From contig CADASP010000008.1 in NCBI GenBank assembly GCA_902790625.1, positions 1 to 64,000 of the forward strand: a stretch of 64,000 nt of DNA. Reading direction: 5' to 3'. The DNA is from an uncultured Prevotellaceae bacterium. GTDB taxonomy: Bacteria > Bacteroidota > Bacteroidia > Bacteroidales > Bacteroidaceae. This document shows, one piece after another, positions 1 to 64,000 of this stretch. The notes beneath the pieces are model-generated. The model was not told the origin of the DNA. It worked only from the letters and a program-made list of their open reading frames with translations, and did not search any database. The position numbers and the translations under genes are program-made. Within the stretch, counting starts at the first letter, position 1, and each line of letters starts with the position of its first letter.

Positions 1-812
1 GCTTCGGCTGTGGTGTAATAGGAATCACTCGCCTTCAGGTCGGGGCGGAAGATGTCATCAAGATGTTTCTTTGAATAGTAGGTCCTGCCATATTCTCGCT
101 TGGTGGGAATATGGCGGCGGTAGGCTTGGGTACGCAGGGATTCCTTGGTGGTGGAATAGAGTGTTTCTGCCTCATCCGTTGTGAGCCACTCTGTCAATGC
201 TTCTATCTCAGCGGAAACTCCGAAGAGTGCATCCATGTGCTTTCGGCTATAGTAGTTCTTACCTGCAATCTTGCACATGGGTATGTTGTTTCTCTTGGCT
301 GAAACATAGAGCCACGACTTCTTAACCTTGTAGATAGCCATAACGTCCTCGCCAGAGATGTATTCAAGTGGTTCTGATGACCGCATATCAATTTCTGGTA
401 TGTGGTTCTTGTCTTTCCTCGACGAAAGGGAAGAAGAAGTTTTGCACGGTTTGTTTGATGAAGCACCGGGCAATACTCTATGATAAGGATTGCCAGCAAG
501 CATCTTCTCGATGTCTGCCTTGCGGATGAATGCCATCCGGCTGCTGATTCGTGATGCAGGAAGTTTACCCTTGTTTACCAACTTGTAAACGTACTGTCGG
601 GAGCATCCCATGAGGATGGCTGCCTTGGAGAATGTAAGATACTCCTGGCTGGCGATGTCTATAACTGGCTGGACTGCCTTCAAAAAGTCCTGTTGCTTCT
701 TCTTGCGCTGAGCCTTTGCCGCCTCGGCACAATGTTCCGAACAATACCTCTGCGAGCCACTGTTACAAGTGAACTCCTTACCGCAGAAGGCACATTTTCT
801 TGTCTTTCTCAT
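1..812 (-). CDS. Multi-HTH (excisionase/MerR-type) protein, partial at window edge
   Basis: The frame opens at ATG 812-810 and stays open to position 3, so about 270 residues are visible and the C-terminus lies outside the window. A small Cys-rich knuckle comes first (C7, C10, C16, C24, C28; CAFCGKEF and YCSEHC), followed by a basic stretch. Then come repeated HTH_17/excisionase-like units at roughly residues 51-98, 149-196 and 204-253, with a fourth beginning near 264. Each opens with a hydrophobic-T/S-x-x-E/K-A/D pattern and closes with a YYSRKHMDALF-like tail. Single units of this kind act in excisionases and phage or plasmid regulators, and proteins of this sort often accompany Bacteroidota integrative elements. 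I infer a DNA-binding role on the phased repeats upstream of its own start. No integrase is visible here. The exact family is not recognised with certainty. Confidence 0.75.
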   Translation of the reverse strand, partial: MRKTRKCAFCGKEFTCNSGSQRYCSEHCAEAAKAQRKKKQQDFLKAVQPVIDIASQEYLTFSKAAILMGCSRQYVYKLVNKGKLPASRISSRMAFIRKADIEKMLAGNPYHRVLPGASSNKPCKTSSSLSSRKDKNHIPEIDMRSSEPLEYISGEDVMAIYKVKKSWLYVSAKRNNIPMCKIAGKNYYSRKHMDALFGVSAEIEALTEWLTTDEAETLYSTTKESLRTQAYRRHIPTKREYGRTYYSKKHLDDIFRPDLKASDSYYTTAE

Positions 813-864
813 TTGATTCCTTTTTATGTGGTTTTACAATCAATTTCTTGCAAACCGCCACGGA

Positions 865-1012
865 GTGAACTTTCGTCAATCATTGACACTCATTGTCAAC
901 TCATTCCACGATGTTGCGTCCTTCAAATGAGGTCACTTCCTTGATCTTTTCCCTCTCGTTCATCAGTCAACAGTTGTACACTTTTGTCAACCTTTGTCAA
1001 CCCTGTCCACGA
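865..1012. repeat. Two 47-48 bp arrays of 10-bp-phased GTCAAC-like hexamers
   Basis: Hexamers related to GTCAAC start at 865, 875, 885 and 895, followed by CCACGA at 906. A second set starts at 966, 976, 986 and 996, followed by CCACGA at 1007. Every element of the second array is offset by exactly 101 bp from the first. The 10-bp phasing puts all sites on one face of the helix. The arrays lie in the presumed 5' leader of the multi-HTH gene, between its promoter and its ATG. Confidence 0.75.
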
Positions 1013-1060
1013 GATGGCAAAATAAAAGCCCTCAAAATTCTCCGCGGTAGAAATGCGTTG

Positions 1061-1091
1061 CAAAGATAAGCGGATTTTTGAGAAAAAGCAA
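1061..1091 (-). promoter_or_regulatory. Bacteroidota-type promoter for the multi-HTH gene
   Basis: On the minus strand the -7 element TATCTTTG (1068-1061) is preceded by TTGC at 1091-1088 with a 19-bp spacer. A start site near 1054 would give a leader of about 240 nt containing the phased arrays. Confidence 0.6.
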
Positions 1092-1177
1092 GTCCGAAGT
1101 GTTAAAATATAAATGTGGCTGATATACAATGGGTTATCTCTATGTGTTTTTCATTATTTGTGGTTGTTTAGAGGGCT

Positions 1178-2326
1178 CTAAATACATCCAAAGAAAGCAC
1201 AATTGCCGATGGCAGTCACACTATTGGGGATGGTGATTGAGGTAAGACCGCTACAGGCGGAGAAAGCAGACGCGGCGATGGTGGTCACGCTATTTGGGAT
1301 GGTGATTGAGGTAAGGTTTCTACAAGCTGAGAAAGCAGACACGCCGATAGTGGTCACGCTATTGGGGATAGTGAGTGAGGTAAGATTAGTGCAGCCAGAG
1401 AATGCAAAGTTGCAAATGCCACGTGTTCCTTCATTCAGTGCTAAATTATTTGTGGGCATATTCCCCTTGTATCCACACACCCATTTGTCCACATAAAAGA
1501 CTCCATTTGGAGAATTGTTATAAATACCAGTTTTGTCGAAAGCATGAGAGTCAATAGTGATCACACTATTGGGGATATTGACTGAGGTAAGGCTGCTACA
1601 GCCAGAGAAAGCAAAGGAGCCGATAGTGGTCACGCTGTTGGGGATAATGACTTCGAACAGGCTGGAGCATTCCTGGAAAGCAAAATTGCCGATGGTGGTT
1701 ACGCTGCTGCCAATAGTGACTGAAGTAAGGCTGCTACAGCCAGAGAAAGCAGACACGCCGATAGTGGTCACGCTGTTGGGGATATTGACTGAGGTAAGGC
1801 TGCTACAGCCAGAGAAAGCAGATTCGCCGATGTAGGTCACGCTGTTGGGGATAGTGAATGAGGTAAGGCCTGTACAATCCTGGAAAGCAGACCCTCCGAT
1901 TGTGGTCACACTCGAAGGGATGGTGATTGAGGTAAGACCTTGACAATCCCTGAAAGCATACGTGCCGATGGTGGTTACGCTATTGCCGATGGTGATTGAG
2001 GTAAGACCTGTACATCCAGAGAAAGCAGATTGGCCGATAGTGGTCACGCTATTGGGGATGGTGACTGAGGTAAGGCCAATGCAATTATGGAAAGCATTTT
2101 GGCCGATGGTGGTCACACGATAAACAACACCATTATAAGATACTTCTTCTGGAATCGTTACAGTACCTGAGTAGTTCCAACCATCCGTCACAGTTGCCGT
2201 TTGGCTATTTGAGTCGAAATAGTAAAAAATGCCGTTAATCACAGCATCACGCGCATCGGCCATCAAGGGGAGAAGCATTGCAAAGAGGAGTAAGGATAGT
2301 TTTTTCACATTCATATTTATTTTCAT
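1178..2326 (-). CDS. BspA-like leucine-rich repeat surface protein, apparently truncated
   Basis: 382 residues. An N-terminal signal peptide (hydrophobic LLLFAMLLPLMADA, cleavage near residue 25) is followed by a short beta segment and about a dozen 23-residue LRR_5/BspA repeats built on the pattern SLTSVTIPNSVTTIG..AFSGC. One longer irregular island sits near residues 255-300 (DKTGIYNNSPNGVFYVDKW), a form common between BspA repeats. Such proteins are surface adhesins in Prevotella and Tannerella. The gene stops inside a repeat (AFFGC-Ile-stop) with no C-terminal cap, dockerin or sorting domain, unlike its paralogue at 4172-6688, so it is probably truncated at its 3' end. ATG 2314 is an alternative start. 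Confidence 0.85.
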   Translation of the reverse strand: MKINMNVKKLSLLLFAMLLPLMADARDAVINGIFYYFDSNSQTATVTDGWNYSGTVTIPEEVSYNGVVYRVTTIGQNAFHNCIGLTSVTIPNSVTTIGQSAFSGCTGLTSITIGNSVTTIGTYAFRDCQGLTSITIPSSVTTIGGSAFQDCTGLTSFTIPNSVTYIGESAFSGCSSLTSVNIPNSVTTIGVSAFSGCSSLTSVTIGSSVTTIGNFAFQECSSLFEVIIPNSVTTIGSFAFSGCSSLTSVNIPNSVITIDSHAFDKTGIYNNSPNGVFYVDKWVCGYKGNMPTNNLALNEGTRGICNFAFSGCTNLTSLTIPNSVTTIGVSAFSACRNLTSITIPNSVTTIAASAFSACSGLTSITIPNSVTAIGNCAFFGCI

Positions 2327-2361
2327 TTATTAGTATTGGCAAGCATGAAATCTTTCGACTG

Positions 2362-2392
2362 CAAAAATACGAAAAGATGGGAGAACAACAAA
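2362..2392 (-). promoter_or_regulatory. Promoter of the truncated BspA-like gene
   Basis: Minus-strand TATTTTTG (2369-2362) lies 19 bp downstream of TTTG (2392-2389), the standard Bacteroidota arrangement, about 35 bp upstream of the ATG at 2326. Confidence 0.65.
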
Positions 2393-2426
2393 GAAAATAT
2401 TACATTTTTTTGCAGAGACGGGGTGA

Positions 2427-2884
2427 TTTTGCCAAAAAGCGAGAAAAACGACATGCCTGAAGGGGCCTTTCGGAGCCTCTGCACCCCCAAAAGCGGCAAG
2501 GCGGCAAGGCGGCATGCGGCAAACGGTATTTTCAGGGGCGTTTTTGGGGCAAAAACGGACGAGGGAGAGAGGAAGAATAGATGTAATCTGTTGATATTTA
2601 ATATATTATATAATATATATACTATTATATAAATATCATATAAACAATGTCATTTTTAATGGAAACAGAAGGCTCATTCCCTCTTTTCCACCCCATTTTT
2701 CGTTGTTCCACACCTCTTCTGCACCATTTTTCCGCTCTACTGAAGCAGCACCATCCCCCACGCCATTCGCCGAGAGCACACTGCACAGCCATTTGCTGAT
2801 TGCAGCCTTGCAGCTTTGCAGCCTTTCAGGAGGTGGGGGGGCGCAGAGTGCTCACAGAAACGTTTTGGAGCCTTCTGTGACATC
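2427..2884. other. Non-coding stretch with AT-rich block
   Basis: No convincing gene. It holds a GGCAAGGCGGCAAGGCGGC tandem near 2491-2516, a block of almost pure A/T made of ATAT units at about 2592-2645, and mixed GC-rich sequence to 2884. The intergenic region at 24.65-25.7 kb has the same combination of an AT block and the 22-bp repeat family. Confidence 0.5.
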
Positions 2885-2964
2885 GGTAAACAGGCCGTTT
2901 CCAGGGGCAAATAGCGGCGTTTCCCAGAGCAAACGACGGTGTTTCCAGGAGCAAACAATGCGTT
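2885..2964. repeat. 22-bp tandem repeat, 3.6 units
   Basis: Contiguous units at 2885-2906, 2907-2928, 2929-2950 and a partial unit at 2951-2964. The consensus resembles GCAAACGACGGCGTTTCCAG. Related units in the opposite orientation occur at 24903-24966. There are no spacers, so this is not a CRISPR array. Confidence 0.7.
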
Positions 2965-3017
2965 AAGAATAATTAACGATATGACGGCATAAAATGCTGA
3001 AAATAAATGTGAAAATG

Positions 3018-3049
3018 TTTGGTGGTTAAAGAAAAAATTTGTAACTTTG
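3018..3049 (+). promoter_or_regulatory. Promoter of the HU-like gene
   Basis: TTTG at 3018-3021, a 20-bp spacer and TAACTTTG at 3042-3049 match the Bacteroidota consensus. The predicted leader is about 65 nt. Confidence 0.7.
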
Positions 3050-3122
3050 CAAATGGAAAATCCAGTGCACGGATTCAGAGAGAAACAACTGATTGTTAAA
3101 CCATGAAAAACACATTTTAGCT

Positions 3123-3581
3123 ATGTTACGAATTGACCTCTACAAGAACAAGAACCAGGAGAGCCGCCAGTATGGCAAGGTCTATGGACGAGTGAACAAC
3201 AATGAACCTATCGACATCTTCGCGTTGGCCAAGCACATCTCGCTGCATGGCTCCCAGTACACCCGCGATGTGATTCAGGGCATGCTGCTGAAGGCTGCCG
3301 ACTGTGTGAAGGAGCTGGTGCTCGAGGGACAGCCCGTGAGGTTTGCCGACCTCTGCATCTTCAAGGCCAGTGCCATCTCTACCCCCGCCGTGAGTGTTGA
3401 GAAGTTCGACCTGGCACAGAACATCAAGAAGATTCGTCTGCAGTGTCGTGCCACCGGCGAGACTGCCATCAAGAAGCTCACCGCCGAGGCCTCCCTGGCC
3501 TACACCACCATGGCTCAGAAGCTGAAGGCTGGCGAGGCCACCCTGAGCAACGAGAAGGGGAAGTATCTGGAAAGCGAATAA
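3123..3581 (+). CDS. HU-related DNA-binding protein (Bacteroidota HU family)
   Basis: 152 residues from ATG 3123; an in-frame TTG at 3093 is less likely as the start. The N-terminal about 110 residues fit the HU/IHF-related fold of the Bacteroidota-specific family: a Lys/Arg-rich first strand, a helical region (FALAKHISLHGSQYTRDVIQ), helix VIQGMLLKAADCVKELV, then the strand VRFADLCIFKAS. The C-terminal part is a Lys/Ala-rich helical tail. Members are abundant nucleoid-associated proteins and many genomes hold several copies. Its own strong promoter and isolated position suggest a single-gene transcript. No targets can be inferred. Confidence 0.85.
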   Translation: MLRIDLYKNKNQESRQYGKVYGRVNNNEPIDIFALAKHISLHGSQYTRDVIQGMLLKAADCVKELVLEGQPVRFADLCIFKASAISTPAVSVEKFDLAQNIKKIRLQCRATGETAIKKLTAEASLAYTTMAQKLKAGEATLSNEKGKYLESE

Positions 3582-3589
3582 AAAAGCCT

Positions 3590-3950
3590 CACCCCCAGCC
3601 CCTCTCCAAAGGGAGAGGGGAGTATATAGACCCGCCAATGGTATTCTCAGCAGCAAAACTATACACTCCCCTCCCTTTGGAGTTACTCTTTATACACATC
3701 TCATTGAGACACACCCGCAGTCCCCCCGCCCCTGCAAGGGGAGGGGTTGGGGGCGGGGTGAAGCCACGTCTGTTCACGACTCATACACACTTGCTCCTGA
3801 CTCCACCCCGCCCCCGACCCCTCCCCTTGCAGGGGCGTGGGGAGCAGCGGGGACACCTCGGTGGGGAAACGTCGGAGATGTCGCGCAGCATCATCAGCTT
3901 GCAGGTCTATATACTCCCCTCCCTCCAGGGAGGGGCAGGGGGAGGGTCTT
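3590..3950. repeat. Cluster of REP-like palindromes (CCCCTCCC ... GGGAGGGG family)
   Basis: Several GC-rich hairpins follow one another, for example 3592-3632, 3721-3760, 3806-3840 and 3905-3945, joined by short AT segments containing TATATAG or its complement CTATATA. Inverted pairs enclose a conserved GCAAAACTATA/TATAGTTTTGC piece. The same family recurs near 6724, 10483, 12789, 13018 and 42442. It fills the gap between the HU gene and the BspA promoter. Confidence 0.75.
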
Positions 3951-3998
3951 CCCCCCCCCCTTTTTTCTCCTTCCCGCAAAAATAATTCAGTCTTTTCG

Positions 3999-4028
3999 TT
4001 GATTGCATCGAAATTTTTCGTATCTTTG
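3999..4028 (+). promoter_or_regulatory. Promoter of the large BspA-like gene
   Basis: TTG at 3999-4001 and TATCTTTG at 4021-4028, spacer 19 bp, give a leader of roughly 140 nt before ATG 4172. Confidence 0.65.
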
Positions 4029-4171
4029 TAGCCAACTTCCCCGACACGCGAAAGCACGGACTCTCCACTCCGGGGCAAAACCATGCTTTCGCACCTCCAG
4101 CAAGCCAGCGGATGGGGTGGGGGCTTTGGCGCATCGATGAATACGTATAACATCATAAAACCGAAAACGAT

Positions 4172-6688
4172 ATGAAACGGCTAAATTTAACCAGAATCCT
4201 GCTCGCCCTGCTGCTCATGGCCACCTGCGCCATCGATGCCAGTGCTGCCGAGCTGAATCTTACGTGTACCATCAACATCAATGGGGGACAGAACTCTGCG
4301 CAGTGCGACGTGGGGGAGGTGCAAACGGATGGTACGCAGGTGTGCGTCACTGTTCTTAACAGCAACTTCAAGATTGAAAGCGTGAGATGGATAAAGGGGG
4401 AAACATATTTAGAACTCAATATCAACCCGGATGGCTGCTATATAGCCCCTGAACAGTCAGGCATTGTCAAGGTTTTATTCAGACTCAAGTCTGATAAGGT
4501 GAAGGTGTCCTTCGACCTGAATGGGTTTGACGGTGACACCCCTGCCTACAAGGAGCTTAAGGTAGGCCAAAAGGTGACAAAACCCTCACCAGACCCTCAG
4601 CAGGAGGGCGTAGAATTTGTAGGTTGGTACTTGGAGCAGGAGGGCACAACGCGCTTTGACTTCGATGCCCCGCTGGACAACTCTTTGCCCTATAAATATA
4701 GCTCCAGCAAATTAAACCTGACACTCTATGCAGTGGGGGGGTGGGTCCACAGTTCTGGCACTTGCGGCATGGAGGATGGCACTCACAATGGCTCGCAGCT
4801 GACATGGACCCTTTACAGGAGTCGGAGCACCGGCAACGCTGACAGCCTCGTCATCAGCGGAAATGGAGAGATGGCGGAGAATGCCTTCTACCAATGGACC
4901 CAGTTAAAGACAGTTGTTATAGAAGAGGGAGTGACCACCATCCCCGCGAATGCCTTCTATGGCTGCTCCAGCCTGACGTCGGTCACCATCCCCGCCAGCG
5001 TGACCACCATCGGCCAGGATGCCTTCCAAGACTGCTACAGCCTGACGTCGGTCACCATCCCCGCCAGCGTGACCACCATCGGCCAGGATGCCTTCCAAGA
5101 CTGCTACAGCCTGACATCGGTCACCATCCCCGCCAGCGTGACAACCATCTGCGATTATGCCTTCTATGGCTGCTCCAGCCTGACATCGGTCACCATCCCC
5201 GCCAGCGTGACAACCATCTGCGATTATGCCTTCTACGGCTGCTCCAGCCTGACATCGGTCACCATCCCCGCCAGCGTGACCACCATTGGCAAGACTGCCT
5301 TCGGTGGTTGCTCCCACCTGTCGAACGTGAATGTTCCTGTGAATGATTATTCCTCTTTCTGTAGCAATAGTATTGTTAGTCTTATAGCATCCGCAATAAA
5401 CAAGCCTGTTCGTCTGATAGATGCTGAAGATAAAGAAATAAAAGAGTTTGTTATTCCTAAGGAGGTTACAACCATCGGAGAGGGTGCCTTCCGTGGCTGC
5501 TCCAGCCTGACATCGGTCACCATCCCCGCCAGCGTGACCACCATCGGCAATTATGCCTTCCGTGGCTGCTCCAGCCTGACATCGGTCACCATCCCCTCCA
5601 GCGTGACCACCATCGGCAATTATGCCTTCTCTGGCTGCTCCAGCCTGACGTCGGTCACCATCCCCGCCAGCGTGACCACAATCGGCGGGGGTGCCTTCTA
5701 CGGCTGCTCTACCCTGACGTCGGTCACCATCCCCGCCAGCGTGACCACAATCGGCGGGGGTGCCTTCTCTGGCTGCTCCAGCCTGACGTCGGTCACCATC
5801 CCCGCCAGCGTGACCACCATCGGCTATTATGCCTTCTACGGCTGCTCTACCCTGACGTCGGTCACCATCTTCGCCCCACCACTGGAAACCTACGGCTCGA
5901 GCCCATTTGGTGAAAATGCCTCTAACCGCAAGATTTATGTGTTCCCCAGCTGTGTGGATGCCTACAAAGCTGGATGGCTGGACTATGCCAGCGACATCGA
6001 CCCCATCGCCGGCACGACAACGCTGACAGCCAGCGAGGTGGCGCAGGGCGAATACTGGACATCGTACTACAACGGCGAGACCGACATGATGGTAGACCCC
6101 AACACGACGACGGTGTACACGGCGCGAATGTCCAGAAGTGGCGAGCTGGTGATGATGCCCGTGGCCGACAACGTCGTCAACAAGGGGCAGGGAGTGCTGC
6201 TGAAGGCTGACCGCGCGCAGATTGACCTGTGCCCAGCCCCCACCCCCAGCATCGCCACCTACGCCGACAACGCCCTGAGGGGCACCGACACCAATGCCAC
6301 CCAGCAGAGCGGCACCGACTACTACGTGCTGGACTCCCAGGGCAGTGCCCCCGCCATGGTCAAGCTGCCAGCCGAGGCGACGCTCGCCGAACACCAGGCC
6401 TATCTGCCCCTGGCAGCAGGCACCGCGCAGTCCACCATAGCCCTGGTCCCTGCCAGTGATGTCCTCGCCGGTGATGCCAACGACGACGGCCATGTCGACG
6501 CCAACGACATCACCACACTGGTGCAGCATCTCATCGGACTGCCCCCCCAGTACTTCTGCGCCGCCGCTGCCGATGTCAATGGCGACAACACCATCAGCAT
6601 CGCCGACGTGGTGCAGATGGTGGAGGCCGTCGTCAATGACGCCGCCATCAGCAATGCCAGGATGAAGAACGACGACGCAGAGAGATGA
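4172..6688 (+). CDS. BspA-like LRR protein with InlB-type and dockerin modules
   Basis: 838 residues. A signal peptide (residues 1-26, ending DASA) is followed by a beta-rich region and an InlB_B/Flg_new-type module at about 110-190 (SFDLNGFDGDTPAYKELKVG, FVGWYLE). BspA-type 23-residue LRRs then run from about 240 to 590, interrupted near 385-430. A linker precedes a C-terminal type I dockerin-like pair at about 765-825 (GDANDDGHVDANDITTLV and DVNGDNTISIADVVQMV), each with the Asp/Asn calcium-loop pattern. No type IX sorting domain is evident. The repeats are encoded by 69-bp DNA units, some nearly identical (about 4969-5110), a substrate for repeat-number change. The likely role is surface adhesion or complex assembly. 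Confidence 0.9.
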   Translation: MKRLNLTRILLALLLMATCAIDASAAELNLTCTININGGQNSAQCDVGEVQTDGTQVCVTVLNSNFKIESVRWIKGETYLELNINPDGCYIAPEQSGIVKVLFRLKSDKVKVSFDLNGFDGDTPAYKELKVGQKVTKPSPDPQQEGVEFVGWYLEQEGTTRFDFDAPLDNSLPYKYSSSKLNLTLYAVGGWVHSSGTCGMEDGTHNGSQLTWTLYRSRSTGNADSLVISGNGEMAENAFYQWTQLKTVVIEEGVTTIPANAFYGCSSLTSVTIPASVTTIGQDAFQDCYSLTSVTIPASVTTIGQDAFQDCYSLTSVTIPASVTTICDYAFYGCSSLTSVTIPASVTTICDYAFYGCSSLTSVTIPASVTTIGKTAFGGCSHLSNVNVPVNDYSSFCSNSIVSLIASAINKPVRLIDAEDKEIKEFVIPKEVTTIGEGAFRGCSSLTSVTIPASVTTIGNYAFRGCSSLTSVTIPSSVTTIGNYAFSGCSSLTSVTIPASVTTIGGGAFYGCSTLTSVTIPASVTTIGGGAFSGCSSLTSVTIPASVTTIGYYAFYGCSTLTSVTIFAPPLETYGSSPFGENASNRKIYVFPSCVDAYKAGWLDYASDIDPIAGTTTLTASEVAQGEYWTSYYNGETDMMVDPNTTTVYTARMSRSGELVMMPVADNVVNKGQGVLLKADRAQIDLCPAPTPSIATYADNALRGTDTNATQQSGTDYYVLDSQGSAPAMVKLPAEATLAEHQAYLPLAAGTAQSTIALVPASDVLAGDANDDGHVDANDITTLVQHLIGLPPQYFCAAAADVNGDNTISIADVVQMVEAVVNDAAISNARMKNDDAER

Positions 6689-6723
6689 CGAGCCTGGGGC
6701 GTTCGTGTCAGAGACTCTGAAGA

Positions 6724-6801
6724 CCCTCCCCCCAGCCCCTCCCTGGAGGGAGGGGAGCAGGTCTATATACTCCCCTCCCCTCCGCGGGAGGGGTCGGGGG
6801 A
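6724..6801. repeat. REP-like palindrome pair
   Basis: Two GC-rich hairpins (about 6724-6756 and 6768-6801) flank CTATATA, the same layout as at 3590-3950. It lies between the convergent ends of the BspA-like and TonB-receptor-like genes and may serve as a terminator for both. Confidence 0.65.
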
Positions 6802-6810
6802 GAGGCTCCC

Positions 6811-8847
6811 CTATTTTGAAAGGATGCCCGTCTCACTGTCACTATGGTTCATGGTGCGCTGAATGTCATGATACTTGCGGCCATGGTCGAGACGATAGGT
6901 GAGCTTGAGTGTGAGCATATTGCCGTAGTCACGATAGTGCTGGGTGATATGCTTATTCACATATTGGCTCATGACCTCGGTCTTGCGCGTCAGGGGATGC
7001 TGGCTGAAGGGGTGCTGGGCATAGAGAGAGACGCTGAAGGCTTTGCTCATGCGATACTGGCAGGTGAGATACCAGGCTGGGGCTTGGTGGCCACGATGCT
7101 CACCCTCCATGAAGTTCCACCCGTTGTCGGCATAGGCCCCCAGCGTCCAGCTGCCCAGATAGGCTTGCAATGAGCATCCACCATTGAACGAGGTGTAGGT
7201 GTGGGTGTAGCCCTCGCCATAGTTGAAGAAACGGTAGATGCCACCATAGACGGTGGCTGTCAACGTCTGGGGGATGATGTCCCACTGGTTGTAGCTGTCG
7301 AAATAGAAGAAGTTGCACTTGTTGTCGGCATTGGTTTGCGTCTGGAAGAAGTGACCCCCTGCCCGCACATATTTCTCCATGTTGCAATGGGCATTGAGTC
7401 GGTAATAGCCCTGCAGCTCTGACGTGAACCGTGGTGTGGAGTAAGCGATGCTGAGCTGGTGGGAGGTGACTCGGTTGGGATGGATGTCGGGGTTGCCCAG
7501 AATGGTCTCCATCGCATTCTGCTTGATGCTGACATCACTGACCAGAGCAATCTGCGACACATGCTGCGAGACCTCAAAGTCGTAGTTCACCTTCAGGTGG
7601 TCGGCAAGAGGATAGCCGATGGTGAGCTTGGGACGTAAGAGCCAGAAATGGTGCTCGGCTTCTCCCTGACGGTAGTGGCGGCTGCTGCCACCGAGGCCTC
7701 CCATATAGCTGAGCTTGCCAAGATGTCCCTTCAGCTGCGAGAACAGGTAGATGTCGGTGGAGTGCATGTCGTTGATGGCATTGGCATCCCCTTGATATAC
7801 ATTATGGTTATAGCGTTGTGAATACTGTGAACCGAAGGATAGGGTGGAGGATGGGAGGCGGAGGGTGTAGATGGCCTCGCTCCAGAGGCTGTAGGTATGT
7901 CCGTCGATGTCATAATGGTAGGCAGAGCCTTCGTTGTTTTCAGTTTCGCCATCCGTCTTGATATACATCCCCACCACATTGGCCGTCAACGACTGGTGGT
8001 GGCCAAAATCTTGATGGTAATAGAGGTCGAGCGAGGGGCTGCTGCTCCGCGATGATGAATGTTCATCGTAGGTGAGACCATTGATGGCCATCACGGCATC
8101 ACTCCTCTGGGGATGGATGCCCTGGCTGCCCGACAGTTTGGCTTGGAACACATAGTTGGAGTCGCTCAGGCTATAGGTGAGTTGGGCGTTATGGCTGAGG
8201 TCTTTGCTCTGCTGACTCAGGCTCTTACGGTGAAGTGAAAGGATGTCGCCTGATTCCAGTTCATAGGCTGCATGCTCGTCGTAGGCCAAGCCCTTGAAGC
8301 GATGGTAATCGAGTGCATAGCTCAGTGCCAGCTCACTGTGCCCGTGGTTCACCTTGCCATAGACCGATTCCTGGCCATTCACAGTGGTCAGCGTGTTGGT
8401 GAGTTGCGTGCCTACGACATAGCCCGACTTGGGTTTCTTCACTATGATATTTATCATGTATGCGATGCCCTCTCCATACCGCACACCAGGATTGTCGATG
8501 AACTCTATGTGGTGGATGCCCTGCATGTCGAGTGCCAGCAAGTCTTCACGCGAGGCAATGATGTCGTTGATGCGCACTTGCACCGCTCCCAGATGGGTCA
8601 GTGGGGTGATGCTGTTCATGGCTTCGTCGACACGGATGTGGGGTAGGGTGAGCTTTGCCAACAGCGAGTAGCCATTGGCCGAGTGCTCTATCTGCTGTTG
8701 GGTGGGATAGAGCCACATGCCTTCAACAGTCTTGACGGTGCGTGCACCTTCTACTGTCACCTCGCCGAGGGTGACGTTCTGCTCAGGGTCTTGGGCCGCA
8801 GCTGACAGTGTGCAAACTGCCAACAGCGAAAACAATAATCTCTTCAT
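6811..8847 (-). CDS. TonB-dependent-receptor-like outer-membrane beta-barrel protein
   Basis: 678 residues from ATG 8847, chosen because a promoter -7 box lies just upstream at 8866-8873, which excludes the longer frame. Signal peptide 1-18 (LLFSLLAVCTLSAAA). A plug-like domain follows at about 25-125 (LGEVTVEGARTVKTVEG, VQVRINDIIASREDLLALD, IEFIDNPGVRYG), then a long beta-barrel region rich in alternating aromatic strands to the C-terminus. It resembles the 'outer membrane beta-barrel family' receptors of Bacteroidota rather than SusC; no carboxypeptidase-like N-terminal domain and no SusD partner is present. The upstream gene encodes a membrane-tethered regulator, and an operator-like array sits in front of this gene. 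The substrate is unknown. Confidence 0.8.
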   Translation of the reverse strand: MKRLLFSLLAVCTLSAAAQDPEQNVTLGEVTVEGARTVKTVEGMWLYPTQQQIEHSANGYSLLAKLTLPHIRVDEAMNSITPLTHLGAVQVRINDIIASREDLLALDMQGIHHIEFIDNPGVRYGEGIAYMINIIVKKPKSGYVVGTQLTNTLTTVNGQESVYGKVNHGHSELALSYALDYHRFKGLAYDEHAAYELESGDILSLHRKSLSQQSKDLSHNAQLTYSLSDSNYVFQAKLSGSQGIHPQRSDAVMAINGLTYDEHSSSRSSSPSLDLYYHQDFGHHQSLTANVVGMYIKTDGETENNEGSAYHYDIDGHTYSLWSEAIYTLRLPSSTLSFGSQYSQRYNHNVYQGDANAINDMHSTDIYLFSQLKGHLGKLSYMGGLGGSSRHYRQGEAEHHFWLLRPKLTIGYPLADHLKVNYDFEVSQHVSQIALVSDVSIKQNAMETILGNPDIHPNRVTSHQLSIAYSTPRFTSELQGYYRLNAHCNMEKYVRAGGHFFQTQTNADNKCNFFYFDSYNQWDIIPQTLTATVYGGIYRFFNYGEGYTHTYTSFNGGCSLQAYLGSWTLGAYADNGWNFMEGEHRGHQAPAWYLTCQYRMSKAFSVSLYAQHPFSQHPLTRKTEVMSQYVNKHITQHYRDYGNMLTLKLTYRLDHGRKYHDIQRTMNHSDSETGILSK

Positions 8848-8865
8848 ATCTTCGCTATTTTTTCG

Positions 8866-8947
8866 GCAAAGGTATGAAGAGATTCGGAAATGGAAGTAAA
8901 AAGACACCTGACATTTGTCTGACATTTGCTTGTCAGGGGGTTGTCAG
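8866..8947 (-). promoter_or_regulatory. Promoter plus four 11-bp-phased TGACA/TGTCA sites
   Basis: Minus-strand -7 box TACCTTTG (8873-8866). Immediately upstream, TGACA starts at 8909 and 8920 and TGTCA starts at 8931 and 8942: four half-sites spaced exactly 11 bp, the first two in one orientation and the last two in the other. PhoB/OmpR-type regulators bind TGTCA-like half-sites at 11-bp spacing, and the adjacent gene encodes such a DNA-binding domain. Confidence 0.7.
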
Positions 8948-9020
8948 ATTTGTATCTGGCTGGGCATCAGGCCTGTCTTATTTTGGTTCTTGCCGACGAG
9001 AAGGTCGGCGTACAACGGCT

Positions 9021-9764
9021 TTATACCTTTGCAGTCAGATGATAGGACTTTCTGTGGTCGGAGGCTATCTTGAGGTCGGAGTGTTGCTCTACGATGGGCT
9101 TCAGTCGGCGAATCAGTGTGTAGAGGGTGTCGCTGGCATCAGGTTTCTTGGGCCAAAGGGCATCGCAGATTTCTGCCTTGCTGAGTGAGTGCGAGGGCTT
9201 CAGGAAGAACATCTGCATCAGCTGGTGCTGCATGGGAGTGAGTGGCATTTGGTGGCCGTCGGCAGCATAGAAACAGCTGTCCTGCTCGGAATAGGTCAGT
9301 CCACCAAAGGCGTTTCCACAGGGGGAGGGTAGGGGGGAGATGCCCGAAACAGGAGCAAAGGAGAGATGCTCGCTGGCAATGTCCTGACGGCGGCGATACC
9401 ACATGAAGAGAGCCCAGAATCCAGTCAGGAGCCAAAGGATAGTGGCAGGTCGCTGGTCAGACAGTCTGAAAATGGTGGCTTCAGAGCAATGGGCATAGGC
9501 ACGGAACTCCTGGCCACGGGTGTCAACTGCCAGTGTGGCCTTGCCCCGCAGCTCAGCTATCTGCAAGTGCTGATTGAACGTGCGGATGGTGTCGGCACTG
9601 ATGACATCACTCTGCTGCTCCTGGAAGGTCATTGCAAGTGCGCGGTCCATATCCTCGTTCACCATGTTGCGCATGGAACAGTAGCTGCCAAAACCAGTGA
9701 AGAGGGAGGCTGCTATCAACCCAAATAGCACGATAGCAGCAGATGTCTGTTTTATTTTTGCCAT
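9021..9764 (-). CDS. Membrane-tethered PhoB-like winged-helix regulator
   Basis: 247 residues. TM1 lies at about 9-27 (AAIVLFGLIAASLFTGFG), an extracytoplasmic domain of about 75 residues follows, and TM2 is at about 104-121 (ILWLLTGFWALFMWY). A cytoplasmic linker leads to a C-terminal OmpR/PhoB-type winged helix at about 155-245 (LTPMQHQLMQMFFLKP, LSKAEICDALWPKKPDASDT, LYTLIRRLKPIV). There is no receiver domain, so this is a one-component transmembrane regulator with ToxR/CadC-like logic but with the DNA-binding domain at the C-terminus. It likely controls the barrel gene downstream through the phased sites at 8909-8946. The linker near nt 9305-9345 is a GC-rich segment resembling part of a REP element. 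Its signal is unknown. Confidence 0.8.
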   Translation of the reverse strand: MAKIKQTSAAIVLFGLIAASLFTGFGSYCSMRNMVNEDMDRALAMTFQEQQSDVISADTIRTFNQHLQIAELRGKATLAVDTRGQEFRAYAHCSEATIFRLSDQRPATILWLLTGFWALFMWYRRRQDIASEHLSFAPVSGISPLPSPCGNAFGGLTYSEQDSCFYAADGHQMPLTPMQHQLMQMFFLKPSHSLSKAEICDALWPKKPDASDTLYTLIRRLKPIVEQHSDLKIASDHRKSYHLTAKV

Positions 9765-9810
9765 AGATGATGAGGTGATGATGATTTGCGATGTGTGGTA
9801 GGTTCTCCCC

Positions 9811-11190
9811 CTAAGCCTTGCTGAGTTGCAGGTGGTGGTCGATGCAGGAGGGCAGCTCTTCTTCGTAGTGGGTGACGAAGATGAGCGTATTGGTGGGGTC
9901 AGAGCAATATTGGTCGATGATGTGCTTCACCAACTGCTGGCGAATGGGGTCGAGGCCGTGCATGGGTTCGTCGAGGATGAGGAGCTGGGGACTCTTCACG
10001 AAGGCCCTGCACACCAGCACCATGCGCTGCTCGCCACTGCTGAGCTGGGTGAAAAGTCTGTCGGCCAGATGGTCGATATGAAACACACGCATCCACTCGC
10101 GGCACAGTTCCTGTTCGCTTTGGGTGGCTCGTGCATAGAGTCCCACCGTGTCTCTCAGTCCGCTGGCCACCACATGCAGTGCTGGCAGGGGGCGCAGGTA
10201 GGCTCGGTGCAGCTCCGGTGAGACATAGCCTATACGTCGCTTGATGTCCCAGATGCTCTCACCAGTGCCTCGTTGGTGACCAAAGAGGGCAATGTCGCAA
10301 GCATAGGCCTGTGGGTTGTCGGCACAGATGAGCGAGAGGAGTGTAGACTTGCCACTGCCATTAGGCCCCGACAATGCCCAGTGCTCGCCTTGGCACACTG
10401 TCCACGACAGGCGATTGAGGATGGTGCGCTCCCCATAGCGGATGCTGACATCGCGGAGTTGAACAACTACGGACTCTCCCCCTCCCAAACACCCACCCCC
10501 AGCCCCTCCCGTACAGGAGGGGAGTTTATATAGTTTTGCAGCGGAATAGTCTAACCAAGCTCCCCTCCCGTTCGGGAGGGGTTGGGGGTGGGTGTTTGGG
10601 AGGTGGTGGGTGTTTGGTTCTGTATTAATTACCTTGTCGGCAAATTCCGGTATCTCGTTGGGACGTGACACGAGCAGATAGAGCTGCAGACCCTGTTGGC
10701 GCAAAGCCAGCAGCTGCTCGGAGAGCAGGGAGCGTGCAGGTGCATCAAGGCCAATGAAAGGATTGTCGAGGATGAGTGTATCGGGCTTGGCCAACAACGT
10801 CTTCAGCAGATGCACTTTGCGCAGTTCGCCACTGCTGATGGAGATGATGTATTCGTTGAGCAGCGGCTCAATGTTCATCTGCTGGTAGAGGAGTGCTTGC
10901 CACTGACGCCTCTCAGGTGTGTCGTCGCCACTGAGCAAGAATGCCCGTTCCAAGCTGGCAGCCACGGTGGGTGTCTCCTGCTCGATGTCATGCTGGTTCC
11001 AACGCTGCTGCAGGTAGTAGCTACGGTCGGTGGCAGTGCCATAGGTGTCGCAGAAAGCCACATAGCGCACTCGTGTGCCATCCATCTGGAGTTGTAGCTG
11101 CTGGGCCATTTGCGTCTTGCCACTGGCATTCAGTCCGCTAATCACGGTCAGGTGTCCTTGTCGTCCTTGGTGGGCTTTTGCGGTGTCCAT
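9811..11190 (-). CDS. ModF-like protein with two ABC ATPase domains
   Basis: 459 residues from ATG 11190 (ATG 11226 is also in frame); either start overlaps the end of ruvC. Domain 1 (about 10-185) has Walker A GLNASGKT, signature SSGEL and Walker B LILDNP, where Asn replaces the catalytic Glu. Domain 2 (about 235-455) has [15 protein letters not shown] and LILDEP, all intact. No membrane component is nearby. This matches the ModF/PhrA-type soluble tandem ATPases of uncertain function. The linker, about residues 200-238, is encoded by a REP palindrome (10483-10601) read in frame, which is absent from usual family members as far as I know. Domain 1 is probably impaired in hydrolysis. Likely co-transcribed with ruvC. 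Confidence 0.8.
10483..10601. repeat. REP-like inverted repeat inside the ABC ATPase gene
   Basis: Left arm 10483-10524 and right arm 10560-10601 are inverted copies about 42 bp long with a few mismatches, enclosing TTTATATAGTTTTGC and about 20 further bases. It is the same family as at 3590-3950. It is translated without a stop as the inter-domain linker. Confidence 0.85.
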
Positions 11191-11765
11191 AGCTTCTCTT
11201 TGTTTTTGTTCAGGAAATCCTTCCATCCCTTGTAGTGGGGTGCATCGCTGTCGGGCCTACCCATCTGCAGATAGTGGCAATAGGCGGCGGCCAGGGCATC
11301 GGTGGCATCCATGAATCGCCCCATGTCATCGTCGGGAATCTTCAGCAACCGTTGCAACATCCCTGCCACCTGTTCTTTCGACGCATTGCCGTTGCCAGTG
11401 AGCGCCATCTTGATTTTCATGGGTGCATATTCGTGTATGGGCACGCTGCGATGTATGGCGGCAGCAATGGCCACTCCCTGTGCGCGCCCCAGCTTCAGCA
11501 TCGACTGCACGTTCTTTCCAAAGAATGGTGCTTCAATGGCCAGCTCGTCGGGCAAGTAGGACTGGATGATGCCGGTGACGCGCTCGAAGATATGGCCCAG
11601 CTTCAGGTAGCCATCGTCGAGCTTTCGCAGGTCGATGATGCCCATAGACACCATCTGTGCCTGCTGCCCCACGCGACGGGTGCCCGCCTGCTGGCTACTG
11701 ATGCGCAGCACGCCATAGCCCATGATGTTGGTTCCAGGGTCGATGCCCAGTATGACTTTCTCCAC
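11148..11765 (-). CDS. ruvC: Holliday junction endonuclease RuvC
   Basis: 205 residues. RuvC cleaves four-way DNA junctions in the RuvABC pathway. The acidic metal ligands are visible: D in [12 protein letters not shown] (residue 8), E in IEAPFFGKN, and the C-terminal [12 protein letters not shown] pair. The basic helix [15 protein letters not shown] is typical. The length is slightly greater than in the proteobacterial protein because of a Lys-rich tail. The start codon is GTG (11765-11763); no ATG fits. A repeat element starts 20 bp upstream, so the promoter lies within or beyond it. The 3' end overlaps the ModF-like gene. Confidence 0.95.
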
Positions 11766-11784
11766 GATGATTGACGATTATTTG

Positions 11785-12038
11785 ATTTAAGTTCCGCAAG
11801 TCCCCCAAAGACGGCCTGAAAGGCCAATAAGCCCCCAGCCCAGGGCATCGCCCTGGGTTGATGTTGCACGCAGCCTACGCCCTGTAAGGGCAAAAGCATA
11901 ATGGACGAGATAGGGCTTTTGCCCTTTCAGGGCGAATTTCCCCACATCCTGCACCCCAGGGCGATGCCCTGGGCTAAGTGCTTTTTGGCCCTTCAGGCCG
12001 TTTTTACACTGGGTTTTCATCACTTGAGGAACTTGAAT
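11785..12038. repeat. MITE-like element with nested palindromes
   Basis: Terminal inverted repeats ATTTAAGTTCCGCAAGT (11785-11801) and its near complement (12022-12038) bound a symmetric set of hairpins: GGCCTGAAAGGCC (11813), CCCAGGGCATCGCCCTGGG (11839), a GCCCT..AGGGC pair (11878-11933), CCCAGGGCGATGCCCTGGG (11955) and GGCCCTTCAGGCC (11987). It fills the gap between ruvC and the barrel gene exactly and touches the latter's stop codon. A core relative lies at 56123-56397. Confidence 0.8.
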
Positions 12039-12859
12039 TATTTGATTTTGGGATTGCGTGTTCGAGCGATGTCGAAGAGATAGGTGAGCTTGATGGTGAT
12101 GGTGGAAAAATTGGAGCGCGCAAAATAGTCGCGCTTGGAGTTGCCATAGATGTCGCCCAAGCCATAATAGTAGCGCCCTTCGAGCAAGAAGTGGCCCAGG
12201 CGTGGCAACGACAGTTCCAAACCCATGCCAGCGGCTATGCCATAGTCAATCTTGTGCTCCACAGCCATCGTGTCTTGTGCCACCACGCTGCTGGTGCGCC
12301 CTGAACCATCGGTGTAGACAGGTGTGCGGTCGTCCCAGTTGAAGTTCATGCTCGTGCTCTCGCTGAGGAAGGTGCCAAACTGTGGCCCTGCCTGGAAGAA
12401 GAACTGCACCCCTCGGCGCTCACGTCCCCATCCCAAGCGGGCAAAGACGGGCACCTGCACATAGCTCATGTGGCGCTGATACTCCTCGGGCAATCCCGTC
12501 ACCGCGTTAATCACTGGGGCGTCGTCGGGTGTGAGGATGTCCTCCTTCCATCCCACGCGGGCATAGTTCAACTCGGCCACTATGGCACAGATGCTGTTGA
12601 AATATTTCTCGGAAGTGTAGCGGAAGCTGAGGCCTCCCGTGAGTCCTTGGTGCATGGCTTGCGGCACCTTTGGCACAAAGCCGATGTTGCTCATCACGAA
12701 GCCTCCATTCACACCCACAGCCAGTTCGCTGCGGTGCTCACCCACCTGGGCCATGGAAGGGCTGAAGAATAGAAGAAAAAGGAAGAGCAACCCACCCCCA
12801 GCCCCTCCCGTGCGGGAGGGGAGCTTGAATAGTTTTTCAAATATATTTATAAAATACAT
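12038..12859 (-). CDS. Outer-membrane beta-barrel protein (PorT-like family)
   Basis: 273 residues from ATG 12859. The hydrophobic segment LLFLFLLFFSPSMA ends a signal peptide. The mature part shows alternating strands typical of small 8-stranded barrels of the OMP_b-brl_2/PorT type (ELAVGVNGGFVMSNIGFVP, YVQVPVFARLGWG, VQFFFQAGPQFGTFL, and closing strand FSTITIKLTYLFDI). The N-terminal region of the signal peptide (KLFKLPSRTGGAGGG) is encoded by a REP element, so the insertion has supplied or replaced the start region. A TTG further in (about 12796) is a possible alternative start but would lack basic residues. Specific function unknown. Confidence 0.75.
   Translation of the reverse strand: MYFINIFEKLFKLPSRTGGAGGGLLFLFLLFFSPSMAQVGEHRSELAVGVNGGFVMSNIGFVPKVPQAMHQGLTGGLSFRYTSEKYFNSICAIVAELNYARVGWKEDILTPDDAPVINAVTGLPEEYQRHMSYVQVPVFARLGWGRERRGVQFFFQAGPQFGTFLSESTSMNFNWDDRTPVYTDGSGRTSSVVAQDTMAVEHKIDYGIAAGMGLELSLPRLGHFLLEGRYYYGLGDIYGNSKRDYFARSNFSTITIKLTYLFDIARTRNPKIK
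12789..12826. repeat. REP-like hairpin in the 5' end of the barrel gene
   Basis: CACCCCCAGCCCCTCCC, a short loop and GGGAGGGGAGCTT form a hairpin of the window's REP family, followed by AATAGTTTTTC, a degraded form of the family's TATAGTTTTGC segment. It is read in frame as PSRTGGAGGG. Confidence 0.75.
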
Positions 12860-13017
12860 TATAGAAATAATAAAAAAATGACTTGGTATACTTTTCGCCC
12901 CCAAGGAAATGGAGGGCACAGCGTTGCTCTCTGTGTCCTCGGTGCGCTTTGTGGTTCAAAAATCATACCAACTTTTTTTATGGTTGCTAATAGTCCTATT
13001 ACCTGTTCTGTTGGCTC

Positions 13018-13058
13018 CCTCTTTCCGCATGGAAGGGGCAGGGGTGGGGGATGAGGGA
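13018..13058. repeat. Degenerate REP-like hairpin
   Basis: CTCCCTCTTTCCGC/ATGGAAGGGGCAGGGGTGGGGG forms an imperfect hairpin just past the stop codon of the LysM gene. It may act as its terminator. Confidence 0.5.
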
Positions 13059-13064
13059 GGATAT

Positions 13065-14393
13065 TCAATAGCTAATGGTTTCTATCTGTCCGTTGGGCTT
13101 GAAATGCACAAACATGAAGCCCCTGTTCTGGTAGCCACCGCCAGGCAGGTGCTCAAACTTCAGCGGTGTCTGCACGGGCTGGTAGCCAAAGCGGCTGGCG
13201 GCACCGTCGAAGCTGGCGCCATACTTGTGGAGTCCACGCAGGAAGAACAACGCGTGGTCGAAGCCCGTGAGTGCCAATGGCGGTGTGAAGGCAATCATGT
13301 CGCGCTTGAAGTGGCTGCGGTATTTGGCCGTCAGGTTGAGCGAGAGGGCTGGCGACATGCCTGGATAAGCGGGGGTGGGCAGATAGACATCGTATTTGTG
13401 GAAATTGCTTTGCTGACTGTCGATGAGGGGCAGCCACTCCGTGAAGCCAAACACCGATACCATGACACCGGGGTTGGCAGCCGTGAGGTCCTTCAGTTTC
13501 ACAAAGAGCACTTTCATGTCTTCGGCGCGTGCCGAGTTGAGCACCACGATGTTGGGGCGCTGTGTGCTGAATGCGCTGGCGAAAAGATTGCTGGCCGACT
13601 GCAAGCTGGTGAGGCTGAAACGCATGTTGTGGGCACTAAGCTGCTGTCGGAGTGCATTGGTGAACGCCCCCTTGGTGCTGTTGGGGTCGTCGCAGTCAAC
13701 GATGATGGGGTTGTAGCTGTTGAACCACTCTGCGAATCGCCGTGCTGTCGACTCGTTCTGCCCGTCGGGAGCTTGGTACACTTGGAAGATGTGACTGTTG
13801 GAGGCTATCTGCGGCGCATTGATGGAGAAGGGAATCACCATCATGGTGCCCTGCTTGCGGCAGAAGTTCGACAGCTGCTCCATCTGCTTGGAATAGAGCG
13901 GGCCAAAGATGATGTCGGGTCGCACGGCTTCGGCCTTCGCCAGCGTGGGGGCGATGTCGGCATCGTCGGGGGTGTTCCAAGCGTGGACGTCGACCGAAAT
14001 GCCTTCGTGCTTCAAGCTGTCGCAGGCCATGAGCAGTCCGCGGTAGTATTCCACCATGCGGCGCCCATCACCGTTCACGTCGTGCAGGGGCAGCATCACG
14101 GCCATGCGTATGGCTCTGCCACGCACATCATCGCCGCTGATGGCTTGCTCCTGTGGAGCAGCTTGCAACGATGGGATGATGATCTTGTCGCCTTTCTTCA
14201 GCATATAGTCGGGCCTCTCCATGCCGGGGTTGGCGCTGCGCAGCTGGGCCTCGGTGATGCCGTTGCTGTGGGCGATGCCGTAGATGGTCTCGCCTTTCTT
14301 CACCTTATGGGTTTTCACTGACTGTGCATCGGCGGTGGCGAGGGCAAGGAGCATCGTCGCCATCACAAAAAGGAATCGGAGTGGTTGCTTCAT
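13065..14393 (-). CDS. LysM and periplasmic-binding-fold protein
   Basis: 442 residues from ATG 14393, which opens a signal peptide (RFLFVMATMLLALATADA). One LysM domain at about 27-72 (KTHKVKKGETIYGIAHSNGI, MLKKGDKIIIP) should bind peptidoglycan. The remainder, about 90-440, has the features of a type 1 periplasmic-binding fold (RMAVMLPLHDVNGDGRRMVE, IIFGPLYSKQMEQLSNFC, NIVVLNSARAEDMKVLFVKL). The combination is frequent in Bacteroidota and is often annotated as an amino-acid-ABC-type binding protein, but no permease is here. Last gene of the probable gyrA-TPR-TPR-wecB-like operon, after a 99-bp gap. An envelope role is inferred. Confidence 0.8.
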   Translation of the reverse strand: MKQPLRFLFVMATMLLALATADAQSVKTHKVKKGETIYGIAHSNGITEAQLRSANPGMERPDYMLKKGDKIIIPSLQAAPQEQAISGDDVRGRAIRMAVMLPLHDVNGDGRRMVEYYRGLLMACDSLKHEGISVDVHAWNTPDDADIAPTLAKAEAVRPDIIFGPLYSKQMEQLSNFCRKQGTMMVIPFSINAPQIASNSHIFQVYQAPDGQNESTARRFAEWFNSYNPIIVDCDDPNSTKGAFTNALRQQLSAHNMRFSLTSLQSASNLFASAFSTQRPNIVVLNSARAEDMKVLFVKLKDLTAANPGVMVSVFGFTEWLPLIDSQQSNFHKYDVYLPTPAYPGMSPALSLNLTAKYRSHFKRDMIAFTPPLALTGFDHALFFLRGLHKYGASFDGAASRFGYQPVQTPLKFEHLPGGGYQNRGFMFVHFKPNGQIETISY

Positions 14394-14492
14394 ATCTGTG
14401 GTTGTTTTCGCAATATCTAATCTCGCGTTTGCATTCGCTTCTTCGAAACGTTTTTTCTGGGTCTTCGCCTTGTCGTCTTTCACACCATGTCG

Positions 14493-15560
14493 TCAGTCGT
14501 TCACGATGATTTGCACGATGCGCTCGGCGGTACGCCCATCCCATCGGTCGGGTAGGGCACACTTCTTCCAGTTGCCTTCCACCATCTTGCGGGTCTCCTC
14601 TTCCAGCCGCTGAGGGTCTTCACCCACCAACACATTAGAGCCTATGGTGACTGTTTCCTGATGCTCGGTATAACTGTTGAGGGTGATGCACGGCACGCTG
14701 TTGAAGGTGGCTTCCTCGGCCACATTGCCGCTGTCGGTGATGATACCCTTGGCGTTGGCAACAAGCCATCCGAACTGCAGATAGGGCTGTGGCGGTTGGC
14801 ACACGATGGGGACGTTTAGGCTGTCGGCCAGCTGAGCCACCACGGTCGCTGCCCGCCCTCGCAATGGGGCAATGACGGGTGTACCGTTGGCTCCCTGGGC
14901 TATGGCCGTCAGCAGCTGGGCCAGCTTGTCCTTGTCGGCCAGCAAAGCTTTACGGTTGAGTGTGAACAAGATATATTCGTGAGCGCTGACATCGAAAGAT
15001 GGTTTGCTGAAGCGCGAGAGGTTGAATCGCAGGGTGTCGAGCAGGATGTTGCCCACCATGTAGGTGTTGGAGCCTTCGGCCTGTTCGCGTGTGGCCACGC
15101 TGTTGCTTCGCACCCCAGCCGTGAAGAGATAGTCGCTGAGTGCATCGATGACAAGGCGGTTCACCTCCTTGGGCATCTGCATGTCGAAGGAACGTGTGCC
15201 AGCCACGAGGTGTGCCAGCTTCAGTCCCCGCTTCTTGGTGACGATGGCGGCGGCCATGGTGGAGGCGAGGTCGTCGACGACGATGACCACATCGGCAGAC
15301 TGATGGTCGAGAAAAGCATCGAACTGAGCCATGACGCGGCTGGTGATTTCGTTCAGACTGGTGCTGTCGACTCCCAAGAAATGGGTGGGGTGGGGCATCT
15401 GCAGGTCGTCGAAGAGCGAAGGCTCAAGGGTGGGGTCGTCGGCACGGCCGGCATATATCAGCTGATAGCTGGCATCAGGTCGCTTCTCGATGGCACGTAT
15501 CAGCGGTGCCACCTTCACGAAGTTGGGTCGGGCTCCCGCCACAATGACTATTCTTTTCAT
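14493..15560 (-). CDS. UDP-GlcNAc 2-epimerase-like protein with altered active site
   Basis: 355 residues; the ATG overlaps the stop of the upstream TPR gene by 4 bp. The fold is WecB-like: N-terminal GARPNFVKVAPLIRAI, a central SFDMQMPKEVNRLVIDALSD, and C-terminal TDSGNVAEEATFNSVP and TEHQETV. However, the usual HVEAG motif reads HLVAG, so the first catalytic Glu is Val; the GDTTS region reads VDDLAST; and the THRREN histidine region reads FTLNRKAL. The second Glu (PKEVNR) is kept. The true WecB reaction interconverts UDP-GlcNAc and UDP-ManNAc. Here activity may be lost or changed, so I leave the symbol empty. Confidence 0.8.
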   Translation of the reverse strand: MKRIVIVAGARPNFVKVAPLIRAIEKRPDASYQLIYAGRADDPTLEPSLFDDLQMPHPTHFLGVDSTSLNEITSRVMAQFDAFLDHQSADVVIVVDDLASTMAAAIVTKKRGLKLAHLVAGTRSFDMQMPKEVNRLVIDALSDYLFTAGVRSNSVATREQAEGSNTYMVGNILLDTLRFNLSRFSKPSFDVSAHEYILFTLNRKALLADKDKLAQLLTAIAQGANGTPVIAPLRGRAATVVAQLADSLNVPIVCQPPQPYLQFGWLVANAKGIITDSGNVAEEATFNSVPCITLNSYTEHQETVTIGSNVLVGEDPQRLEEETRKMVEGNWKKCALPDRWDGRTAERIVQIIVND

Positions 15561-16744
15561 TCTTTCAACAATTTGTCTATTTCGTCGAACTGTCGCCCCA
15601 AGTTCAGGTTGAGGTAAATACGATAGAGCACGGGGGCCCATTTCCCCTTCTCGTTGGGCATCAGTTTGCGGTAGTATTCCATGTAGGTTCGCGCCTTCTG
15701 GTAGTATGTGCGCTGCTGCTCCTTGTCCTCCTGTGCGTCGAGCTTTTCGGCCATGCTCAGGTAGGCCGAAGCAGCATTGAAGTAAGGCTCTGGCATAGAC
15801 TCATGATGGTGGATGAGCTGTTCGCTGAAGGCGACGCTCTCCTCCCATCGCTGTAGGCGGAGCAGGGCAGATGACTTGGCAAAGAGAAACAGCTGGCAGG
15901 TGTCGCACTGCTGCAGGGCCTCGTCGGCCAACTGGAGTGCTTTCTCGTATTGTTGGCGTTGGATGTATATGTCGATGAGGCGGGGGAAGAAATAACTGAA
16001 GAGGGGATAGCGGTGGAAGCCCTGTTCGAGGGTGGCCACATAGCTGCCCTCGTCGCCCTGCCATTTCAGCGCTTCGGCGATGAACTGTAGTGCGTACTGC
16101 GTGTGCAACGAGTCATCCTGTGCCAACTGACTGTGCTGTAGTGTGATGGCAGGGTCGTTGAGCTTGTAGCCGCTGTAGGTGGCCCAGTAGGCCGCTTCGG
16201 GCAGTCGCTTGTCGGTGGTGGTGTAGTTGTATGCGGTGAAAAGAGGCTGGCGCGCACAGTCGATGTAGGTGTGCATAAAATCAAATGCCTCTTTCCATTT
16301 GTTTTTTCTGATGAAGAAGGTGCCGCCGCTGAAAAGGTTCGAGCGGTAGCCGTGAAGCATGGTGGCGTAGCGTTGCCGGTATTCAGGCTTCAGCTTTCCC
16401 CGCTTGTTGGGGCGCTGGTCGAGACTGTCGAGGGTCTCGGCGATGGTGTACATTCGCCTGATGAGGTTGAAGAAAGCCGCCGTGTCCTGCTTTTGTTTCA
16501 GGTACATACGCTCGTTGGCCTGGTCGTACTGACCTTTCACCGACTCGAGCAGCACCTGATAGATGTGTTTGTTGTTGCGGTTGGCCGAGTCCTTGAGCAA
16601 ATTGGTCATCAATTGCTCGGCCTGTGTGTATTTCTTGTTTCGGGGAAGAAGATAAGTTCGAGCCTGACCCAGCTCTTTCTTTTGAGCCAGGGTCAGGCAC
16701 GAAGTAGTCACCAGAAGCAGTAATAAAAGCGCAATATGCTTCAA
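15557..16744 (-). CDS. Secreted TPR-repeat protein
   Basis: 395 residues with a signal peptide (IALLLLLLVTTSC, then LTLAQ). The Cys at about 16 is a poor lipobox fit, so the protein may be periplasmic rather than a lipoprotein. The body is all-helical with tetratricopeptide-like pairs, clearest at about 245-375 (YEKALQLADEALQQCDTC, EPYFNAASAYLSMAEKL, YYQKARTYMEYYRKLMPNE). It shares layout and the closing APVLYRIYLNL segment with the neighbour at 16762-17997 (YPLYRIYYSL), so the two are probably paralogues. Scaffold or assembly role inferred; no enzyme motifs. Confidence 0.75.
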   Translation of the reverse strand: MKHIALLLLLLVTTSCLTLAQKKELGQARTYLLPRNKKYTQAEQLMTNLLKDSANRNNKHIYQVLLESVKGQYDQANERMYLKQKQDTAAFFNLIRRMYTIAETLDSLDQRPNKRGKLKPEYRQRYATMLHGYRSNLFSGGTFFIRKNKWKEAFDFMHTYIDCARQPLFTAYNYTTTDKRLPEAAYWATYSGYKLNDPAITLQHSQLAQDDSLHTQYALQFIAEALKWQGDEGSYVATLEQGFHRYPLFSYFFPRLIDIYIQRQQYEKALQLADEALQQCDTCQLFLFAKSSALLRLQRWEESVAFSEQLIHHHESMPEPYFNAASAYLSMAEKLDAQEDKEQQRTYYQKARTYMEYYRKLMPNEKGKWAPVLYRIYLNLNLGRQFDEIDKLLKE

Positions 16745-16761
16745 GTTCGTTTGGCTTTTGC

Positions 16762-17997
16762 TTAGAGGTTCTTCAGCGAGGGGTCGATAGCTTCGAGTTC
16801 GGCCATCTTAGCCTTGTCGCCCAGCGAGTAGTAGATACGATAGAGGGGATAAGCCCAGTGGGTGGTCTCCTGGTTGGGGTCGAGGGTGCGCGTCTTCTCC
16901 AGGTATACGAGAGCCTGGCGCAGCACTTCCTTCACCTTCTCCAGGTTGGCGTTGCTGATGTTCATGGTCTTCTTGTCCATCAGCTGGTCCTGCAGGGCGA
17001 TGGCCTTTGAGTTGAGGCAGATGCCGGTGTTGAACACCACGGGAATCCAGTTGGGGTCGATTTCGGCCGACTTCTTGAAAGCCTCGATGGCGGGGTCCCA
17101 ATTCTCGGCGTTCATCTCAGCCTCGCCCAGCAGCGCCCATGCCATCTTGTTGTTGGCGTTGACCTTGGTCTCCTCGGCAGCCCAAGCCTTCAGAGCCTCG
17201 GAGTCGTTGGCACGTGTGTAGTACTCTTGCAACAGGTTGAAGAACTGCTCCTTGTCGGGCTTGGCGGCATGCAGGCGCTTGAGCTCGGCCAGATACTCCA
17301 GCGAGTCGGCCTTGGTGGTGGCAGTCTCTTTCTGAATGAAGAGCTTCATGTTCAGGGCGTCGTCCTCCTTGTCGGGGAACTTTGTGGCCATGTCGGCAAA
17401 CTTCTTAGCAGTGGGATAGTCCTTTTGCTGATAGGCCAGCAGAGCTGTGTTGTAGGTGGCGTCGGCCAGCAGCGTGTCTTGTGGCAGCACCTTCTCCTGG
17501 AAGAGTGGCGACTTGGCGCTCTCGATATAGGCTCCCCAAGCCTTGATGGCTCCGTCCATGTTCTTGTCTTGATACTGCAGCACACCTCCATTGTAGAGCC
17601 ACTGGCGGTCGTTGGCATAGCGGTCGGCATTGGTCTTGCGGAAACGAATCTTCACCTTTCCCTTCTCGTTGGGTTGTGAGTCGTACTTCTCGCACTCCTC
17701 GGCAGCCTTGAATCCCTCCACGAGTGCATTGACCATGCGCTCGGTGTTGAAGGCCTGCTTCATGGCAAACTTTGAGAACTCCTCGTTATAAATCTTGTAC
17801 TTGATGTCGTTCATCAGGTTCCATGCAGCGGCCTTGTCTTTTGTCTCGGCCGACGTCAGAGCCGGTGTCAGCTTTGCGGCAGCTTCTTCGAGCTTGCCCG
17901 ACGAGAAGAGGCTCTTTGCTTCTTTCACCAGGTTGTCCTGGGCAAAGGCGGTGGTGGCAGCTACTGCCATCAAGGCCACGGTTAAGATCTTTTTCAT
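16762..17997 (-). CDS. Secreted TPR-repeat protein
   Basis: 411 residues. Signal peptide 1-19 (ILTVALMAVAATTAFA). Helical repeats across the length, with clear TPR units at about 285-330 (MAWALLGEAEMNAENWDPAI, EAFKKSAEIDPNWIPVV) and near the N-terminus (KEAKSLFSSGKLEEAAAKL). It lies 30 bp after gyrA and 17 bp before its paralogue, without a recognisable promoter of its own, which fits co-transcription with gyrA, a neighbourhood I recall in Prevotella and Bacteroides. Likely periplasmic; function unknown. Confidence 0.8.
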   Translation of the reverse strand: MKKILTVALMAVAATTAFAQDNLVKEAKSLFSSGKLEEAAAKLTPALTSAETKDKAAAWNLMNDIKYKIYNEEFSKFAMKQAFNTERMVNALVEGFKAAEECEKYDSQPNEKGKVKIRFRKTNADRYANDRQWLYNGGVLQYQDKNMDGAIKAWGAYIESAKSPLFQEKVLPQDTLLADATYNTALLAYQQKDYPTAKKFADMATKFPDKEDDALNMKLFIQKETATTKADSLEYLAELKRLHAAKPDKEQFFNLLQEYYTRANDSEALKAWAAEETKVNANNKMAWALLGEAEMNAENWDPAIEAFKKSAEIDPNWIPVVFNTGICLNSKAIALQDQLMDKKTMNISNANLEKVKEVLRQALVYLEKTRTLDPNQETTHWAYPLYRIYYSLGDKAKMAELEAIDPSLKNL

Positions 17998-18027
17998 ACT
18001 GTTTGGGTTATTAGAATTGATGATTTG

Positions 18028-20592
18028 TTATTGTTCGTTGTCGTCGATGATTTCTTCCACCGATGTATTCTCCTCGAGGTCGCTCATCTGCTCGGCTTCC
18101 TCGGCCAGTTCCTCTTCAGTGGCTTTTTGCACCTTGCAAACGCTGGCGATGACATCGTTCTTCTTGGTGAGGTTGATGAGTCTGACACCCTGTGTGGCAC
18201 GTCCCATGATGCGCACTTCGCTGACGTTTAGCCGCAAGAGTATTCCGCTCTTATTGATGATCATCAGGTCGTTCTCGTCGGTCACAACCTTTATGGCCAC
18301 CAGGCGTCCTGTCTTCTCGGTGATGGCGAGCGTCTTCACTCCCATGGCCCCTCGGTTGGTCTTGCGATAGTCCTCGATGTCTGAGCGCTTGCCGTAGCCG
18401 TTCTCCGAGACCACCATGATGGTTTCCGTCTGCGGGTCGTTCACGCACACCATGCCCACCACCTCGTCGTCGCCTTCGTCGAGTCTCATTCCGATGACGC
18501 CCGTTGCCGTGCGTCCCATAGAGCGCACTTGGTCTTCGTTGAAGCGCACGGCACGCCCGTTCCTGTTGGCCAGGATGAGCTCGTTCTTGCCATTGGTCAG
18601 TCTCACGCTCACCACCTCGTCGCCCTCGTTGATGTTGATGGCATTCACGCCATTGGCGCGCGGCCTTGAGTAGGCTTCCAGACACGTCTTCTTCACGACG
18701 CCCTGCTTGGTGGCGAAGACCACATAGTGGGAGTTGACGAACTCGGTGTCGTCGAACTTCTTGATGCGCAGCACGGCGTTGATGGCGTCGTCGGGCTCGA
18801 TGTTGAGCATGTTTTGCACGGCACGTCCTTTCGAGTTCTTGTCGCCTTCGGGAATCTCGTAGCACTTCTGCCAGTAGCAGCGCCCCTTCTTGGTGAAGAA
18901 GAGCAGCGTGTTGTGCATCGTGGCGGGATAGATATACTCGGTGAAGTCGTTGTCGCGATGCCGTGCACCCTTGCTTCCCATGCCGCCACGCCCCTGTGCC
19001 CGGAAGTCGTTGAGGGGTGTGCGCTTGATGTATCCCATGTGGCTGATGGTGATGACCACAGGGTCGTCGGGGTAGAAGTCCTCGGCATTGAACTCATGGT
19101 CGTAGGGTATGATTTGCGTCTTGCGCTCGTCGCCATATTTCTCCTTCACCTCCAGCAGGTCTTGCTTCATCACCTCCTTGCAACGCTCGGGGTTGTCGAG
19201 TATCTCCTGCAGGTCGGCAATGAGTTTCATCAGGTCGTCGTATTCCTGGTGCAGCTGGTCAACGCGCAGTCCGGTGAGCTGTGACAGTCGCATGTCGACG
19301 ATGGCCTTTGATTGTGGCTCGTCCAGGTCGAAGCGGGCCTCCAGGTTGCGTTGTGCATCGGTAGGCGTCTTCGAGTTGCGTATGATGTGCACCACCTCGT
19401 CGATGTTGTTCACGGCGATGATGAGTCCTTCGAGTATGTGTGCTCGCTCCTGTGCCTTCTTCAGGTCGTAGCGTGTGCGGCGTATGGTCACCTCGTGGCG
19501 GTGCTCTATGAAGTAGCGAATGCAGTCCTTCAGGTTCAGCAGCTTGGGCCTCAGCTTGCCGTGGGTGCCGGGGATGGGCACCAGCGCGATGTTGTTCACT
19601 GAGAACGAGGCTTGTAGGGCCGTCATCTTGAATAGTTTGTTCAGGATGACTTTGGCGTTGGAATCGCGCTTGCAATCCACCACGATGCGCATGCCCTGGC
19701 GTCCGCTCTCATCGTTCACGTTGGCAATGCCCTCCACCTTGTGCAGGTTGGCCAGCTCGGCTATGTAGGCCACCAGGTCGGCCTTGTTCACTCCGTAGGG
19801 AATCTCTGTCACCACAATCTTGTCGTGGGTCTCGCCGGCCTCAATCTCTGCCTTGGCGCGCATCACAATGCGTCCGCGCCCCGTCTCGTAGGCGTCGCGC
19901 ACTCCCTGCAGACCGTAGATGTAGGCTCCTGTTGGGAAGTCGGGGCCAGGGATGTATTGCATCAGACCGTCGGTGTCGATGTCAGGATTGTCGATGTAGG
20001 CACAGCATCCGTCGATGACCTCTCGCAGGTTGTGGGTGGGCATGTTGGTGGCCATTCCCACTGCTATGCCGTTTCCTCCGTTCACCAGCAGGTTGGGCAC
20101 CTTGGTGGGCATCACGCTGGGTTCCTTCAGCGAGTCGTCGAAGTTTGGCTCCATGTCCACGGTGTCCTTCTCCAGGTCGTCCATGATGTGTTCGCCCATC
20201 TTCGATAGTCGGCACTCGGTGTATCGCATGGCAGCTGGTGAGTCGCCGTCGATGCTTCCGAAGTTTCCTTGTCCGTCCACGAGGGTGTAGCGCATGTTCC
20301 ATTCCTGCCCCATGCGCACCAGTGCCCCGTATACCGATGAGTCGCCGTGGGGGTGGTACTTACCCAACACCTCGCCCACTACGCGCGCGCATTTCTTATA
20401 AGGTTGAGTGCTCACATTGTTGATACCCATCATGCCATAGAGGATGCGCCGGTGCACGGGCTTGAAGCCGTCGCGCACGTCGGGCAGGGCTCGTGCCACA
20501 ATCACCGACATCGAGTAGTCGATGTACGAGCTTTTCATCTCCTCCTCGATGTTGATTTTCAAAATCCTGTCGTTGTCAAACGTCTGGTCCAT
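18028..20592 (-). CDS. gyrA: DNA gyrase subunit A
   Basis: 854 residues from ATG 20592, which has AAAGGA upstream; ATG 20640 is in frame but less favoured. GyrA breaks and rejoins DNA in the GyrA2B2 enzyme that introduces negative supercoils. The N-terminal breakage-reunion domain shows [20 protein letters not shown], the quinolone region [15 protein letters not shown] and the catalytic Tyr in [10 protein letters not shown]. The C-terminal beta-pinwheel carries repeated GRAVRF/GVIGMR-type blades and an acidic tail. At the two main quinolone positions it has Ser (83-equivalent) and Gly (87-equivalent, where Asp or Glu is usual in many species). It leads the minus-strand operon. Confidence 0.92.
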
Positions 20593-20684
20593 TGTTGTTT
20601 TGAATCCTTTCTTTTTTGGCTCAATCGCCGTAGAGGCCATTTAAATGGCCGCTGTTGCGTTTTTGCCTTTTTCCTTTTTGCTTG

Positions 20685-20716
20685 CAAAGGTACAAAAAAC
20701 CCGTTGAACTTGCAAA
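20685..20716 (-). promoter_or_regulatory. gyrA promoter
   Basis: TTTG (20716-20713), a 20-bp spacer and TACCTTTG (20692-20685) on the minus strand, about 90 bp upstream of ATG 20592. A very good consensus match. Confidence 0.75.
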
Positions 20717-20782
20717 CATTTAAGCGAAATTAACCATGACGGACATGAATAGGAATGAACACGAGGCGTGACATTAAAACGA

Positions 20783-20849
20783 GACGATAATTACGGTGGT
20801 TTCTTTCCTGTTAATTACGCGAGGGAAAGGGGTGGCCGTAATTATCGTC
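20783..20849. terminator. Strong hairpin downstream of glgB
   Basis: GACGATAATTACGG (20783-20796) and its perfect complement (20836-20849) form a 14-bp stem. An inner CTTTCC/GGAAAG pair extends it. It lies between the glgB stop codon and the gyrA promoter. It lacks a clean U-tract, so terminator is the likeliest reading but a structured RNA is possible. Confidence 0.5.
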
Positions 20850-20925
20850 ATTCTGCTTGCTATAGGCTTCGCCGGCGAGAAGGCCTGCGCACGGAGGCTC
20901 CTGCTGGGAGGGAAGCCGAGCAGAG

Positions 20926-22986
20926 TTAGTTCTTCTTCAGCACCACGGCCGAGCGGGCGGGGATGTAGAGCTTGAGCCACTCCTTGTGGTCTTTCACGTA
21001 GAGCGGGTCGAAGTTGGTGAAGTGAGTCACCGAGTCGTCGGCAAAGCCGAAGCCTCCAAACTCCTTGGCGTCGGTGTTGAGCACCACGTCGTAGCTGCCG
21101 GTGGGCACGAGGAAGCCGTAGTCGGTGAACGATTGGGTGGGGGAGAAATTGAACACGAAGAGCAGGTCGCCGCGCATGAAAGCGAGCACCTGGTCGCCGT
21201 CGTTGTGCCAAATCTCCACGACAGGCTTGTTCTGGAAGTTGCGCACGCTCTTGATGACGCGCAGCATCTCGCGGTCGAAGTCGCCCAACCAATGATAGCA
21301 CAGGTCGGTGTTGTCCACCAGGTTCCACTGACGGCGCGCATACTTGTAGCTCCATCCGTTGCCCTCGCGTGGGAAGTCAATCCATTCGGGATGTCCGAAC
21401 TCGTTGCCCATGAAGTTGAGGTAGCCGCCGTTGATGGCCGCGCAGGTCACGAGGCGTATCATCTTGTGGAGGGCGATGCCTCGCTCGGCCACGCCGTTGA
21501 CGTCTTTCTTGGCGAAATGCCAGTACATGTCGGCGTCGATGAGTCGGAAGATGATGGTCTTGTCGCCCACGAGTGCCTGGTCGTGGCTCTCGCAGTAGCT
21601 GATGGTCTTCTCGTCGGGTCGGCGGTTTTTCACCTCCCAGAAGATGCTGCTGGGCTTCCAGTTCTCGTCGCTCTGCTCCTTGATGGTCTTTATCCAGTAG
21701 TCGGGGATGTTCATGGCCATGCGATAGTCGAAGCCGAAGCCACCATCCTCGAACTTGGCGGCGAGTCCAGGCATGCCGCTCACCTCCTCGGCGATGGTGA
21801 TGGCGTCGGGGTTCTCCTGGTGTATCAGCAGGTTGGCCAGCGTGAGGTAGCAGATGGCGTTGTCGTCCTCATGGCCGTTGAAATAGTCGCCGTAGCCTCC
21901 GAAGGCCTCGCCCAGTCCGTGGCTGTAGTAGAGCATGGAGGTGACGCCGTCGAAGCGGAAGCCGTCGAAGTGGAACTCGCCAAGCCAGTAGCGGCAGTTG
22001 GAGAGCAGGAAGTGAAGCACCTCGTCCTTGCCATAGTCGAAGCAGAGGGAGTCCCAGGCGGGATGCTCGTGGCGCTCGCCGGGATAGAAGAACTGGTTGG
22101 GGTCACCAGCGAGGTTGCCGAGGCCCTCCACCTCGTTCTTCACGGCGTGCGAGTGCACGATGTCCATGATGACGCTGATGCCCAGGCGGTGTGCCTCGTC
22201 GATGAGTGCCTTCAGCTCCTCGGGGGTGCCGAAACGGCTGCTGGGTGCGAAGAAGCTGGAGACGTGATAGCCGAAGGAGCCGTAGTAGGGGTGCTCTTGA
22301 ATGGCCATCACCTGTATGGCGTTGTAGCCGTCCTTGGCCACGCGGGGCAGCACGTTGTCCTTGAACTCGGTATAGGTGCCCACCTTCTCGGCGTCCTGGC
22401 TCATGCCCACGTGGCACTCGTAGATGAGCAGTGGGTTCTTCTTGGGGCGGAATCCGGCCTTCTTCCACACGTAGGGCACTGGAGGGTTCCACACCTGGGC
22501 GGAGAAAATCTTCGTCTCGTCGTCTTGCACCACGCGGCGGCACCAGGCAGGTATGCGCTCGCCTTCGCCTCCGTTCCACTTCACCTTCATCTTATAGAGC
22601 TGTCCGTGCTTCAGGTCTTTCTCGCGCAGCTTCAGCTCCCAGTTGCCTGTGCCCTCGATACGCTTGCAACGGTAGTGCTCGTCTTCCTTCCAGTCGTTGA
22701 AGTCGCCGATGAGGTAGATGTCGGTGGCGTTGGGAGCCCACTCGCGAAACACCCATCCGCGCCCCAGCTTGTGCAGACCGAAATAGAAATGTCCCGACGC
22801 GAAGTCGGTGAGCTTCTGCTTGCCGTTCTTCGTCAGCTGGTTCAGCTTCCACAGGGCGTGGTCGTGGCGCCCGCGTATGGCGTCCTCATAGGGTTCGAGC
22901 CACGAGTCGTTTTGCACCAGACCGATATGGCTGGGGGTTGCGGCCTTTTTCGTTTCCACTTTCTTTGTTGTTTTCTTTGTTTCCAT
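20926..22986 (-). CDS. glgB: 1,4-alpha-glucan branching enzyme (GH13, eukaryote-like type)
   Basis: 686 residues from ATG 22986. It forms alpha-1,6 branches in glycogen. A short Lys/Thr-rich head and a CBM48-like N-terminal domain (WAPNATDIYLIGDFNDW) come first, then the GH13 barrel with VIMDIVHSHAVKN, nucleophile Asp in DGFRFDGVTSML, acid Glu in IAEEVSGMPG and Asp in CESHDQAL. A C-terminal beta domain follows (LVFVFNFSP, PARSAVVLKK). The overall pattern resembles the GH13_8 group that includes eukaryotic branching enzymes, as usual in Bacteroidota. With malQ at 37.2 kb it supports glycogen/starch metabolism. Confidence 0.95.
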   Translation of the reverse strand: METKKTTKKVETKKAATPSHIGLVQNDSWLEPYEDAIRGRHDHALWKLNQLTKNGKQKLTDFASGHFYFGLHKLGRGWVFREWAPNATDIYLIGDFNDWKEDEHYRCKRIEGTGNWELKLREKDLKHGQLYKMKVKWNGGEGERIPAWCRRVVQDDETKIFSAQVWNPPVPYVWKKAGFRPKKNPLLIYECHVGMSQDAEKVGTYTEFKDNVLPRVAKDGYNAIQVMAIQEHPYYGSFGYHVSSFFAPSSRFGTPEELKALIDEAHRLGISVIMDIVHSHAVKNEVEGLGNLAGDPNQFFYPGERHEHPAWDSLCFDYGKDEVLHFLLSNCRYWLGEFHFDGFRFDGVTSMLYYSHGLGEAFGGYGDYFNGHEDDNAICYLTLANLLIHQENPDAITIAEEVSGMPGLAAKFEDGGFGFDYRMAMNIPDYWIKTIKEQSDENWKPSSIFWEVKNRRPDEKTISYCESHDQALVGDKTIIFRLIDADMYWHFAKKDVNGVAERGIALHKMIRLVTCAAINGGYLNFMGNEFGHPEWIDFPREGNGWSYKYARRQWNLVDNTDLCYHWLGDFDREMLRVIKSVRNFQNKPVVEIWHNDGDQVLAFMRGDLLFVFNFSPTQSFTDYGFLVPTGSYDVVLNTDAKEFGGFGFADDSVTHFTNFDPLYVKDHKEWLKLYIPARSAVVLKKN

Positions 22987-23047
22987 ATCTTCGTTGTTTT
23001 GCGAGACTTGCCTTCGGTTGAAGCCCATTTGCATGGTGGCTCAAATC

Positions 23048-23494
23048 TCAAATCTTCACTTTGAATATTGCCTTCTTTATTTCGGGGTTCATGGTGATGC
23101 AGGGTGCGTGGCCGTCTTGTGGGAAGAAGATGGCAAACATGCCCTGCTGACAATCGACGAAGCTCTCGGCCATCAGGTCGGCATACTTGCTGATGTCCTT
23201 GTCGGCGTTGTATTCCACCTCGGGCAGATGTGATAGGGGCGTGTAGCCGAAGGTCTCGGGGCCGTCGAGGGGTATCTGTATGTCAATCATCCTGCGGTGG
23301 GTCTCGAGCACGGCGGCGTCGGGTGTGCGGCCCTTGGCTTGCTGGATGTTCACAAACAGTTGGTCGCCCTTGATGGCGTGCTTGCCCGGCTCCATCTTGT
23401 TCAGGTCGTGGTGTTTTAGGAATTCCACCACTTCGCTGAAGAGTGGATTCAGCATCTCATACTGTGCGAGATGGTCTAAAGTGTCAATAATCAT
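23048..23494 (-). CDS. YhcH/YjgK/YiaL family protein (DUF386)
   Basis: 148 residues, full family length. Members are cupin-like proteins linked to sugar catabolism (EbgC/YhcH; sialate, gluconate and related sugars), some acting as anomerases. Family motifs seen: ETHRRMIDIQIPLDG, GYTPL, and FAIFFPQDGHAPCI with the metal-binding His/Glu/Asp set. It is preceded at a short gap by the MORN gene and followed by glgB, all on minus. Substrate not deducible. Confidence 0.88.
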   Translation of the reverse strand: MIIDTLDHLAQYEMLNPLFSEVVEFLKHHDLNKMEPGKHAIKGDQLFVNIQQAKGRTPDAAVLETHRRMIDIQIPLDGPETFGYTPLSHLPEVEYNADKDISKYADLMAESFVDCQQGMFAIFFPQDGHAPCITMNPEIKKAIFKVKI

Positions 23495-23533
23495 AATAAT
23501 ATGGATTGAGGTTTGAGATTTCGATGCCGCCTG

Positions 23534-24652
23534 TTACTGCACCTTGCGTATGCCATTGATGTAGGAGCCTTTGGCGGTGATGTTGCCATTGCGGTCTTTC
23601 TCCACGAAGTCGCCGTCGCGCCTGCCATTGGCATAGCTGCCTTCGAAGCGCACCCCCTCTTTGCTCTCCTCGATGGCACGGCCGTTGCGGAGTCCGTTTT
23701 TGAAGGTGGCCTTAAACTTCGAGCCGTCGGCCATGTGTCCTATGCACTCGCCTTCGGGCTGTCCGGCGCGGAAGAGTCCCTCCACCACGTCGCCCTGCTT
23801 GGTGCTCAGCTTCCCTTTGCCTTCGGGCTTGTCGGCCTTCCACTGCCCCTGGTAGGTGGTGCCGTTGGCCCACACCACGGTGCCCTGCCCGCTCTTGTCG
23901 CCATTGAGGAACTGGCCGGTGTACTGGTCGCCGTTGGCATATTTGATGATGCCCATCCCGGTGCGCTGGCCCTTCACGTAGTCGCCTTCGTAGATGTCGC
24001 CGTTCTGGAATCGGTAGATGCCCTTGCCGTGCTGCACATCGTCCTGCCACTGGCCCACGTAGAGGTCGCCCGAGGCATACTTGTAGGTGCCTTTCCCTTG
24101 GCGCTTGTTGGCCTTCCACAGCCCTTCGTAGGTGGAGCTGTCGGGCCACACGAAGGTGCCTTGTCCCTCCTTCTGGTCGTCTTTCCAGTCGCCGTCGTAC
24201 CAAGCCCCGTTGGCATAGGCATAGCGCCCTTTGCCTTGGCGCTTGTCGGCAAACCAGGAGCCGTCGTAGACGTCGCCGTTGTAGTAGTACATCACGCCAT
24301 GGCCTTGCTGGTAGTCGGCATACCACAGGCCTTCGTAGCGGTTGTTGTTCTGAAACCAGTAGGTACCTTGCCCATGCTGGTGGTCGTCGAGCCACTGCCC
24401 TTCGTAGCGCTCACCATCGCTGAACACATAGGTGCCCTGCCCTTGGCGCTTGCCGCGCACGTAGTCGCCCTCATACCAGTTGCCGTTCTTCCAGGTGGTT
24501 TTCCCTTTCCCGTTGGGTTGTCCCTTGGCCATCTCGCCATTATATTCGCCGCCGTCGCGCGTGGTGCACGACCCCAGGGTGATGCCCTGCGCCTGCGACA
24601 AAAGGGGCAGGAAAAAGAAACATGTTGTATATAATATTCGTAGAAAAGTCAT
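23534..24652 (-). CDS. Secreted MORN-repeat protein
   Basis: 372 residues from ATG 24652 (a TTG two codons earlier is in frame). A signal peptide (LRILYTTCFFFLPLLSQAQ) precedes about 14 MORN units with the YEGxWxxGxxxGxGxYxxxxG pattern (e.g. YEGQWLDDHQHGQGTYWF). The last four diverge. In bacteria MORN repeats form extended beta-hairpin arrays; some members resemble phosphatidylinositol-kinase or toxin-associated proteins, but no enzymatic domain is present here. Own promoter at 24675-24706. Location after secretion and binding partner are unknown. Confidence 0.85.
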   Translation of the reverse strand: MTFLRILYTTCFFFLPLLSQAQGITLGSCTTRDGGEYNGEMAKGQPNGKGKTTWKNGNWYEGDYVRGKRQGQGTYVFSDGERYEGQWLDDHQHGQGTYWFQNNNRYEGLWYADYQQGHGVMYYYNGDVYDGSWFADKRQGKGRYAYANGAWYDGDWKDDQKEGQGTFVWPDSSTYEGLWKANKRQGKGTYKYASGDLYVGQWQDDVQHGKGIYRFQNGDIYEGDYVKGQRTGMGIIKYANGDQYTGQFLNGDKSGQGTVVWANGTTYQGQWKADKPEGKGKLSTKQGDVVEGLFRAGQPEGECIGHMADGSKFKATFKNGLRNGRAIEESKEGVRFEGSYANGRRDGDFVEKDRNGNITAKGSYINGIRKVQ

Positions 24653-24674
24653 GTGCAAAATGAATTTGGAGTTC

Positions 24675-24706
24675 CAAAAGTACTAAAAAAAAAGCATTCC
24701 ATCAAA
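24675..24706 (-). promoter_or_regulatory. Promoter of the MORN gene
   Basis: TTTG (24706-24703), a 20-bp spacer and TACTTTTG (24682-24675) on minus. The leader would be about 15 nt. Confidence 0.65.
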
Positions 24707-24902
24707 TAAATTAAGATTTTTAGCAAAAGAATTAAGTTTTTTTGTGTTCGCAAGGGAGCCGCCGAGCGTTGCCTCCGCCATTTCTGCGGATAGCCTCCAA
24801 CATCTGTTTGCAGTTGCAGAAGTATCTCTTTTTCCGCTTGCAGACGGACTTGAGGGGCAATCCCTACGACGCATCAAATGTGAGTCCGCTTCCTTTTCTG
24901 TA

Positions 24903-24966
24903 GTAAACGCCGTCGTTTGCCTAATGTATTTCTGCTGTTGGCGGTGAAAACAGCGTCGTTTGCTCC
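24903..24966. repeat. Inverted relatives of the 22-bp GCAAACGACG repeat
   Basis: Read on minus, GAGCAAACGACGCTGTTTTC and GGCAAACGACGGCGTTTAC occur 48 bp apart. They match the tandem units at 2885-2964. Both loci also contain an ATAT block. Confidence 0.6.
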
Positions 24967-24989
24967 GCAAGGCAAGCCCTCACGGCAGC

Positions 24990-25189
24990 GTCTTACAGTT
25001 CTTACAGCTGACAGTTAGATTTTAATGTGGTAGTACCCTCATTAGAATAGAAATAGAATTTATAATTATTATATAATATGTATACAATTATATATATATG
25101 TATATTTATAATATATATATACATTATTTCATTATTCTTTTAACCCTATCCTCTTGTTTTCTAACTGTCAGCTGTAAGAACTGTAAGAC
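24990..25189. repeat. 200-bp element bounded by perfect 29-bp inverted repeats
   Basis: 24990-25018 and 25161-25189 are exact reverse complements built around CTGTCAGCTGTAAGAACTG. The interior is very AT-rich (ATAT runs 25055-25125). No coding potential. The repeat recurs at 25247-25275 (direct to the right arm, one change) and 25442-25468 (inverted, imperfect). MITE-like. Confidence 0.8.
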
Positions 25190-25313
25190 TGGTTATTAAA
25201 TGAAGAGTGAAGAATGAAGAACCTATTAACGCTATCATCTTGTTTTCTTACTGTCAGCTGTAAGAACTGTAAGACTGGTTATTAAATGAAGAATCTATTT
25301 AAATGAAGAGTGA
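25142..25313. repeat. 86-bp tandem duplication
   Basis: Copy 1 at 25142-25227 and copy 2 at 25228-25313 each carry the right-arm repeat, then GACTGGTTATTAAATGAAGA. They differ at several bases, mostly in the second half. Confidence 0.7.
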
Positions 25314-25379
25314 AGAGTGAAGAATGAAGAATCTCTTGCGTCCCTTTGGTAGCAAGCGGCAGAGCCGAGCGGCTACCGC
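25301..25379. repeat. GAAGAATGAAG-type dispersed repeat, left-end module
   Basis: A GAAGAGTGAAGAATGAAGAAT stretch runs into TCTTGCGTCCC, AGCAAGCGGCAGAGCCGAGC and GGCTACCGC. The same order is found at 33109-33187, where it is the left end of the S23 cassette. Here no matching right end or gene follows. Confidence 0.75.
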
Positions 25380-25598
25380 GCTGGAAATGAGGAGGGAAGA
25401 ATCTCTTGCGGCAAGTAATTTAGCAAAGGATTTATTACGCCCTTACAGTTCTGACAGCTGACAGTAAGGAAAAATGCCACATCTCGACAAAAAAAGAACA
25501 AGTTCCTTTGTTTTGAACTCGACTTTTCGTCGCTCGACGCTCGCGTCGCTTGCTTTTTGCAAGAACTTTGGCTTCGCCGAACTTACTTGTCACTCGGA

Positions 25599-25633
25599 AA
25601 TGCAAAGAAAAGCAAGCTTTTCTTTTGCATTTC
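25599..25633. repeat. Palindrome over the rsmG -33 region
   Basis: AAATGCAAAGAAAAGC and GCTTTTCTTTTGCATTT are complementary with one bulge and a 2-nt loop. Position relative to the promoter suggests an upstream terminator or a regulatory structure. The surrounding 25480-25600 bp are low-complexity and not convincingly coding. Confidence 0.5.
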
Positions 25634-25654
25634 TCTCGTTTTTTCGTAACTTTG
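25623..25654 (+). promoter_or_regulatory. rsmG promoter
   Basis: TTTTG at about 25623-25627 and TAACTTTG at 25647-25654 with a 19-bp spacer. The predicted start near 25662 favours the ATG at 25712 over the almost leaderless ATG at 25670. Confidence 0.65.
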
Positions 25655-25711
25655 CAGCACACTTTCGGAATGACGGAAACAGACAAGAGCAATAACCATA
25701 TAGAAGCTGAT

Positions 25712-26332
25712 ATGAAACTGATTGAGAAATACTTCCCTGCGTTGAGCGAGCAGCAGGTGGCCCAGATAGAAGCCCTCGACGGGCTTTACCATGAGTGGAA
25801 CGAGCGCATCAACGTAATCTCGCGCCGCGACATCGACCACCTCTACGAGCATCATGTGCTCCACTCGATGGCCATTGGCAAGCTGCTGCACTTTGCTCCC
25901 GGCACGCAAATACTGGACTTCGGAACGGGTGGCGGCTTCCCTGGCGTGCCCTTGGCCATACTGTTCCCCGATTGTTCCTTCACCCTCATCGACGGTACGG
26001 GGAAGAAAATCCGCGTGGCCACAGAGGTTTGCCAAGCCATCGGTCTGAAGAACTGCACGCCCGTGTGGCGGCGCGGCGAGGACGAGACGGGCAAATACGA
26101 CTTCGTGGTGAGCCGTGCCGTGATGCCCCTGCGCGACCTGGAGCGCATAGTGAAAAAGAACATCAGCCACGAGCAGCACAACGCGCTGCCCAATGGCATC
26201 ATCTGCTTGAAGGGAGGCGACCTGCAAGACGAGATTCGCCCCTACAGGCGCATCGTGCAGACCACGGAACTGACAAGTTGGTTCGACGAGGAGTGGTTCA
26301 AGCAGAAGTATTGCATCTATTTACCCATGTGA
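25712..26332 (+). CDS. rsmG: 16S rRNA (guanine527-N7)-methyltransferase RsmG
   Basis: 206 residues from ATG 25712. RsmG uses SAM to methylate N7 of G527 in 16S rRNA. The SAM-binding GidB fold is clear: ILDFGTGGGFPGVPLAILFP, LIDGTGKKIRVA, and VVSRAVMPL before the terminal strands. An N-terminal helix YHEWNERINVISRRDID carries the family's N-x-[IL]-[ST] motif. It is followed at 14 bp by the MBL hydrolase gene, so the two are probably co-transcribed. Confidence 0.93.
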   Translation: MKLIEKYFPALSEQQVAQIEALDGLYHEWNERINVISRRDIDHLYEHHVLHSMAIGKLLHFAPGTQILDFGTGGGFPGVPLAILFPDCSFTLIDGTGKKIRVATEVCQAIGLKNCTPVWRRGEDETGKYDFVVSRAVMPLRDLERIVKKNISHEQHNALPNGIICLKGGDLQDEIRPYRRIVQTTELTSWFDEEWFKQKYCIYLPM

Positions 26333-26346
26333 AAGGAGAGCAGACG

Positions 26347-26994
26347 ATGATGAACGTAAAGACATTCCAATGCAACCCCCTGCAGGAGAACTGCTTCGTG
26401 GTGAGCGACGACGAGAGCAAGGAGGCCGTGGTGATAGATTGTGGCGCCTTCTACGACGCTGAGCGGCGCGCCCTCGCGGCTTATATCAAGAGCAATGGGC
26501 TGCGGCTGTGCCATGTGCTCTGCACACATGCCCACTTCGACCATGTGTTCGGCCTCAACACACTCTGCGCCGAGTTTGGCGTTGCCCCGCGTCTGCATGC
26601 CGCCGACGTAGCCATCTATGATGCTTTTAGCCAGCAGATGCGCATGTTCATGGGTTCCGACTATGGATTGCAGTTGCCTCCCTTGGGCGAGCTGTTGGTC
26701 GATGGCGAGCTGATAGGCTTTGGCCAGCACCGTTTGCGGGTGATGCACACGCCAGGCCACTCGCCGGGCAGCGTGGTCTTCTACGACGAAGCCGAGAAGG
26801 TGCTCTTCAGTGGCGACACCCTCTTCCGCATGGGAGTGGGGCGCACCGACCTGCAGGGCGGCTCATGGCAGCAGTTGATGCAGAGTCTGCACGACGTGTT
26901 GGCACCCTTGCCCCCCGACGTGAAGGTATATCCCGGACATGGGCCCGCCACAACCATCGGCGAGGAAGTGCGCATGAACCCGTATTTCAGATGA
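26347..26994 (+). CDS. MBL-fold metallo-hydrolase (glyoxalase II-like)
   Basis: 215 residues (ATG 26347 or 26350; AGGAG upstream). Metal-binding motifs in order: THAHFDHVFG, HTPGHSPGSV, FSGDTLFRMGVGRTDLQGG and YPGHGPATTIG, the full HxHxDH...H...D...H set of the glyoxalase II/YcbL-type beta-lactamase fold. It probably hydrolyses a thioester or lactone; the substrate cannot be named. It follows rsmG, an arrangement that I recall in Bacteroidales. Confidence 0.9.
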   Translation: MMNVKTFQCNPLQENCFVVSDDESKEAVVIDCGAFYDAERRALAAYIKSNGLRLCHVLCTHAHFDHVFGLNTLCAEFGVAPRLHAADVAIYDAFSQQMRMFMGSDYGLQLPPLGELLVDGELIGFGQHRLRVMHTPGHSPGSVVFYDEAEKVLFSGDTLFRMGVGRTDLQGGSWQQLMQSLHDVLAPLPPDVKVYPGHGPATTIGEEVRMNPYFR

Positions 26995-27015
26995 TGCGAG
27001 GTTGATGCTGCGATT

Positions 27016-27090
27016 TCCGGAGATTCCAGAAAATCCAGAAAATCCAGGTTTTCCAGATTATCTGGATTATCCAGAAAATCTGGGAGAAAT
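27016..27090. repeat. CCAGAAAAT short repeats with small palindromes
   Basis: Several copies of TCCAGAAAA(T) plus CCAGATTATCTGG and CCAGAAAATCTGG palindromes fill the 130-bp gap between the MBL and mgtC genes. A related run (CCGGATAATCTAGAAAATCC) is at 39819-39840. Confidence 0.6.
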
Positions 27091-27127
27091 CCGTTATTAT
27101 AATTATTTTGGATAAACAAAAAAAGAG

Positions 27128-27583
27128 ATGACAGGAGAATATATATTGAGCATTGTGGTGGCTGCGCTGTTGGGCGGTGCCATCGGTCTGGAGCGTGAGT
27201 ATCGCTCGAAGGAAGCAGGATTTCGCACCCACTTCTTGGTGGGCTTGGGCAGCGGTTTGCTGATGGTATTGTCGATGCACGGCTTCGACGATTTCATGGG
27301 CATCCAGGGCATCCAGCGCGACCCCAGCCGCATGGCGGCGCAGGTCATCAGCGGCATGGGCTTCATCGGTGCCGGATGTATCATCTTCCAAAAGAACGCC
27401 GTGAAAGGCCTGACCACGGCGGCGGGCCTGTGGGTGACATCGGCCATCGGCATGACGGCAGGAGCGGGCATGTATGGGCTGTCGGTGGTGGCCACGCTGT
27501 TGGTGCTCTGCTGCCTCGAAGGGTCGGACTTCATCCATCACCGCATCTTCCACGAGAAGAAAGACCAAGAGGATGATGAATAG
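27128..27583 (+). CDS. MgtC/SapB family inner-membrane protein
   Basis: 151 residues, about five membrane segments. Family signatures: ALLGGAIGLEREYRSKEAGFRTH, RMAAQVISGMGFIGAGCI, and TTAAGLWVTSAIGMTAGAGMY. Only the N-terminal membrane domain is present, without the longer C-terminal cytosolic domain seen in Salmonella MgtC. Members affect magnesium homeostasis and ATP synthase activity; short bacterial forms are of unknown role. The C-terminus is charged (KKDQEDDE). Confidence 0.9.
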   Translation: MTGEYILSIVVAALLGGAIGLEREYRSKEAGFRTHFLVGLGSGLLMVLSMHGFDDFMGIQGIQRDPSRMAAQVISGMGFIGAGCIIFQKNAVKGLTTAAGLWVTSAIGMTAGAGMYGLSVVATLLVLCCLEGSDFIHHRIFHEKKDQEDDE

Positions 27584-27592
27584 TGCCCCTGG

Positions 27593-28189
27593 CTAAACGA
27601 AGATGAAGACGAAGCGCAGCGATTCGTAGAGCTGCACGGCCAACACATAGAGCAACAGCAGGGGAGCTGCTGAGGCAAGGCCCTGCGTGGCCGACTGGCA
27701 TATATCAGACACGGACTGGAAATGGCGCGACACCAATCCATAGGCCACCGACAACACAATGACGCCAAAGGCCACGATGGGCACCAGCGCATGGCTGAAG
27801 GCCGATGGCCACAGATGGCCCGTGGCCGAGAGCAGCACGGCATGCGAAGGCAAGGTGAGCAGAGCCACCACGCCCACATACACCAGCAGGATGACGGCCA
27901 GCAACGCAAGAGCTTGACGTTGGCGATAGCCCACGGGACGGCGCAGCACGCCAACGATGCCACTGCCACGCATGCATCCCCAGGCCAGCGACAACAGCAG
28001 TAGCCAGATGAGTAGGGGCTTTTGGAGCATGCCCACAAAACCGCCCAAGAAGTAGCGGATGCCCTCCGACGAGAGCAGCGAACGTGTGCCCTCGCCACCC
28101 GATGTGGCCGACAGCAACCACGATGCCAGCACCAGCACCACCCACGCCATCACCAGCGCCAACGACAGATAAGGCAACAGCTTCTTCAT
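27593..28189 (-). CDS. Polytopic membrane protein, unknown
   Basis: 198 residues with about five hydrophobic segments (residues 5-28, 46-72, 93-112, 131-153, 170-190). The segment SLLSSEGIRYFLGGFVGMLQKPLL weakly recalls the first part of AbgT-type transporters, but the length is far below that family's 500 residues and no transporter motif is complete. It converges with mgtC (9-bp gap). I cannot assign a function. Confidence 0.7.
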   Translation of the reverse strand: MKKLLPYLSLALVMAWVVLVLASWLLSATSGGEGTRSLLSSEGIRYFLGGFVGMLQKPLLIWLLLLSLAWGCMRGSGIVGVLRRPVGYRQRQALALLAVILLVYVGVVALLTLPSHAVLLSATGHLWPSAFSHALVPIVAFGVIVLSVAYGLVSRHFQSVSDICQSATQGLASAAPLLLLYVLAVQLYESLRFVFIFV

Positions 28190-28200
28190 TGCGTTCTTTT

Positions 28201-28262
28201 AGGAGATGAGGAGTTTAGGAGTTTGGGAGTTTAGGAGTTTGGGAGTTTAGGAGTTTGGACGA
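28201..28262. repeat. GAGTTTAGGAGTTTGG tandem repeat
   Basis: About four 16-bp units GGAGTTTAGGAGTTTG lie upstream of the membrane-protein gene. A related but inverted-repeat version is at 57556-57646. Confidence 0.7.
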
Positions 28263-28298
28263 TAGTTTAGGCATTCGTAATTCGTAATTAGAAAAATG

Positions 28299-29015
28299 CT
28301 ACTCCTCGTCGGGCTCCAGATTGTCGATGTCGAGGATATGCAGCTCCAGCGCACGCACCACTAAGCGCGTGGCGTTGACACCACGGCCGTCGGGGAAAAG
28401 CTTCTGCACAAGCTCGTTCTGACGCTTCTCCAGACTCTTCACGCCAAAGGGCATTCCTCGTAGTTGGGTGATTTGGTCCTTGGTGTAGCCCAGCGCCAGA
28501 TGGCGCAGGAACCGTTCGTCGTATTCGTCAATCTCGTAGTTCACCATCGCCTCCTGCTTGGCCAGCTCCGAGCCCACGCTGTGCTTGAAGCGATCTACAA
28601 TCTTCTTCAGGATAGGCTCGTTGAACACCAGTTGCTTGCCCGACATCACCGCCAGCACATCGCCGCGTGTGAGCAGCTCGCCCGTCTTCAGGATGATGCC
28701 GTCGGCACCAGCGTCGAGCACGTCGACCCACAGCTTCTCGTTCAGAATCTCGCCGGTGAATATCAGCACGCGCACCTGCGGATACATCTCCTTGGTCTGT
28801 CGGCACAGCTCTACGCCCACGGTGGTGGAGCCGCCTAACCCCAGGTCGAGGAGCACCAGGTCGGGCAGCTGCTGCTTCAGCAGTCGCCAATAGCTCGACT
28901 CGTTGTCAGCGGTGCCAATGACTTCCGCTTCGGGGATGTCGTTGCGGATGATGCCTTGTGTGCCCTTCAGCTCCAGAGGCACGTCTTCTACGATGATAAC
29001 CTTAAATTTTTCCAT
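28299..29015 (-). CDS. Response regulator with C-terminal HTH
   Basis: 238 residues. The receiver domain spans about 1-125, with the acidic pair in IIVEDVPLE, phospho-acceptor Asp in LVLLDLGLGG (about residue 57), Thr in LIFTGE and Lys in IILKTGE. A helical linker follows. The C-terminal region (about 165-230; LRHLALGYTKDQITQLRGMP and ATRLVVRALELHIL) resembles a divergent LuxR/NarL-type HTH. It starts 6 bp after the sensor kinase stop codon, so the two form a two-component pair. Targets unknown. Confidence 0.88.
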   Translation of the reverse strand: MEKFKVIIVEDVPLELKGTQGIIRNDIPEAEVIGTADNESSYWRLLKQQLPDLVLLDLGLGGSTTVGVELCRQTKEMYPQVRVLIFTGEILNEKLWVDVLDAGADGIILKTGELLTRGDVLAVMSGKQLVFNEPILKKIVDRFKHSVGSELAKQEAMVNYEIDEYDERFLRHLALGYTKDQITQLRGMPFGVKSLEKRQNELVQKLFPDGRGVNATRLVVRALELHILDIDNLEPDEE

Positions 29016-29021
29016 GGTTCT

Positions 29022-32000
29022 TTATTGCTTTATGTCTTCTTTTTGCTTCGTTTTCATCACCCTGGGTAGCGTCACGGCGACGGTGGTAGCACCGTTGGCA
29101 TCCACCTCGGCCCTGATGGCACAGCCACGCCGGTTGGTGGCCTCACCATGGTCGCGTACAATCTGGCGGCAAAGCAGGTAGGGAATCTGTCCGCTGTCGG
29201 GGGTGAAGAGGGCCAGCGCTTGCTGGCTGGTCAGGTGCAGATGGGGCATGGCCACCGTGCATCGCACGTATTTGTCGCCCTGCGGCTCATAGCCTACGCT
29301 CAGCTTCTTCTCGCCCGACTGCTTGCGCAGCAGTTCGAAGAGATAGCCTATGAGCACGGGGTCGCCCAGGATGTCGTGCTCCAGTGGCTTCAGATGCAGA
29401 CGCATGTGTTCGGTCTGCCTCACGGCCTGTAGGCTCAGTATGCCGTAGAGCTCGCGATAGTAGGCCACCACCTCGGGCAGCGATGCGGCGTCGCCCATGT
29501 CGACCAGCTGGCTGATGCGGCTGGGGTAGTACATCGTCTCATGCTTCAGCGCCGAGAGGCAGTTGTCCATCACGGCATTGCTCACGTGGAGCGCCTGTTC
29601 CTCTTGTTCGGTGCGCGCCAGCTCGTCTTTCATCATCTCCAGCTTCTCCAGCTTCTCTTGTTGCCTGCGTGTGGCCTTGCCCAGCGACGACAGCACCTGC
29701 CACACCACAGCCAGCAGGATGAAGAGCAGCAGGATGAAGAGCAGCACAATGGCCACCTGCTTGTTGGTTTGCGACTGCTGCATCTTGCGGCAATATTCGT
29801 GCAGGGTGGCATCGGCCGACATCTCCTTGAACAGGAGGGTGTAGATGCGGTTGTTGTATTGATAGAGCTGCCATTGGTGCAGGGCGAGGGCAGCCACGGC
29901 GCTCTCGTTGCGCATGGTGAGCAGGATGTTGTAGTTCACCTTCGTGCTGTCTCTGAACCAGATAATCTCGGGCGGAACCAGCGACGGGTCGTCGGTTCGC
30001 AACAGGGTGTCGGACGAAGACGGGTGCATCTGCCGATAGAATTCGTTCAGATGATGGCGGCAGGAATCGGCATAGTCGAGCGTGAGGTCGAAGTGGCCCT
30101 CCACATTCGAGAAATAGGTGGAGTCGGCAAAGGCGCTGGCACGTCCCAGATGGTTGTCGGGTAGGGCAGGGGAGGAGAGAGGCGCCATGCCGATGAGGAG
30201 GAGCAGCATGCGCACGAAACCGCGTGGAAGGCGGAAGAAGAAACGGCTGCCCTCGCCCTTGCGGCTCTCTGCCGAAAGCAGGCACACGGAGAAGATTTTG
30301 CTCATCTTGCGATACTTCTCGATGATGCCTTTGCAGTTGAGGAGACCAAATCCGTGCGAAGTGTTGGCCTTGTCGTCGACGATGACTTTGCGGTCGAATA
30401 CGTGGGCCAGCTGGTGCTCGTCGAGACCTATGCCGGTGTCTTCGACGGAGATTTCCACATAGTCGTCGCCCTCGGTGGCGAAGATATGGACGCGCCCGCC
30501 GTCGGCGGTGAACTTGCGGGCGTTGTCGGCCAACGTGTTGAGCATGAAGAGGGTGAGCACACGGTCGGCCTTCACACGTGCATCGGTGGGCGTCACCTCC
30601 AGCTCGATGTGCTTCATGGCGAAGCTGCGGCGGCTCTTGCCGATGATGTCGAAGAGCTGCTGCAGGGGGAACGTCTCCACATGCAGGCTCAGCTCGCCCT
30701 GGCTCAGCTGAATCCATCGGGTGAGCAGCTGGGTCTGCAGGTTGATGTTGTCGGTGAGCTCCGTGATGTAGGCCATGCGCTCCTGCTGGGCGGTCGGCTC
30801 CGATGCCTCCAGTCGGTTGGCCTCGTGCAGCATGCGGTCGATGAGTGGTGTGATGCCATTCACGATGGAGATTTTGGCACGCTGCTCCAAGGCCAGCCTC
30901 TCGCCTTTCTCCACGCGCAACCTGGCCATGGCAAGCTGCTCGCGCAACTCCTCCTCGTGTTGTTGCATGGCTGGCGTAGTGTCCATGTTGTGGCGATGCT
31001 TCTTATGCCACCAATAGAAGAAGGTGAGCAGCAGCACCAGCGCCACGATGGCGGCCACCACCGCCCAGATGAGCACTCCCAACTGCGCCGTGGCCTGTTC
31101 CAGCTGGGCGGCGTGGGCTTCGAGCGAGCGGTCTTGGCGCGTCTGCTCCTGCAGGTCGAGATAGATGTTGCGGTTTTGGTCGCTCGACTTCTTGTCGTCG
31201 ATGGCGGCGTAGGCCACGCTGAGCTGCTCACGAATGCTGGCCACCAGGTCGGGGGCTTTGTTGATGATGGTGTCGCTGAGTGCCAGCTGCAGGTGGCGCA
31301 ACGCTTGGGGATAGTTGTTCAGAGCCAGATAGCACGATGCCAGTGTGCGGTGGGCACCGGCAATCTGATAGACGTCGCCAAAGTGGTTGAAGATGTCGAG
31401 CGAGCGATGGGCCAGATGCAGCGCCAGCGAGTCGTCGGCCACGCCGTCGGGGTTGAAATACTTGAATGCCGGCAGGTTGTCGGCCTCTAACCGATGACGG
31501 TATTCGTCTACCATCAGGTGCTCGGCCAGGGCCTCTAATGAGTTGGCCTCGAAATACGACATCCCCGTCTGCACCGACGTGAGATAGCAGCGCATTAGGT
31601 AGTCGAACTCGGCCTGGTTGATTTGCTCCTGCGACCCTGTGGTGACCATGCCTCCAGCTCCCACATTATAGAGATAGTTGAGCTGCTGGGCGGTGTCGGA
31701 AGCCAACTCGGCGGGCATGTCGTTCAAGGCCTGTGCCGACTGCTGCTCCAGTCCCACATAATAATAATAGGTGGAGGTGACAATGGCCAGCTCGCTCTCG
31801 GCATAGACCAGCCGACGTTGCTGCCGAGGGTTCAGCGTGGCACGCTCCTCGCTGATGCGGCGCAAAGCCCGCAAGGCCTGCTCACGGCAATCGTAGAAAG
31901 CTTTGTTGTTGGAACGACGCTGGCAGAGGCGCATCTGCTGGATATAACCCACCAGCAGCTCCAGCTGGTTGTCGGTGACGCTGGGGATGCGGCTGAGCAA

Positions 32001-32300
32001 CTCTTGTGCCTCCTCGTAGCGCATCTGCGCAATGCGCACGAAAGCCAGGTTGTTGAGCGCCTCGGCTTGGGCATCGCCATACGAAGCCGCCTGCTCAAGG
32101 GCCAAACGGGCATAGTGCTCAGTAGAGTCGAGACTGCGATAATGGTAGGCGTAGGAGCGGTCGTTCAAAGTGTCGGTCGCCTGCCTCTCGCCTTGGGCAC
32201 AGGAAAATAGAATAAAGGAAGAAAAAGGAAGAATGAAGAATGTGGCTATCGCCTTCAATAGCCTCGCTTGTATGCAGGAAGCATTATTTCCATTCTTCAT
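29022..32300 (-). CDS. DUF5112/DUF5113-type sensor kinase with two cytoplasmic modules
   Basis: 1092 residues. The N-terminus looks like a lipoprotein or signal segment (ILPFSSFILFSC). TPR-like repeats fill about 45-390, then TM at about 405-430. Module 1: a HisKA-like helix pair where KISIVNGITPL lacks the His, then an intact-looking HATPase (N box MLNTLADNARKF about 590, G1 DTGIG about 620, G2 SHGFGLLNCKGI about 648). Next come a hydrophobic segment at about 692-708, a second extracytoplasmic region, and TM at about 849-870. Module 2: a helix with His920 (LKHETMYYPSRIS) and a degenerate ATPase-like end lacking N and G1 boxes. The family is known in Bacteroidota; the split of His and ATPase between modules is my reading. 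Confidence 0.82.
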   Translation of the reverse strand: MKNGNNASCIQARLLKAIATFFILPFSSFILFSCAQGERQATDTLNDRSYAYHYRSLDSTEHYARLALEQAASYGDAQAEALNNLAFVRIAQMRYEEAQELLSRIPSVTDNQLELLVGYIQQMRLCQRRSNNKAFYDCREQALRALRRISEERATLNPRQQRRLVYAESELAIVTSTYYYYVGLEQQSAQALNDMPAELASDTAQQLNYLYNVGAGGMVTTGSQEQINQAEFDYLMRCYLTSVQTGMSYFEANSLEALAEHLMVDEYRHRLEADNLPAFKYFNPDGVADDSLALHLAHRSLDIFNHFGDVYQIAGAHRTLASCYLALNNYPQALRHLQLALSDTIINKAPDLVASIREQLSVAYAAIDDKKSSDQNRNIYLDLQEQTRQDRSLEAHAAQLEQATAQLGVLIWAVVAAIVALVLLLTFFYWWHKKHRHNMDTTPAMQQHEEELREQLAMARLRVEKGERLALEQRAKISIVNGITPLIDRMLHEANRLEASEPTAQQERMAYITELTDNINLQTQLLTRWIQLSQGELSLHVETFPLQQLFDIIGKSRRSFAMKHIELEVTPTDARVKADRVLTLFMLNTLADNARKFTADGGRVHIFATEGDDYVEISVEDTGIGLDEHQLAHVFDRKVIVDDKANTSHGFGLLNCKGIIEKYRKMSKIFSVCLLSAESRKGEGSRFFFRLPRGFVRMLLLLIGMAPLSSPALPDNHLGRASAFADSTYFSNVEGHFDLTLDYADSCRHHLNEFYRQMHPSSSDTLLRTDDPSLVPPEIIWFRDSTKVNYNILLTMRNESAVAALALHQWQLYQYNNRIYTLLFKEMSADATLHEYCRKMQQSQTNKQVAIVLLFILLLFILLAVVWQVLSSLGKATRRQQEKLEKLEMMKDELARTEQEEQALHVSNAVMDNCLSALKHETMYYPSRISQLVDMGDAASLPEVVAYYRELYGILSLQAVRQTEHMRLHLKPLEHDILGDPVLIGYLFELLRKQSGEKKLSVGYEPQGDKYVRCTVAMPHLHLTSQQALALFTPDSGQIPYLLCRQIVRDHGEATNRRGCAIRAEVDANGATTVAVTLPRVMKTKQKEDIKQ

Positions 32301-32431
32301 CCTTCACGTTGCTAAATTTAATGTTTATTAAAGAGTGGATAGGAGAGAGAAAGGGGCGACCGTTTTGCGTATAAACTATTGTCCTTTCACTCCTTTTCAC
32401 TCCCCTTCACTCCTGCCATATTGAAGTTGCA

Positions 32432-33100
32432 TTACTTTTTCAACTTCTCAATATATCCCAGCGCTTCCTTGCACTTGTCGGTGACATACTGCCAGTCGGC
32501 GGCCTTCACTTTGTCTGAGGGGAAGAGCTTTGAGCCCATGCCCACGCAGAAGACGCCAGCCTTGAACCACTTCGTCAGGTTCTCCTCGTCGGGCGAGACG
32601 CCGCCGGTGACCATGATTTTCGACCAAGGCATGGGAGCCTTCAGGCCTTTCACCATGTTGGGGCCTACCACGTCGCCGGGGAACACCTTCGTGAGGTCGC
32701 AACCCAGCTCCTGAGCCTTGCCAATCTCGCTGACGGTCATGCAGCCAGGGCAGTAGGGGATGAGTCGGCGGTTGCACACAGGGGCGATGTCGGGGTTGAA
32801 CAGCGGGCCCACCACGAAGCAGGCTCCCAGCTGAATATACATGGCTGCCGTGGGGGCGTCAACCACGCTGCCGATGCCGAGTGCCAGTTCGGGGCACTCC
32901 TTGTCGGCCCATTTCACCAGTTCGCCGAACACCTCTTGGGCGAAGTCGCCACGATTAGTGAACTCGAAGGCGCGCACACCACCTTCATAGCAAGCCTTCA
33001 CTACGTTCTTGCACGTCTCTAAATCTTTGTGATAGAACACAGGCACCATGCCTGTTGAGCCTATCTTGGCCATCACGGCCAGCTTGTCGAATTTTGCCAT
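32432..33100 (-). CDS. kdgA: KDPG/KHG aldolase
   Basis: 222 residues. Cleaves 2-keto-3-deoxy-6-phosphogluconate to pyruvate and glyceraldehyde 3-phosphate. Class I aldolase features: Glu in AFEFTNRG, the substrate-binding [30 protein letters not shown], and Schiff-base Lys in DLTKVFPGD. Downstream of kdgK in the same direction, with the S23 cassette between them. With kdgK it forms the lower route of uronate breakdown. A short promoter-less gap suggests read-through from kdgK. Confidence 0.93.
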
Positions 33101-33108
33101 AATTATTT

Positions 33109-33645
33109 AAATGAAGAATGAAGAGTGAAGAATGAAGAATTTCTTGCGTCCCGTTGGTGGCAAGCGGCAGAGCCGAGCAGCTACCGCATTTCTACTTCGA
33201 CATCCATCCTCCATATTGTTGTTATAAATTATTATTTCTTTTTGCGGTTTTAATTGATGAAACCAATAAGGCTATCAACTCGCTGCAATCATCTGCCATG
33301 CTATCAAATTCTTTATCAGTCAAATAATTAGTGTCATGGAGTAAATTAAGCCAGTTCATAGTCTCATTGGCTTCTTTTAGTGCTATATGAAGCTTGGTGA
33401 TGAAGTCTGAAGGACTTTGCGCAAATTCCGATTCATGCACATTAGCAGACACTGACGTACCTGATCGCAAAACTTGCTTGTAGATAGCTTGAAGCTTCCA
33501 ATCGCAGCCTGTGAAATGAAGAAACATCTTAACGATGCGCACTGCAAAAGAATAACTCTTAATATGCAGCACCGATCCGTCTCTCCGATAGTTTTTCATC
33601 ATTGCGGCAGCAAATTCTTCATTCTTCACTCTTCATTCTTCATTT
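33109..33645 (-). mobile_element. 537-bp cassette with perfect 34-bp terminal inverted repeats and an S23-like gene
   Basis: 33109-33142 and 33612-33645 are exact reverse complements (core GAAGAATGAAGAGTGAAGAA). The right end touches the kdgK stop codon (33646-33648) and the left end lies 8 bp before the kdgA start. Subterminal pieces match other loci: GCGGCAGCAAATTC as in 54670-54683 and TCTTGCGTCCC...GGCAGAGCCGAGC as in 25334-25370. The contained gene is in the same sense as kdgK and kdgA. Confidence 0.8.
33222..33602 (-). CDS. Four-helix-bundle protein (S23/IVP family)
   Basis: 126 residues from ATG 33602 (or 33599); an upstream GTG lies inside the inverted repeat and is not favoured. Family motifs of the 23S rRNA intervening-sequence-encoded protein: KSYSFAVRIVKMFLHF, RSGTSVSANVHESEFAQSPSDFITKLHIALKEANET and a closing helix ELIALLVSSIKTAK. 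The family includes proteins encoded within excised rRNA segments and the accessory Avd proteins of diversity-generating retroelements; no reverse transcriptase is nearby. It is the only gene inside the inverted-repeat cassette. Confidence 0.85.
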   Translation of the reverse strand: MMKNYRRDGSVLHIKSYSFAVRIVKMFLHFTGCDWKLQAIYKQVLRSGTSVSANVHESEFAQSPSDFITKLHIALKEANETMNWLNLLHDTNYLTDKEFDSMADDCSELIALLVSSIKTAKRNNNL

Positions 33646-34668
33646 TTATCGTTGCACTCTTCCGTTTGCATTGCCACCGGCCAAGGCTTCCACTTCGTCG
33701 GCGGTCACCAGGTTGAAGTCCCCGTTGATGGTGTGCTTCAGGGCACTGGCGGCAACGGCGAACTCAAGGGCCTCGCCCTGCGTCGGCTTGGTCAGCAGAC
33801 CGTGGATGAGACCACCCGAGAACGAGTCGCCACCGCCCACGCGGTCGATGATGGGGTTGATTTCGTAGCGCTTGCTCTGGTAGAATTCCTTACCATCGTA
33901 GATGAGTGCCTTCCAACCGTTGTAGGTGGCGCTGTAGCTCTCGCGTAGGGTAGAGACCACATACTTGAAGCCGAACTCCTGCATCATCTGACGGAAGATG
34001 CCTTCGTAGCCAGCAGCATCGGTCTGGCCACCCTCTACGTCGGCATCGGGCTTGAAGCCAAGGCACAGCTCGGCATCCTCTTCGTTGCCGATGCACACGT
34101 CGACATACTTCATCAGCGGACGCATGATGCTGATAGCTTTCTGGCTGGTCCACAGCTTCTTACGGAAGTTCAGGTCGACGCTCACCGTGACACCGTGGCG
34201 CTTGGCGGCCTCGCAAGCCAGGCGAGTTAGCTCGGCAGCCTTGTCGCTGATGGCGGGCGTGATGCCGCTCCAGTGGAACCACTGTGCGCCTTCCATCACC
34301 TTGTCGAAGTCGAAGTCGGCTGCTTCAGCCTCAGCAATAGCACTATGAGCACGGTCGTAAATCACCTTCGAGGGTCGCATGGAGGCTCCAGTCTCAGCGT
34401 AGTAGAGTCCGATGCGGTCGCCGCCACGCACGATGAAGTCGGTGTTCACACCATAGCGGCGAAGGGCGTTCACGGCAATCTGGCCAATCTCATGCTTCGG
34501 CAGCTTGCTCACGAAATAGGCTTCATGCCCATAGTTGGCCACACTGATGGCCACGTTGGCTTCGCCGCCACCGGGGATGATACGGAAACTTTCACTCTGG
34601 ATGAAACGGTCGTTGCCCTGGGGCGACAGGCGGAGCATAATCTCGCCAAGTGTTACAATCTTTGCCAT
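33646..34668 (-). CDS. kdgK: 2-keto-3-deoxygluconate kinase (PfkB family)
   Basis: 340 residues. Phosphorylates KDG to KDPG with ATP. PfkB signatures: IIPGGGEANVAISVANYG near the N-terminus and DRVGGGDSFSGGLIHGLL near the C-terminus, the Asp being the catalytic base. Substrate-side features RIGLYYAETGASMRPS and VSVDLNFRKKLW are typical of KdgK. Probably first gene of a kdgK-(S23 cassette)-kdgA transcript, with a promoter at 34712-34742. Confidence 0.93.
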   Translation of the reverse strand: MAKIVTLGEIMLRLSPQGNDRFIQSESFRIIPGGGEANVAISVANYGHEAYFVSKLPKHEIGQIAVNALRRYGVNTDFIVRGGDRIGLYYAETGASMRPSKVIYDRAHSAIAEAEAADFDFDKVMEGAQWFHWSGITPAISDKAAELTRLACEAAKRHGVTVSVDLNFRKKLWTSQKAISIMRPLMKYVDVCIGNEEDAELCLGFKPDADVEGGQTDAAGYEGIFRQMMQEFGFKYVVSTLRESYSATYNGWKALIYDGKEFYQSKRYEINPIIDRVGGGDSFSGGLIHGLLTKPTQGEALEFAVAASALKHTINGDFNLVTADEVEALAGGNANGRVQR

Positions 34669-34711
34669 TCGTTTTTTTGGTTATTAAAATTAATAATTAG
34701 AATTGATGCTA

Positions 34712-34742
34712 CAAAATTACATCTTATTTCCGAAATAGCCAA
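34712..34742 (-). promoter_or_regulatory. kdgK promoter
   Basis: Minus-strand TTGG (34742-34739), a 19-bp spacer and TAATTTTG (34719-34712) about 45 bp upstream of the ATG. Confidence 0.6.
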
Positions 34743-35207
34743 GGAAAAACAAAAAAATCAAAATAATAAGAAATAAAAAAACGAAAATACAATCCTCTCA
34801 CATAGCTTAAAGACAAAATTTGAGTGATAGGGCGACCCACGAAAAAGCCACACAATTAAATTCCCAACTATTCTATTTATCATAATGCCGATTCAGATGA
34901 TTTGGTGGCGACTTTTGTGGCGGTTGTGTTGGCGTGTCAAATAAAGCAGTTTCTCATTTCAAAATCTGGAGGACGAATGCTTAGACTCAATAAATGACGA
35001 ATCTATATAACAACGCAATTTCGGTGAGCGAAATTGTGAATGTACGACAATAAGTTTACCCAGCAAAAAATGGAGCGCTCCAAATTTTGAAAAGGCGTTG
35101 ACTTTTTTCAAAAAGGCGTTGACTTTTTTTCCTAAGCGATGTACTTTCTTCGTACAATAGCCGAGGGCACGCAGTATCCCAAGAATGGCAGAATTTACAT
35201 CGCTGTT
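34743..35207. other. AT-rich non-coding region
   Basis: No gene recognised. Contents: a palindrome GGAGCGCTCC (35072-35081), an inverted pair CAATTTC..GAAATTG near 35008-35035, and the tandem repeat listed separately. Short open frames here (up to 97 codons) have no family features. Confidence 0.5.
35090..35131. repeat. Direct duplication of AAAAGGCGTTGACTTTTTT
   Basis: Two adjacent copies of about 20 bp (35090-35109 and 35110-35130). They lie just before the 226-bp dispersed repeat. Confidence 0.7.
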
Positions 35208-35433
35208 GACATGCAGGTGAACATTGTTGATGACGAGCAAAATGGGGTGCATTCAGGAGAGACGGCGCACGACAAACAGGGAGCGGGAGTCACCGCAGAG
35301 GGAAAAGGGACATGCTTTTTAGGTTGGCAGCGGGCGGGGACATGATTGGCAGCGGCCGCTGCCAATGATGGCAGCGAACGCCGACATGAATGGCAGCGGC
35401 CGCTGCCAACCTAAATTTATAAGTGATGATGAA
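35208..35433. repeat. 226-bp dispersed repeat, copy 1
   Basis: Matches 51006-51231 over its full length with about 13 differences by my count (about 94% identity) and no gaps. Contains the palindrome TTGGCAGCGGCCGCTGCCAA (35346-35365) and a second, slightly shorter version (35391-35408). No intact reading frame is shared, so it is probably a non-coding element. Confidence 0.85.
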
Positions 35434-35451
35434 GTCAGCCGCAGATAATCA

Positions 35452-36894
35452 TCATACTGGTTTCTTCTCAAGCAACACAACGTTTTCAACATGTGGCGTG
35501 TGTGGAAACATGTCGACAGGCTGTACGCAACTGATGCGGTAGCTCTGCTGCAGCTCGTGCAGGTCGCGTGCTTGCGTGGCAGGATTGCAGCTGACGTAGA
35601 CGATGCGCGTGGGTGCTGCTCGCAGGATGGTTTTCACCACATCGGGGTGCATGCCAGCGCGTGGAGGGTCGGTGATGATGACATCGGGATGGCCATGCTG
35701 AGCGATGAAATCGTCGGTGAGGATGTCCTTCATGTCGCCAGCAAAGAAAAGGGTGTTGCCGATGCCGTTCAGCCTTGAATTCTCCTTCGCGTCGGCAATG
35801 GCCTCTGGCACATACTCAATGCCCACTACCCTACTGGCATTGCGTGCCACGAAATTGGCGATGGTGCCGGTGCCGGTATAGAGGTCGTAAACGGTTTCGC
35901 TGCCTGTGAGGGCTGCCAACCGCAGGGCCACCTCATAGAGGTGTAGGGCCTGCTCGGTGTTGGTCTGGTAGAACGATTTCGGCCCCACTTTGAAGCGCAG
36001 GTCGGCCATGAGTTCAAAGATGTGGTCGGTGCCTCGGAACGTGATAATCTGCTGGTCACCAATGGTGTCGTTGCACTTCTGGTTGTCCACATACATCAGC
36101 GAAGTGATCTGCGGGAAGGTGTCGGCCACATACTGCATGAGGGCAAGCGCCTCCGTTTCGCCACCCGTCTCATCGTAGTGGAACTGAACGACAACCATCC
36201 ACTCGCCACTATTGGAGTTGCGTATGATGATGTCGCGAAGCAATCCCTTTTGCTGGCGCAGGTCGAAGAAGCTGATGCCGTGCTGCAGGGCGTAGTCGCG
36301 TATGGCATTGCGTATCTCGTTGTGCAGCGGGTGCATGAGCCAGCATTTCTCGATGGGCAGAATCTTGTCGAAGGCTCCTGTGATGTGGAAGCCGATGGCG
36401 GGTTGGTCCTTCAGCGACTGGTGGGCTTCGGGGTTCGGGTCGGCTATCATCTCTTCTTTGGTGATATAGCGCTTGTTGGCACAGCCAAAGTCGAGCTTGT
36501 TGCGGTACTCCCGCGTCTGCACCGAGCCGATGATGGGACTGATGGGTGGCATCTCAATCTTTCCTATGCGCGTCAGCTGGTCGAGCACTTGCTGCTGCTT
36601 GGCCTTCAGCTGCTCCTCGTAGGGCAGGTTCTGCCACTTGCATCCTCCACAGACGCCGAAATGCTGGCAGAAGGGTGTGGCCCTCTGCTTGCTGTACTGC
36701 ACGAAGCGCACCACCTCGCCCTCGGCGAAGCTGTGCTTCTTGCGACGTATTTGAACATCGCAGACATCGCCGGGCACACACCAAGGAACGAAGACCACCA
36801 TGTCGTCCCAATGGAACAGACATTTGCCCTCGGCAGCCACCGCTTCAATCGTTACGCCCTCAATCAGGGGCATGGGTTTCTTTTTTCTGGCCAT
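35452..36894 (-). CDS. rlmD: 23S rRNA (uracil-C5)-methyltransferase, RlmD type
   Basis: 480 residues from ATG 36894, 4 bp after the upstream stop. A TRAM-like domain comes first, then a [4Fe-4S]-type Cys cluster CQHFGVCGGC. The SAM-dependent methyltransferase domain shows VYDLYTGTGTIANFVA, VIITDPPRAGMHPDVV and the catalytic Cys in VYVSCNPATQARDL, with the closing VDMFPHTPHVENVVLL, the RumA/TrmA-family signature. Methylates a uridine in 23S rRNA (U1939 in E. coli; U747 paralogues exist, so the position is inferred). Confidence 0.9.
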   Translation of the reverse strand: MARKKKPMPLIEGVTIEAVAAEGKCLFHWDDMVVFVPWCVPGDVCDVQIRRKKHSFAEGEVVRFVQYSKQRATPFCQHFGVCGGCKWQNLPYEEQLKAKQQQVLDQLTRIGKIEMPPISPIIGSVQTREYRNKLDFGCANKRYITKEEMIADPNPEAHQSLKDQPAIGFHITGAFDKILPIEKCWLMHPLHNEIRNAIRDYALQHGISFFDLRQQKGLLRDIIIRNSNSGEWMVVVQFHYDETGGETEALALMQYVADTFPQITSLMYVDNQKCNDTIGDQQIITFRGTDHIFELMADLRFKVGPKSFYQTNTEQALHLYEVALRLAALTGSETVYDLYTGTGTIANFVARNASRVVGIEYVPEAIADAKENSRLNGIGNTLFFAGDMKDILTDDFIAQHGHPDVIITDPPRAGMHPDVVKTILRAAPTRIVYVSCNPATQARDLHELQQSYRISCVQPVDMFPHTPHVENVVLLEKKPV

Positions 36895-36898
36895 CAAT

Positions 36899-37204
36899 TC
36901 AAATCTCAAAGTCCAAGCATGAGCGTTGCACGGTGTAGGGTCTCACCTTGCCATTGGCCACCGCCAGATGCTCGGGGTGGCTGGCGTAAACTTTCAACGC
37001 CTCGGCCGACTCCAAGGTGCTATCGAGCATCACATCAGCATTCGACGAGCTGAGCCTCCCGTCGACATGTACTTTCACGTCGAGCAGTCCAGGCACTTTT
37101 CCTACCAGCCCTTCCAAACCAGCCTTGATGTCGGCTTTCACCTTGTTCTTCTCTTCTTCTGTCAACGCTGGATTCAATGTCCAGAGAATAATATGCTTTA
37201 CCAT
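36899..37204 (-). CDS. Dabb (stress-responsive alpha/beta barrel) protein
   Basis: 101 residues, usual size. Ferredoxin-like dimeric barrel features: MVKHIILWTL first strand with the conserved His, KADIKAGLEGLVGKVPGL helix, SADVMLDSTLES strand and KVYASHPEHLAV. Members range from plant stress proteins to small polyketide cyclases; no specific role can be given. Its stop codon is 4 bp from the rlmD start, so the two are co-transcribed. Confidence 0.85.
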   Translation of the reverse strand: MVKHIILWTLNPALTEEEKNKVKADIKAGLEGLVGKVPGLLDVKVHVDGRLSSSNADVMLDSTLESAEALKVYASHPEHLAVANGKVRPYTVQRSCLDFEI

Positions 37205-37227
37205 TATTTATTGTTACTTTTCACTTA

Positions 37228-39675
37228 TCACTTTTCACTTATCTTGGTTCCCCTTCCGCTGCTGACGATGAGTTCGCGCAACTGGTCGTTCAGGTCGTCA
37301 GCCTGCATCAGTTGCTCTATCGTCATGTGCATGCGATAGCGCCAATAGTGACGTGGGTTGGCGGGGATGTTGATGCGCTCGGCATTTTGGTCGGGCAGTC
37401 TGAGTCTCTCGTTGATGCTGAGCCAATCTTGCAGGGAGAGCAGACAGAGCATGCTGGGCGACGTGAGGTGACGGCTCACGATGTCCTTGGCCAGCCATCC
37501 TGGTAGCGGATGGGGTGCGTTGCCAGAGCGGTAGAGCATGGTGTTGTAATAGTCTTGCGTGCGCTCCTCGTCCTCGTCCCACCATTGGCGCAGTGTGCTC
37601 ATATCGTGGGTGCTGATGGTGCACACCGAGCGGTAGGGATTGCGACTGAGGTGGCCGAAGCGCACAGCCGGGTCTTTGGGCATCGACTGTATCTCGAGCG
37701 ACAGGATGCGCAGCTCGTTCATCACCCAAGGCACACAGTCGGGCACCATGCCCAAGTCTTCGGCACAGCAGAGCATGCGGGTGGCCTGGGTGAGCCGCGG
37801 CAGCTTCTTCATCGCCTCCTGATACCAGAACTGATTCATCCGGCGATAGAAGTAGTCGTTGTAGAGATTCCAGAAGCGCTGGCGCTCGTCCTCGCTGAGC
37901 AGTTTCTCGAACTCGGGCATCTTCGGCGCATTGATGCGCGGATGCCAGGCATTGCCCACCGGCAACTTATGGTCGGGCAGGAACAGCTCTTCGTGGAATG
38001 GCACACCATAGGCCTCCACTTCCTGCCTTGTCATGGGCAGCGACGGCTGGAACTGTCCGTAGAGTCCGCTCTTCTGAGGCACGGGTATCTCCCAGATGCG
38101 GAAGAATCCCAGCACGTGGTCGATGCGATAGGCATCGAAGTAGTGCTGCATCTTGCTGAAGCGGCGCACCCACCACTGGCAGCCATCTTTCATCATCTCG
38201 TCCCAGTTGTAGGTGGGGAAGCCCCAGTTCTGTCCGTCTTCGCTGAAGGCATCGGGTGGTGCTCCAGCCTGTCCGTTCAGGTTGAAGTAGCGAGGCTCCA
38301 CCCACGCTTCCACGCCATCGCGACTGATGCCGATGGGGATGTCGCCCTTCAGTATCACTCCTTTGCTGCGCGCATGCTGGTGGGCATCGTGCATCTGCTG
38401 GTCGAGGTTGAACTGCACATAGCACCAGAAGTCGATGGTCTTAGGGTCGACCTTTGCCAAAGGTTCTGGCCACTGGCTGAAAGTGGACGTGCCGTAGAGG
38501 TCGCGGTAGAAGCAGAATCGGGCGTAGGGCTCAAGCCACTCTTTGTTCTCGGCCATGAACTCGCGATAGGCCTTCGTGCGCTTCACCCTCGCCCCTTCTT
38601 GTGCATACAGTTCGTGCAAATAGTCCATTTTAGCACGGAACATACGCTCGTAATCAATCTGGGGCAACTGGTTCAACTCTTGCCGAAGTTCCTCATAGTA
38701 TTGGCGGCGGCTCTCATCCTTCAGCTGTGGCAACTGCCTGAAGTCGGTGTACTGGGGATGGAGGGCGTAGATGCTGATGCTGTTGTAGGGATAGGAGTCT
38801 TGCCACGTGCCCGAGATGTTGGTGTCGTTGATGGGCAGTATCTGCAATATGCGCTGCTGCGTGGAGGCACACCAGTCGACCATCATCTTCAGGTCGCCAA
38901 AGTCGCCTACGCCAAAGCTGCCCTCGCTGCGCAACGAGAACACGGGGATGACGGTGCCGGCACCCTTCCAGGGATGAACGGCGAAGAAGGCCTGTGGGAG
39001 TTCGTAGACGAGCACATCCGACGTCTGCACGCCTACGGTGGGAAGCTCCACGAAGCGGTTGTTACCTGTCTCCCAGGCCACCGCTCCCCTACTGTCGACC
39101 GTGATGAACTTGAACTCGAAGCGCCCGGGCAAGCGGTCGCCATCGAGGCTCACCACCCACTCGTGGCTCTCGTGCTCGTTCATCGCCAGAGCCTTGTCGG
39201 TGTTCCACCCACCCAGATAGTGGGGCGCTCCCACCATAGCCAGACGCTGGTTTTTGCGCAACTGCGGTGCACGAACCTTCAGGCGCACCGTCCGCTGAAA
39301 CTCGCTGCCTGGACTCAGCTGGCGCTGGCGGTTCATCACACAGTCGGTGAAAGCCGATGAATAGAGGTAGGCATCGTCGGGGGTGTCAATCCAATGGTCG
39401 AAGACGATGTAGCGCATGCCATTCGTGGCGGCCATCTCAAGTCTGTGGGGTTCCACCTTCCATTCGTGGCGCACCTCATCCTCTCCCAATACCACGCTAT
39501 AGTAGTAGTCGAAATAGCTCCCTGGCATGCCGTCCCACTCTAACTGGCAAGTCCAGTTACGCCCGTTAGTGGTCTGCATGCAGTGGGTCGTGGCATCACC
39601 ATCTGGGCCGAGGATGTTCAGGCACAGCTGCTCGCCAAACGAAGTAAAATACTCAATGTTGAAAAGCAATTGCAT
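37228..39675 (-). CDS. malQ: 4-alpha-glucanotransferase (GH77, DPE2-like with CBM20 modules)
   Basis: 815 residues. Two N-terminal starch-binding CBM20-like modules (about 1-110 and 125-235; MVGAPHYLGGWNTDKALAM) precede the GH77 catalytic barrel. Catalytic residues: nucleophile Asp in FDAYRIDHVLGFFRIW, acid Glu in CAEDLGMVPDCV and the third Asp in ISTHDMSTLRQWW. The double-CBM layout is that of the DPE2-like disproportionating enzymes, which act on maltose and long glucans in the cytosol. Partner of glgB in alpha-glucan metabolism. No signal peptide. Confidence 0.93.
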   Translation of the reverse strand: MQLLFNIEYFTSFGEQLCLNILGPDGDATTHCMQTTNGRNWTCQLEWDGMPGSYFDYYYSVVLGEDEVRHEWKVEPHRLEMAATNGMRYIVFDHWIDTPDDAYLYSSAFTDCVMNRQRQLSPGSEFQRTVRLKVRAPQLRKNQRLAMVGAPHYLGGWNTDKALAMNEHESHEWVVSLDGDRLPGRFEFKFITVDSRGAVAWETGNNRFVELPTVGVQTSDVLVYELPQAFFAVHPWKGAGTVIPVFSLRSEGSFGVGDFGDLKMMVDWCASTQQRILQILPINDTNISGTWQDSYPYNSISIYALHPQYTDFRQLPQLKDESRRQYYEELRQELNQLPQIDYERMFRAKMDYLHELYAQEGARVKRTKAYREFMAENKEWLEPYARFCFYRDLYGTSTFSQWPEPLAKVDPKTIDFWCYVQFNLDQQMHDAHQHARSKGVILKGDIPIGISRDGVEAWVEPRYFNLNGQAGAPPDAFSEDGQNWGFPTYNWDEMMKDGCQWWVRRFSKMQHYFDAYRIDHVLGFFRIWEIPVPQKSGLYGQFQPSLPMTRQEVEAYGVPFHEELFLPDHKLPVGNAWHPRINAPKMPEFEKLLSEDERQRFWNLYNDYFYRRMNQFWYQEAMKKLPRLTQATRMLCCAEDLGMVPDCVPWVMNELRILSLEIQSMPKDPAVRFGHLSRNPYRSVCTISTHDMSTLRQWWDEDEERTQDYYNTMLYRSGNAPHPLPGWLAKDIVSRHLTSPSMLCLLSLQDWLSINERLRLPDQNAERINIPANPRHYWRYRMHMTIEQLMQADDLNDQLRELIVSSGRGTKISEK

Positions 39676-39865
39676 GATGTAGTGTAGTTTTTAGTTTTCG
39701 CAAAATTAGTGCTTTTTTGGTTGTTGGCCTTCTTTTTGCATCATGAAATACACCATGTCGAAGCGCAAACGTTTGCGCGCCCTACCCCATTCATAAAAGG
39801 GATAGGCCCGGTTTTTACCGGATAATCTAGAAAATCCAAGGAAAAACCAGGAATCCAGCCCCGCT

Positions 39866-40888
39866 TCACCCATGCGGCAGCTCGGTAAACACTTTACGGC
39901 CCCTGACGTAATACTGCCACAACAGCGAGAACGAAGCGCGCTCTCGAGGATGGGTGTCGCCCACCGCTTGTTGCAAGGACCGCCTGTCGGCATCGAAATC
40001 GGCCTTCCATTGTTTGAATGCCCGCCGAGCCCGCCATACGGCACGGAAATCTCCCACGTTGCCCTGCAACAGCAGCATCTGCCACGCTGCCAAGTAGTCG
40101 AGCCACCAGCGCCAGCGCATCACTGGCTTTAATTCCTTGTCGGGCAAGCATTTGTAGAGCATGGTGAGGTTGTTGCGGAAGTTGAGAAAGGTCTTCATGG
40201 GATTGGCCTTGGGTAGCGTGCCCCCTCCCACATGATAGACGTGGCTTTGGGGCAGACAATAGATTTTGTAGCCTCTCAGCCTGATGCGCCAGCACATGTC
40301 TATCTCCTCCTGGTGGGCGAAGAATCGGGCATCGAGTCCTCCCACCTCTCGATACACGTCGGCACGCACCATCAGCGCAGCACCAGTTGCCCACAGCACT
40401 TCGGTTGCCTCGTCGTACTGCCCTTCGTCCTTCTCCACCGTATCGAACAGCCGTCCGCGGCAATAGGGGTAGCCCAGTCGGTCGAGATAGCCGCCGCATG
40501 CGCCAGCATATTCAAAGTGGTCACGCTGAGCCATAGAGAGAAGCTTGGGTTGGCATACGGCAACAGCGGGATGGGCATCCATGAAGTTGAGCATGGGTGT
40601 GAGCCAGCCAGGCGTGGTCTCTATATCGCTGTTCAACAGCAGGTAGTACTCGGCATCAATTTCGGCCAGAGCACGGTTGTAGCCCTCGGCAAATCCCCAG
40701 TTGCGGTCGAGCAGAATCAATGGCACCTCGGGGAAGTGCTGACGTAGCATCGCCACGCTGTCGTCGGTAGAGGCATTGTCGGCCACGTAGACGGTGGCTT
40801 CATCCTTCGAGTGTTTCAACACACAGGGCAGATAGCGGCTCAGCATGGCCGAACCGTTCCAGTTGAGAATGACAATGGCAAGCTTCAT
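39866..40888 (-). CDS. Family 2 glycosyltransferase
   Basis: 340 residues. GT-A fold: AIVILNWNGSAMLSRYLP, VYVADNASTDDSVAML, the LLLNSDIETTPGW acidic motif for nucleotide-sugar and metal, and FFAHQEEIDMCWRIRLRGY. Similar to rhamnosyltransferase-type GT2 enzymes (WcaA/RfbN-like). One amphipathic or membrane-proximal region near residue 255 (WWLDYLAAWQMLLLQ). Likely adds a sugar to a surface glycan; donor and acceptor are unknown. Downstream of mtaB. Confidence 0.88.
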   Translation of the reverse strand: MKLAIVILNWNGSAMLSRYLPCVLKHSKDEATVYVADNASTDDSVAMLRQHFPEVPLILLDRNWGFAEGYNRALAEIDAEYYLLLNSDIETTPGWLTPMLNFMDAHPAVAVCQPKLLSMAQRDHFEYAGACGGYLDRLGYPYCRGRLFDTVEKDEGQYDEATEVLWATGAALMVRADVYREVGGLDARFFAHQEEIDMCWRIRLRGYKIYCLPQSHVYHVGGGTLPKANPMKTFLNFRNNLTMLYKCLPDKELKPVMRWRWWLDYLAAWQMLLLQGNVGDFRAVWRARRAFKQWKADFDADRRSLQQAVGDTHPRERASFSLLWQYYVRGRKVFTELPHG

Positions 40889-40927
40889 TCAATTTTTACT
40901 TTTCACTTCTCACTTTTCACTTCTCAC

Positions 40928-42271
40928 TTAAAAAGTGTTTGCCACCAGCGCCGAGTGGTCGTGGTTGAAGCCGCCCAGCCTGACGGTGACGAGCTGATTG
41001 TCGAGTTCGGGCGAGGCAAGGCGTGCAGGCAGCTCCACACGCACATAGTTGCGCGTAAATCCGTGCATGGCTCTGCCCCGTGTGGCCTTCTCCAACAGCA
41101 CCTCGGCATCTTGGCCCATATATTGTGCATAGAATGCCTCCGTCTTTTGGTCGGAGAGTTCGAGCAACCGCTTGCTGCGGTGTTTCTTCTCTTCCTCGCT
41201 CACCACGTAGGGGATTTTAAGCGCAGCCGTGCCAGGACGTTCGCTGTATGGAAATACATGAAGCTGGCTGACAGGCAATTGGTTGATTAACGCAAAGGTT
41301 TGCTCAAAGCATTCGGCGGTCTCGCCCCTACAGCCTACCATCACATCCACACCAATGAATGCATCGGGCATCACCTGTTTGATGTGCTCAATCTTTTGGG
41401 CGAAGAGACGGCTGTCGTAGTGGCGGTGCATCAGCCTAAGCACCTCGTCGCTGCCGCTCTGAAGGGGGATATGGAAGTGGGGCATGAAAGCCCGGCTATG
41501 CGCGCAATAGTCGATGAGGTCGTCGCTGAGCAAGTCGGGTTCCAGACTGCTGATGCGGTATCGGCTGATGCCTTCCACCTGGTCGAGAGCCTTTACCAAG
41601 TCGATGAATTTTTCGCCTGTGCTCTTCCCAAAGTCGCCGATGTTTACTCCTGTGAGAACGATTTCCTTACCCCCCTGGTCGGCGGCCTGTCGCGCCTGCT
41701 CCACCAGCGAGGCGATAGTGGGGTTGCGGCTGAAACCGCGAGCGTAAGGGATGGCACAATAGGTGCAGAAATAGTCGCAGCCGTCCTGCACCTTCAGAAA
41801 ATAGCGGGTGCGGTTGCCACGCGAGCAGCTGGGAGCGAAGCTCACAATATCCTTCGTCTTCTGGGTGTAGCAGGGCGCAGGGGCGGTAGACTTCTCGCCT
41901 CCCCCACCCCACTCCTCCGCCAGGAACTGCACCAGCTGGGCTTTCTCGTTGCTGCCCAGCACCAGGCTGACGCCGTCGATGTGGCTCACGGCCTGTGGTT
42001 CCAGCTGGGCGTAGCATCCTGTGACCACCACAAAGGCTCGTGGGTGCTGGCGAACCAGGCGATGGATGGCTTGGCGGCATTTGCGCGAGGCCACCTCGGT
42101 CACCGTGCAGGTGTTCACAATGCAAATGTCGACTTCCTCCCCCTTTTCTGCCGTGCGCACTCCCAGTTGCTGCAGCAAGCGTCCAAAGGTCGAGGTCTCA
42201 GAGAAGTTCAGCTTGCAGCCTAATGTGAAGTAGGCCGCTGTCTTACCCTGAAATGCTGATGAGTCTATCAT
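40928..42271 (-). CDS. mtaB: tRNA t6A37 methylthiotransferase MtaB
   Basis: 447 residues. Adds a methylthio group to t6A37 of tRNA using two Fe-S clusters. N-terminal UPF0004 domain with Cys in LGCKLNFSET, VNTCTVTEVASRKCRQ and TGCYAQLEP; radical-SAM cluster in CDYFCTYCAIPYARG; radical-SAM core (VLTGVNIGDFG, FHIPLQSGSDEVLRLMHR); C-terminal TRAM domain. The KCRQ and CDYFCTYC context fits MtaB rather than MiaB or RimO. A Gly-rich spacer (EEWGGGGEKS) separates the first two domains. Confidence 0.93.
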   Translation of the reverse strand: MIDSSAFQGKTAAYFTLGCKLNFSETSTFGRLLQQLGVRTAEKGEEVDICIVNTCTVTEVASRKCRQAIHRLVRQHPRAFVVVTGCYAQLEPQAVSHIDGVSLVLGSNEKAQLVQFLAEEWGGGGEKSTAPAPCYTQKTKDIVSFAPSCSRGNRTRYFLKVQDGCDYFCTYCAIPYARGFSRNPTIASLVEQARQAADQGGKEIVLTGVNIGDFGKSTGEKFIDLVKALDQVEGISRYRISSLEPDLLSDDLIDYCAHSRAFMPHFHIPLQSGSDEVLRLMHRHYDSRLFAQKIEHIKQVMPDAFIGVDVMVGCRGETAECFEQTFALINQLPVSQLHVFPYSERPGTAALKIPYVVSEEEKKHRSKRLLELSDQKTEAFYAQYMGQDAEVLLEKATRGRAMHGFTRNYVRVELPARLASPELDNQLVTVRLGGFNHDHSALVANTF

Positions 42272-42394
42272 TCTAATCGATGCAATGGTTTGTTTGCGAC
42301 CGCAAAATCAGTCAAAAAGAAACGGAGCGACAAGGCAAAAGGAGATTAATATATCCATTTACTACTGGCAAAGGTCCCCCCACCGCTCCAACAG

Positions 42395-42488
42395 CCGCTG
42401 TGCGCCGACCATCTCGTCGGTGAATACTCCCACAGAAACCTCCCCCCCGCCCCTCTCTCCAATCGGAGAGGGGCATATATACACCACG
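42395..42488. repeat. Shared CCGCTGTGCGCCGACC module and REP-like hairpin
   Basis: 42395-42420 matches 53727-53752 at 25 of 26 bases. It is followed by a REP-family hairpin CCCCTCTCC/GGAGAGGGG (about 42451-42474) and a TATATACACC tail. The rest of the 240-bp gap before mtaB holds nothing else recognised. Confidence 0.65.
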
Positions 42489-42512
42489 CGGCACAAGGGG
42501 AAGTCTATCTAA

Positions 42513-43874
42513 TCAAATGATGGGTTCCAGCTGACTGACGTTCTTTTCAATCTGTTCGTCGCTGACGGAGTAGTTCTGCAGGTCGCCGTTGATGTACTGG
42601 TCGTAGCTGGGCATGTCGATGAGTCCGTGTCCTGAGAGGTTGAAGAGGATAACCTTCTGCTCGCCTGTCTGCTTGCACTTATTAGCCTCGCGGATGGTGG
42701 CAGCAATGGCATGGCAGCTCTCGGGAGCGGGAATGATGCCCTCGGTGCGGGCAAAGAGCATGCCGGCGTCGAAGCTCTCCAACTGCGGAATGTCAACACC
42801 ATGCATCAGGCCGTCTTTGATCAGCTGACTGACAATCATGCCGGCTCCGTGGTAGCGCAGTCCACCAGCGTGTATGTTGGATGGTTTGAACTGGTGGCCG
42901 AGGGTGAACATGGGCAGCAGGGGGGTGTAGCCAGCCTCGTCGCCAAAGTCATACTGGAACTTGCCGCGTGTCAGTTTCGGACAGCTCTCAGGCTCGGCGG
43001 CGATGAACTCGGTCGTCTTGCCGTCCTTCAAGTTGTGACGCATGAAGGGGAAGGCGATGCCACCGAAGTTGGAGCCTCCGCCAAAGCAGGCAATCACCAT
43101 GTCGGGGTATTCGCCAGCCAAGGCCATCTGCTTCTCGGCTTCCAAACCGATGATGCTCTGGTGCAGCGCCACATGATTGAGCACTGAGCCCAGCGTGTAC
43201 TTGCAGTTGGGAGTAGTCGTAGCCAGTTCCACAGCCTCGCTGATGGCGGTGCCCAGCGAGCCTGAGTGCATGGGGTCGCGGGTGATGATGTCCTTGCCTG
43301 CGCGGGTTGACATCGAGGGAGAGCCGGTGACGGCGGCCCCGAAGGTGCGCATGGCCGTAGAGCGGTAGGGCTTTTGTTGCATCGTAATCTTCACCTGATA
43401 GACGGCACACTCCAAGCCATAGAGCTTGGCAGCGTAGCTGAGTGCCATGCCCCACTGTCCGGCACCCGTCTCGGTGGTCACGTTGGTAGTGCCCTCCTGC
43501 TTGGCGTAGTAGCACTGTGGCAGAGCGGAATTGATCTTGTGCGAACCCAGCGGGTTGGTCGACTCATTTTTAAAATATATGTGGGCGGGAGTGCCAAGAG
43601 CCTCCTCGAGCGCATAGGCACGTACCAAGGGTGTGGAACGATAGAAGCGATACTTCTCTTGCACCTCCTCGGGGATGTCGATGAAGGGGTGCACGGTGTC
43701 GAGTTCTTGCACACAGCACTCGCGCGGGAAGATGTGGGCAAGGTCGTCGACGCCTAATGGCTGGTGGGTCTTGGGATGGATGGGTGGCAGCGGCTTGTGG
43801 GGCATGTCGGCCTGGATGTTGTACCACTGCGTTGGAATCTCACTCTCCTGAAGGATGAATTTCTTTTGTTTCAT
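42513..43874 (-). CDS. TrpB2-type tryptophan synthase beta-like enzyme
   Basis: 453 residues, the longer TrpB2 class. PLP enzyme converting serine plus indole to tryptophan in the canonical reaction. Motifs: PLP-Lys in NPLGSHKINSA, Glu in TTETGAGQWG, phosphate-cup ACFGGGSNFGG, and GVDIPQLESFDAGMLF with the C-terminal LSGHGLIDM. TrpB2 enzymes are often found alone, as here, without trpA; proposed roles include indole salvage or serine deamination. It follows the UxuB-like gene by 28 bp, so it is likely the last gene of that operon. Confidence 0.9.
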   Translation of the reverse strand: MKQKKFILQESEIPTQWYNIQADMPHKPLPPIHPKTHQPLGVDDLAHIFPRECCVQELDTVHPFIDIPEEVQEKYRFYRSTPLVRAYALEEALGTPAHIYFKNESTNPLGSHKINSALPQCYYAKQEGTTNVTTETGAGQWGMALSYAAKLYGLECAVYQVKITMQQKPYRSTAMRTFGAAVTGSPSMSTRAGKDIITRDPMHSGSLGTAISEAVELATTTPNCKYTLGSVLNHVALHQSIIGLEAEKQMALAGEYPDMVIACFGGGSNFGGIAFPFMRHNLKDGKTTEFIAAEPESCPKLTRGKFQYDFGDEAGYTPLLPMFTLGHQFKPSNIHAGGLRYHGAGMIVSQLIKDGLMHGVDIPQLESFDAGMLFARTEGIIPAPESCHAIAATIREANKCKQTGEQKVILFNLSGHGLIDMPSYDQYINGDLQNYSVSDEQIEKNVSQLEPII

Positions 43875-43902
43875 AAATCTTGTTAGTTAAAGTGTTAATT
43901 GT

Positions 43903-45489
43903 TTATCTGGCTTCCACATATTTGTGTAAAGTGGCGCGCACGGCACCGTGGCCAGCGAAGAGCTGGCGCACCATGTCCTCTATCTGATCTCCCAGCCCAG
44001 CCTGGTAGAGGTCGACTCCAAACACGTCGGCACGGCTGTAGAGCTGGCGCAGACACGAATAGTCCTGCTCAGGCTGGCCCACCTGGAGCGGAGCCACAAT
44101 GGCCTGCAACTCGGCGAGCATGGGGTCGGGAGAGGGCTCGAAGGGCGTGCCATCGTCCTTGATGCCCTTCAGATAGCGGGCATAACCAGCCAGCGTGAGG
44201 GGGATGAGCACCAGATTCTGCATGTCGAGGCCACGGCTGATGTATTTCTTGATGGTCTCGCCGAAGCGGATGGGCAGCTTCTGGCTGGTGTCCATGGCGA
44301 TGCGCTGCGGGGCATCGGGCATGAAAGGATTGGGCAGACGACGGTTGATGACGGCACCGATGAACTCGTAGGGGTTGAGCACGCCAGGGTCGGTGACCAC
44401 GGGCATGGCCTCGATGTAGCCCAGCTTCTGCACAAAGGAGCGCAGGTCGGCATCGGCCATCTCGGCGCTGATGAGGGTATAGCCCAGCATGCAGCCATAG
44501 ATGCTCATGGCGGTATGCAGGGGGTTGAGGCAGGTGGTGACCTTCATCGTCTCCACCTTGTCCACAGTCTCGCGGGTAGTGTAAAGGGCACCGCCCAAAT
44601 GCAGGGGTGGACGTCCGTTGGTATAGTTGTCCTCGATGACCAGGTACTGTACCTCCTCGGCATTGACGAAGGGGGCAGTGAACGTGTGCTTCTCGGTCTC
44701 AATGTAGTTGTTGTCCTCGAATCCGTCTTGCGCCAACAGCTCTTTCACCCGCTCATGGGGCCTGGGCGTAATCTTGTCAATCATCGACCAGGGGAAGGTA
44801 ATCTTTGTTTCGTCCTTCAGATAGAGGAGGAAAGCGTCGGGCACCAGGCCGTCCTTCACCCAGCGCTCGGCATAGGCCATGACACCGGCCTTTACCTTGT
44901 CGCCATTGTGCGAGCAGTTGTCCATCGACTGCACGGTGAGGGGAAGCTCGCCGGCCTGCCAACGCTCATAGAGCAGGGCGCAAACCTTGCCCATGGCGAA
45001 GACGGGCTTCAGGCCGCGAGCCAGGTCGGCATCGTTATAGGTGTAGCCCTTCTCGGTGATGGTGAACGAAATCATCTGCAATGAGGGATTGCGGAAGATG
45101 TCGACCAGACGCTGCCAGTCGGCAAACTGCGGGTCGGCCTTCAGTGCCTCGGTGACGCTGGCGATGACTTTCTTCTCGATGGTGCCCGTAGATTGCAGGC
45201 TGACGAGCAGCGACAGGTTGTCGTAGGGGGTGTATGCCTTGTCGACGACCTCGAAGTCAAATGTCTCGGCCACGATGACGCCTCGGTCGTATTGTCCCGT
45301 GTTGAGCGCGTCGTTGAGGATGGCGGCAGGGAAAGCCCTAAAAATGTTGCCACCGCCGAAGTGCACCCACGTGGGCTCCGCGAAGGTCTTGCGACGCACA
45401 GCTTGAATATCATACTTGGGGAGCTGGTAGCCCTTGCTCTCCCATTCTGCGGCATTCAGATGGCCGGTCAAAATATCCTTTAGTTTCAT
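43903..45489 (-). CDS. Mannitol-dehydrogenase family oxidoreductase (fructuronate reductase-like)
   Basis: 528 residues from ATG 45489. Long-chain polyol/mannonate dehydrogenase fold: N-terminal NAD-binding PTWVHFGGGNIFRAF, the middle segment SMDNCSHNGDKV, catalytic Lys and downstream Asn/His in KVTTCLNPLHTA. UxuB interconverts fructuronate and mannonate; UxaB and mannitol dehydrogenase are close relatives, and the sequence alone does not separate them. The KDG genes at 32.4-34.7 kb favour a uronate role. It sits in a tight minus-strand run with tatD and trpB2. Confidence 0.85.
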   Translation of the reverse strand: MKLKDILTGHLNAAEWESKGYQLPKYDIQAVRRKTFAEPTWVHFGGGNIFRAFPAAILNDALNTGQYDRGVIVAETFDFEVVDKAYTPYDNLSLLVSLQSTGTIEKKVIASVTEALKADPQFADWQRLVDIFRNPSLQMISFTITEKGYTYNDADLARGLKPVFAMGKVCALLYERWQAGELPLTVQSMDNCSHNGDKVKAGVMAYAERWVKDGLVPDAFLLYLKDETKITFPWSMIDKITPRPHERVKELLAQDGFEDNNYIETEKHTFTAPFVNAEEVQYLVIEDNYTNGRPPLHLGGALYTTRETVDKVETMKVTTCLNPLHTAMSIYGCMLGYTLISAEMADADLRSFVQKLGYIEAMPVVTDPGVLNPYEFIGAVINRRLPNPFMPDAPQRIAMDTSQKLPIRFGETIKKYISRGLDMQNLVLIPLTLAGYARYLKGIKDDGTPFEPSPDPMLAELQAIVAPLQVGQPEQDYSCLRQLYSRADVFGVDLYQAGLGDQIEDMVRQLFAGHGAVRATLHKYVEAR

Positions 45490-45515
45490 AGTAATATATA
45501 AATATTGATAATGTT

Positions 45516-46298
45516 TCAATTTAATCCGAATACGCGTTGGGCTGTGGCCGTGGTGACTTCGGCCACCGTTTCCTCGCTCACGCCATAGGCCAGTGCGAGG
45601 TGCTCGATGACATGAGTGATATAGGCGCTCTCATTGCGCTGGCCGCGCAGGGGCACGGGAGCCATATAGGGGGCATCGGTCTCCAGAACGATGCGCTCCA
45701 ACGGGACGGTTGATGCCAGCACCTGGGGCAGATGGCTCTTCTTGAACGTGAGCACACCGCCTATGCCCAACACAAAGTGCTGAAACTGCAACAGCTCCAA
45801 GGCTTCGTGCTCGTTGCCAGTGAAACAATGGAACACGCCTCCCGGCAACTCCGACTCATAGCCTCGCAACAGCCGCACCATCTCGTTCTGAGCCTTGCGA
45901 CTATGAATCATCAAGGGGAGCCTGGTCTGCACCGACCATCCCACCTGCTGCTCGAAAGCCTGAAGCTGCTCTTGTTCGAACTCGCGGCTCCAGTAATAGT
46001 CGAGGCCCACCTCGCCGATGGCGATGAGCTGTGGCGAGTGGAGGTCGACGAGCTGGTGGATGGCATTGAGCTGCTGCTGCCAGTCGGACTTCACCTCTTC
46101 AGGGTGCAAGCCCACCATGGCATAGAGGAAGCCCGGATGCTGCCGACATAGATGGATGATGCGGGCAGACGACGATAGGTCGATGGCTGGCACCATGATG
46201 GCGGTACAGCCCGCCTGCTGTGCCCGCTGCATCACATCGTGGCGGTCTGTTGCAAATTCCTCCCCGTCCAAGTGGGCATGTGTGTCAATGAACCTCAT
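45516..46298 (-). CDS. TatD-family metal-dependent hydrolase
   Basis: 260 residues. TIM-barrel nuclease family. Metal-binding motifs: IDTHAHLDGEEF, GLHPEEVKS, AIGEVGLDYYW, LMIHSRKA, FHCFTGN, and VLETDAPYMAP. TatD enzymes are Mg-dependent 3'-5' exonucleases or AP-site processing enzymes; which paralogue (TatD/YcfH/YjjV) cannot be told. It lies 9 bp after the polyprenyl synthase stop. Confidence 0.93.
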   Translation of the reverse strand: MRFIDTHAHLDGEEFATDRHDVMQRAQQAGCTAIMVPAIDLSSSARIIHLCRQHPGFLYAMVGLHPEEVKSDWQQQLNAIHQLVDLHSPQLIAIGEVGLDYYWSREFEQEQLQAFEQQVGWSVQTRLPLMIHSRKAQNEMVRLLRGYESELPGGVFHCFTGNEHEALELLQFQHFVLGIGGVLTFKKSHLPQVLASTVPLERIVLETDAPYMAPVPLRGQRNESAYITHVIEHLALAYGVSEETVAEVTTATAQRVFGLN

Positions 46299-46307
46299 GT
46301 CACGCTC

Positions 46308-47282
46308 TTAGTATTTGCGGTACATCATTTGTTCGGCATATAGGCGAAGGGGGGCTTTCCTCTCGCCGTCAACGCTTACCTGCTTCAACAGGCGTTGTGC
46401 CTCGTCGAAATACTTTTTGATGGTCTTCTCACACAGCTGTCTGATGCCCAACTCGTTGTAGATGGCGGTCACAGCCTGCACCTTCTCCTGCCGGTCGAAA
46501 TCGGTGGCAGCCAGCCATCGCATCAGCTCGGCACGCTGACCTGCATCGGCCAGGGCCAAGGCGTTGATGAGCATGTAGGTCTTCTTGTTAGTCACGATGT
46601 CACCGCCAATGGCTTTGCCAAAGGTCTGCTCATCGCCATACACATCGAGCAGGTCGTCCTGCAGTTGAAAAGCCAACCCCAGGCTCTCGCCAAATTGGTA
46701 GAGGAGTTCGGCGTCGGCAGCGGGGGCATCGGCCAAGATGGCTCCTATCTTCAGGGCGCACGCCAGCAGCACACTGGTCTTCAATCGAATCATCTCGATG
46801 TATTCCTCCTCTGCCACGTCGTTGCGCGTCTCAAAGTCCATATCATATTGCTGCCCCTCGCCAATCTGCAGTGCCGTCTCGGTGAAGAGGTCCATCACCT
46901 GTGGCAGATGCTCGGCATCGCAATGCTGCATTTGCTCGTAAGCCATGAGCAGCATGGTGTCGCCCGATAGAATGGCCGTGTTGGCATTCCAGCGCACGTG
47001 CACCGTGGGATGCCCTCGGCGCTTCTCGGCACGATCCATCAGGTCATCGTGGAGCAGTGTGAAGTTGTGATAGGTCTCCAGCGCCAGCGCCTGGGGCATG
47101 ATGCAGGTGGGATGGTCTTTGAAAAGTTGATATCCCAGCATCATCAACACGGGGCGTATGCGCTTGCCGCCCATAGCCAAAACATACTTCACGGGGTCGT
47201 AGAGCGACGCCGGCCTACGGACGTATGCCTGAGCTTGCAGCGCGTCGTTCACGCTCTTCATCAGTTCTTCTGCTTGATACAT
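46308..47282 (-). CDS. Polyprenyl diphosphate synthase
   Basis: 324 residues. Elongates allylic diphosphates with isopentenyl diphosphate. First Asp-rich motif in LLHDDLMDRAEKRRG, second in QLQDDLLDVYGD, with GKRIRPVL upstream and GGDIVTNKKTYML downstream. The chain length cannot be read with certainty; the family includes farnesyl, geranylgeranyl and octaprenyl synthases. It precedes tatD in a minus-strand run. Confidence 0.93.
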   Translation of the reverse strand: MYQAEELMKSVNDALQAQAYVRRPASLYDPVKYVLAMGGKRIRPVLMMLGYQLFKDHPTCIMPQALALETYHNFTLLHDDLMDRAEKRRGHPTVHVRWNANTAILSGDTMLLMAYEQMQHCDAEHLPQVMDLFTETALQIGEGQQYDMDFETRNDVAEEEYIEMIRLKTSVLLACALKIGAILADAPAADAELLYQFGESLGLAFQLQDDLLDVYGDEQTFGKAIGGDIVTNKKTYMLINALALADAGQRAELMRWLAATDFDRQEKVQAVTAIYNELGIRQLCEKTIKKYFDEAQRLLKQVSVDGERKAPLRLYAEQMMYRKY

Positions 47283-47304
47283 ATATTTATTCTCCCTTCT
47301 TTGT

Positions 47305-48006
47305 TTATAACTTGAACACCACAGGAATACAGACTTTGGTTCGGCAAGGCTGGTCGTTCTCGATGCCGGCCGTCCAGCGGGGCATCATACGCAGCACACG
47401 GAGTACCTCGGCATCGCAGAGTGGATGCAGCGATTGCACCACTTTGACATCGGTGATGGAACCGTCGGTGTTGACGATGAACTCGGCCACCACCTTGCCC
47501 GTCAGCTTCTGTGCCTCCAGCGACTTGGGGTATTTCAGGTTGCGCGTCAACCATTTCATCAGCTCCACTGGCCCGCCGGGAAACTGCGGCAGCTCCTCTA
47601 CCACACGAAACGACATCACCTCATCGTCGGGTGGCGGCGGTGGCTCCATCTCCACCAGCTCCTCGTCGTCGGTGGCTTCCATGTCGTCATCGACATCGGT
47701 CTCCACGGGTTCGTCATCGTCCAGCGGAGCCTCTTCTTCCTCGTCTTCCACCACCACTATCTTCGTCTCAGGCTTCGGCTCCACCTTCGGGGCCAATATC
47801 AGGTCTTTCTCCTGTTGCAGCATGGGTGGCAGCTCCATCTCATCGTCAAGGCGCGCCAGCAGCTCGGCATCGTCGAGGGGATCATCGGGTTCCATGGTGT
47901 ACTCCAACGCCACAAACAAGCATGCCAACGCAGCCACTCCCCCCAGCAGCAATCGCTGTGGTCGGCGGCTCTCCAGGTCGGCGCTCTTGCTTTTCTTCTC
48001 TTCCAT
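47305..48006 (-). CDS. TonB-family energy transducer
   Basis: 233 residues from ATG 48006. Layout: charged N-terminus, single TM at about 21-40 (LLLGGVAALACLFVALEY), a long periplasmic acidic and Pro-rich linker (many Asp/Glu, then EMEPPPPPDDE), and a C-terminal TonB domain of about 85 residues (NLKYPKSLEAQKLTGKVVA, FIVNTDGSITDVKVV, VLRMMPRWTAG). Transfers proton-motive energy to outer-membrane receptors. The acidic linker is unusual next to the Lys/Pro-rich linkers of enterobacterial TonB, though I recall it from other Bacteroidota. Divergent from porQ. Confidence 0.9.
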   Translation of the reverse strand: MEEKKSKSADLESRRPQRLLLGGVAALACLFVALEYTMEPDDPLDDAELLARLDDEMELPPMLQQEKDLILAPKVEPKPETKIVVVEDEEEEAPLDDDEPVETDVDDDMEATDDEELVEMEPPPPPDDEVMSFRVVEELPQFPGGPVELMKWLTRNLKYPKSLEAQKLTGKVVAEFIVNTDGSITDVKVVQSLHPLCDAEVLRVLRMMPRWTAGIENDQPCRTKVCIPVVFKL

Positions 48007-48142
48007 CGTTTGTGCCGCAACTTGCGCCCTGATGCTCCCTACGAGGCAGAAAACGCGGTGCTGCTTGCAATAATCTTGCAGGAAAATCGTTATTATTACG
48101 AAATCCGCATGCAAATATAGCACGGATATTTGAAAAAAGCTG

Positions 48143-48150
48143 TATCTTTG
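48143..48150 (+). promoter_or_regulatory. -7 element upstream of porQ
   Basis: TATCTTTG at 48143-48150, 22 bp before ATG 48173. I see no good -33 element at the usual spacing. Confidence 0.5.
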
Positions 48151-48172
48151 CAGCAAATTTTAGATTATTTAG

Positions 48173-49117
48173 ATGAAAAAAGTTGTTTTTACTGCTCTGC
48201 TCACCGTTTTTGCGCTCAATTGTCGTGCGCAAGACAGTCAGACGGCATTCAATTTCCTGCGCCTTCCAGTGAGTGCTCATACCACAGCCTTGGGCGGTGA
48301 AAACATCACCATCAGCGACGACGACGGAACGCTCGTCTTCCACAACCCCTCGCTCATCAGCAATGTATCCGACCGTTCGCTATCGCTGGGCATGATGACC
48401 TATATGCAGGGATGCGTTACCGCCAGCGGCGCCTATCAGCAGTATGTTGGCGAGCGTGGCACATGGGGCGTGCAAGGGCGCTTCATCAGCTATGGCGAGA
48501 TGAAGGAGACGACCTACACAGGCGAGCAAACGGGCACCTTCAGCGCCAAGGACATCGCCGTGGGAGGTACCTTCGCCTACAACTTGAGCAACAGAATCAG
48601 CGGTGGAATCACGGCAAAAATGGTCACTTCCTACATCGGACGCTACAACTCTATAGCTGCCGCCGTCGATTTGGGCCTCAACTACTACGATGCCGACCGC
48701 CAATGGAGCATCTCAGCCGTGGCACGCAACTTGGGCGGTCAGCTCACGGCCTACGAGAACGACTTCGAGCGCATGCCCCTCGACCTGCAAGTGGGCGTCA
48801 GCAAACGCTTGGTAGGGTCGCCACTGCGATTCTCGGCCACATTGGTGCGGCTCAACGACTGGGAATACGGACTGGGCAAACACCTCGTCTTAGGTGCCGA
48901 CCTGCTGCTGTCGGAGCAGATTTATCTTGCGGCAGGATACAACGCCATGCGAGCCACCGAGATGAAGATTTCGGATGGCGAAGGCAAGAGCAGCCACGGG
49001 GCAGCATTGTCCTTTGGTGGAGGAATACAGTTGGAGCGCCTGAAGTTGCATGTGGCTTATGCCAAGCTGCACGTCAGTTCGCCATCGTTGGTCGTAAACT
49101 TTAGCTATACATTATAA
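48173..49117 (+). CDS. porQ: Type IX secretion system protein PorQ
   Basis: 314 residues with a signal peptide ([16 protein letters not shown]). The start of the mature protein, [20 protein letters not shown], is the PorQ signature; the rest is a FadL-like 14-strand outer-membrane barrel ([48 protein letters not shown]). In the attachment complex PorQ and PorZ bind the outer leaflet and help anchor cargo to A-LPS. The gene is followed by cmk, a pairing that I recall in Porphyromonas and Prevotella. Confidence 0.92.
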
Positions 49118-49127
49118 ACAGACTGAT

Positions 49128-49826
49128 ATGAAGAAAATTACCATTGCCATCGACGGGCATTCGTCGTGCGGGAAAAGCACGATGGCCAAGGCCCTTGCAC
49201 AGCAGCTGGGCTATATCTATGTCGACACTGGAGCCATGTATCGCAGCGTCACGCTCTATGCCCTGCAGCACCAGCTTATCCAGCCCGACGGAACCATCCT
49301 CACCGACAAGCTGCAACAGCAGATGGACTCCATACACATCACCTTCCAGCTCGACCCAACCACCAAGTGCCCCCTCACCTACCTCAACGGCGAGTGTGTC
49401 GAGGGTCCCATCCGCTCATTAGAGGTGTCAAACCACGTCAGCCCCATTGCCGCCCTACCCTTCGTGCGCGAGGCCATGGTAGCCCAACAACAGGCGATGG
49501 GTCTCGAAGGAGGTATCGTCATGGACGGTCGCGACATTGGCACCGTGGTCTTCCCGCATGCTGAGCTGAAGGTCTTCGTCACCGCCACCGCACAAGTGAG
49601 GGCGCAGCGCCGCTACGATGAATTGGTGCAAAAAGGCATGCCTGCCGATTTCGACGACATCCTGAAAAACGTGCAGGAACGCGACTACATCGACTCGCAC
49701 CGCGAGGTGTCGCCACTGAGGCAAGCCCCCGACGCCATCCTGCTCGACAACAGCCAGATGACCATAGAAGGACAAAACCAGTGGCTGCTTGACAAAGCCA
49801 TGGGCGTCATCAACGCTGATTGCTAA
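49128..49826 (+). CDS. cmk: Cytidylate kinase
   Basis: 232 residues. Phosphorylates CMP and dCMP with ATP. P-loop [17 protein letters not shown], substrate-side [14 protein letters not shown], and [20 protein letters not shown] with the LID-side RAQRRYDEL. Full family length. It begins 10 bp after porQ. Confidence 0.95.
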
Positions 49827-49857
49827 GCTGCCAGTCAGCCAGACAATAGGATACAAC

Positions 49858-49907
49858 AAAAAGATGACCAATCGCCGTGGATAACACGGTCATTGGTCAT
49901 CATTTTT
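49858..49907. terminator. Bidirectional terminator between cmk and the ribosomal operon
   Basis: GATGACCAAT (49863-49872) pairs with ATTGGTCATC (49892-49901), with an inner CCGTG/CACGG stem. An A-run on the left and a T-run on the right make it work on both strands, matching the convergent genes on each side. Confidence 0.8.
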
Positions 49908-49924
49908 ATGCGTAAAGTAAAAAA

Positions 49925-50083
49925 TCAGTTCTTGAAGAAATCCTTCACGGCCTCGTTGGGCACCATCTGCTCATCAAAGATGTAAGCACCCGTCTTGGGG
50001 CTCTTCACCATGCGGATCACCTTTGAATAGGCACGTCCATCCTTCGAACCCTCATGCAGGGTAGCAACTACTTTCTTTGCCAT
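49925..50083 (-). CDS. DUF4295 small ribosome-associated protein
   Basis: 52 residues, read directly from the sequence: basic, starting MAKKVVATLHEGSKDGRAYS and ending VKDFFKN. In Bacteroidota this family almost always follows rpmB and rpmG, and a ribosomal or assembly role is presumed. Gap to rpmG is 18 bp. The terminator at 49858-49907 closes the operon. Confidence 0.88.
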   Translation of the reverse strand: MAKKVVATLHEGSKDGRAYSKVIRMVKSPKTGAYIFDEQMVPNEAVKDFFKN

Positions 50084-50101
50084 AGTTCTTTAGCCTTTCT
50101 C

Positions 50102-50293
50102 TTACTTTATCTCCTTGTGAAGAGTCATCTTCTTCAGGATGGGGTTATACTTCATCAGCTCCATGCGCTCAGGCGTGTTCTTACGATTCTTCGTCGTAAT
50201 ATAACGGCTGGTGCCCGGCATTCCGCTGTTTTTCATCTCGGTGCACTCCAGGATGACCTGGACGCGATTGCCTTTTGCTTTCTTGCTTGCCAT
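50102..50293 (-). CDS. rpmG: Ribosomal protein bL33
   Basis: 63 residues, basic. Family core [38 protein letters not shown]. The Cys pairs of zinc-binding L33 forms are absent (C-minus type), as usual for this group. It sits 6 bp after rpmB. Confidence 0.95.
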
Positions 50294-50299
50294 GGTTTT

Positions 50300-50563
50300 T
50301 TAGTCTCCTATAACTTTAATGTCTTTCCAATCGACGAATCCTTTGGCAACGGCCTGCTTCAGGGCGGCGTCGAGACCTACCTTATTAACCAAACGAAGAC
50401 CAGCTGCACATATCTTCAACTGAATCCAGCAGTCCTCCTCTACATAGTAGAATTTCTTGCTGAACAGGTTGACATCAAAGCTTCTCTTCGTGCGGTGCTT
50501 TGAGTGAGACACATTATTACCTATCTGTGCCTTTTTACCGGTGATTTGACAAACTTTCGACAT
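50300..50563 (-). CDS. rpmB: Ribosomal protein bL28
   Basis: 87 residues. Signatures [35 protein letters not shown], and [16 protein letters not shown]. First gene of the rpmB-rpmG-DUF4295 operon, driven from 50618-50625. Confidence 0.95.
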
Positions 50564-50617
50564 TGCTATCTACTCTTTAATTGTGTACTTTTTTAGTAAC
50601 TTACTCCAAACAGGGTG

Positions 50618-50625
50618 CAAAGGTA
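50618..50625 (-). promoter_or_regulatory. -7 element of the rpmB operon
   Basis: Minus-strand TACCTTTG (50625-50618), about 55 bp before the rpmB ATG; the -33 region is not consensus. Confidence 0.5.
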
Positions 50626-51005
50626 CACATTTTATTTGAGATACGAGTTTCAAGGCTTGGGATTTTCTTTTTGTTTAGTTTTTTTTAACGCTCCACCTGC
50701 TTTTTTAGCGTTTTTAAAATCACATTTTTCTCTTTAGCCAACATTATTTATGGATATTATATTGAAACCGCTGTCTTCTTTGCCTGCGACACCATGAGAA
50801 TGCCCGTGAATGAAACGCGAATTTTTCGAGAATTTATAAATATTTACGAGCATTCACGTGTCATTCACGGACATCATTGCGTCCCCGTTGGTAGCAAACG
50901 GCCTTGGCCGAGCGCGCGTGAAAAGAAATATCCATGAATAATTCATGTTAGAGGAAAAACAAGAATTATTTACGGAATCAGCATACAATTCGCAAAAAAA
51001 GTGAT
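50626..51005. other. Non-coding region with inverted CCGTGAATG repeat
   Basis: No gene. GCCCGTGAATGA (about 50803) and GTCATTCACGG (about 50868) are inverted. CGTTGGTAGCAAACGGCC...GGCCGAGCGC near 50884-50917 is a variant of the module TAGCAAGCGGC..GCCGAGC at 25351-25370 and 33151-33178. Confidence 0.5.
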
Positions 51006-51231
51006 GACATGCAGGTGAGCATTGTGGATGACGAGCGAAATGGGGTGCATTCAGGAGATGCGGCGCACGACAAACAGGGAGCGGGAGGCACCGCAGAGGG
51101 AAAAGGGGCATGCTTTTTAGGTTGGCAGCGGGCGGGGACATCATTGGCAGCGGCCGCTGCCAATGATGGCAGCGAACGCCGCCAATGATGGCAGCGGCCG
51201 CTGCCAACCGAAATTTATAAGTGATGATGAA
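51006..51231. repeat. 226-bp dispersed repeat, copy 2
   Basis: Ungapped partner of 35208-35433, about 94% identical. Same orientation. Contains the NotI-site palindrome TTGGCAGCGGCCGCTGCCAA. Its right end is followed within 15 bp by the TIR element at 51243. Confidence 0.85.
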
Positions 51232-51242
51232 TATAGAAAAAT

Positions 51243-51369
51243 GGTTATCCGCAATCACCCGACGCCCCGCGCTCGACCTCTGGTTGCTTGCTACCAAAGA
51301 ACCGCAAGAAGTGGCAACGAGCGACCAAAGGCGAGCGCAGACCGTCTATCGGGTACATGCGGATAATCA
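51243..51369. repeat. Small MITE-like element, GGTTATCCGCA ends
   Basis: Left end GGTTATCCGCAATCACCCGA and right end CTATCGGGTACATGCGGATA ATCA are imperfect inverted repeats. The right 50 bp match the right end of 56123-56397. The interior contains TTGCTTGCTACC and GAGCGACCAAAGGCGAGCGC modules; no gene. Confidence 0.75.
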
Positions 51370-51829
51370 TTAAATATAATAATGTGTCTCCGCTATAAAG
51401 CGAATATCCACGAATGGCCGCGAATAAATCGTGAATAATATGTTATGAAACGCTCGCTGTCATTAGAACGGCATTGCAGACAAAGACAACTCAGGCTTGC
51501 AGATTCCTTGTGGCGGTTCTCATGCCTCAGCTAACGCTCACCATTCTCGTCGTCCCACAGTTGGCCGTTTCCTTCACGACTCTGTGGTTCCAAGCCAGTG
51601 CCGTCGCCATTGCCCGACATGCCGAAGTCCATCAGCGACTCCGGCTCCATGTTCTCTATGTCCGTCTGCGGACGCATATATGTTTTCTTCATAGTTGTAA
51701 TCCGTTTCAGTTCGTTGAACTTTTTTTAGGCGGTTTTGTGGTTGTCCTCCAAATCCCCTCCACAGTCCCCCCGGTGGTGCGGCTGCGTGATATTTTTCTT
51801 TCGAAATGCGAAACAAATGGTGATAAAAC
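51370..51829. other. Non-coding region upstream of der
   Basis: No protein with family features; the frame upstream of the der ATG is open by chance. Contains AT-rich sequence and mixed sequence with no repeat I recognise. Confidence 0.45.
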
Positions 51830-51860
51830 TTGGTGGAGCGGGAAAAAAGCCGTAACTTTG
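51830..51860 (+). promoter_or_regulatory. der promoter
   Basis: TTGG at 51830-51833, a 19-bp spacer and TAACTTTG at 51853-51860. The leader is about 90 nt. Confidence 0.65.
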
Positions 51861-51956
51861 CATGCGCAAAAGCCTGCATGCCCCCGCAGGGCACGCGGGG
51901 CGGCAGCAGGAGGGAGCGCCCCAAAAAAGACACTCAGCAAACAAAAAGACAGAGCC

Positions 51957-53270
51957 ATGCCAAACTTAGTAGCCATTGTGGGCCGCCCCAACGTGGGCAA
52001 GTCCACCCTTTTCAACCGTCTGACCAAGAGCCGTCAAGCCATCGTGAGCGACGAGGCTGGCACCACACGCGACCGCCAGTATGGCAAGTGCGAATGGTGC
52101 GGGCGAGAGTTCAGCATCGTCGACACCGGCGGATGGGTAGTGAACAGCGACGACATCTTCGAGGAGGAGATACGCAAGCAGGTGGTCATCGCCACCGAGG
52201 AGGCCGACCTGGTGCTCTTCCTGGTGGACATCAAGAACGGCGTCACCGACCTCGACGAGGACGTTGCCCAGATATTGCGCCGCTCAAAGATGCCCACTCT
52301 GCTGGTGGCCAACAAGGCCGACGACGGCAGAGACCTCTATGGCCAGTACGACTTCTACAAGCTGGGGCTGGGCGACCCGTGGTGCGTGAGCGCAGCCACC
52401 GGCAGCGGCACCGGCGACCTGCTCGACAAGGTGATGGAGATGCTGCCACAGAAAAAAGACGAGGGGCTGGAAGAGGGCATACCACGATTTGCAGTGGTGG
52501 GAAGGCCCAACGCCGGCAAGTCGAGCCTCATCAACGCCTTCATAGGCGAAGACCGGCACATCGTGACCGACATCGCGGGCACCACACGCGACAGCATCTA
52601 CACCCGCTACGACAAGTTCGGATTCGACTTCTACCTGGTGGACACCGCCGGCATACGCCGAAAGAACAAGGTGACGGAAGACCTGGAGTTCTACAGCGTG
52701 ATGCGAGCCATCAGGGCCATCGAGAACAGCGACGTGTGCATCCTGATGATCGACGCCACACGCGGCATCGAGGCGCAGGACATGAACATCTTCCAGCTGA
52801 TACAGAAGAACAGCAAGAGCCTGGTGGTGGTGGTGAACAAGTGGGATCTGGTGGAAGACAAGTCGCAAGTGGTCATCAAGACCTTCGAGACGGCCATCCG
52901 CGAGCGAATGGCTCCCTTCCGCGACTTCCCCATCATCTTCGCATCGGCACTGACCAAGCAGCGCATCTTCAAAGTGCTGGAGACGGCCAAACAGGTCTAC
53001 CTGAACCGCAAGCTGCGCATAGGCACCACGAAGCTGAACGAGGTAATGCTGCCACTGATTGAGGCAACGCCGCCACCCAGCATCAAGGGCAAGTATATCA
53101 AGATAAAATATGTGAGCCAGGTGCCCGACACGCAGATTCCCACCTTCATCTTCTACGCCAACCTGCCGCAGTATGTGAAGGAACCCTACAAGCGCTTCTT
53201 AGAGAACAAGATTCGCGAGAACTGGACGCTCACAGGGTCGCCCATCAACGTGTTTGTCAGACAGAAATGA
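51957..53270 (+). CDS. der: Ribosome-assembly GTPase Der (EngA)
   Basis: 437 residues from ATG 51957. Two consecutive GTPase domains: [33 protein letters not shown] and then [40 protein letters not shown]; a C-terminal KH-like domain ends the protein ([17 protein letters not shown]). Essential in 50S subunit assembly. Its stop overlaps the next start (ATGA), linking it to the lipoprotein gene. Confidence 0.96.
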
Positions 53271-53683
53271 CGGTAGGCAAACATAAATGGGGGTGGCTCC
53301 CCGCTCTGCTGCTCTGCCTTGCCTGTGGCTCTGGCGACCGACAAGAGAACACACCCGAATGGCAGGCCACACTGGCCGCCAAGCAGTGCTACGAAGCCCT
53401 CTACCTACAAAAGCAGCCAGAAGGGTTCCTCTATGGGAGACTGCATGCTGGCGAACTGCCACAGGATTATCGTCAACAGCTGGTCGAGGCCTATCGCGGC
53501 CACATACGACTTGTGGAGCGTCAGCACGGTGGCGTGAAAACCGTAGACATGGCCCGCACCGCCCTACCTGACTCTACGCTGGGTGTGATGCAGGTGTTTC
53601 TGCAGCTGCGGTTCAACGACGGAAAGACGGAGGAGGTCGTGGTGCCAATGGTTGACGATGGCGGCAGATGGCGCATGAAATAG
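53267..53683 (+). CDS. Predicted lipoprotein, unknown function
   Basis: 138 residues. Lipobox LLCLACGSG with the modified Cys near residue 20. The mature domain (about 30-138) has alpha followed by beta character ([46 protein letters not shown]), similar in outline to small DUF4878/NTF2-like lipoproteins; the assignment is not certain. Starts in overlap with der. Confidence 0.75.
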
Positions 53684-53689
53684 CCACCC

Positions 53690-53752
53690 CCTAAAGGGTG
53701 GAAAGCCCCCGCCCCTGCTCCAAGGGCCGCTGTGCGCCGACCATCTTGTCGG
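53690..53752. repeat. GC hairpin plus CCGCTGTGCGCCGACC module
   Basis: CCACCCCCTAAAGGGTGG forms a short hairpin right after the lipoprotein stop (53684-53701), followed by CCCCCGCCCCTGCTCC and the 26-bp module matching 42395-42420. Confidence 0.65.
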
Positions 53753-53788
53753 CGGATGAACCAATCACAAGAATCATTGATGCCTAAT

Positions 53789-54934
53789 ATGAACGAAACA
53801 ACAAACAAACGCCTACTGTCACTCGATGTGCTGCGCGGCCTCACCGTGGCGGGCATGATTCTGGTGAACAATGGCTATGGCGAGAGCTTCGAGATGCTCA
53901 GGCATGCCAAGTGGAACGGCATGACGCCCTGCGACCTGGTGTTCCCCTTCTTCCTCTTCATCGTCGGAGTGTCGTGCTACCTCTCGATGTCGAAGACCAA
54001 CTTCCAGCCATCGCGCCCCACCCTGCTCCGTGTGGTGCGCCGCACGGTGCTGCTCTTCGCCCTGGGCTTGGCCATCAACTGGTTCGACCACGCCATCGAG
54101 GGCGACGTGCTCTGCTTCGGCCACCTGCGCCTTTGGGCGGTGTTGCAGCGCATCGCACTGTGCTATTTCTTCGCCTCGCTCTTCGCCCTCTACGCCAACC
54201 ATCGCTACATCCTCCACACCGTCGTCGCCCTGCTGGCCACCTATGCCCTCATCCTGCTGCTGGGCAACGGCTATGCCGAGGATGCGTCGGTGAACATCTT
54301 GGCGCAGGTCGACGTGAGCCTCTTTGGCACGGAGCACCTCTACCACAAGAGTCCCGTCGACCCCGAAGGGCTGATGGGCACCATCAGCGGTGTGGCCCAT
54401 GTGTTGCTGGGCTTCTGGTGCGGAAAGCAAATCAAGCAGCGCAATGGCATCGAGGAGAAGGCGCTGGCTGTCTTCGCCCTGGGCGCCGTGTGCGTTGTCG
54501 GTGGCTATCTGCTCAGCTATGGTCTGCCCCTCAACAAGCGCATCTGGAGCCCCAGCTACGTGCTGATGACCTGCGGACTATGCTCGCTGCTGCTGGCACT
54601 GTTTATAAATGAAGAACGAAGAGTGAAGAATGAAGAATTTGCTGCCGCCATCCCGTCAGGTGAAGATAAGGCGGCAGCAAATTCTTCATTCTTCACTCTT
54701 CATTCTTCATTTTTCCGTGTGTTCGGCGTCAACGCCCTCGCCCTCTACGTGTGCAGCGAGCTGCTGGCCATCCTCTTTTGGCATTTCGGCATCAGCGACA
54801 TCATCTACAACGCCCTGCACTCGGTCATTCCTTGGGACAAATGGGCATCGCTGGCCTACGCTCTCACCTTCGTGGCCATCAATTATGTGATAGGCTACAT
54901 CCTGTGGAAACGAAAGATATTCATTAAACTATAA
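53789..54934 (+). CDS. DUF5009/DUF1624-type acyltransferase-like membrane protein
   Basis: 381 residues from ATG 53789 (ATG 53780 also possible). Related to heparan-alpha-glucosaminide N-acetyltransferases: N-terminal SLDVLRGLTVAGMILVNN and WNGMTPCDLVFPFFLFIVGVS hold the family Asp/Arg and catalytic-region residues, then about ten TM segments (LRLWAVLQRIALCYFFASL, GTISGVAHVLLGFWCGK, IWSPSYVLMTCGLCSL). Probably acylates a cell-envelope sugar. A 106-bp inverted-repeat element is read in frame (about residues 274-308, RRVKNEEFAAA ... ANSSFFTLHSSFF) in a loop between TM segments. Confidence 0.88.
   Translation: MNETTNKRLLSLDVLRGLTVAGMILVNNGYGESFEMLRHAKWNGMTPCDLVFPFFLFIVGVSCYLSMSKTNFQPSRPTLLRVVRRTVLLFALGLAINWFDHAIEGDVLCFGHLRLWAVLQRIALCYFFASLFALYANHRYILHTVVALLATYALILLLGNGYAEDASVNILAQVDVSLFGTEHLYHKSPVDPEGLMGTISGVAHVLLGFWCGKQIKQRNGIEEKALAVFALGAVCVVGGYLLSYGLPLNKRIWSPSYVLMTCGLCSLLLALFINEERRVKNEEFAAAIPSGEDKAAANSSFFTLHSSFFRVFGVNALALYVCSELLAILFWHFGISDIIYNALHSVIPWDKWASLAYALTFVAINYVIGYILWKRKIFIKL
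54607..54712. repeat. Hairpin element with 43-bp arms inside the DUF5009-type gene
   Basis: Arms 54607-54649 and 54670-54712 are inverted copies with one mismatch (AAC versus AAT) and a 20-nt loop. The arms contain the same GAAGAATGAAGAGTGAAG core as the S23 cassette ends plus TTTGCTGCCGCC. No stop codon in the host frame. Confidence 0.88.
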
Positions 54935-54943
54935 TCAATCATC

Positions 54944-55579
54944 ATGAAGAGAACCCACCTCATCCTACTCGCCACAGCCCTGACGCTGACGATAAGCAGT
55001 TGCAAAGACCAGAAACAAGGCAACGCCACCAGCGATGCCGACAACGACAACGTGGAGATGGCCGACAAAGCAACGGCCAGCGACGACAAAGCCCCACTGC
55101 CAGAGCGCGGCGAATTTAGCTTTGCCACCGACCTGCTGGTGGAAAACGATGAAGATGGCGCCCCCATCGCCGACAGCATCGTGGTGCACATCAAGCTGAA
55201 AGGAAAAGACTATCTGACGCTGGGATGTTCGGCCATGCCACTCGACACCACCTACTGGACGGGATTTGGCGACGTGAAGGAAGACGACATCAACTTCGAC
55301 GGATTCGCCGACCTGCAGGTGTGTCTCGGACCATCGAATGGATTTGGCAACCATGTCTACGATGCCTGGCTCTGGAACCCCAAGTCGCACCAGTTCGACA
55401 GTGTGGAGGGATATCACGAGATAACAGCCCCAGAACCCGACCCCGACACCAAGCGCATCAAAGGCTCGTGGCGACTGGACGACGAGTACGTGGAGTACGT
55501 CTATAAATGGCAGGACGGCAAGCTGGTGGAGGAAAGCAGCAAATCATTCGACTTGAACGAGCTCTACGAAGAGGAATAG
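54944..55579 (+). CDS. XAC2610-like lipoprotein
   Basis: 211 residues. Lipobox TLTISSCKDQ, an acidic linker, then a beta-rich domain with INFDGFADLQVCLGPSNGFGNHVYDAWLWNPKSHQFD, the XAC2610-type 'DFNFDGxxDLxV...Y..WL' pattern. Calcium-loop-like Asp/Asn are visible. Likely outer-membrane or periplasmic; function unknown. It follows the acyltransferase-like gene by 9 bp. Confidence 0.8.
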   Translation: MKRTHLILLATALTLTISSCKDQKQGNATSDADNDNVEMADKATASDDKAPLPERGEFSFATDLLVENDEDGAPIADSIVVHIKLKGKDYLTLGCSAMPLDTTYWTGFGDVKEDDINFDGFADLQVCLGPSNGFGNHVYDAWLWNPKSHQFDSVEGYHEITAPEPDPDTKRIKGSWRLDDEYVEYVYKWQDGKLVEESSKSFDLNELYEEE

Positions 55580-55581
55580 CC

Positions 55582-56115
55582 ATGAAGCAGATTCTCAGTC
55601 TATTATTGCTGCTCGTCAGCATTGCGGCACAAGCCCAGACGGGGAAAGCGGCACAGCAGGTGGCGCAGATCAGGGCACGCTACCAAGAGGCAAAGCAGAT
55701 GATGGCCAACGAAGGCGACGATTGGTTGACACAAAACCACGTAGTGGTGAACGCAACCTACATGTGCCCCGGAGCAGGGCCTCGCGACGAGTCGGTAAAA
55801 ATCTACTTCACACTCGACGAGGACGAGGAGGCTGAAGACTACGTGCGCACCCCCTACCTCATTCTCCGCAGCTACAATGTGGCACCCCGCAAGTTCTACG
55901 AGGAGTATCTCTACGATGCCAAGGGACGGCTCATCTTCTTCTACTCATCTAACGACAGCTATGAATCGGAGGCCAAAGACGAGTCGCGCTACTATTGGCA
56001 GGGCGGCAAGCTGGTGCACCAACAGAAGCAGGGTGAGACCCTCTACACCGCAGACGAAGCCAAGGAGATGTCGGAGCATTTCTTGCAGACGTTCCGCATG
56101 CTCGTAATACCATAG
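55582..56115 (+). CDS. Secreted protein of unknown function
   Basis: 177 residues from ATG 55582, 2 bp after the previous stop. Signal peptide ILSLLLLLVSIAAQAQ. The mature part starts with a helix (AQQVAQIRARYQEAKQMMAN) and continues with beta segments (SVKIYFTLDEDEEAE, FYEEYLYDAKGRLIFFY, RYYWQGGKLVHQQ). No family recognised. Probably translationally coupled to the XAC2610-like gene. Confidence 0.75.
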   Translation: MKQILSLLLLLVSIAAQAQTGKAAQQVAQIRARYQEAKQMMANEGDDWLTQNHVVVNATYMCPGAGPRDESVKIYFTLDEDEEAEDYVRTPYLILRSYNVAPRKFYEEYLYDAKGRLIFFYSSNDSYESEAKDESRYYWQGGKLVHQQKQGETLYTADEAKEMSEHFLQTFRMLVIP

Positions 56116-56122
56116 TTTTTAA

Positions 56123-56397
56123 TGATTATCCGCAATCATCCGATAGCGCCCCGAAGGGGCAATGAGCCAATAGCCCAGGGCATCGCCCTGGGTAAGGGGA
56201 ACCGTCAGTTTCGCCCTGAAAGGGCAAAAGCCCTAATAGGAAATAATGCTTATGCCCTTTCAGGGCGAACGTCGCTGCATTTTCATACCCAGGGCGATGC
56301 CCTGGGCTGTGAGCTGTTGGCCTTTCAGGCCGTCCCTTTAGTAGCAAGCGACCAGCGGTCGAGCGCAGGCTGCCTATCGGTTACATGCGGATAATCA
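56123..56397. repeat. 275-bp MITE-like element with TGATTATCCGC ends and nested palindromes
   Basis: Ends TGATTATCCGCAATCATCCG (56123) and CTATCGG..ATGCGGATAATCA (to 56397) are imperfect inverted repeats. Interior hairpins: CCCAGGGCATCGCCCTGGG (56174), GCCCTGAAAGGGC (56213), GCCCTTTCAGGGC (56254), CCCAGGGCGATGCCCTGGG (56288), GGCCTTTCAGGCC (56319). The same hairpin set in the same order is in 11785-12038 but with different ends. Confidence 0.85.
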
Positions 56398-56500
56398 ATT
56401 AGTTTTTTGTATTGAGAAAGATGATTATCCGCATTTTTCCGGCCGTTACTTTCGGAACTTACGAAACTTGAATAAAGTGACTAAACTCTTTAACTGCAAG

Positions 56501-57544
56501 ATGCTGAAAGACATTATCACCAGCGACGAGTGTGCACAGCTGCGTGCCCTCATCCAAGAGAGTGAAACCATTGTATGCGTGTGCCATCAGAATCCCGATG
56601 GCGATGCCTTGGGCAGCTGTCTGGCATGGGCCGAGGTGCTGAAGACGTGCTTCGGCAAGGAAGCACAGGTGTTCGTGCCCGACCAATATCCCGACTACCT
56701 GCAGTGGCTCCCCAACAGCGAGAAAATCATCCGCTACGACAAGCACCGCGAGGGCTGCGACTTCGTGCTGCAGCACGCCCACCTGGTGTTCTGCCTCGAC
56801 TTCAACTCTGCCCATCGCACCGCCGACATGGAGGCTCAGCTGTGCGCCTCGCCAGCCACGAAGGTGCTCATCGACCACCATCTCGACCCCACCGTAGCGA
56901 CAGCCATCACCATCTCGCACCCTGAAGCCTGCAGCACCTGCGAGCTGGTATTCCGCCTGGCGTGGCAGCTGGGCTGCTTCGAGCAGTTGGGCAAGCACTT
57001 CGCCGTGCCTGTCTACTGCGGCATGATGACCGACACGGGTGGCTTCACCTACAACAGCAGCGACCCCGACATCTACTTCATCATCTCGCAGCTGCTCACC
57101 AAGCGCATCAACAAAGACAAGATCTACCGCAACGTCTACCACAACTTCTCCGAGAACCGGCTGCGCCTGACGGGCTTCGTGATGCTGGAGCGCCTGGTGG
57201 TCGACGCCGCCCGCCACGCCAGCTATTTCACGTTGAGCCGCGACGACCTGCGCCGCTTCCACTTCATGAAGGGCGACGCCGAGGGGCTGGTGAACATGCC
57301 GCTGCAAATCAAGGGACACAAGCTGAGCATCTCGCTGCGCGAAGACACGGAGAAGGACCAGCTGATATGGGTGAGCCTGCGCTCCGTCGACCAATTCCCG
57401 TGCAACCAGATGGCTGCCCGCTTCTTCAACGGCGGGGGCCACCTCAACGCTTCAGGTGGTCGCCTCTTCTGCTCGCTCAACGAAGCCGTAGAAATAGCCA
57501 AACAAGCCATCGTGGCCTTCGAGAAAGAACTGAAAGGACAGTGA
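56501..57544 (+). CDS. DHH-family phosphoesterase (NrnA-like)
   Basis: 347 residues from ATG 56501. DHH domain: VCVCHQNPDGDALGSCLA, LVFCLDFNSAHRT, VLIDHHLDPTV, and MMTDTGGFTYNSS supply the Mn-binding Asp/His set. DHHA1 domain near the C-terminus with FFNGGGHLNASGGRL. This is the NrnA-type bifunctional oligoribonuclease/pAp-phosphatase family, degrading short RNA or 3'-phosphoadenosine phosphate. NrnA versus pAp-only activity cannot be told here. Confidence 0.9.
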   Translation: MLKDIITSDECAQLRALIQESETIVCVCHQNPDGDALGSCLAWAEVLKTCFGKEAQVFVPDQYPDYLQWLPNSEKIIRYDKHREGCDFVLQHAHLVFCLDFNSAHRTADMEAQLCASPATKVLIDHHLDPTVATAITISHPEACSTCELVFRLAWQLGCFEQLGKHFAVPVYCGMMTDTGGFTYNSSDPDIYFIISQLLTKRINKDKIYRNVYHNFSENRLRLTGFVMLERLVVDAARHASYFTLSRDDLRRFHFMKGDAEGLVNMPLQIKGHKLSISLREDTEKDQLIWVSLRSVDQFPCNQMAARFFNGGGHLNASGGRLFCSLNEAVEIAKQAIVAFEKELKGQ

Positions 57545-57555
57545 GGGGTGCTTTG

Positions 57556-57646
57556 AGTTAGGAGTTTGGAGTTAGGAGTTAGGAGTTGTTTCGAGTTCGG
57601 AGTTCTTTCGAGTTAGGGAAACTCCTCATTCCTCACTCCTAACTAA
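57556..57646. terminator. GAGTTAGGAGTT repeat forming a hairpin between convergent genes
   Basis: Several GAGTTAGGAGTT-like units on the left are complementary to ACTCCTCATTCCTCACTCCTAACT on the right. The hairpin ends over the stop codon of the minus-strand gene. A role in termination is inferred; compare the repeat at 28201-28262. Confidence 0.5.
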
Positions 57647-58571
57647 AATAGTTTAGCCAAGTGTTCACGTCGTAGCGGCGTTTCACTTCGGTGGGTACAT
57701 CGACGGAGGGAGTGCTCATAAAGGTGCTGACCTGCGCCATATCATCCTTCCCCAGGATGAAGATGTTCTGCGGGTGGTAGAAGTCGAACTGGGCGATGTG
57801 GGCGTTCTCCGTGAGCAGCTTCTTGTTGAAGAACAGGGCTTCGAGGGGACGGCGCGTCAATCCCACCTGCCCCTCCTGAAAGAGGTCGACCAAGCAGCGG
57901 CTCTGCCGCACATATTGCAGATACTCCTCGTAGTCGATGCGGCGCTGTCCGCCCTCGACCACGACAAACTTGCAGGTGAAGCCTTGCGCCTGTAGCGCAG
58001 CCTTCAGCTGATCGAGCCGCTCGCCCCGATCCTTGCGCACGCCGCAGAAGAAGAAGTCGTAGCGCAGCTCCTCGCTGTATGGCTCAGGGAAACGGTAGAA
58101 CTGCGGAGCATAGGTCATCCCATAGTCGGTCGACTCCTGCGGGTCGAAGCTCACCAAGTGATAGCCCATCTCCTTCATCTTTTCTACGCGATGAGCCACC
58201 TCTTCAGGAGGGATGAAGAAGCGCAGACAGTTGTTGAAATATTGGAAACGGCGCACCCCCTTGGGCGTGAGCCAGGCAATAGCCTGCAGCGTGTGCAAGT
58301 TGGTGACGCCGTTCACGAGCAGACGGTCGCCGTCGCGGAGCGTGGTGAGCCACTGGTAGCCTCGATAGCCAGTGATGAGTTCGGTGAGCCGACCACCCAA
58401 CGGGATGCGCCCCACCAGCAGGAATTTCAGCACCTTGCGCACAAATGAGCGGGGCTGAAGGGCAAAATCGGGGACAAACACCAGGTCGTGGCCAGGGGCC
58501 AAGCCGCCAAAGATGTAGGCGGGAGCCTCGTCGACCACCTTCGGATAATATAGATGACTGTCGTGTACCAT
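57639..58571 (-). CDS. Conserved hypothetical, glycosyltransferase-like
   Basis: 310 residues from ATG 58571. No signal peptide or TM. Segments DLVFVPDFALQPRS, LVSFDPQESTDYGMTYAPQF, and YVRQSRCLVDLFQEGQVGLTRRPLEALFFNKKLLTEN resemble the C-terminal half of GT-B enzymes acting on capsule or LPS sugars, where a 'GLTxRxxEAL' element binds the nucleotide sugar. I do not recognise the family by name. Divergent from the licD gene, which supports a role in surface-glycan synthesis. Confidence 0.7.
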   Translation of the reverse strand: MVHDSHLYYPKVVDEAPAYIFGGLAPGHDLVFVPDFALQPRSFVRKVLKFLLVGRIPLGGRLTELITGYRGYQWLTTLRDGDRLLVNGVTNLHTLQAIAWLTPKGVRRFQYFNNCLRFFIPPEEVAHRVEKMKEMGYHLVSFDPQESTDYGMTYAPQFYRFPEPYSEELRYDFFFCGVRKDRGERLDQLKAALQAQGFTCKFVVVEGGQRRIDYEEYLQYVRQSRCLVDLFQEGQVGLTRRPLEALFFNKKLLTENAHIAQFDFYHPQNIFILGKDDMAQVSTFMSTPSVDVPTEVKRRYDVNTWLNYFS

Positions 58572-58705
58572 TGTGCTTGCTTTAGTTGTGCAAAAGTAAT
58601 GCTTTTTCCTGTGAATGATGGCATGAAAAGGCACTTTTCGCCACCAACGAGCGCGTTTTTTTGATTTTTTTTGCAGATAATGATGGCCGTCTCGAAAAAA
58701 AAAGC

Positions 58706-58713
58706 TATTTTTG
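58706..58713 (+). promoter_or_regulatory. -7 element upstream of licD
   Basis: TATTTTTG at 58706-58713, 18 bp before ATG 58732. The short leader supports that start. No clear -33 element. Confidence 0.5.
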
Positions 58714-58731
58714 CAGAAACCTTTTACCCCG

Positions 58732-59580
58732 ATGCTGAACACAAGCATGAGCAACAACCCCATACCGGCGCATGAGCAGTTGCGCCAACGCTTCAACCCC
58801 GACGGCTCGCAGTTGCGCCGCCAGCAGCTGCGCATGCTCGACATGCTGCTGGTGCTCGACGACATCTGCCAGCGCCACCACATCCGCTACTGGCTAAGCA
58901 GCGGCACACTCATAGGTGCCCTGCGCCACGATGGCTTCATCCCCTGGGACGACGATCTCGACGTGGAGATGATGCGCACGGACTACCTGCGGTTGCTGCA
59001 GGTGCTGCCCACCGAACTGCCCGACTGGATGGCCCTGCAAGACGACACCACCGACCCCGCCTATTTCTTCTTCTACGCCAAGCTGCGCGACCGCCGCTCA
59101 CGCCTGGAGGAGACCAACAGCTACGACCGCCAGCTGCGCGAGCGTGGCATCTACATCGACATCTTCCCTCTCGAACAGCAGCGGCGATGGCTCCACATCG
59201 TGGGCGAGAAGACGGTGGGCCACATGTACAAGGTGTGGCGCACCAGCACCGACGACGAGCACAGTCTGCGAACCGTGAAGCGCATCTTCAATGTGAACCG
59301 CCGCATAGTGTTCCCCGTGCTGCGCTTCCTCTGCCGCCTGCTGGGGGCCAAGGTCATCACCAGCGGCATGGGCATCCCCTTCCACAACCCCCGCTACCTG
59401 CAAGACATCTTCCCCTTGACCACCCATACCTTCGAGGGCCACCAGCTGCCCGTGCCCAAAGATGCCGACCACCTGCTGCGCGGCATCTATGGCGACTACA
59501 TGCAGCTGCCCGACCTGAGCACGGTGGCTCCCCATGCCAGTAAACTTGAATTCTATGACGAAACATCCAGCCAAGATTGA
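58732..59580 (+). CDS. LicD-family nucleotidyltransferase/phosphotransferase
   Basis: 282 residues from ATG 58732. Family signature YWLSSGTLIGALRHDGFIPWDDDLDVEM with the double-Asp metal motif, then YIDIFPL. LicD proteins transfer phosphocholine or related groups, or phospho-sugars, to surface glycans; no choline genes are present here, so the donor is open. A C-terminal YGDYMQLPD motif is typical. The next gene overlaps its end by 26 bp. Confidence 0.9.
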   Translation: MLNTSMSNNPIPAHEQLRQRFNPDGSQLRRQQLRMLDMLLVLDDICQRHHIRYWLSSGTLIGALRHDGFIPWDDDLDVEMMRTDYLRLLQVLPTELPDWMALQDDTTDPAYFFFYAKLRDRRSRLEETNSYDRQLRERGIYIDIFPLEQQRRWLHIVGEKTVGHMYKVWRTSTDDEHSLRTVKRIFNVNRRIVFPVLRFLCRLLGAKVITSGMGIPFHNPRYLQDIFPLTTHTFEGHQLPVPKDADHLLRGIYGDYMQLPDLSTVAPHASKLEFYDETSSQD

Positions 59581-60580
59581 CGTGGCGGTGCTGCTGCTGT
59601 TCTTCACGCGCACCGACTCGTTTCAAAAAGTGTTCGACGAGGTGCGGCGAGCCCGCCCCTCGCGCCTCTTCCTCTTCCAAGACGGTCCTCGTGGCGAGCG
59701 CGATAGGACGGGCATCGAGGCCTGCCGCGCCATCGTGGCCGACGACCAGATAGACTGGGAGTGCGACGTGCGCCGCAACTACCAGGAGCACAACCTGGGC
59801 TGCGACCCCTCGGAGTATCTGTCGCAGAAATGGGCCTTCAGCCTGGCCGACAAGTGCATCGTGCTGGAAGACGACGACGTGCCTTCGCAGTCGTTCTTCC
59901 CTTTCTGCAAGGAGATGCTCGACCGCTATGAGCACGACGAGCGCATTAGCATCATTGCTGGCTTCAACACCGACGAGGTGACGCCCGGCGTGCCCTACGA
60001 TTATTTCTTCACCTCGGTGCAGAGCATCTGGGGATGGGCGTCTTGGCGACGCGTCATCGACCGATGGGAGGGCGACTACGCCTTCCTCGACGACGACTTC
60101 AACATGAAGCAGATGGAAGCCCTACAAAAGCAACGCGACTACCGCGACGAGATGATAAAGATGTTTCGCGACCACCGAGCAACGGGCAAGGAGTACTACG
60201 AGAGCATCATGTGGGCCGACATGGTGCTCAACTCAGGGCTGACCATCATGCCCACCAAGAACCTCATCAACAACATGGGAGCCACCAACGACTCTACCCA
60301 CTACTCGGCCCTGCCCACCATGAACCACCGCATGCGCCGCATCTTCACCATGCAGCGTCATGAGCTGGAGTTTCCATTGAAACACCCGAAATATGTGATT
60401 GAGAATGTGGAGTATAAGGAGCGGCGCTACAAGGTGCTGGCATGGAACCACCCGTGGACGAAGGTGTGCAACTCGATGGAGGAGCTGTGGCTGAACCTGA
60501 AGGCGGGCAACTTCAAGTTCATTGTTGCCTCGGCTCAGCGAAGACTACGCAAATGGACGGGGCGCGACCAGCACAAATAA
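59555..60580 (+). CDS. GT-A-type glycosyltransferase (GNT-I-like)
   Basis: 341 residues from ATG 59555 (ATG 59534 is also in frame). N-terminal AVLLLFFTRTDSFQKVFDEV and RLFLFQDGP, then DKCIVLEDDDVPSQSFFPF (metal/nucleotide-sugar acidic motif) and a family-typical SIWGWASWRRV. It resembles the 'glycosyltransferase family protein / hemolytic protein HlpA-like' group. No TM. Translationally coupled to licD, so they probably act on the same surface glycan. Confidence 0.85.
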   Translation: MTKHPAKIDVAVLLLFFTRTDSFQKVFDEVRRARPSRLFLFQDGPRGERDRTGIEACRAIVADDQIDWECDVRRNYQEHNLGCDPSEYLSQKWAFSLADKCIVLEDDDVPSQSFFPFCKEMLDRYEHDERISIIAGFNTDEVTPGVPYDYFFTSVQSIWGWASWRRVIDRWEGDYAFLDDDFNMKQMEALQKQRDYRDEMIKMFRDHRATGKEYYESIMWADMVLNSGLTIMPTKNLINNMGATNDSTHYSALPTMNHRMRRIFTMQRHELEFPLKHPKYVIENVEYKERRYKVLAWNHPWTKVCNSMEELWLNLKAGNFKFIVASAQRRLRKWTGRDQHK

Positions 60581-60627
60581 GAAGTGATAAGTGTAACCAT
60601 ACTTCTTATTTATTACTTATCACTTCT
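60581..60627. terminator. Hairpin between convergent glycosyltransferase and nadD genes
   Basis: GAAGTGATAAGT (60581-60592) pairs with ACTTATCACTTC (60615-60626). It starts right after the glycosyltransferase stop and overlaps the nadD stop codon (60620-60622). AAGTGATAAGTG units are also seen near 37210 and 40890. Confidence 0.65.
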
Positions 60628-61195
60628 GATAGAGGCTGATGACGAGCGGAGCGATGGCTGGCGGCACCAAGCCAGCGATGTTTTCGCCTGATGCCACGCG
60701 CTGGCGAACTTCGGTGCTGCTGATGTCGAGCAACTCCGTGTGGGCGATACGCACCGTGGGGGGAAGGGTGGTCAGGTCGATGTCGCTTCCACGACGCGGG
60801 TACACCACTATTGGGTAGCGTGCCATGATGTCGGCAGCACGATACCAGCGGCCGAAGCCCTGCCAGTTGTCGCCACCGATGAGCAGCATAAATGTGTGCT
60901 GCGAATAGTCGGTTTCAAGGTGCTGCAGCGTGTTCCAGGTGTAGGATGGGCGCGGCAGGTGCAGCTCGTAGTTGCTGGCCACGACGCCCTGCTCGCCATG
61001 CAGGGCGATGCGTGCCAGCTGATAGCGCAGCTGGTCGGACAGCAGTTCACTGCTGCCTGCCTTCAGCGGGTTCTGCGGCGACACCATCAGCCACACCTCA
61101 TCAAGGCCAGCCACCTGCAACAGTTGGCGAGCCAAAGACACATGCCCCACATGGATGGGGTTGAATGAGCCGCCGAAGATGCCTATCCTACTCAT
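60620..61195 (-). CDS. nadD: Nicotinate-nucleotide adenylyltransferase
   Basis: 191 residues. Adenylates nicotinate mononucleotide in NAD synthesis. Nucleotidyltransferase motifs GIFGGSFNPIHVGHVSLA and DISSTEVRQRVASGENI. LIGGDNWQGFGRWYRA and VVYPRRG are typical of NadD. Its start overlaps the gmk stop by 8 bp. Confidence 0.95.
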   Translation of the reverse strand: MSRIGIFGGSFNPIHVGHVSLARQLLQVAGLDEVWLMVSPQNPLKAGSSELLSDQLRYQLARIALHGEQGVVASNYELHLPRPSYTWNTLQHLETDYSQHTFMLLIGGDNWQGFGRWYRAADIMARYPIVVYPRRGSDIDLTTLPPTVRIAHTELLDISSTEVRQRVASGENIAGLVPPAIAPLVISLYQK

Positions 61196-61766
61196 GCAGG
61201 AAAGCCTCCACCAGGCTCAGCGTCTCAGCCTCGGCAACGGCGAGGTCGTCGTTCACAACAACATGGTCGAACTGCGGGGCGAAGGTCAGCTCATACTCGG
61301 CCTTGGCCAGACGGTTCTCGATGGCTTCGGGCGTGTCGGTGCCGCGTCCCTCCAACCGTCGGCGCAGCTCCTCCACCGAGGGGGGCTGTATGAACAGGCT
61401 CATGGCTCGCTCGCCGTAGTATTTCTTGATGTTCAGGCCTCCCTTCACATCCACGTCGAACACCACGTTCTGCCCTTGCTCCAACTGGTTCTCCACCTGC
61501 TGCTTCAGCGTACCGTAGAAGCGGTCGGCATACACCTCCTCATACTCCAGGAACTCGTCGTTCTCAATGCGCTGGCGGAACTCCTCGGGCGAGAGGAAGA
61601 AATACTCCACGCCGTTCTGCTCGGTGCCACGCGGCGCACGGCTGGTGCACGATATGGAGAAATAGAGGTTCAGCTCGGGGTGCTCGCCCATCAGCCAGTT
61701 CACGATTGTGCTCTTCCCGCTGCCGCTGGGAGCCGAGAAGATGAGCATTTTGCCTTTTTCCATCAT
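61188..61766 (-). CDS. gmk: Guanylate kinase
   Basis: 192 residues. Phosphorylates GMP. P-loop FSAPSGSGKSTIVNWL, GMP-site YFSISCTSRAPRGTEQNGVEYFFLS and EEVYADRFYGTLKQQVE, and lid region RLEGRGTDTPEAIENRL. Order yicC-gmk-nadD is common in Bacteroidota. Confidence 0.96.
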   Translation of the reverse strand: MMEKGKMLIFSAPSGSGKSTIVNWLMGEHPELNLYFSISCTSRAPRGTEQNGVEYFFLSPEEFRQRIENDEFLEYEEVYADRFYGTLKQQVENQLEQGQNVVFDVDVKGGLNIKKYYGERAMSLFIQPPSVEELRRRLEGRGTDTPEAIENRLAKAEYELTFAPQFDHVVVNDDLAVAEAETLSLVEAFLHE

Positions 61767-61808
61767 TCTATTGGTAAAGAGATACTGAATATATGCTTTA
61801 GGGAAACG

Positions 61809-62684
61809 TTATAAGACATTGAGCACCTGCTCTTTGATTTGCTCCAGCTCGTCCTTCATCTGCACCACGATGTTCTGCATCTCGGCTTGGTTCGATTTGG
61901 AGCCTGTGGTGTTGATTTCGCGTCCCATCTCCTGTGCGATGAAACCCAGCTTCTTGCCCTGTCCGTGGCCGTCGGCCATGGTCTCGCGGAAATAGCGCAG
62001 ATGGTTGGCCAGCCGTTGCTTCTCCTCGCTGATGTCGAGCTTCTCTATATAATAGATGAGTTCCTGCTCCAGGCGGTTCTTATCGTAATCCACGCCAGGA
62101 ATCTGCAGCAACCCGTCGGTGATGCGCTGTCGAATCTTCTCCACGCGCCCTTTCTCGTAGGGTTCAATCTCGGCCATCAGCCTTTCGATGTTGTCAATCT
62201 TCTCGGCAAACTTCTTCTCAAGTGCCGCCCCCTCCTGCTTTCTGAACTCCACCAGTGCATCGATGGCCATCGTCACGGCTTCGCTGGCGGCCTTCCACTC
62301 CTCGGGTGTGAGCACCTCGTTGTCGGTGCGCGTCAGCACATCGGGCATGCGTGTGAGGGTGAACATCCAGTCGGCAGGTTCGGGAATGCCCGTCTTGCTG
62401 GCTATGTCTTTCAGCTGGTGGTAGTAGTTCGCCATCAGCGCCCCGTTCACTGGCGTGGGGTCCACACCCGTGTCTTTCTCCACCCAGAGGGCGAAGTCCA
62501 CCTTTCCGCGTTCCAGACGTGCTGCTATTTGTTGCCGTATCTCCATCTCTTTTTCACGATAGAGGGGCGTCACGCGCGTCAGCAAATCGAGCTGCTTAGA
62601 ATTGAGCGACTTGATTTCGGCGTTGATTTTCTTGTCCTTGAATGCTACGACCGCCTTGCCGTAGCCCGTCATACTCTGTATCAT
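61809..62684 (-). CDS. YicC/YloC family endoribonuclease
   Basis: 291 residues. N-terminal IQSMTGYGKAVVAFKDKKI and the NSKQLDLLTRVTPLYREKE segment, C-terminal KKLGFIAQEMGREINTTGSKSN (DUF1732), both family hallmarks. YicC proteins are metal-dependent endoribonucleases in E. coli; the role here is inferred. First gene of the yicC-gmk-nadD run. Confidence 0.93.
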   Translation of the reverse strand: MIQSMTGYGKAVVAFKDKKINAEIKSLNSKQLDLLTRVTPLYREKEMEIRQQIAARLERGKVDFALWVEKDTGVDPTPVNGALMANYYHQLKDIASKTGIPEPADWMFTLTRMPDVLTRTDNEVLTPEEWKAASEAVTMAIDALVEFRKQEGAALEKKFAEKIDNIERLMAEIEPYEKGRVEKIRQRITDGLLQIPGVDYDKNRLEQELIYYIEKLDISEEKQRLANHLRYFRETMADGHGQGKKLGFIAQEMGREINTTGSKSNQAEMQNIVVQMKDELEQIKEQVLNVL

Positions 62685-62728
62685 TATTTATAATATAACA
62701 ATTTGCGATTTGAATACGTTCAATCCTC

Positions 62729-63943
62729 TCACATCTCCTTCACGACAATGGGGTTCTCCACTTCCCTGCGCCATCGCTTGAGCCATGCGAACCATTCGCT
62801 GGACCTGTGGAAGCCAAACTGCTCGTTGGCCGAGCAATAGCACACCTTATAGTGCATGCTGTCGCCCTCAATCTTCAGCACATAGGCATAGTTGTCCTTA
62901 TTGGCAGGCTCTTCGCTGGCAATGTTCTTCTGCGCCACCAGCACGGCCAAGCCCACCGTCTCAGGTTTCCAGTTCACCGTGTCGGTAGAGGGATAGTCGG
63001 TGCCCCAGCAGGCGCGCAGACCCATCTTGTCGGAAAACTCTGTGGAGCCTTTCACATTGATGATGCCAGTGGAGAAGGCATACCCTTCCACATTGCGATT
63101 GAAAAGCACGTCCACGTCGGTGTCGCGATGACCCGCATACTGGGTATAGCGCAGCGTCATGTTCACTGGTGCCTTCGAGTCATCAGGCCGCCACCCCTGA
63201 TCCACCACCTCCACGATGGTTCGCAGCGGCCCGTAACTGATGATGCGCTGGGTACGCGTCTTCACGGGGTCAATCATCGTGGGCTGCTGGCCATCCCATC
63301 CTCGGAAAGCACCCAGCCCGAAGGTGTTGCCCACCCAGAGCACGTCGTCGCCATAGCCCTGTTGCTTCTGCTCCTGACTGGTGTAGAACTGAGTGGCTTG
63401 CAGCTCCAAGCGTTTCTTGAACTTGCCATAGAGGTCGAGCGTCTGCCTGTTGTCGAAATAGATGCGTATGCCATTCAACTCGCTCTCGAAGTCTACGCCA
63501 TGGTGGTGCTGCAGATTATAGCTGTTGGCACAGTCGCCACGCACGGTGATGCTCTGTATGAAGTTGTCGTGCTTGTTCTTCTCTTTCACCTTGTCGTTGC
63601 GCATCAGCATCTCGGCATACACACGGGCGGGATACTTCTTCTGTTCGCCCTCGGCCATCAGCGTCACGGTGTAGGTCTTCTTCTCCAACGGTCGCAGGTC
63701 GGCCAGGAAGCACAGTTCGTCCATCTGCTCGTCTTGGTTCAAGTCGTCGAGCTGGCAGGGCACCTCCTGGTTGCCACTCTTCACCGTGGCCGAGGTCACC
63801 ACGCCCCGGTCGGCAAGGCTGATCACCACCGGTTGGTCGGCTCGCGCCTGGCGCAAAGTATTCTCCACACTCACTTTAATCACTTGCTGTGCGCTGGCCC
63901 CTACCGCGGCACCGAGCGCTAATGTCATTAACAATTTCTTCAT
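62729..63943 (-). CDS. DUF4861 family secreted protein
   Basis: 404 residues from ATG 63943, chosen because the -7 box at 63964-63971 excludes the longer frame. Signal peptide LLMTLALGAAVGASA. Body: VSVENTLRQARADQPVVISL, QLDDLNQDEQMDELCFLADL, and SYNLQHHHGVDFESELNGIRIYFDNRQTLDLYGK, matching the DUF4861 family, which often appears in polysaccharide utilisation loci for pectin and related uronate polymers. Activity unknown. The KDG genes elsewhere in the window fit that context. A glycan role is inferred, not shown. Confidence 0.85.
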   Translation of the reverse strand: MKKLLMTLALGAAVGASAQQVIKVSVENTLRQARADQPVVISLADRGVVTSATVKSGNQEVPCQLDDLNQDEQMDELCFLADLRPLEKKTYTVTLMAEGEQKKYPARVYAEMLMRNDKVKEKNKHDNFIQSITVRGDCANSYNLQHHHGVDFESELNGIRIYFDNRQTLDLYGKFKKRLELQATQFYTSQEQKQQGYGDDVLWVGNTFGLGAFRGWDGQQPTMIDPVKTRTQRIISYGPLRTIVEVVDQGWRPDDSKAPVNMTLRYTQYAGHRDTDVDVLFNRNVEGYAFSTGIINVKGSTEFSDKMGLRACWGTDYPSTDTVNWKPETVGLAVLVAQKNIASEEPANKDNYAYVLKIEGDSMHYKVCYCSANEQFGFHRSSEWFAWLKRWRREVENPIVVKEM

Positions 63944-63963
63944 ATTGTGCATTTTGGTTTCAG

Positions 63964-63971
63964 CAAAGTTA
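63964..63971 (-). promoter_or_regulatory. -7 element of the DUF4861 gene
   Basis: Minus-strand TAACTTTG (63971-63964), 21 bp before ATG 63943; the -33 region is weak. Confidence 0.5.
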
Positions 63972-64000
63972 CATAAAAACAGAGAATAAGCCATTAGAAA

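Follow-up and report, generated by a model that had tools for sequence, protein, structure and literature searches.

Genes and Features at the Locus

The stretch of DNA analysed here, hereafter the window, comprises 64,000 nucleotides, and its first base is also base 1 of contig CADASP010000008.1 (G000:C8) from an uncultured Prevotellaceae bacterium. Because the window starts at the contig end, the tnpA homologue and the element to which it belongs are incomplete in the assembly. The features at this end are the following:

3..812, minus strand: tnpA homologue, 5′ 270 codons, the gene being cut by the contig end
3..23, minus strand: beginning of HTH4 (cut), about residue 264 in homologues, from the alignment with complete homologues
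48..191, minus strand: HTH3, residues 208–255, from the unit model
222..365, minus strand: HTH2, residues 150–197, from the unit model
495..644, minus strand: HTH1, residues 57–106, putative reader of the arrays, from the unit model, covariation and structure comparison
729..794, minus strand: zinc ribbon/treble clef, N-terminal C2C2, residues 7–28, from the sequence
862..901, minus strand: proximal array, four 10-bp units, AGTTGACAAT GAGTGTCAAT GATTGACGAA AGTTCACTCC, from the sequence and shuffles
902..913, minus strand: CATCGTGGAATG, GTGGA-element flank of the proximal array
963..1002, minus strand: distal array, four 10-bp units, GGTTGACAAA GGTTGACAAA AGTGTACAAC TGTTGACTGA, from the sequence and shuffles
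1003..1014, minus strand: TCTCGTGGACAG, GTGGA-element flank of the distal array
1061..1068, minus strand: TATCTTTG, candidate Bacteroidales –7 box (TAnnTTTG) for tnpA, from family-wide enrichment
1096..1108, minus strand: ATTTTAACACTTC, candidate arm-type motif of the integrase, different from the arrays
1166..1186, minus strand: element left end, TGTATTTAGAGCCCTCTAAAC, a sharp boundary in about 76 loci
1183..1198, minus strand: integration core GCTTTC-N6-TGTA at AFxxC codons of the LRR_5 gene, its TGTA common to the element end
1178..2326, minus strand: 5′ part of an LRR_5/BspA-like gene into which the element is inserted (Pfam LRR_5, E 1.8e-97)

The window protein consists of a C2C2 zinc ribbon, three winged-HTH (wHTH) units and the beginning of HTH4, and its complete relatives from homologous loci, of about 324 aa, contain the zinc ribbon and four wHTH units. 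The three full HTH_17-like units and the partial fourth reported in the initial annotation were borne out by Pfam HTH_17, which matches three stretches of the protein (E 2.6e-21), by the unit model and by the homologue alignment. The zinc-ribbon cysteines at positions 7, 10, 24 and 28 are invariant in a 48-sequence alignment, and this domain gives a weak L24e-like profile match. In HTH1, Q73 and K77 lie in the recognition helix and R88 in the wing. An AlphaFold model of TnpA, of moderate confidence (pLDDT 74, pTM 0.41), contains four winged helices. It was verified by structure alignment that HTH1 best matches Pukovnik Xis (Z 8.5, rmsd 1.7 over 56 residues), with DNA-bound BldC at Z 8.4 (rmsd 1.4 over 51 residues), and its match to TIGR01764 'excise' (53.6 bits) assigns it to the Xis-type winged-helix fold; the excisionase-type nature attributed to the units can thus be specified as Xis/BldC-like wHTH. 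HTH4 aligned with Par, RacA and MerR proteins, with Z values lower than those of the HTH1 matches. At about 324 aa and with several units, TnpA differs from the wHTH excisionases, which are small and single-domain.

Two other assignments were rejected. The top Foldseek matches, UFL1 and SelB, reached TM ≤0.17 and reflect winged-helix strings only, and the MADS defence protein MAD1 was discarded since NF047737 scored 30.2 bits, short of its cut-off of 80, and the neighbours are integrase and mobilization genes. The PADLOC mad1 model also matches TnpA-family proteins of loci L031, L016 and L124 (up to 74 bits), all within mobile elements; these are HTH cross-matches, and MADS calls made from HTH_17 proteins alone may be false.

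A Tn4555-Family Element in an LRR_5 Gene

A total of 80 homologous loci were found in Prevotella and relatives. In the loci examined, the tnpA homologue is followed by a tyrosine integrase gene with Arm-DNA-bind_5, SAM_5 and catalytic domains, and in relatives this gene lies directly downstream, the window itself ending inside tnpA; the integrase and attachment sites that the initial annotation suggested looking for beside the HTH gene were located in the relatives. The gene order in these is tnpA, int, a tnpC-type gene, an HTH/Xis gene and ATPase/mobilization genes. L119 is annotated with the Tn4555-type order, and L031, L072 and L093 share it, the gene at the tnpC position of L031 having no Pfam match. 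The element encodes a small HTH_17 protein of 125–168 aa. The CfxA beta-lactamase is found on a related element in Leyella, and the protein of that element shares 88% identity with proteins bearing the annotation 'transposon Tn4555 protein TnpA'. Based on the homologous loci, the gene order and the TnpA-annotated relatives, the window protein was assigned as TnpA of the Tn4555 family and, judged by sequence, a Tn4555-family integrative mobilizable element has its left end here, within an LRR_5 gene. According to a review, Tn4555 without tnpA inserts essentially at random (PMC5704250). As to the suggestion that the protein is a regulator or recombination directionality factor (RDF), its wHTH is of Xis type, but the TnpA of Tn4555 is presented in the literature as a targeting factor and not as an RDF (PMC5704250).

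The neighbouring LRR_5 gene, missed in the initial annotation, is the integration target. When the upstream regions were aligned, the element end stood out sharply as TGTATTTAG or slight variations of it, and the distinct left flanks lie in frame in LRR_5 genes in 54 of 75 cases by a strict test; by table reading, about 66 of 75 are in LRR_5 genes, nearly all at A-F-x-x|C codons. In L107, a complete chromosome, the left junction reads GCATTT|CATAGT|TGTATTTAG and the right junction GCAAATAC|TACGGA|TGCATAAGC, with LRR_5 coding resuming in frame past the right end. The 6-bp sequences differ between the two junctions and, as read from the occupied site only, resemble Tn916-type coupling sequences. 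The core GCNTTY-N6-TGYA occurs 181 times in the window's genome and 57 of these occurrences are in an LRR-like context, so that the core alone may not explain the LRR_5 share of about 88%; survival bias, with insertions elsewhere being lost, is a possible source of this share.

In the same genome, contig C30 (L228, G000:C30:1-1500) begins with a right end that runs in frame into LRR_5 sequence, probably the other half of the gene interrupted in the window. At the start of contig C18 (L227, G000:C18:1-1200), a further left end lies in a different LRR_5 gene, and the contig breaks in this genome are probably due to repeated element copies. Right-end mapping from shared words alone was ambiguous. 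Regarding the arms, 19 of the 25 loci that have CK-type integrases contain a TTTAACAC-type motif, as against none of 14 with CT-type integrases, and the right arms contain GTTAAA repeats.

The target of Tn4555 contains 207-bp repeats, and it is possible that these are related to LRR_5 repeats (207 = 3 × 69); the literature search, which had the original Tn4555 papers outside its range, found nothing joining Tn4555 with leucine-rich repeats. A 10,057-bp circular record of Bacteroides fragilis (L118, CP103138.1), filed as a plasmid, is composed of genes of Tn4555 and resembles an excised circle. Its junction, GGTTGTTATAACC, is without the expected AAATAC-N6-TGTATT core, reflecting either a real deletion or assembly loss at an inverted repeat. 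Elsewhere in the window, at 3589–4134 and 6705–6902, short repeated GC-rich stretches between genes, reading PPPAPPWREG/PLPLQGRG on either strand, look like dispersed intergenic repeats.

Phased Arrays Upstream of tnpA

The two homologous four-unit arrays with 10-bp spacing described in the initial annotation were recovered from the sequence and recur in relatives, with a start-to-start offset between distal and proximal array of exactly 101 bp; the coordinates originally given were correct overall, except that the repeats start at 862 and not at 865. CGTGGA precedes both arrays on the minus strand (CCACGA on the plus strand). None of 2000 Markov shuffles attained the four-unit score of the distal array and 41 of 2000 attained that of the proximal array. 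The arrays recur in nearly all loci of the window's own family, and this conservation is a stronger argument for them than the shuffle statistics. A simple pattern detected both arrays in 35 loci; the offset was 101 bp in 21 of these and 79 bp, the next commonest value, in 7.

Both arrays lie downstream of the candidate –7 box and upstream of the tnpA start codon, about 170–325 bp from the element left end, in agreement with the earlier placement of the arrays in the leader of the HTH protein's own gene. Across the family, TAnnTTTG occurs 5′ of the arrays in 38 of 71 loci, against 8.7 expected.

The phasing was evaluated with a four-unit tandem score at periods 6–15 in 71 non-redundant Bacteroidales loci. 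Period 10 gave a mean z of 3.66, versus values of at most 0.97 for periods 6–9 and 11–15, and 61% of the loci exceeded z 3 at period 10, a clear array being absent from some relatives. The phasing is therefore general among related loci, as the proposal in the initial annotation required. In register, the units read xTKNNACRxx, the bases before AC being variable, and the window version is GTTGACAA. Direct repeats about one helix turn apart are what excisionases bind, and the repeats are the presumed binding sites here. Of the 43 loci whose proteins have at least three HTHs, 22 have GTGGA ahead of the array, where 1.1 would be expected.

The relatives carry 1, 2, 3, 4 or 7 HTH units, and array length remains about 4–5 units irrespective of this number, contrary to the expectation that the count of HTH units in homologues would equal that of upstream sites. 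A few arrays have 5–6 units, and some dnaK-adjacent relatives with two HTHs have one or two array units, or none. Judged by the upstream flank sequence, several relatives adjoin the 3′ ends of dnaK or mnmE.

Covariation of the Array Motif with HTH1

It was verified that array motif similarity is associated with HTH1 identity (partial r 0.60, p 0.001), whereas no association was found with the rest of TnpA (partial r –0.02) or with the integrase (0.04). When the zinc ribbon was added as a linkage control, the values were 0.61 for HTH1 and –0.02 for the zinc ribbon. Since the zinc ribbon sits between the array and HTH1 and yet lacks association, linkage alone does not explain the HTH1 signal. 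HTH1 and the array, as DNA neighbours, may nevertheless move together, a concern that this control lessens and does not remove. With one representative for each of the 23 HTH1 clusters, the association persisted (r 0.38, p 0.002). No association with the array motif was found for HTH2, and the last HTH gave a small residual one (0.10, p 0.038).

Natural swaps are consistent with this association. In the loci L123/L134, L012 and L135, the integrases are 99% identical and HTH2–4 more than 90% identical, whereas HTH1 is 29–52% identical, and the arrays read GTTGAC (L123/L134), GAGAC (L012) and GGTAC (L135). Thus, L134 and L135 have 99% the same integrase and share nearly all of HTH2–4, but differ in their arrays. 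At the residue level, HTH1 column 31 (R88, in the wing) pairs with base +2, with asparagine accompanying T in 5 of 5 clusters (family-wise p 0.007). Column 20 (K77, in the recognition helix) pairs with base –3, arginine with G and lysine or asparagine with T, at a family-wise p of about 0.05, and column 16 (Q73) fails the family-wise correction. These results indicate that HTH1 is the putative reader of the arrays, the motif tracking neither HTH2, the zinc ribbon nor the integrase.

Proposed Mechanism and Alternative Explanations

Taken as a whole, the reading that we regard as fairly probable is that TnpA molecules lie side by side on the arrays via HTH1, in an element of the Tn4555 type. Several TnpA molecules would bind each array, neighbours being on the same DNA face, with one TnpA per 10-bp unit, read by the Xis/BldC-type winged helix of HTH1. 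The initial annotation had instead envisaged a single polypeptide reading the whole array, one TnpA spanning it with each HTH on one 10-bp unit in order. Although the window family does combine four HTHs with four array units, array length is independent of HTH count, and a single motif runs throughout the array, following HTH1 while HTH2–4 remain unchanged and HTH2 is unassociated. One HTH1 per unit is therefore likelier, and a spanning TnpA is improbable.

The covariation also bears on which other protein might occupy the arrays. Arm-type sites of the integrase would be expected near the element ends, and the integrase has an arm-DNA-binding domain; however, the motif does not follow the integrase, 99% identical integrases accompany different arrays, and a separate motif, TTTAACAC, tracks integrase type. 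Additionally, the right arms inspected showed no arrays of this kind and have the GTTAAA-type repeat instead, and we hold this explanation to be very improbable. Xis proteins bind repeats of this kind as well, so that the small HTH_17 protein encoded downstream could be the ligand, but the array motif tracks HTH1 of TnpA, and in L134 and L135 the gene directly after int encodes a 73% identical RhuM-like protein and not an HTH_17 one, which leaves this protein a slim chance. It is more conceivable, though still unlikely, that the arrays are purely a transcriptional operator for TnpA autorepression, with no role in recombination. Their location between the –7-like box and the tnpA start codon, and the enrichment of TAnnTTTG upstream of them, agree with an operator; on the other hand, they are also near the element end, and RDF-type sites commonly do both (PMC7498355).

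Returning to side-by-side binding through HTH1, a TnpA filament would limit tnpA-int expression and would bend the left arm for recombination, and the position of the arrays, between the tnpA promoter and the start codon and close to the left end, suggests that it should do both. From this position, autoregulation by TnpA is likely. HTH2–4 would be left free for other contacts, most plausibly with target DNA or intasome partners, and this would explain the targeting function reported for TnpA. A possible contact of the additional units with target DNA is the part of the mechanism in which we have the least confidence. It is conceivable, albeit doubtful, that TnpA acts more generally as a modular adaptor, with HTH1 anchoring the filament on the arm array by a decodable code and 0–6 further HTHs reading or contacting the chromosomal target, so that a changed HTH string would redirect the element (dnaK 3′ end, mnmE 3′ end or LRR_5 repeats).

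Significance and Comparison with Known Systems

The element family and RDF-type arrays are of known kinds. As far as the literature searched shows, the original Tn4555 papers excepted, what is new is the presence of arrays in the TnpA family, the way in which they covary with HTH1, and the LRR_5 preference; the arrays and the HTH1 link were not found described in that search, and an earlier account of TnpA binding sites is possible. Relatives of Tn4555 disseminate resistance and other cargo among Bacteroidales, and TnpA steers them. The natural HTH1 swaps represent a ready-made, testable recognition code for a Xis/BldC-type domain and point to domains worth assaying. Furthermore, insertion by a widespread element family at conserved AFxxC codons of BspA-like surface-protein genes would affect strain variation of these repeat-rich genes.

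Among the closest known systems is Tn4555 itself. The window protein is 59% identical over 268 aa to the G010 copy, which has exactly the same array as Tn4555 in CP103138, and Tn4555 shares the location of TnpA upstream of int, the element-end type and the presence of 10-bp arrays. Unlike the window family, which is mostly in LRR_5 genes, the Tn4555-type loci L116, L117, L119 and L120 have left flanks that are not LRR_5.

As a rule, each RDF monomer occupies one of a series of direct repeats spaced by one helix turn (PMC7498355), and RdfS covers 10 bp per monomer (PMC11963761). Apl of phage 186, P2 Cox, lambda and Pukovnik Xis and RdfS resemble TnpA in their wHTH fold and in having repeats about one turn apart near att and a promoter, whereas TnpA differs from them in its zinc ribbon, its 0–6 further HTH units and a motif that varies widely among relatives. 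BldC of Streptomyces, on which HTH1 superposes, makes head-to-tail filaments with one DNA turn per molecule but, unlike TnpA, is a single-domain developmental regulator without an integrase link. The proposed arrangement of one TnpA per 10-bp unit would thus resemble the filaments of Xis, Cox and BldC.

Follow-up and report, generated by a model that had tools for sequence, protein, structure and literature searches.

The window analysed here is a 64,000-nucleotide stretch of DNA from an uncultured Prevotellaceae bacterium (positions 1 to 64,000 of contig CADASP010000008.1, assembly GCA_902790625.1). On its minus strand, a PfkB sugar kinase gene of the kdgK type (33646–34668) lies upstream of a KDPG/KHG aldolase gene of the kdgA/eda type (32432–33100). 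The gap between them is 545 bp, and 537 of these are taken up by a cassette (33109–33645, minus strand), in agreement with the original prediction that an element fills almost the whole kdgK–kdgA gap in the sense direction of both genes. The sugar kinase, S23 and aldolase genes are all on the minus strand. The cassette is bounded by a perfect inverted repeat of 34 bp, also as predicted, with the 5′ arm at 33612–33645 and its reverse complement, the 3′ arm, at 33109–33142 (both minus strand); the match extends to 39 nt at 95%. The sole ORF of this full-length cassette is an S23 or four-helix-bundle gene of 135 aa (33222–33629, minus strand), and no transposase was found in it, which sets it apart from an IS or MITE system. 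Three things were overlooked in the earlier description, namely that the 34-bp end itself consists of imperfect tandem copies of the heptamer ATGAAGA, that the GTG start codon of the S23 gene sits inside the 5′ arm, which encodes the first residues of the protein (VKNEEF...), and that one related copy, at 54607, lies inside a coding gene. The last heptamer and an inner motif make up a composite end, TGAAGAATTTGCTGCCGC (33604–33621, minus strand), and on the 3′ side there is an inner segment, GCGGTAGC...GGGACGCAAG (33142–33190, minus strand), that is common to a solo end at 25333–25379.

The assignment of the gene to the S23 family of four-helix bundles holds up well against profiles and structures. 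The protein matches PF05635 with 79.3 bits (cut-off 33.8; E=3e-22) and TIGR02436 with 95 bits (cut-off 24; E=2.9e-27). An AF2 monomer model (pLDDT 90.6) was matched by Foldseek to 2rld (TM 0.93) and 2gsc (TM 0.78), and so has the four-helix-bundle fold of solved family members. The model resembles BT_0352 and XCC0516, and more weakly the DGR accessory protein Avd (4dwl, TM 0.83; 8ub7, 0.75). The solved relative XCC0516 is a pentamer according to a title cited in PMC10053308. The S23 protein is conserved, purifying selection acts on it (pN/pS about 0.1–0.25, with synonymous sites near saturation), and it contains no recognisable nuclease or transposase motif. There are 10 PF05635 matches in this genome of 4.14 Mb, which we label G000; other genomes of the genus also carry G numbers, and loci carry L numbers. 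A class of ~190–330 aa (L008–L010, L113–L126), with weak N-terminal PF05635 matches and mostly without inverted arms, forms a separate subfamily. Around one long-class gene (L118, in G011:C36) we see long repeats, TTAGCTCGCAATAGATC..., both inverted and direct, that are unlike the heptamer arms.

Copies of the cassette's ends are dispersed within this genome. A 28-bp version of the end gave 6 matches in the window, with 0 expected from shuffles, and a 32-mer gave 69 matches in the genome with ≤3 mismatches, compared to 0 in a reversed control. The composite end TGAAGAATTTGCTGCCGC occurs in 60 copies (≤2 mismatches), forming at least 11 inward-facing pairs. These counts bear out the suggestion of a dispersed family, and the two relatives that had been pointed out at 54607–54712 and 25301–25379 are real. 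Many of the dispersed copies are S23-less mini-elements. The one at 54607–54712 (plus strand) has the same arms and an inner TTTGCTGCCGC motif, and forms an almost perfect palindrome whose 52-nt arms match at 90%. It lies inside an HGSNAT/DUF5009-type acyltransferase gene (53732–54934, plus strand) whose reading frame stays open across the insertion, adding RVKNEEFAAA...SSFF, about 20 residues in a loop; the first of these residues are those of the S23 N-terminus. Acyltransferase homologues, here distant ones from plasmids as none was found among the loci compared, lack the loop or have a much shorter one. Rickettsia palindromic elements are likewise palindromic mini-elements inside protein-coding genes whose frame remains open; the element at 54607–54712 behaves similarly, but its sequence is unrelated as far as known, and its ends are those of the S23 cassette. 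The other relative (25301–25385, plus strand) is a solo end, wherein a heptamer array is joined to the 3′ inner segment of the cassette. Other 7- or 8-bp tandem arrays are found in short intergenic gaps of the window at 28201–28258, 37216–37243, 40893–40930 and 57554–57589, with the units GGAGTTTA, ACTTTTC/ACTTATC, CACTTTT/CACTTCT and GGAGTTA.

Empty kdgK–kdgA sites had been anticipated in related genomes, and we see that in most relatives the junction is indeed short or empty, or holds an array alone. Within the genus, the spacer is 5–11 bp in G018, G037, G031 and G033, while a heptamer or octamer array without a gene is present in, for example, G020, G035, G022, G007 and G025. The junction is occupied by S23 in G000, G028 and G008. 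The genes in the latter two genomes belong to one clade (69% identity), are 34–36% identical to the window S23, and have arms unrelated to those in the window. No clear target duplication could be seen at the junction in comparison with the empty junctions of relatives, which have diverged, and no transposition event was observed in the genomes compared. Vertical inheritance seems to account for many same-site S23 copies, and two recent copies on Calothrix plasmids have their flanks in common too, hence they give no boundary. In G034 and G004 (L048 and L057), the kdg junction holds a different small ORF of ~45 aa, suggesting that the gap is a recurrent landing place.

Cassettes also interrupt conserved gene pairs elsewhere, such as between hsdS and hsdR in Monoglobus (L376) and, in antisense, between nrdB and nrdA on a Nostoc edaphicum plasmid (L364) and between cas2 and cas1 on an Anabaena cylindrica plasmid (L377). 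Where both neighbours point the same way, S23 is in sense with them in 65 cases and antisense in 0 within the genus, and the corresponding count across phyla is 48 to 5. This bias fits a reliance on transcription of the host operon, or an RNA step.

The other S23 genes of G000 also lie between inverted short tandem repeats, with a different sequence at each locus. To score arms, the flank upstream of each gene was aligned locally with the downstream flank in reverse complement. For 92 S23 loci in 40 genomes of the genus the median score was 23.75, compared to 9.0 for cross-locus flanks and 9.5 for random window positions. Arms above the random 99th percentile were found for 91% of 75 short-class S23 genes, whereas the share in the ~250-aa class was no more than 12%; some 10% of the short-class genes have no detectable arms, and the ~250-aa class is mostly without them. 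A score of at least 20 was obtained for 77% of 77 S23 genes but 1.4% of 209 size-matched ORFs (80–220 aa) from the same 40 genomes (Fisher p=5e-41), meaning that arms are enriched ~50-fold at S23 genes. As had been proposed for checking, S23-like genes in related genomes do sit between inverted repeats in those 77%, with a repeat that differs between loci but matches at both ends. Chance low-complexity repeats are ruled out as the source of the arms by the shuffles and the size-matched ORFs. Separately, inverted arms were seen around GxxExxY (PDDEXK_3) genes at L285:10575–11012 in G000 (score 24) and at L372:1198–1572 on a Bernardetia plasmid (score 18), while three other plasmid GxxExxY genes had none. 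GxxExxY may be a second gene family that uses the same kind of ends.

Outside the genus, an S23 gene was found in 45/61 genomes of Bacteroidota, and most loci examined there have arms, weaker on average. A cross-phylum scan for the classic S23 subfamily, using one genome per species, gave 80 loci from Cyanobacteria, several Pseudomonadota classes, Planctomycetota, Clostridia, Chloroflexota, Acidobacteriota and a Methanophagales archaeon, among others. Arms scored above the cross-locus 99th percentile in 41/80 of these, against a control that is inflated by common G-rich heptamers. The best period was 7 in 45 of 55 arms and 8 in a further 6, the 5′ arm had more G than C in 54/55, and the median arm length was 31 nt. 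The repeats include (TAGGGAA)n in Anabaena, AGTAGTC/AGTAGCC in a deltaproteobacterium and AGTGGTT in Ruminococcus. For the subfamily of the window S23 (RSGTS..AN..E), plasmids were searched with a self-written, consensus-like subfamily sequence rather than a database record. Arms with scores of 17.5–26 were found on plasmids of Treponema, Nostoc, Monoglobus, Anabaena, Bernardetia and Chlorohelix. Plasmid loci of Cyanobacteria, Spirochaetota, Bacillota and Chloroflexota add to the breadth of the arrangement.

Gene and arms form one unit, which comes and goes at operon junctions and in which the arms follow the S23 lineage. For pairs at strictly different sites, where the flanking proteins show no resemblance, the similarity of the S23 proteins is correlated with that of their arms in 5-mer content (Mantel rho 0.24, or 0.244 with a looser site filter), compared to a null distribution with an sd of 0.031 and a maximum of 0.126 in 3000 permutations. 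The closest relative of the window S23, found at a different site in another genome (L039), has nearly the same heptamer. For same-site orthologues with S23 similarity of 0.4–0.6, the arm match is 25.1 within a locus but 8.7 between genomes, with this direction in 18/18 pairs. As the arms are matched within each locus and unrelated between genomes, this indicates that the two arms change in concert. The comparison of same-site and different-site pairs rules out that the arms are a property of the site and not of the gene. The inner motif TTTGCTACCGC is found with other heptamers at L037, L098, L106 and L088, and its retention there indicates that an element can exchange its array and otherwise remain as it was.

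Array density was also measured in stretches away from S23 loci. In 18 genomes, the density of period 7–9 arrays correlates with the number of short-class S23 genes (rho 0.53, p 0.023), compared to a rho of −0.09 for control periods. There was no significant difference between genomes with no S23 and those with at least one (p=0.30). Arrays are present in G018, a 90% complete draft with no S23 detected, which is a biased counter-example in that its stretches were partly chosen for known arrays. The window heptamer pattern (TGAAGAR x3) has 260 matches in G034, the most of the 40 genomes, and no S23 with such arms was detected there. These two genomes suggest that arrays can persist or spread without S23, and together with the non-significant contrast they contradict a rule that arrays occur only where S23 does. 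A GAGGTGA pattern has 87, 58 and 28 matches in three genomes whose S23 has GAGGTGA arms, and none in 27/40 genomes, but some genomes without that S23 have up to 41. The pattern counts thus agree only partly with the S23 link.

Several explanations can be set against these data. The original prediction was of an IVS-type RNA cassette, in which the arms would pair in the operon mRNA with S23 in the loop and RNase III would cut the duplex; on such a reading the element would be selected or tolerated since it folds out of the message. The 34-bp duplex does give a strong predicted stem enclosing S23 (MFE −189.7 kcal/mol, z −9.4), and the sense bias given above (65:0 and 48:5) speaks for this reading, as does the Coxiella rRNA IVS, which has complementary ends and a 28-bp stem, is processed by RNase III in vitro, and carries three heptameric repeats ahead of its S23 ORF (PMC4990558). 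With the 23S rRNA IVSs of Leptospira and Coxiella the window cassette shares the protein family, a single short sense ORF and complementary termini, and to this extent the comparison stands. The idea of a 23S rRNA IVS that has moved is not supported, as no overlap with an Rfam family was found in 20 S23 loci scanned, the window locus included. Unlike the rRNA IVSs, the window cassette lies between kdgK and kdgA with no rRNA, its arms are heptamer arrays that differ per locus, its processing is a prediction, and it has dispersed S23-less mini-copies. The latter are left unexplained by an RNA cassette, though such a cassette can coexist with DNA mobility. The antisense copies at Nostoc nrdB/nrdA and Anabaena cas2/cas1 also argue against it. 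Selection on the arms at the RNA level was rejected by the sense G-U asymmetry test: arm mismatches show no excess of sense-RNA G-U pairs (209 vs 261), and it therefore does not look as if selection for an RNA stem keeps the arms in place. In our view it is unlikely that the element is a cassette of this RNA type. The arrangement is pan-bacterial, so descent between rRNA IVS and operon cassette may have run either way.

Heptamer arrays as such have been reported from Xanthomonas (GGGAATC) and Nostoc (GGGGATT) (PMC4692102) and from Beggiatoaceae (TAACTGA) (PMC4679880). Those of Xanthomonas include 70–75 inverted convergent pairs, and the same report sees no general association of arrays with mobile elements (PMC4692102); those of Beggiatoaceae have no evident mechanism of spread (PMC4679880). 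They are like the arrays seen here in having a period of 7 and ~4 units, in lying between aligned ORFs, and in being G-rich after stop codons. They differ in that S23 or four-helix-bundle genes are unmentioned in both reports (PMC4692102, PMC4679880), whereas here the arrays bracket S23 in many phyla. We found no paper in the open-licence literature that links heptamer arrays to S23. Arrays could be made and spread by other machinery, such as a Y1 transposase of the REP type, a reverse transcriptase, or replication slippage combined with template switching, leaving S23 as a surviving passenger. This would suit the common occurrence of arrays without S23 (G018 and G034 included), the array-only kdg junctions and the GxxExxY gene that is also bracketed by inverted arms. 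As in RAYT/REPIN systems, a gene copy is flanked by inverted short repeats and many gene-less inverted pairs lie elsewhere in the genome; unlike in those systems, the cassette gene is S23 and not a Y1/HUH transposase, the ends are tandem heptamers and not REP palindromes, and the arms vary from locus to locus. A Y1/RAYT transposase was rejected as the driver since Y1_Tnp (PF01797) shows no association with arrays, being absent from array-rich G008, G019 and G035. The DGR accessory protein Avd has the same fold as S23, but RVT_1 is absent from the two S23-richest genomes, G028 (99% complete) and G008 (90%), so a reverse transcriptase was likewise rejected as the partner of S23. The ~50-fold enrichment of arms at S23 and the way in which arm sequences sort with S23 clade at unrelated sites also weigh against a passenger, and we consider this explanation rather improbable. 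Finally, S23 might not be mobile at all but a resident regulator, with co-evolving heptamer operators at its own gene and at target operons. Strong purifying selection on S23, same-site orthologues across species, and arrays at stop–start junctions as in Xanthomonas and Beggiatoaceae (PMC4692102, PMC4679880) are all compatible with such a role. It sits poorly with the patchy presence of different S23 clades at the kdg junction, the occurrence of one clade at unrelated sites and the mini-element inside a coding sequence; moreover, operators need not be inverted pairs around a gene. We regard a resident regulator as very unlikely.

With no RNA-pairing signature in the arms, no reverse transcriptase in the two S23-richest genomes and no Y1 transposase in several array-rich ones, the data favour mobility at the DNA level, with S23 recognising its own heptamer ends. 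We think it fairly probable that the window element belongs to a wide class of small S23 cassettes that are, or once were, mobile. Each would comprise one S23-family gene between inverted arrays of ~4–5 imperfect heptamers, G-rich on the 5′ side, with a short clade-specific motif inward of the array. S23 is likely the end-recognition factor: as an Avd-like bundle, it would bind the heptamer array at both ends, perhaps with one heptamer per subunit, and let host enzymes copy or join the ends. The cassette would thereby move as DNA, and mini-copies would move in trans. Landing in stop–start gaps would do the least harm, and we propose that cassettes persist in sense because they rely on transcription of the host operon.

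To our knowledge, what S23/IVS genes do and how they spread has gone unexplained for decades. The gene and its complementary ends were already familiar from rRNA IVSs; the link of S23 to heptamer arrays appears to be new within the open-licence literature. Intergenic heptamer arrays, reported independently in several phyla without a mechanism, are here tied to S23, and this link offers both puzzles a concrete agent, S23, and a concrete substrate, its own arm, that can be put to the test. A wider reading is possible, though we hold it only tentatively: the cassettes may form a pan-prokaryotic mobile class without a known transposase type, whose heptamer ends, variable and changing in concert, are recognised by an S23 ring, and from which both rRNA IVSs and the Xanthomonas, cyanobacterial and Beggiatoaceae arrays would derive. 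Tying S23 to the arrays would also add a kind of mobile element, found in operon junctions and lacking a recognised transposase, and suggests a possible ancestral role for the Avd fold.
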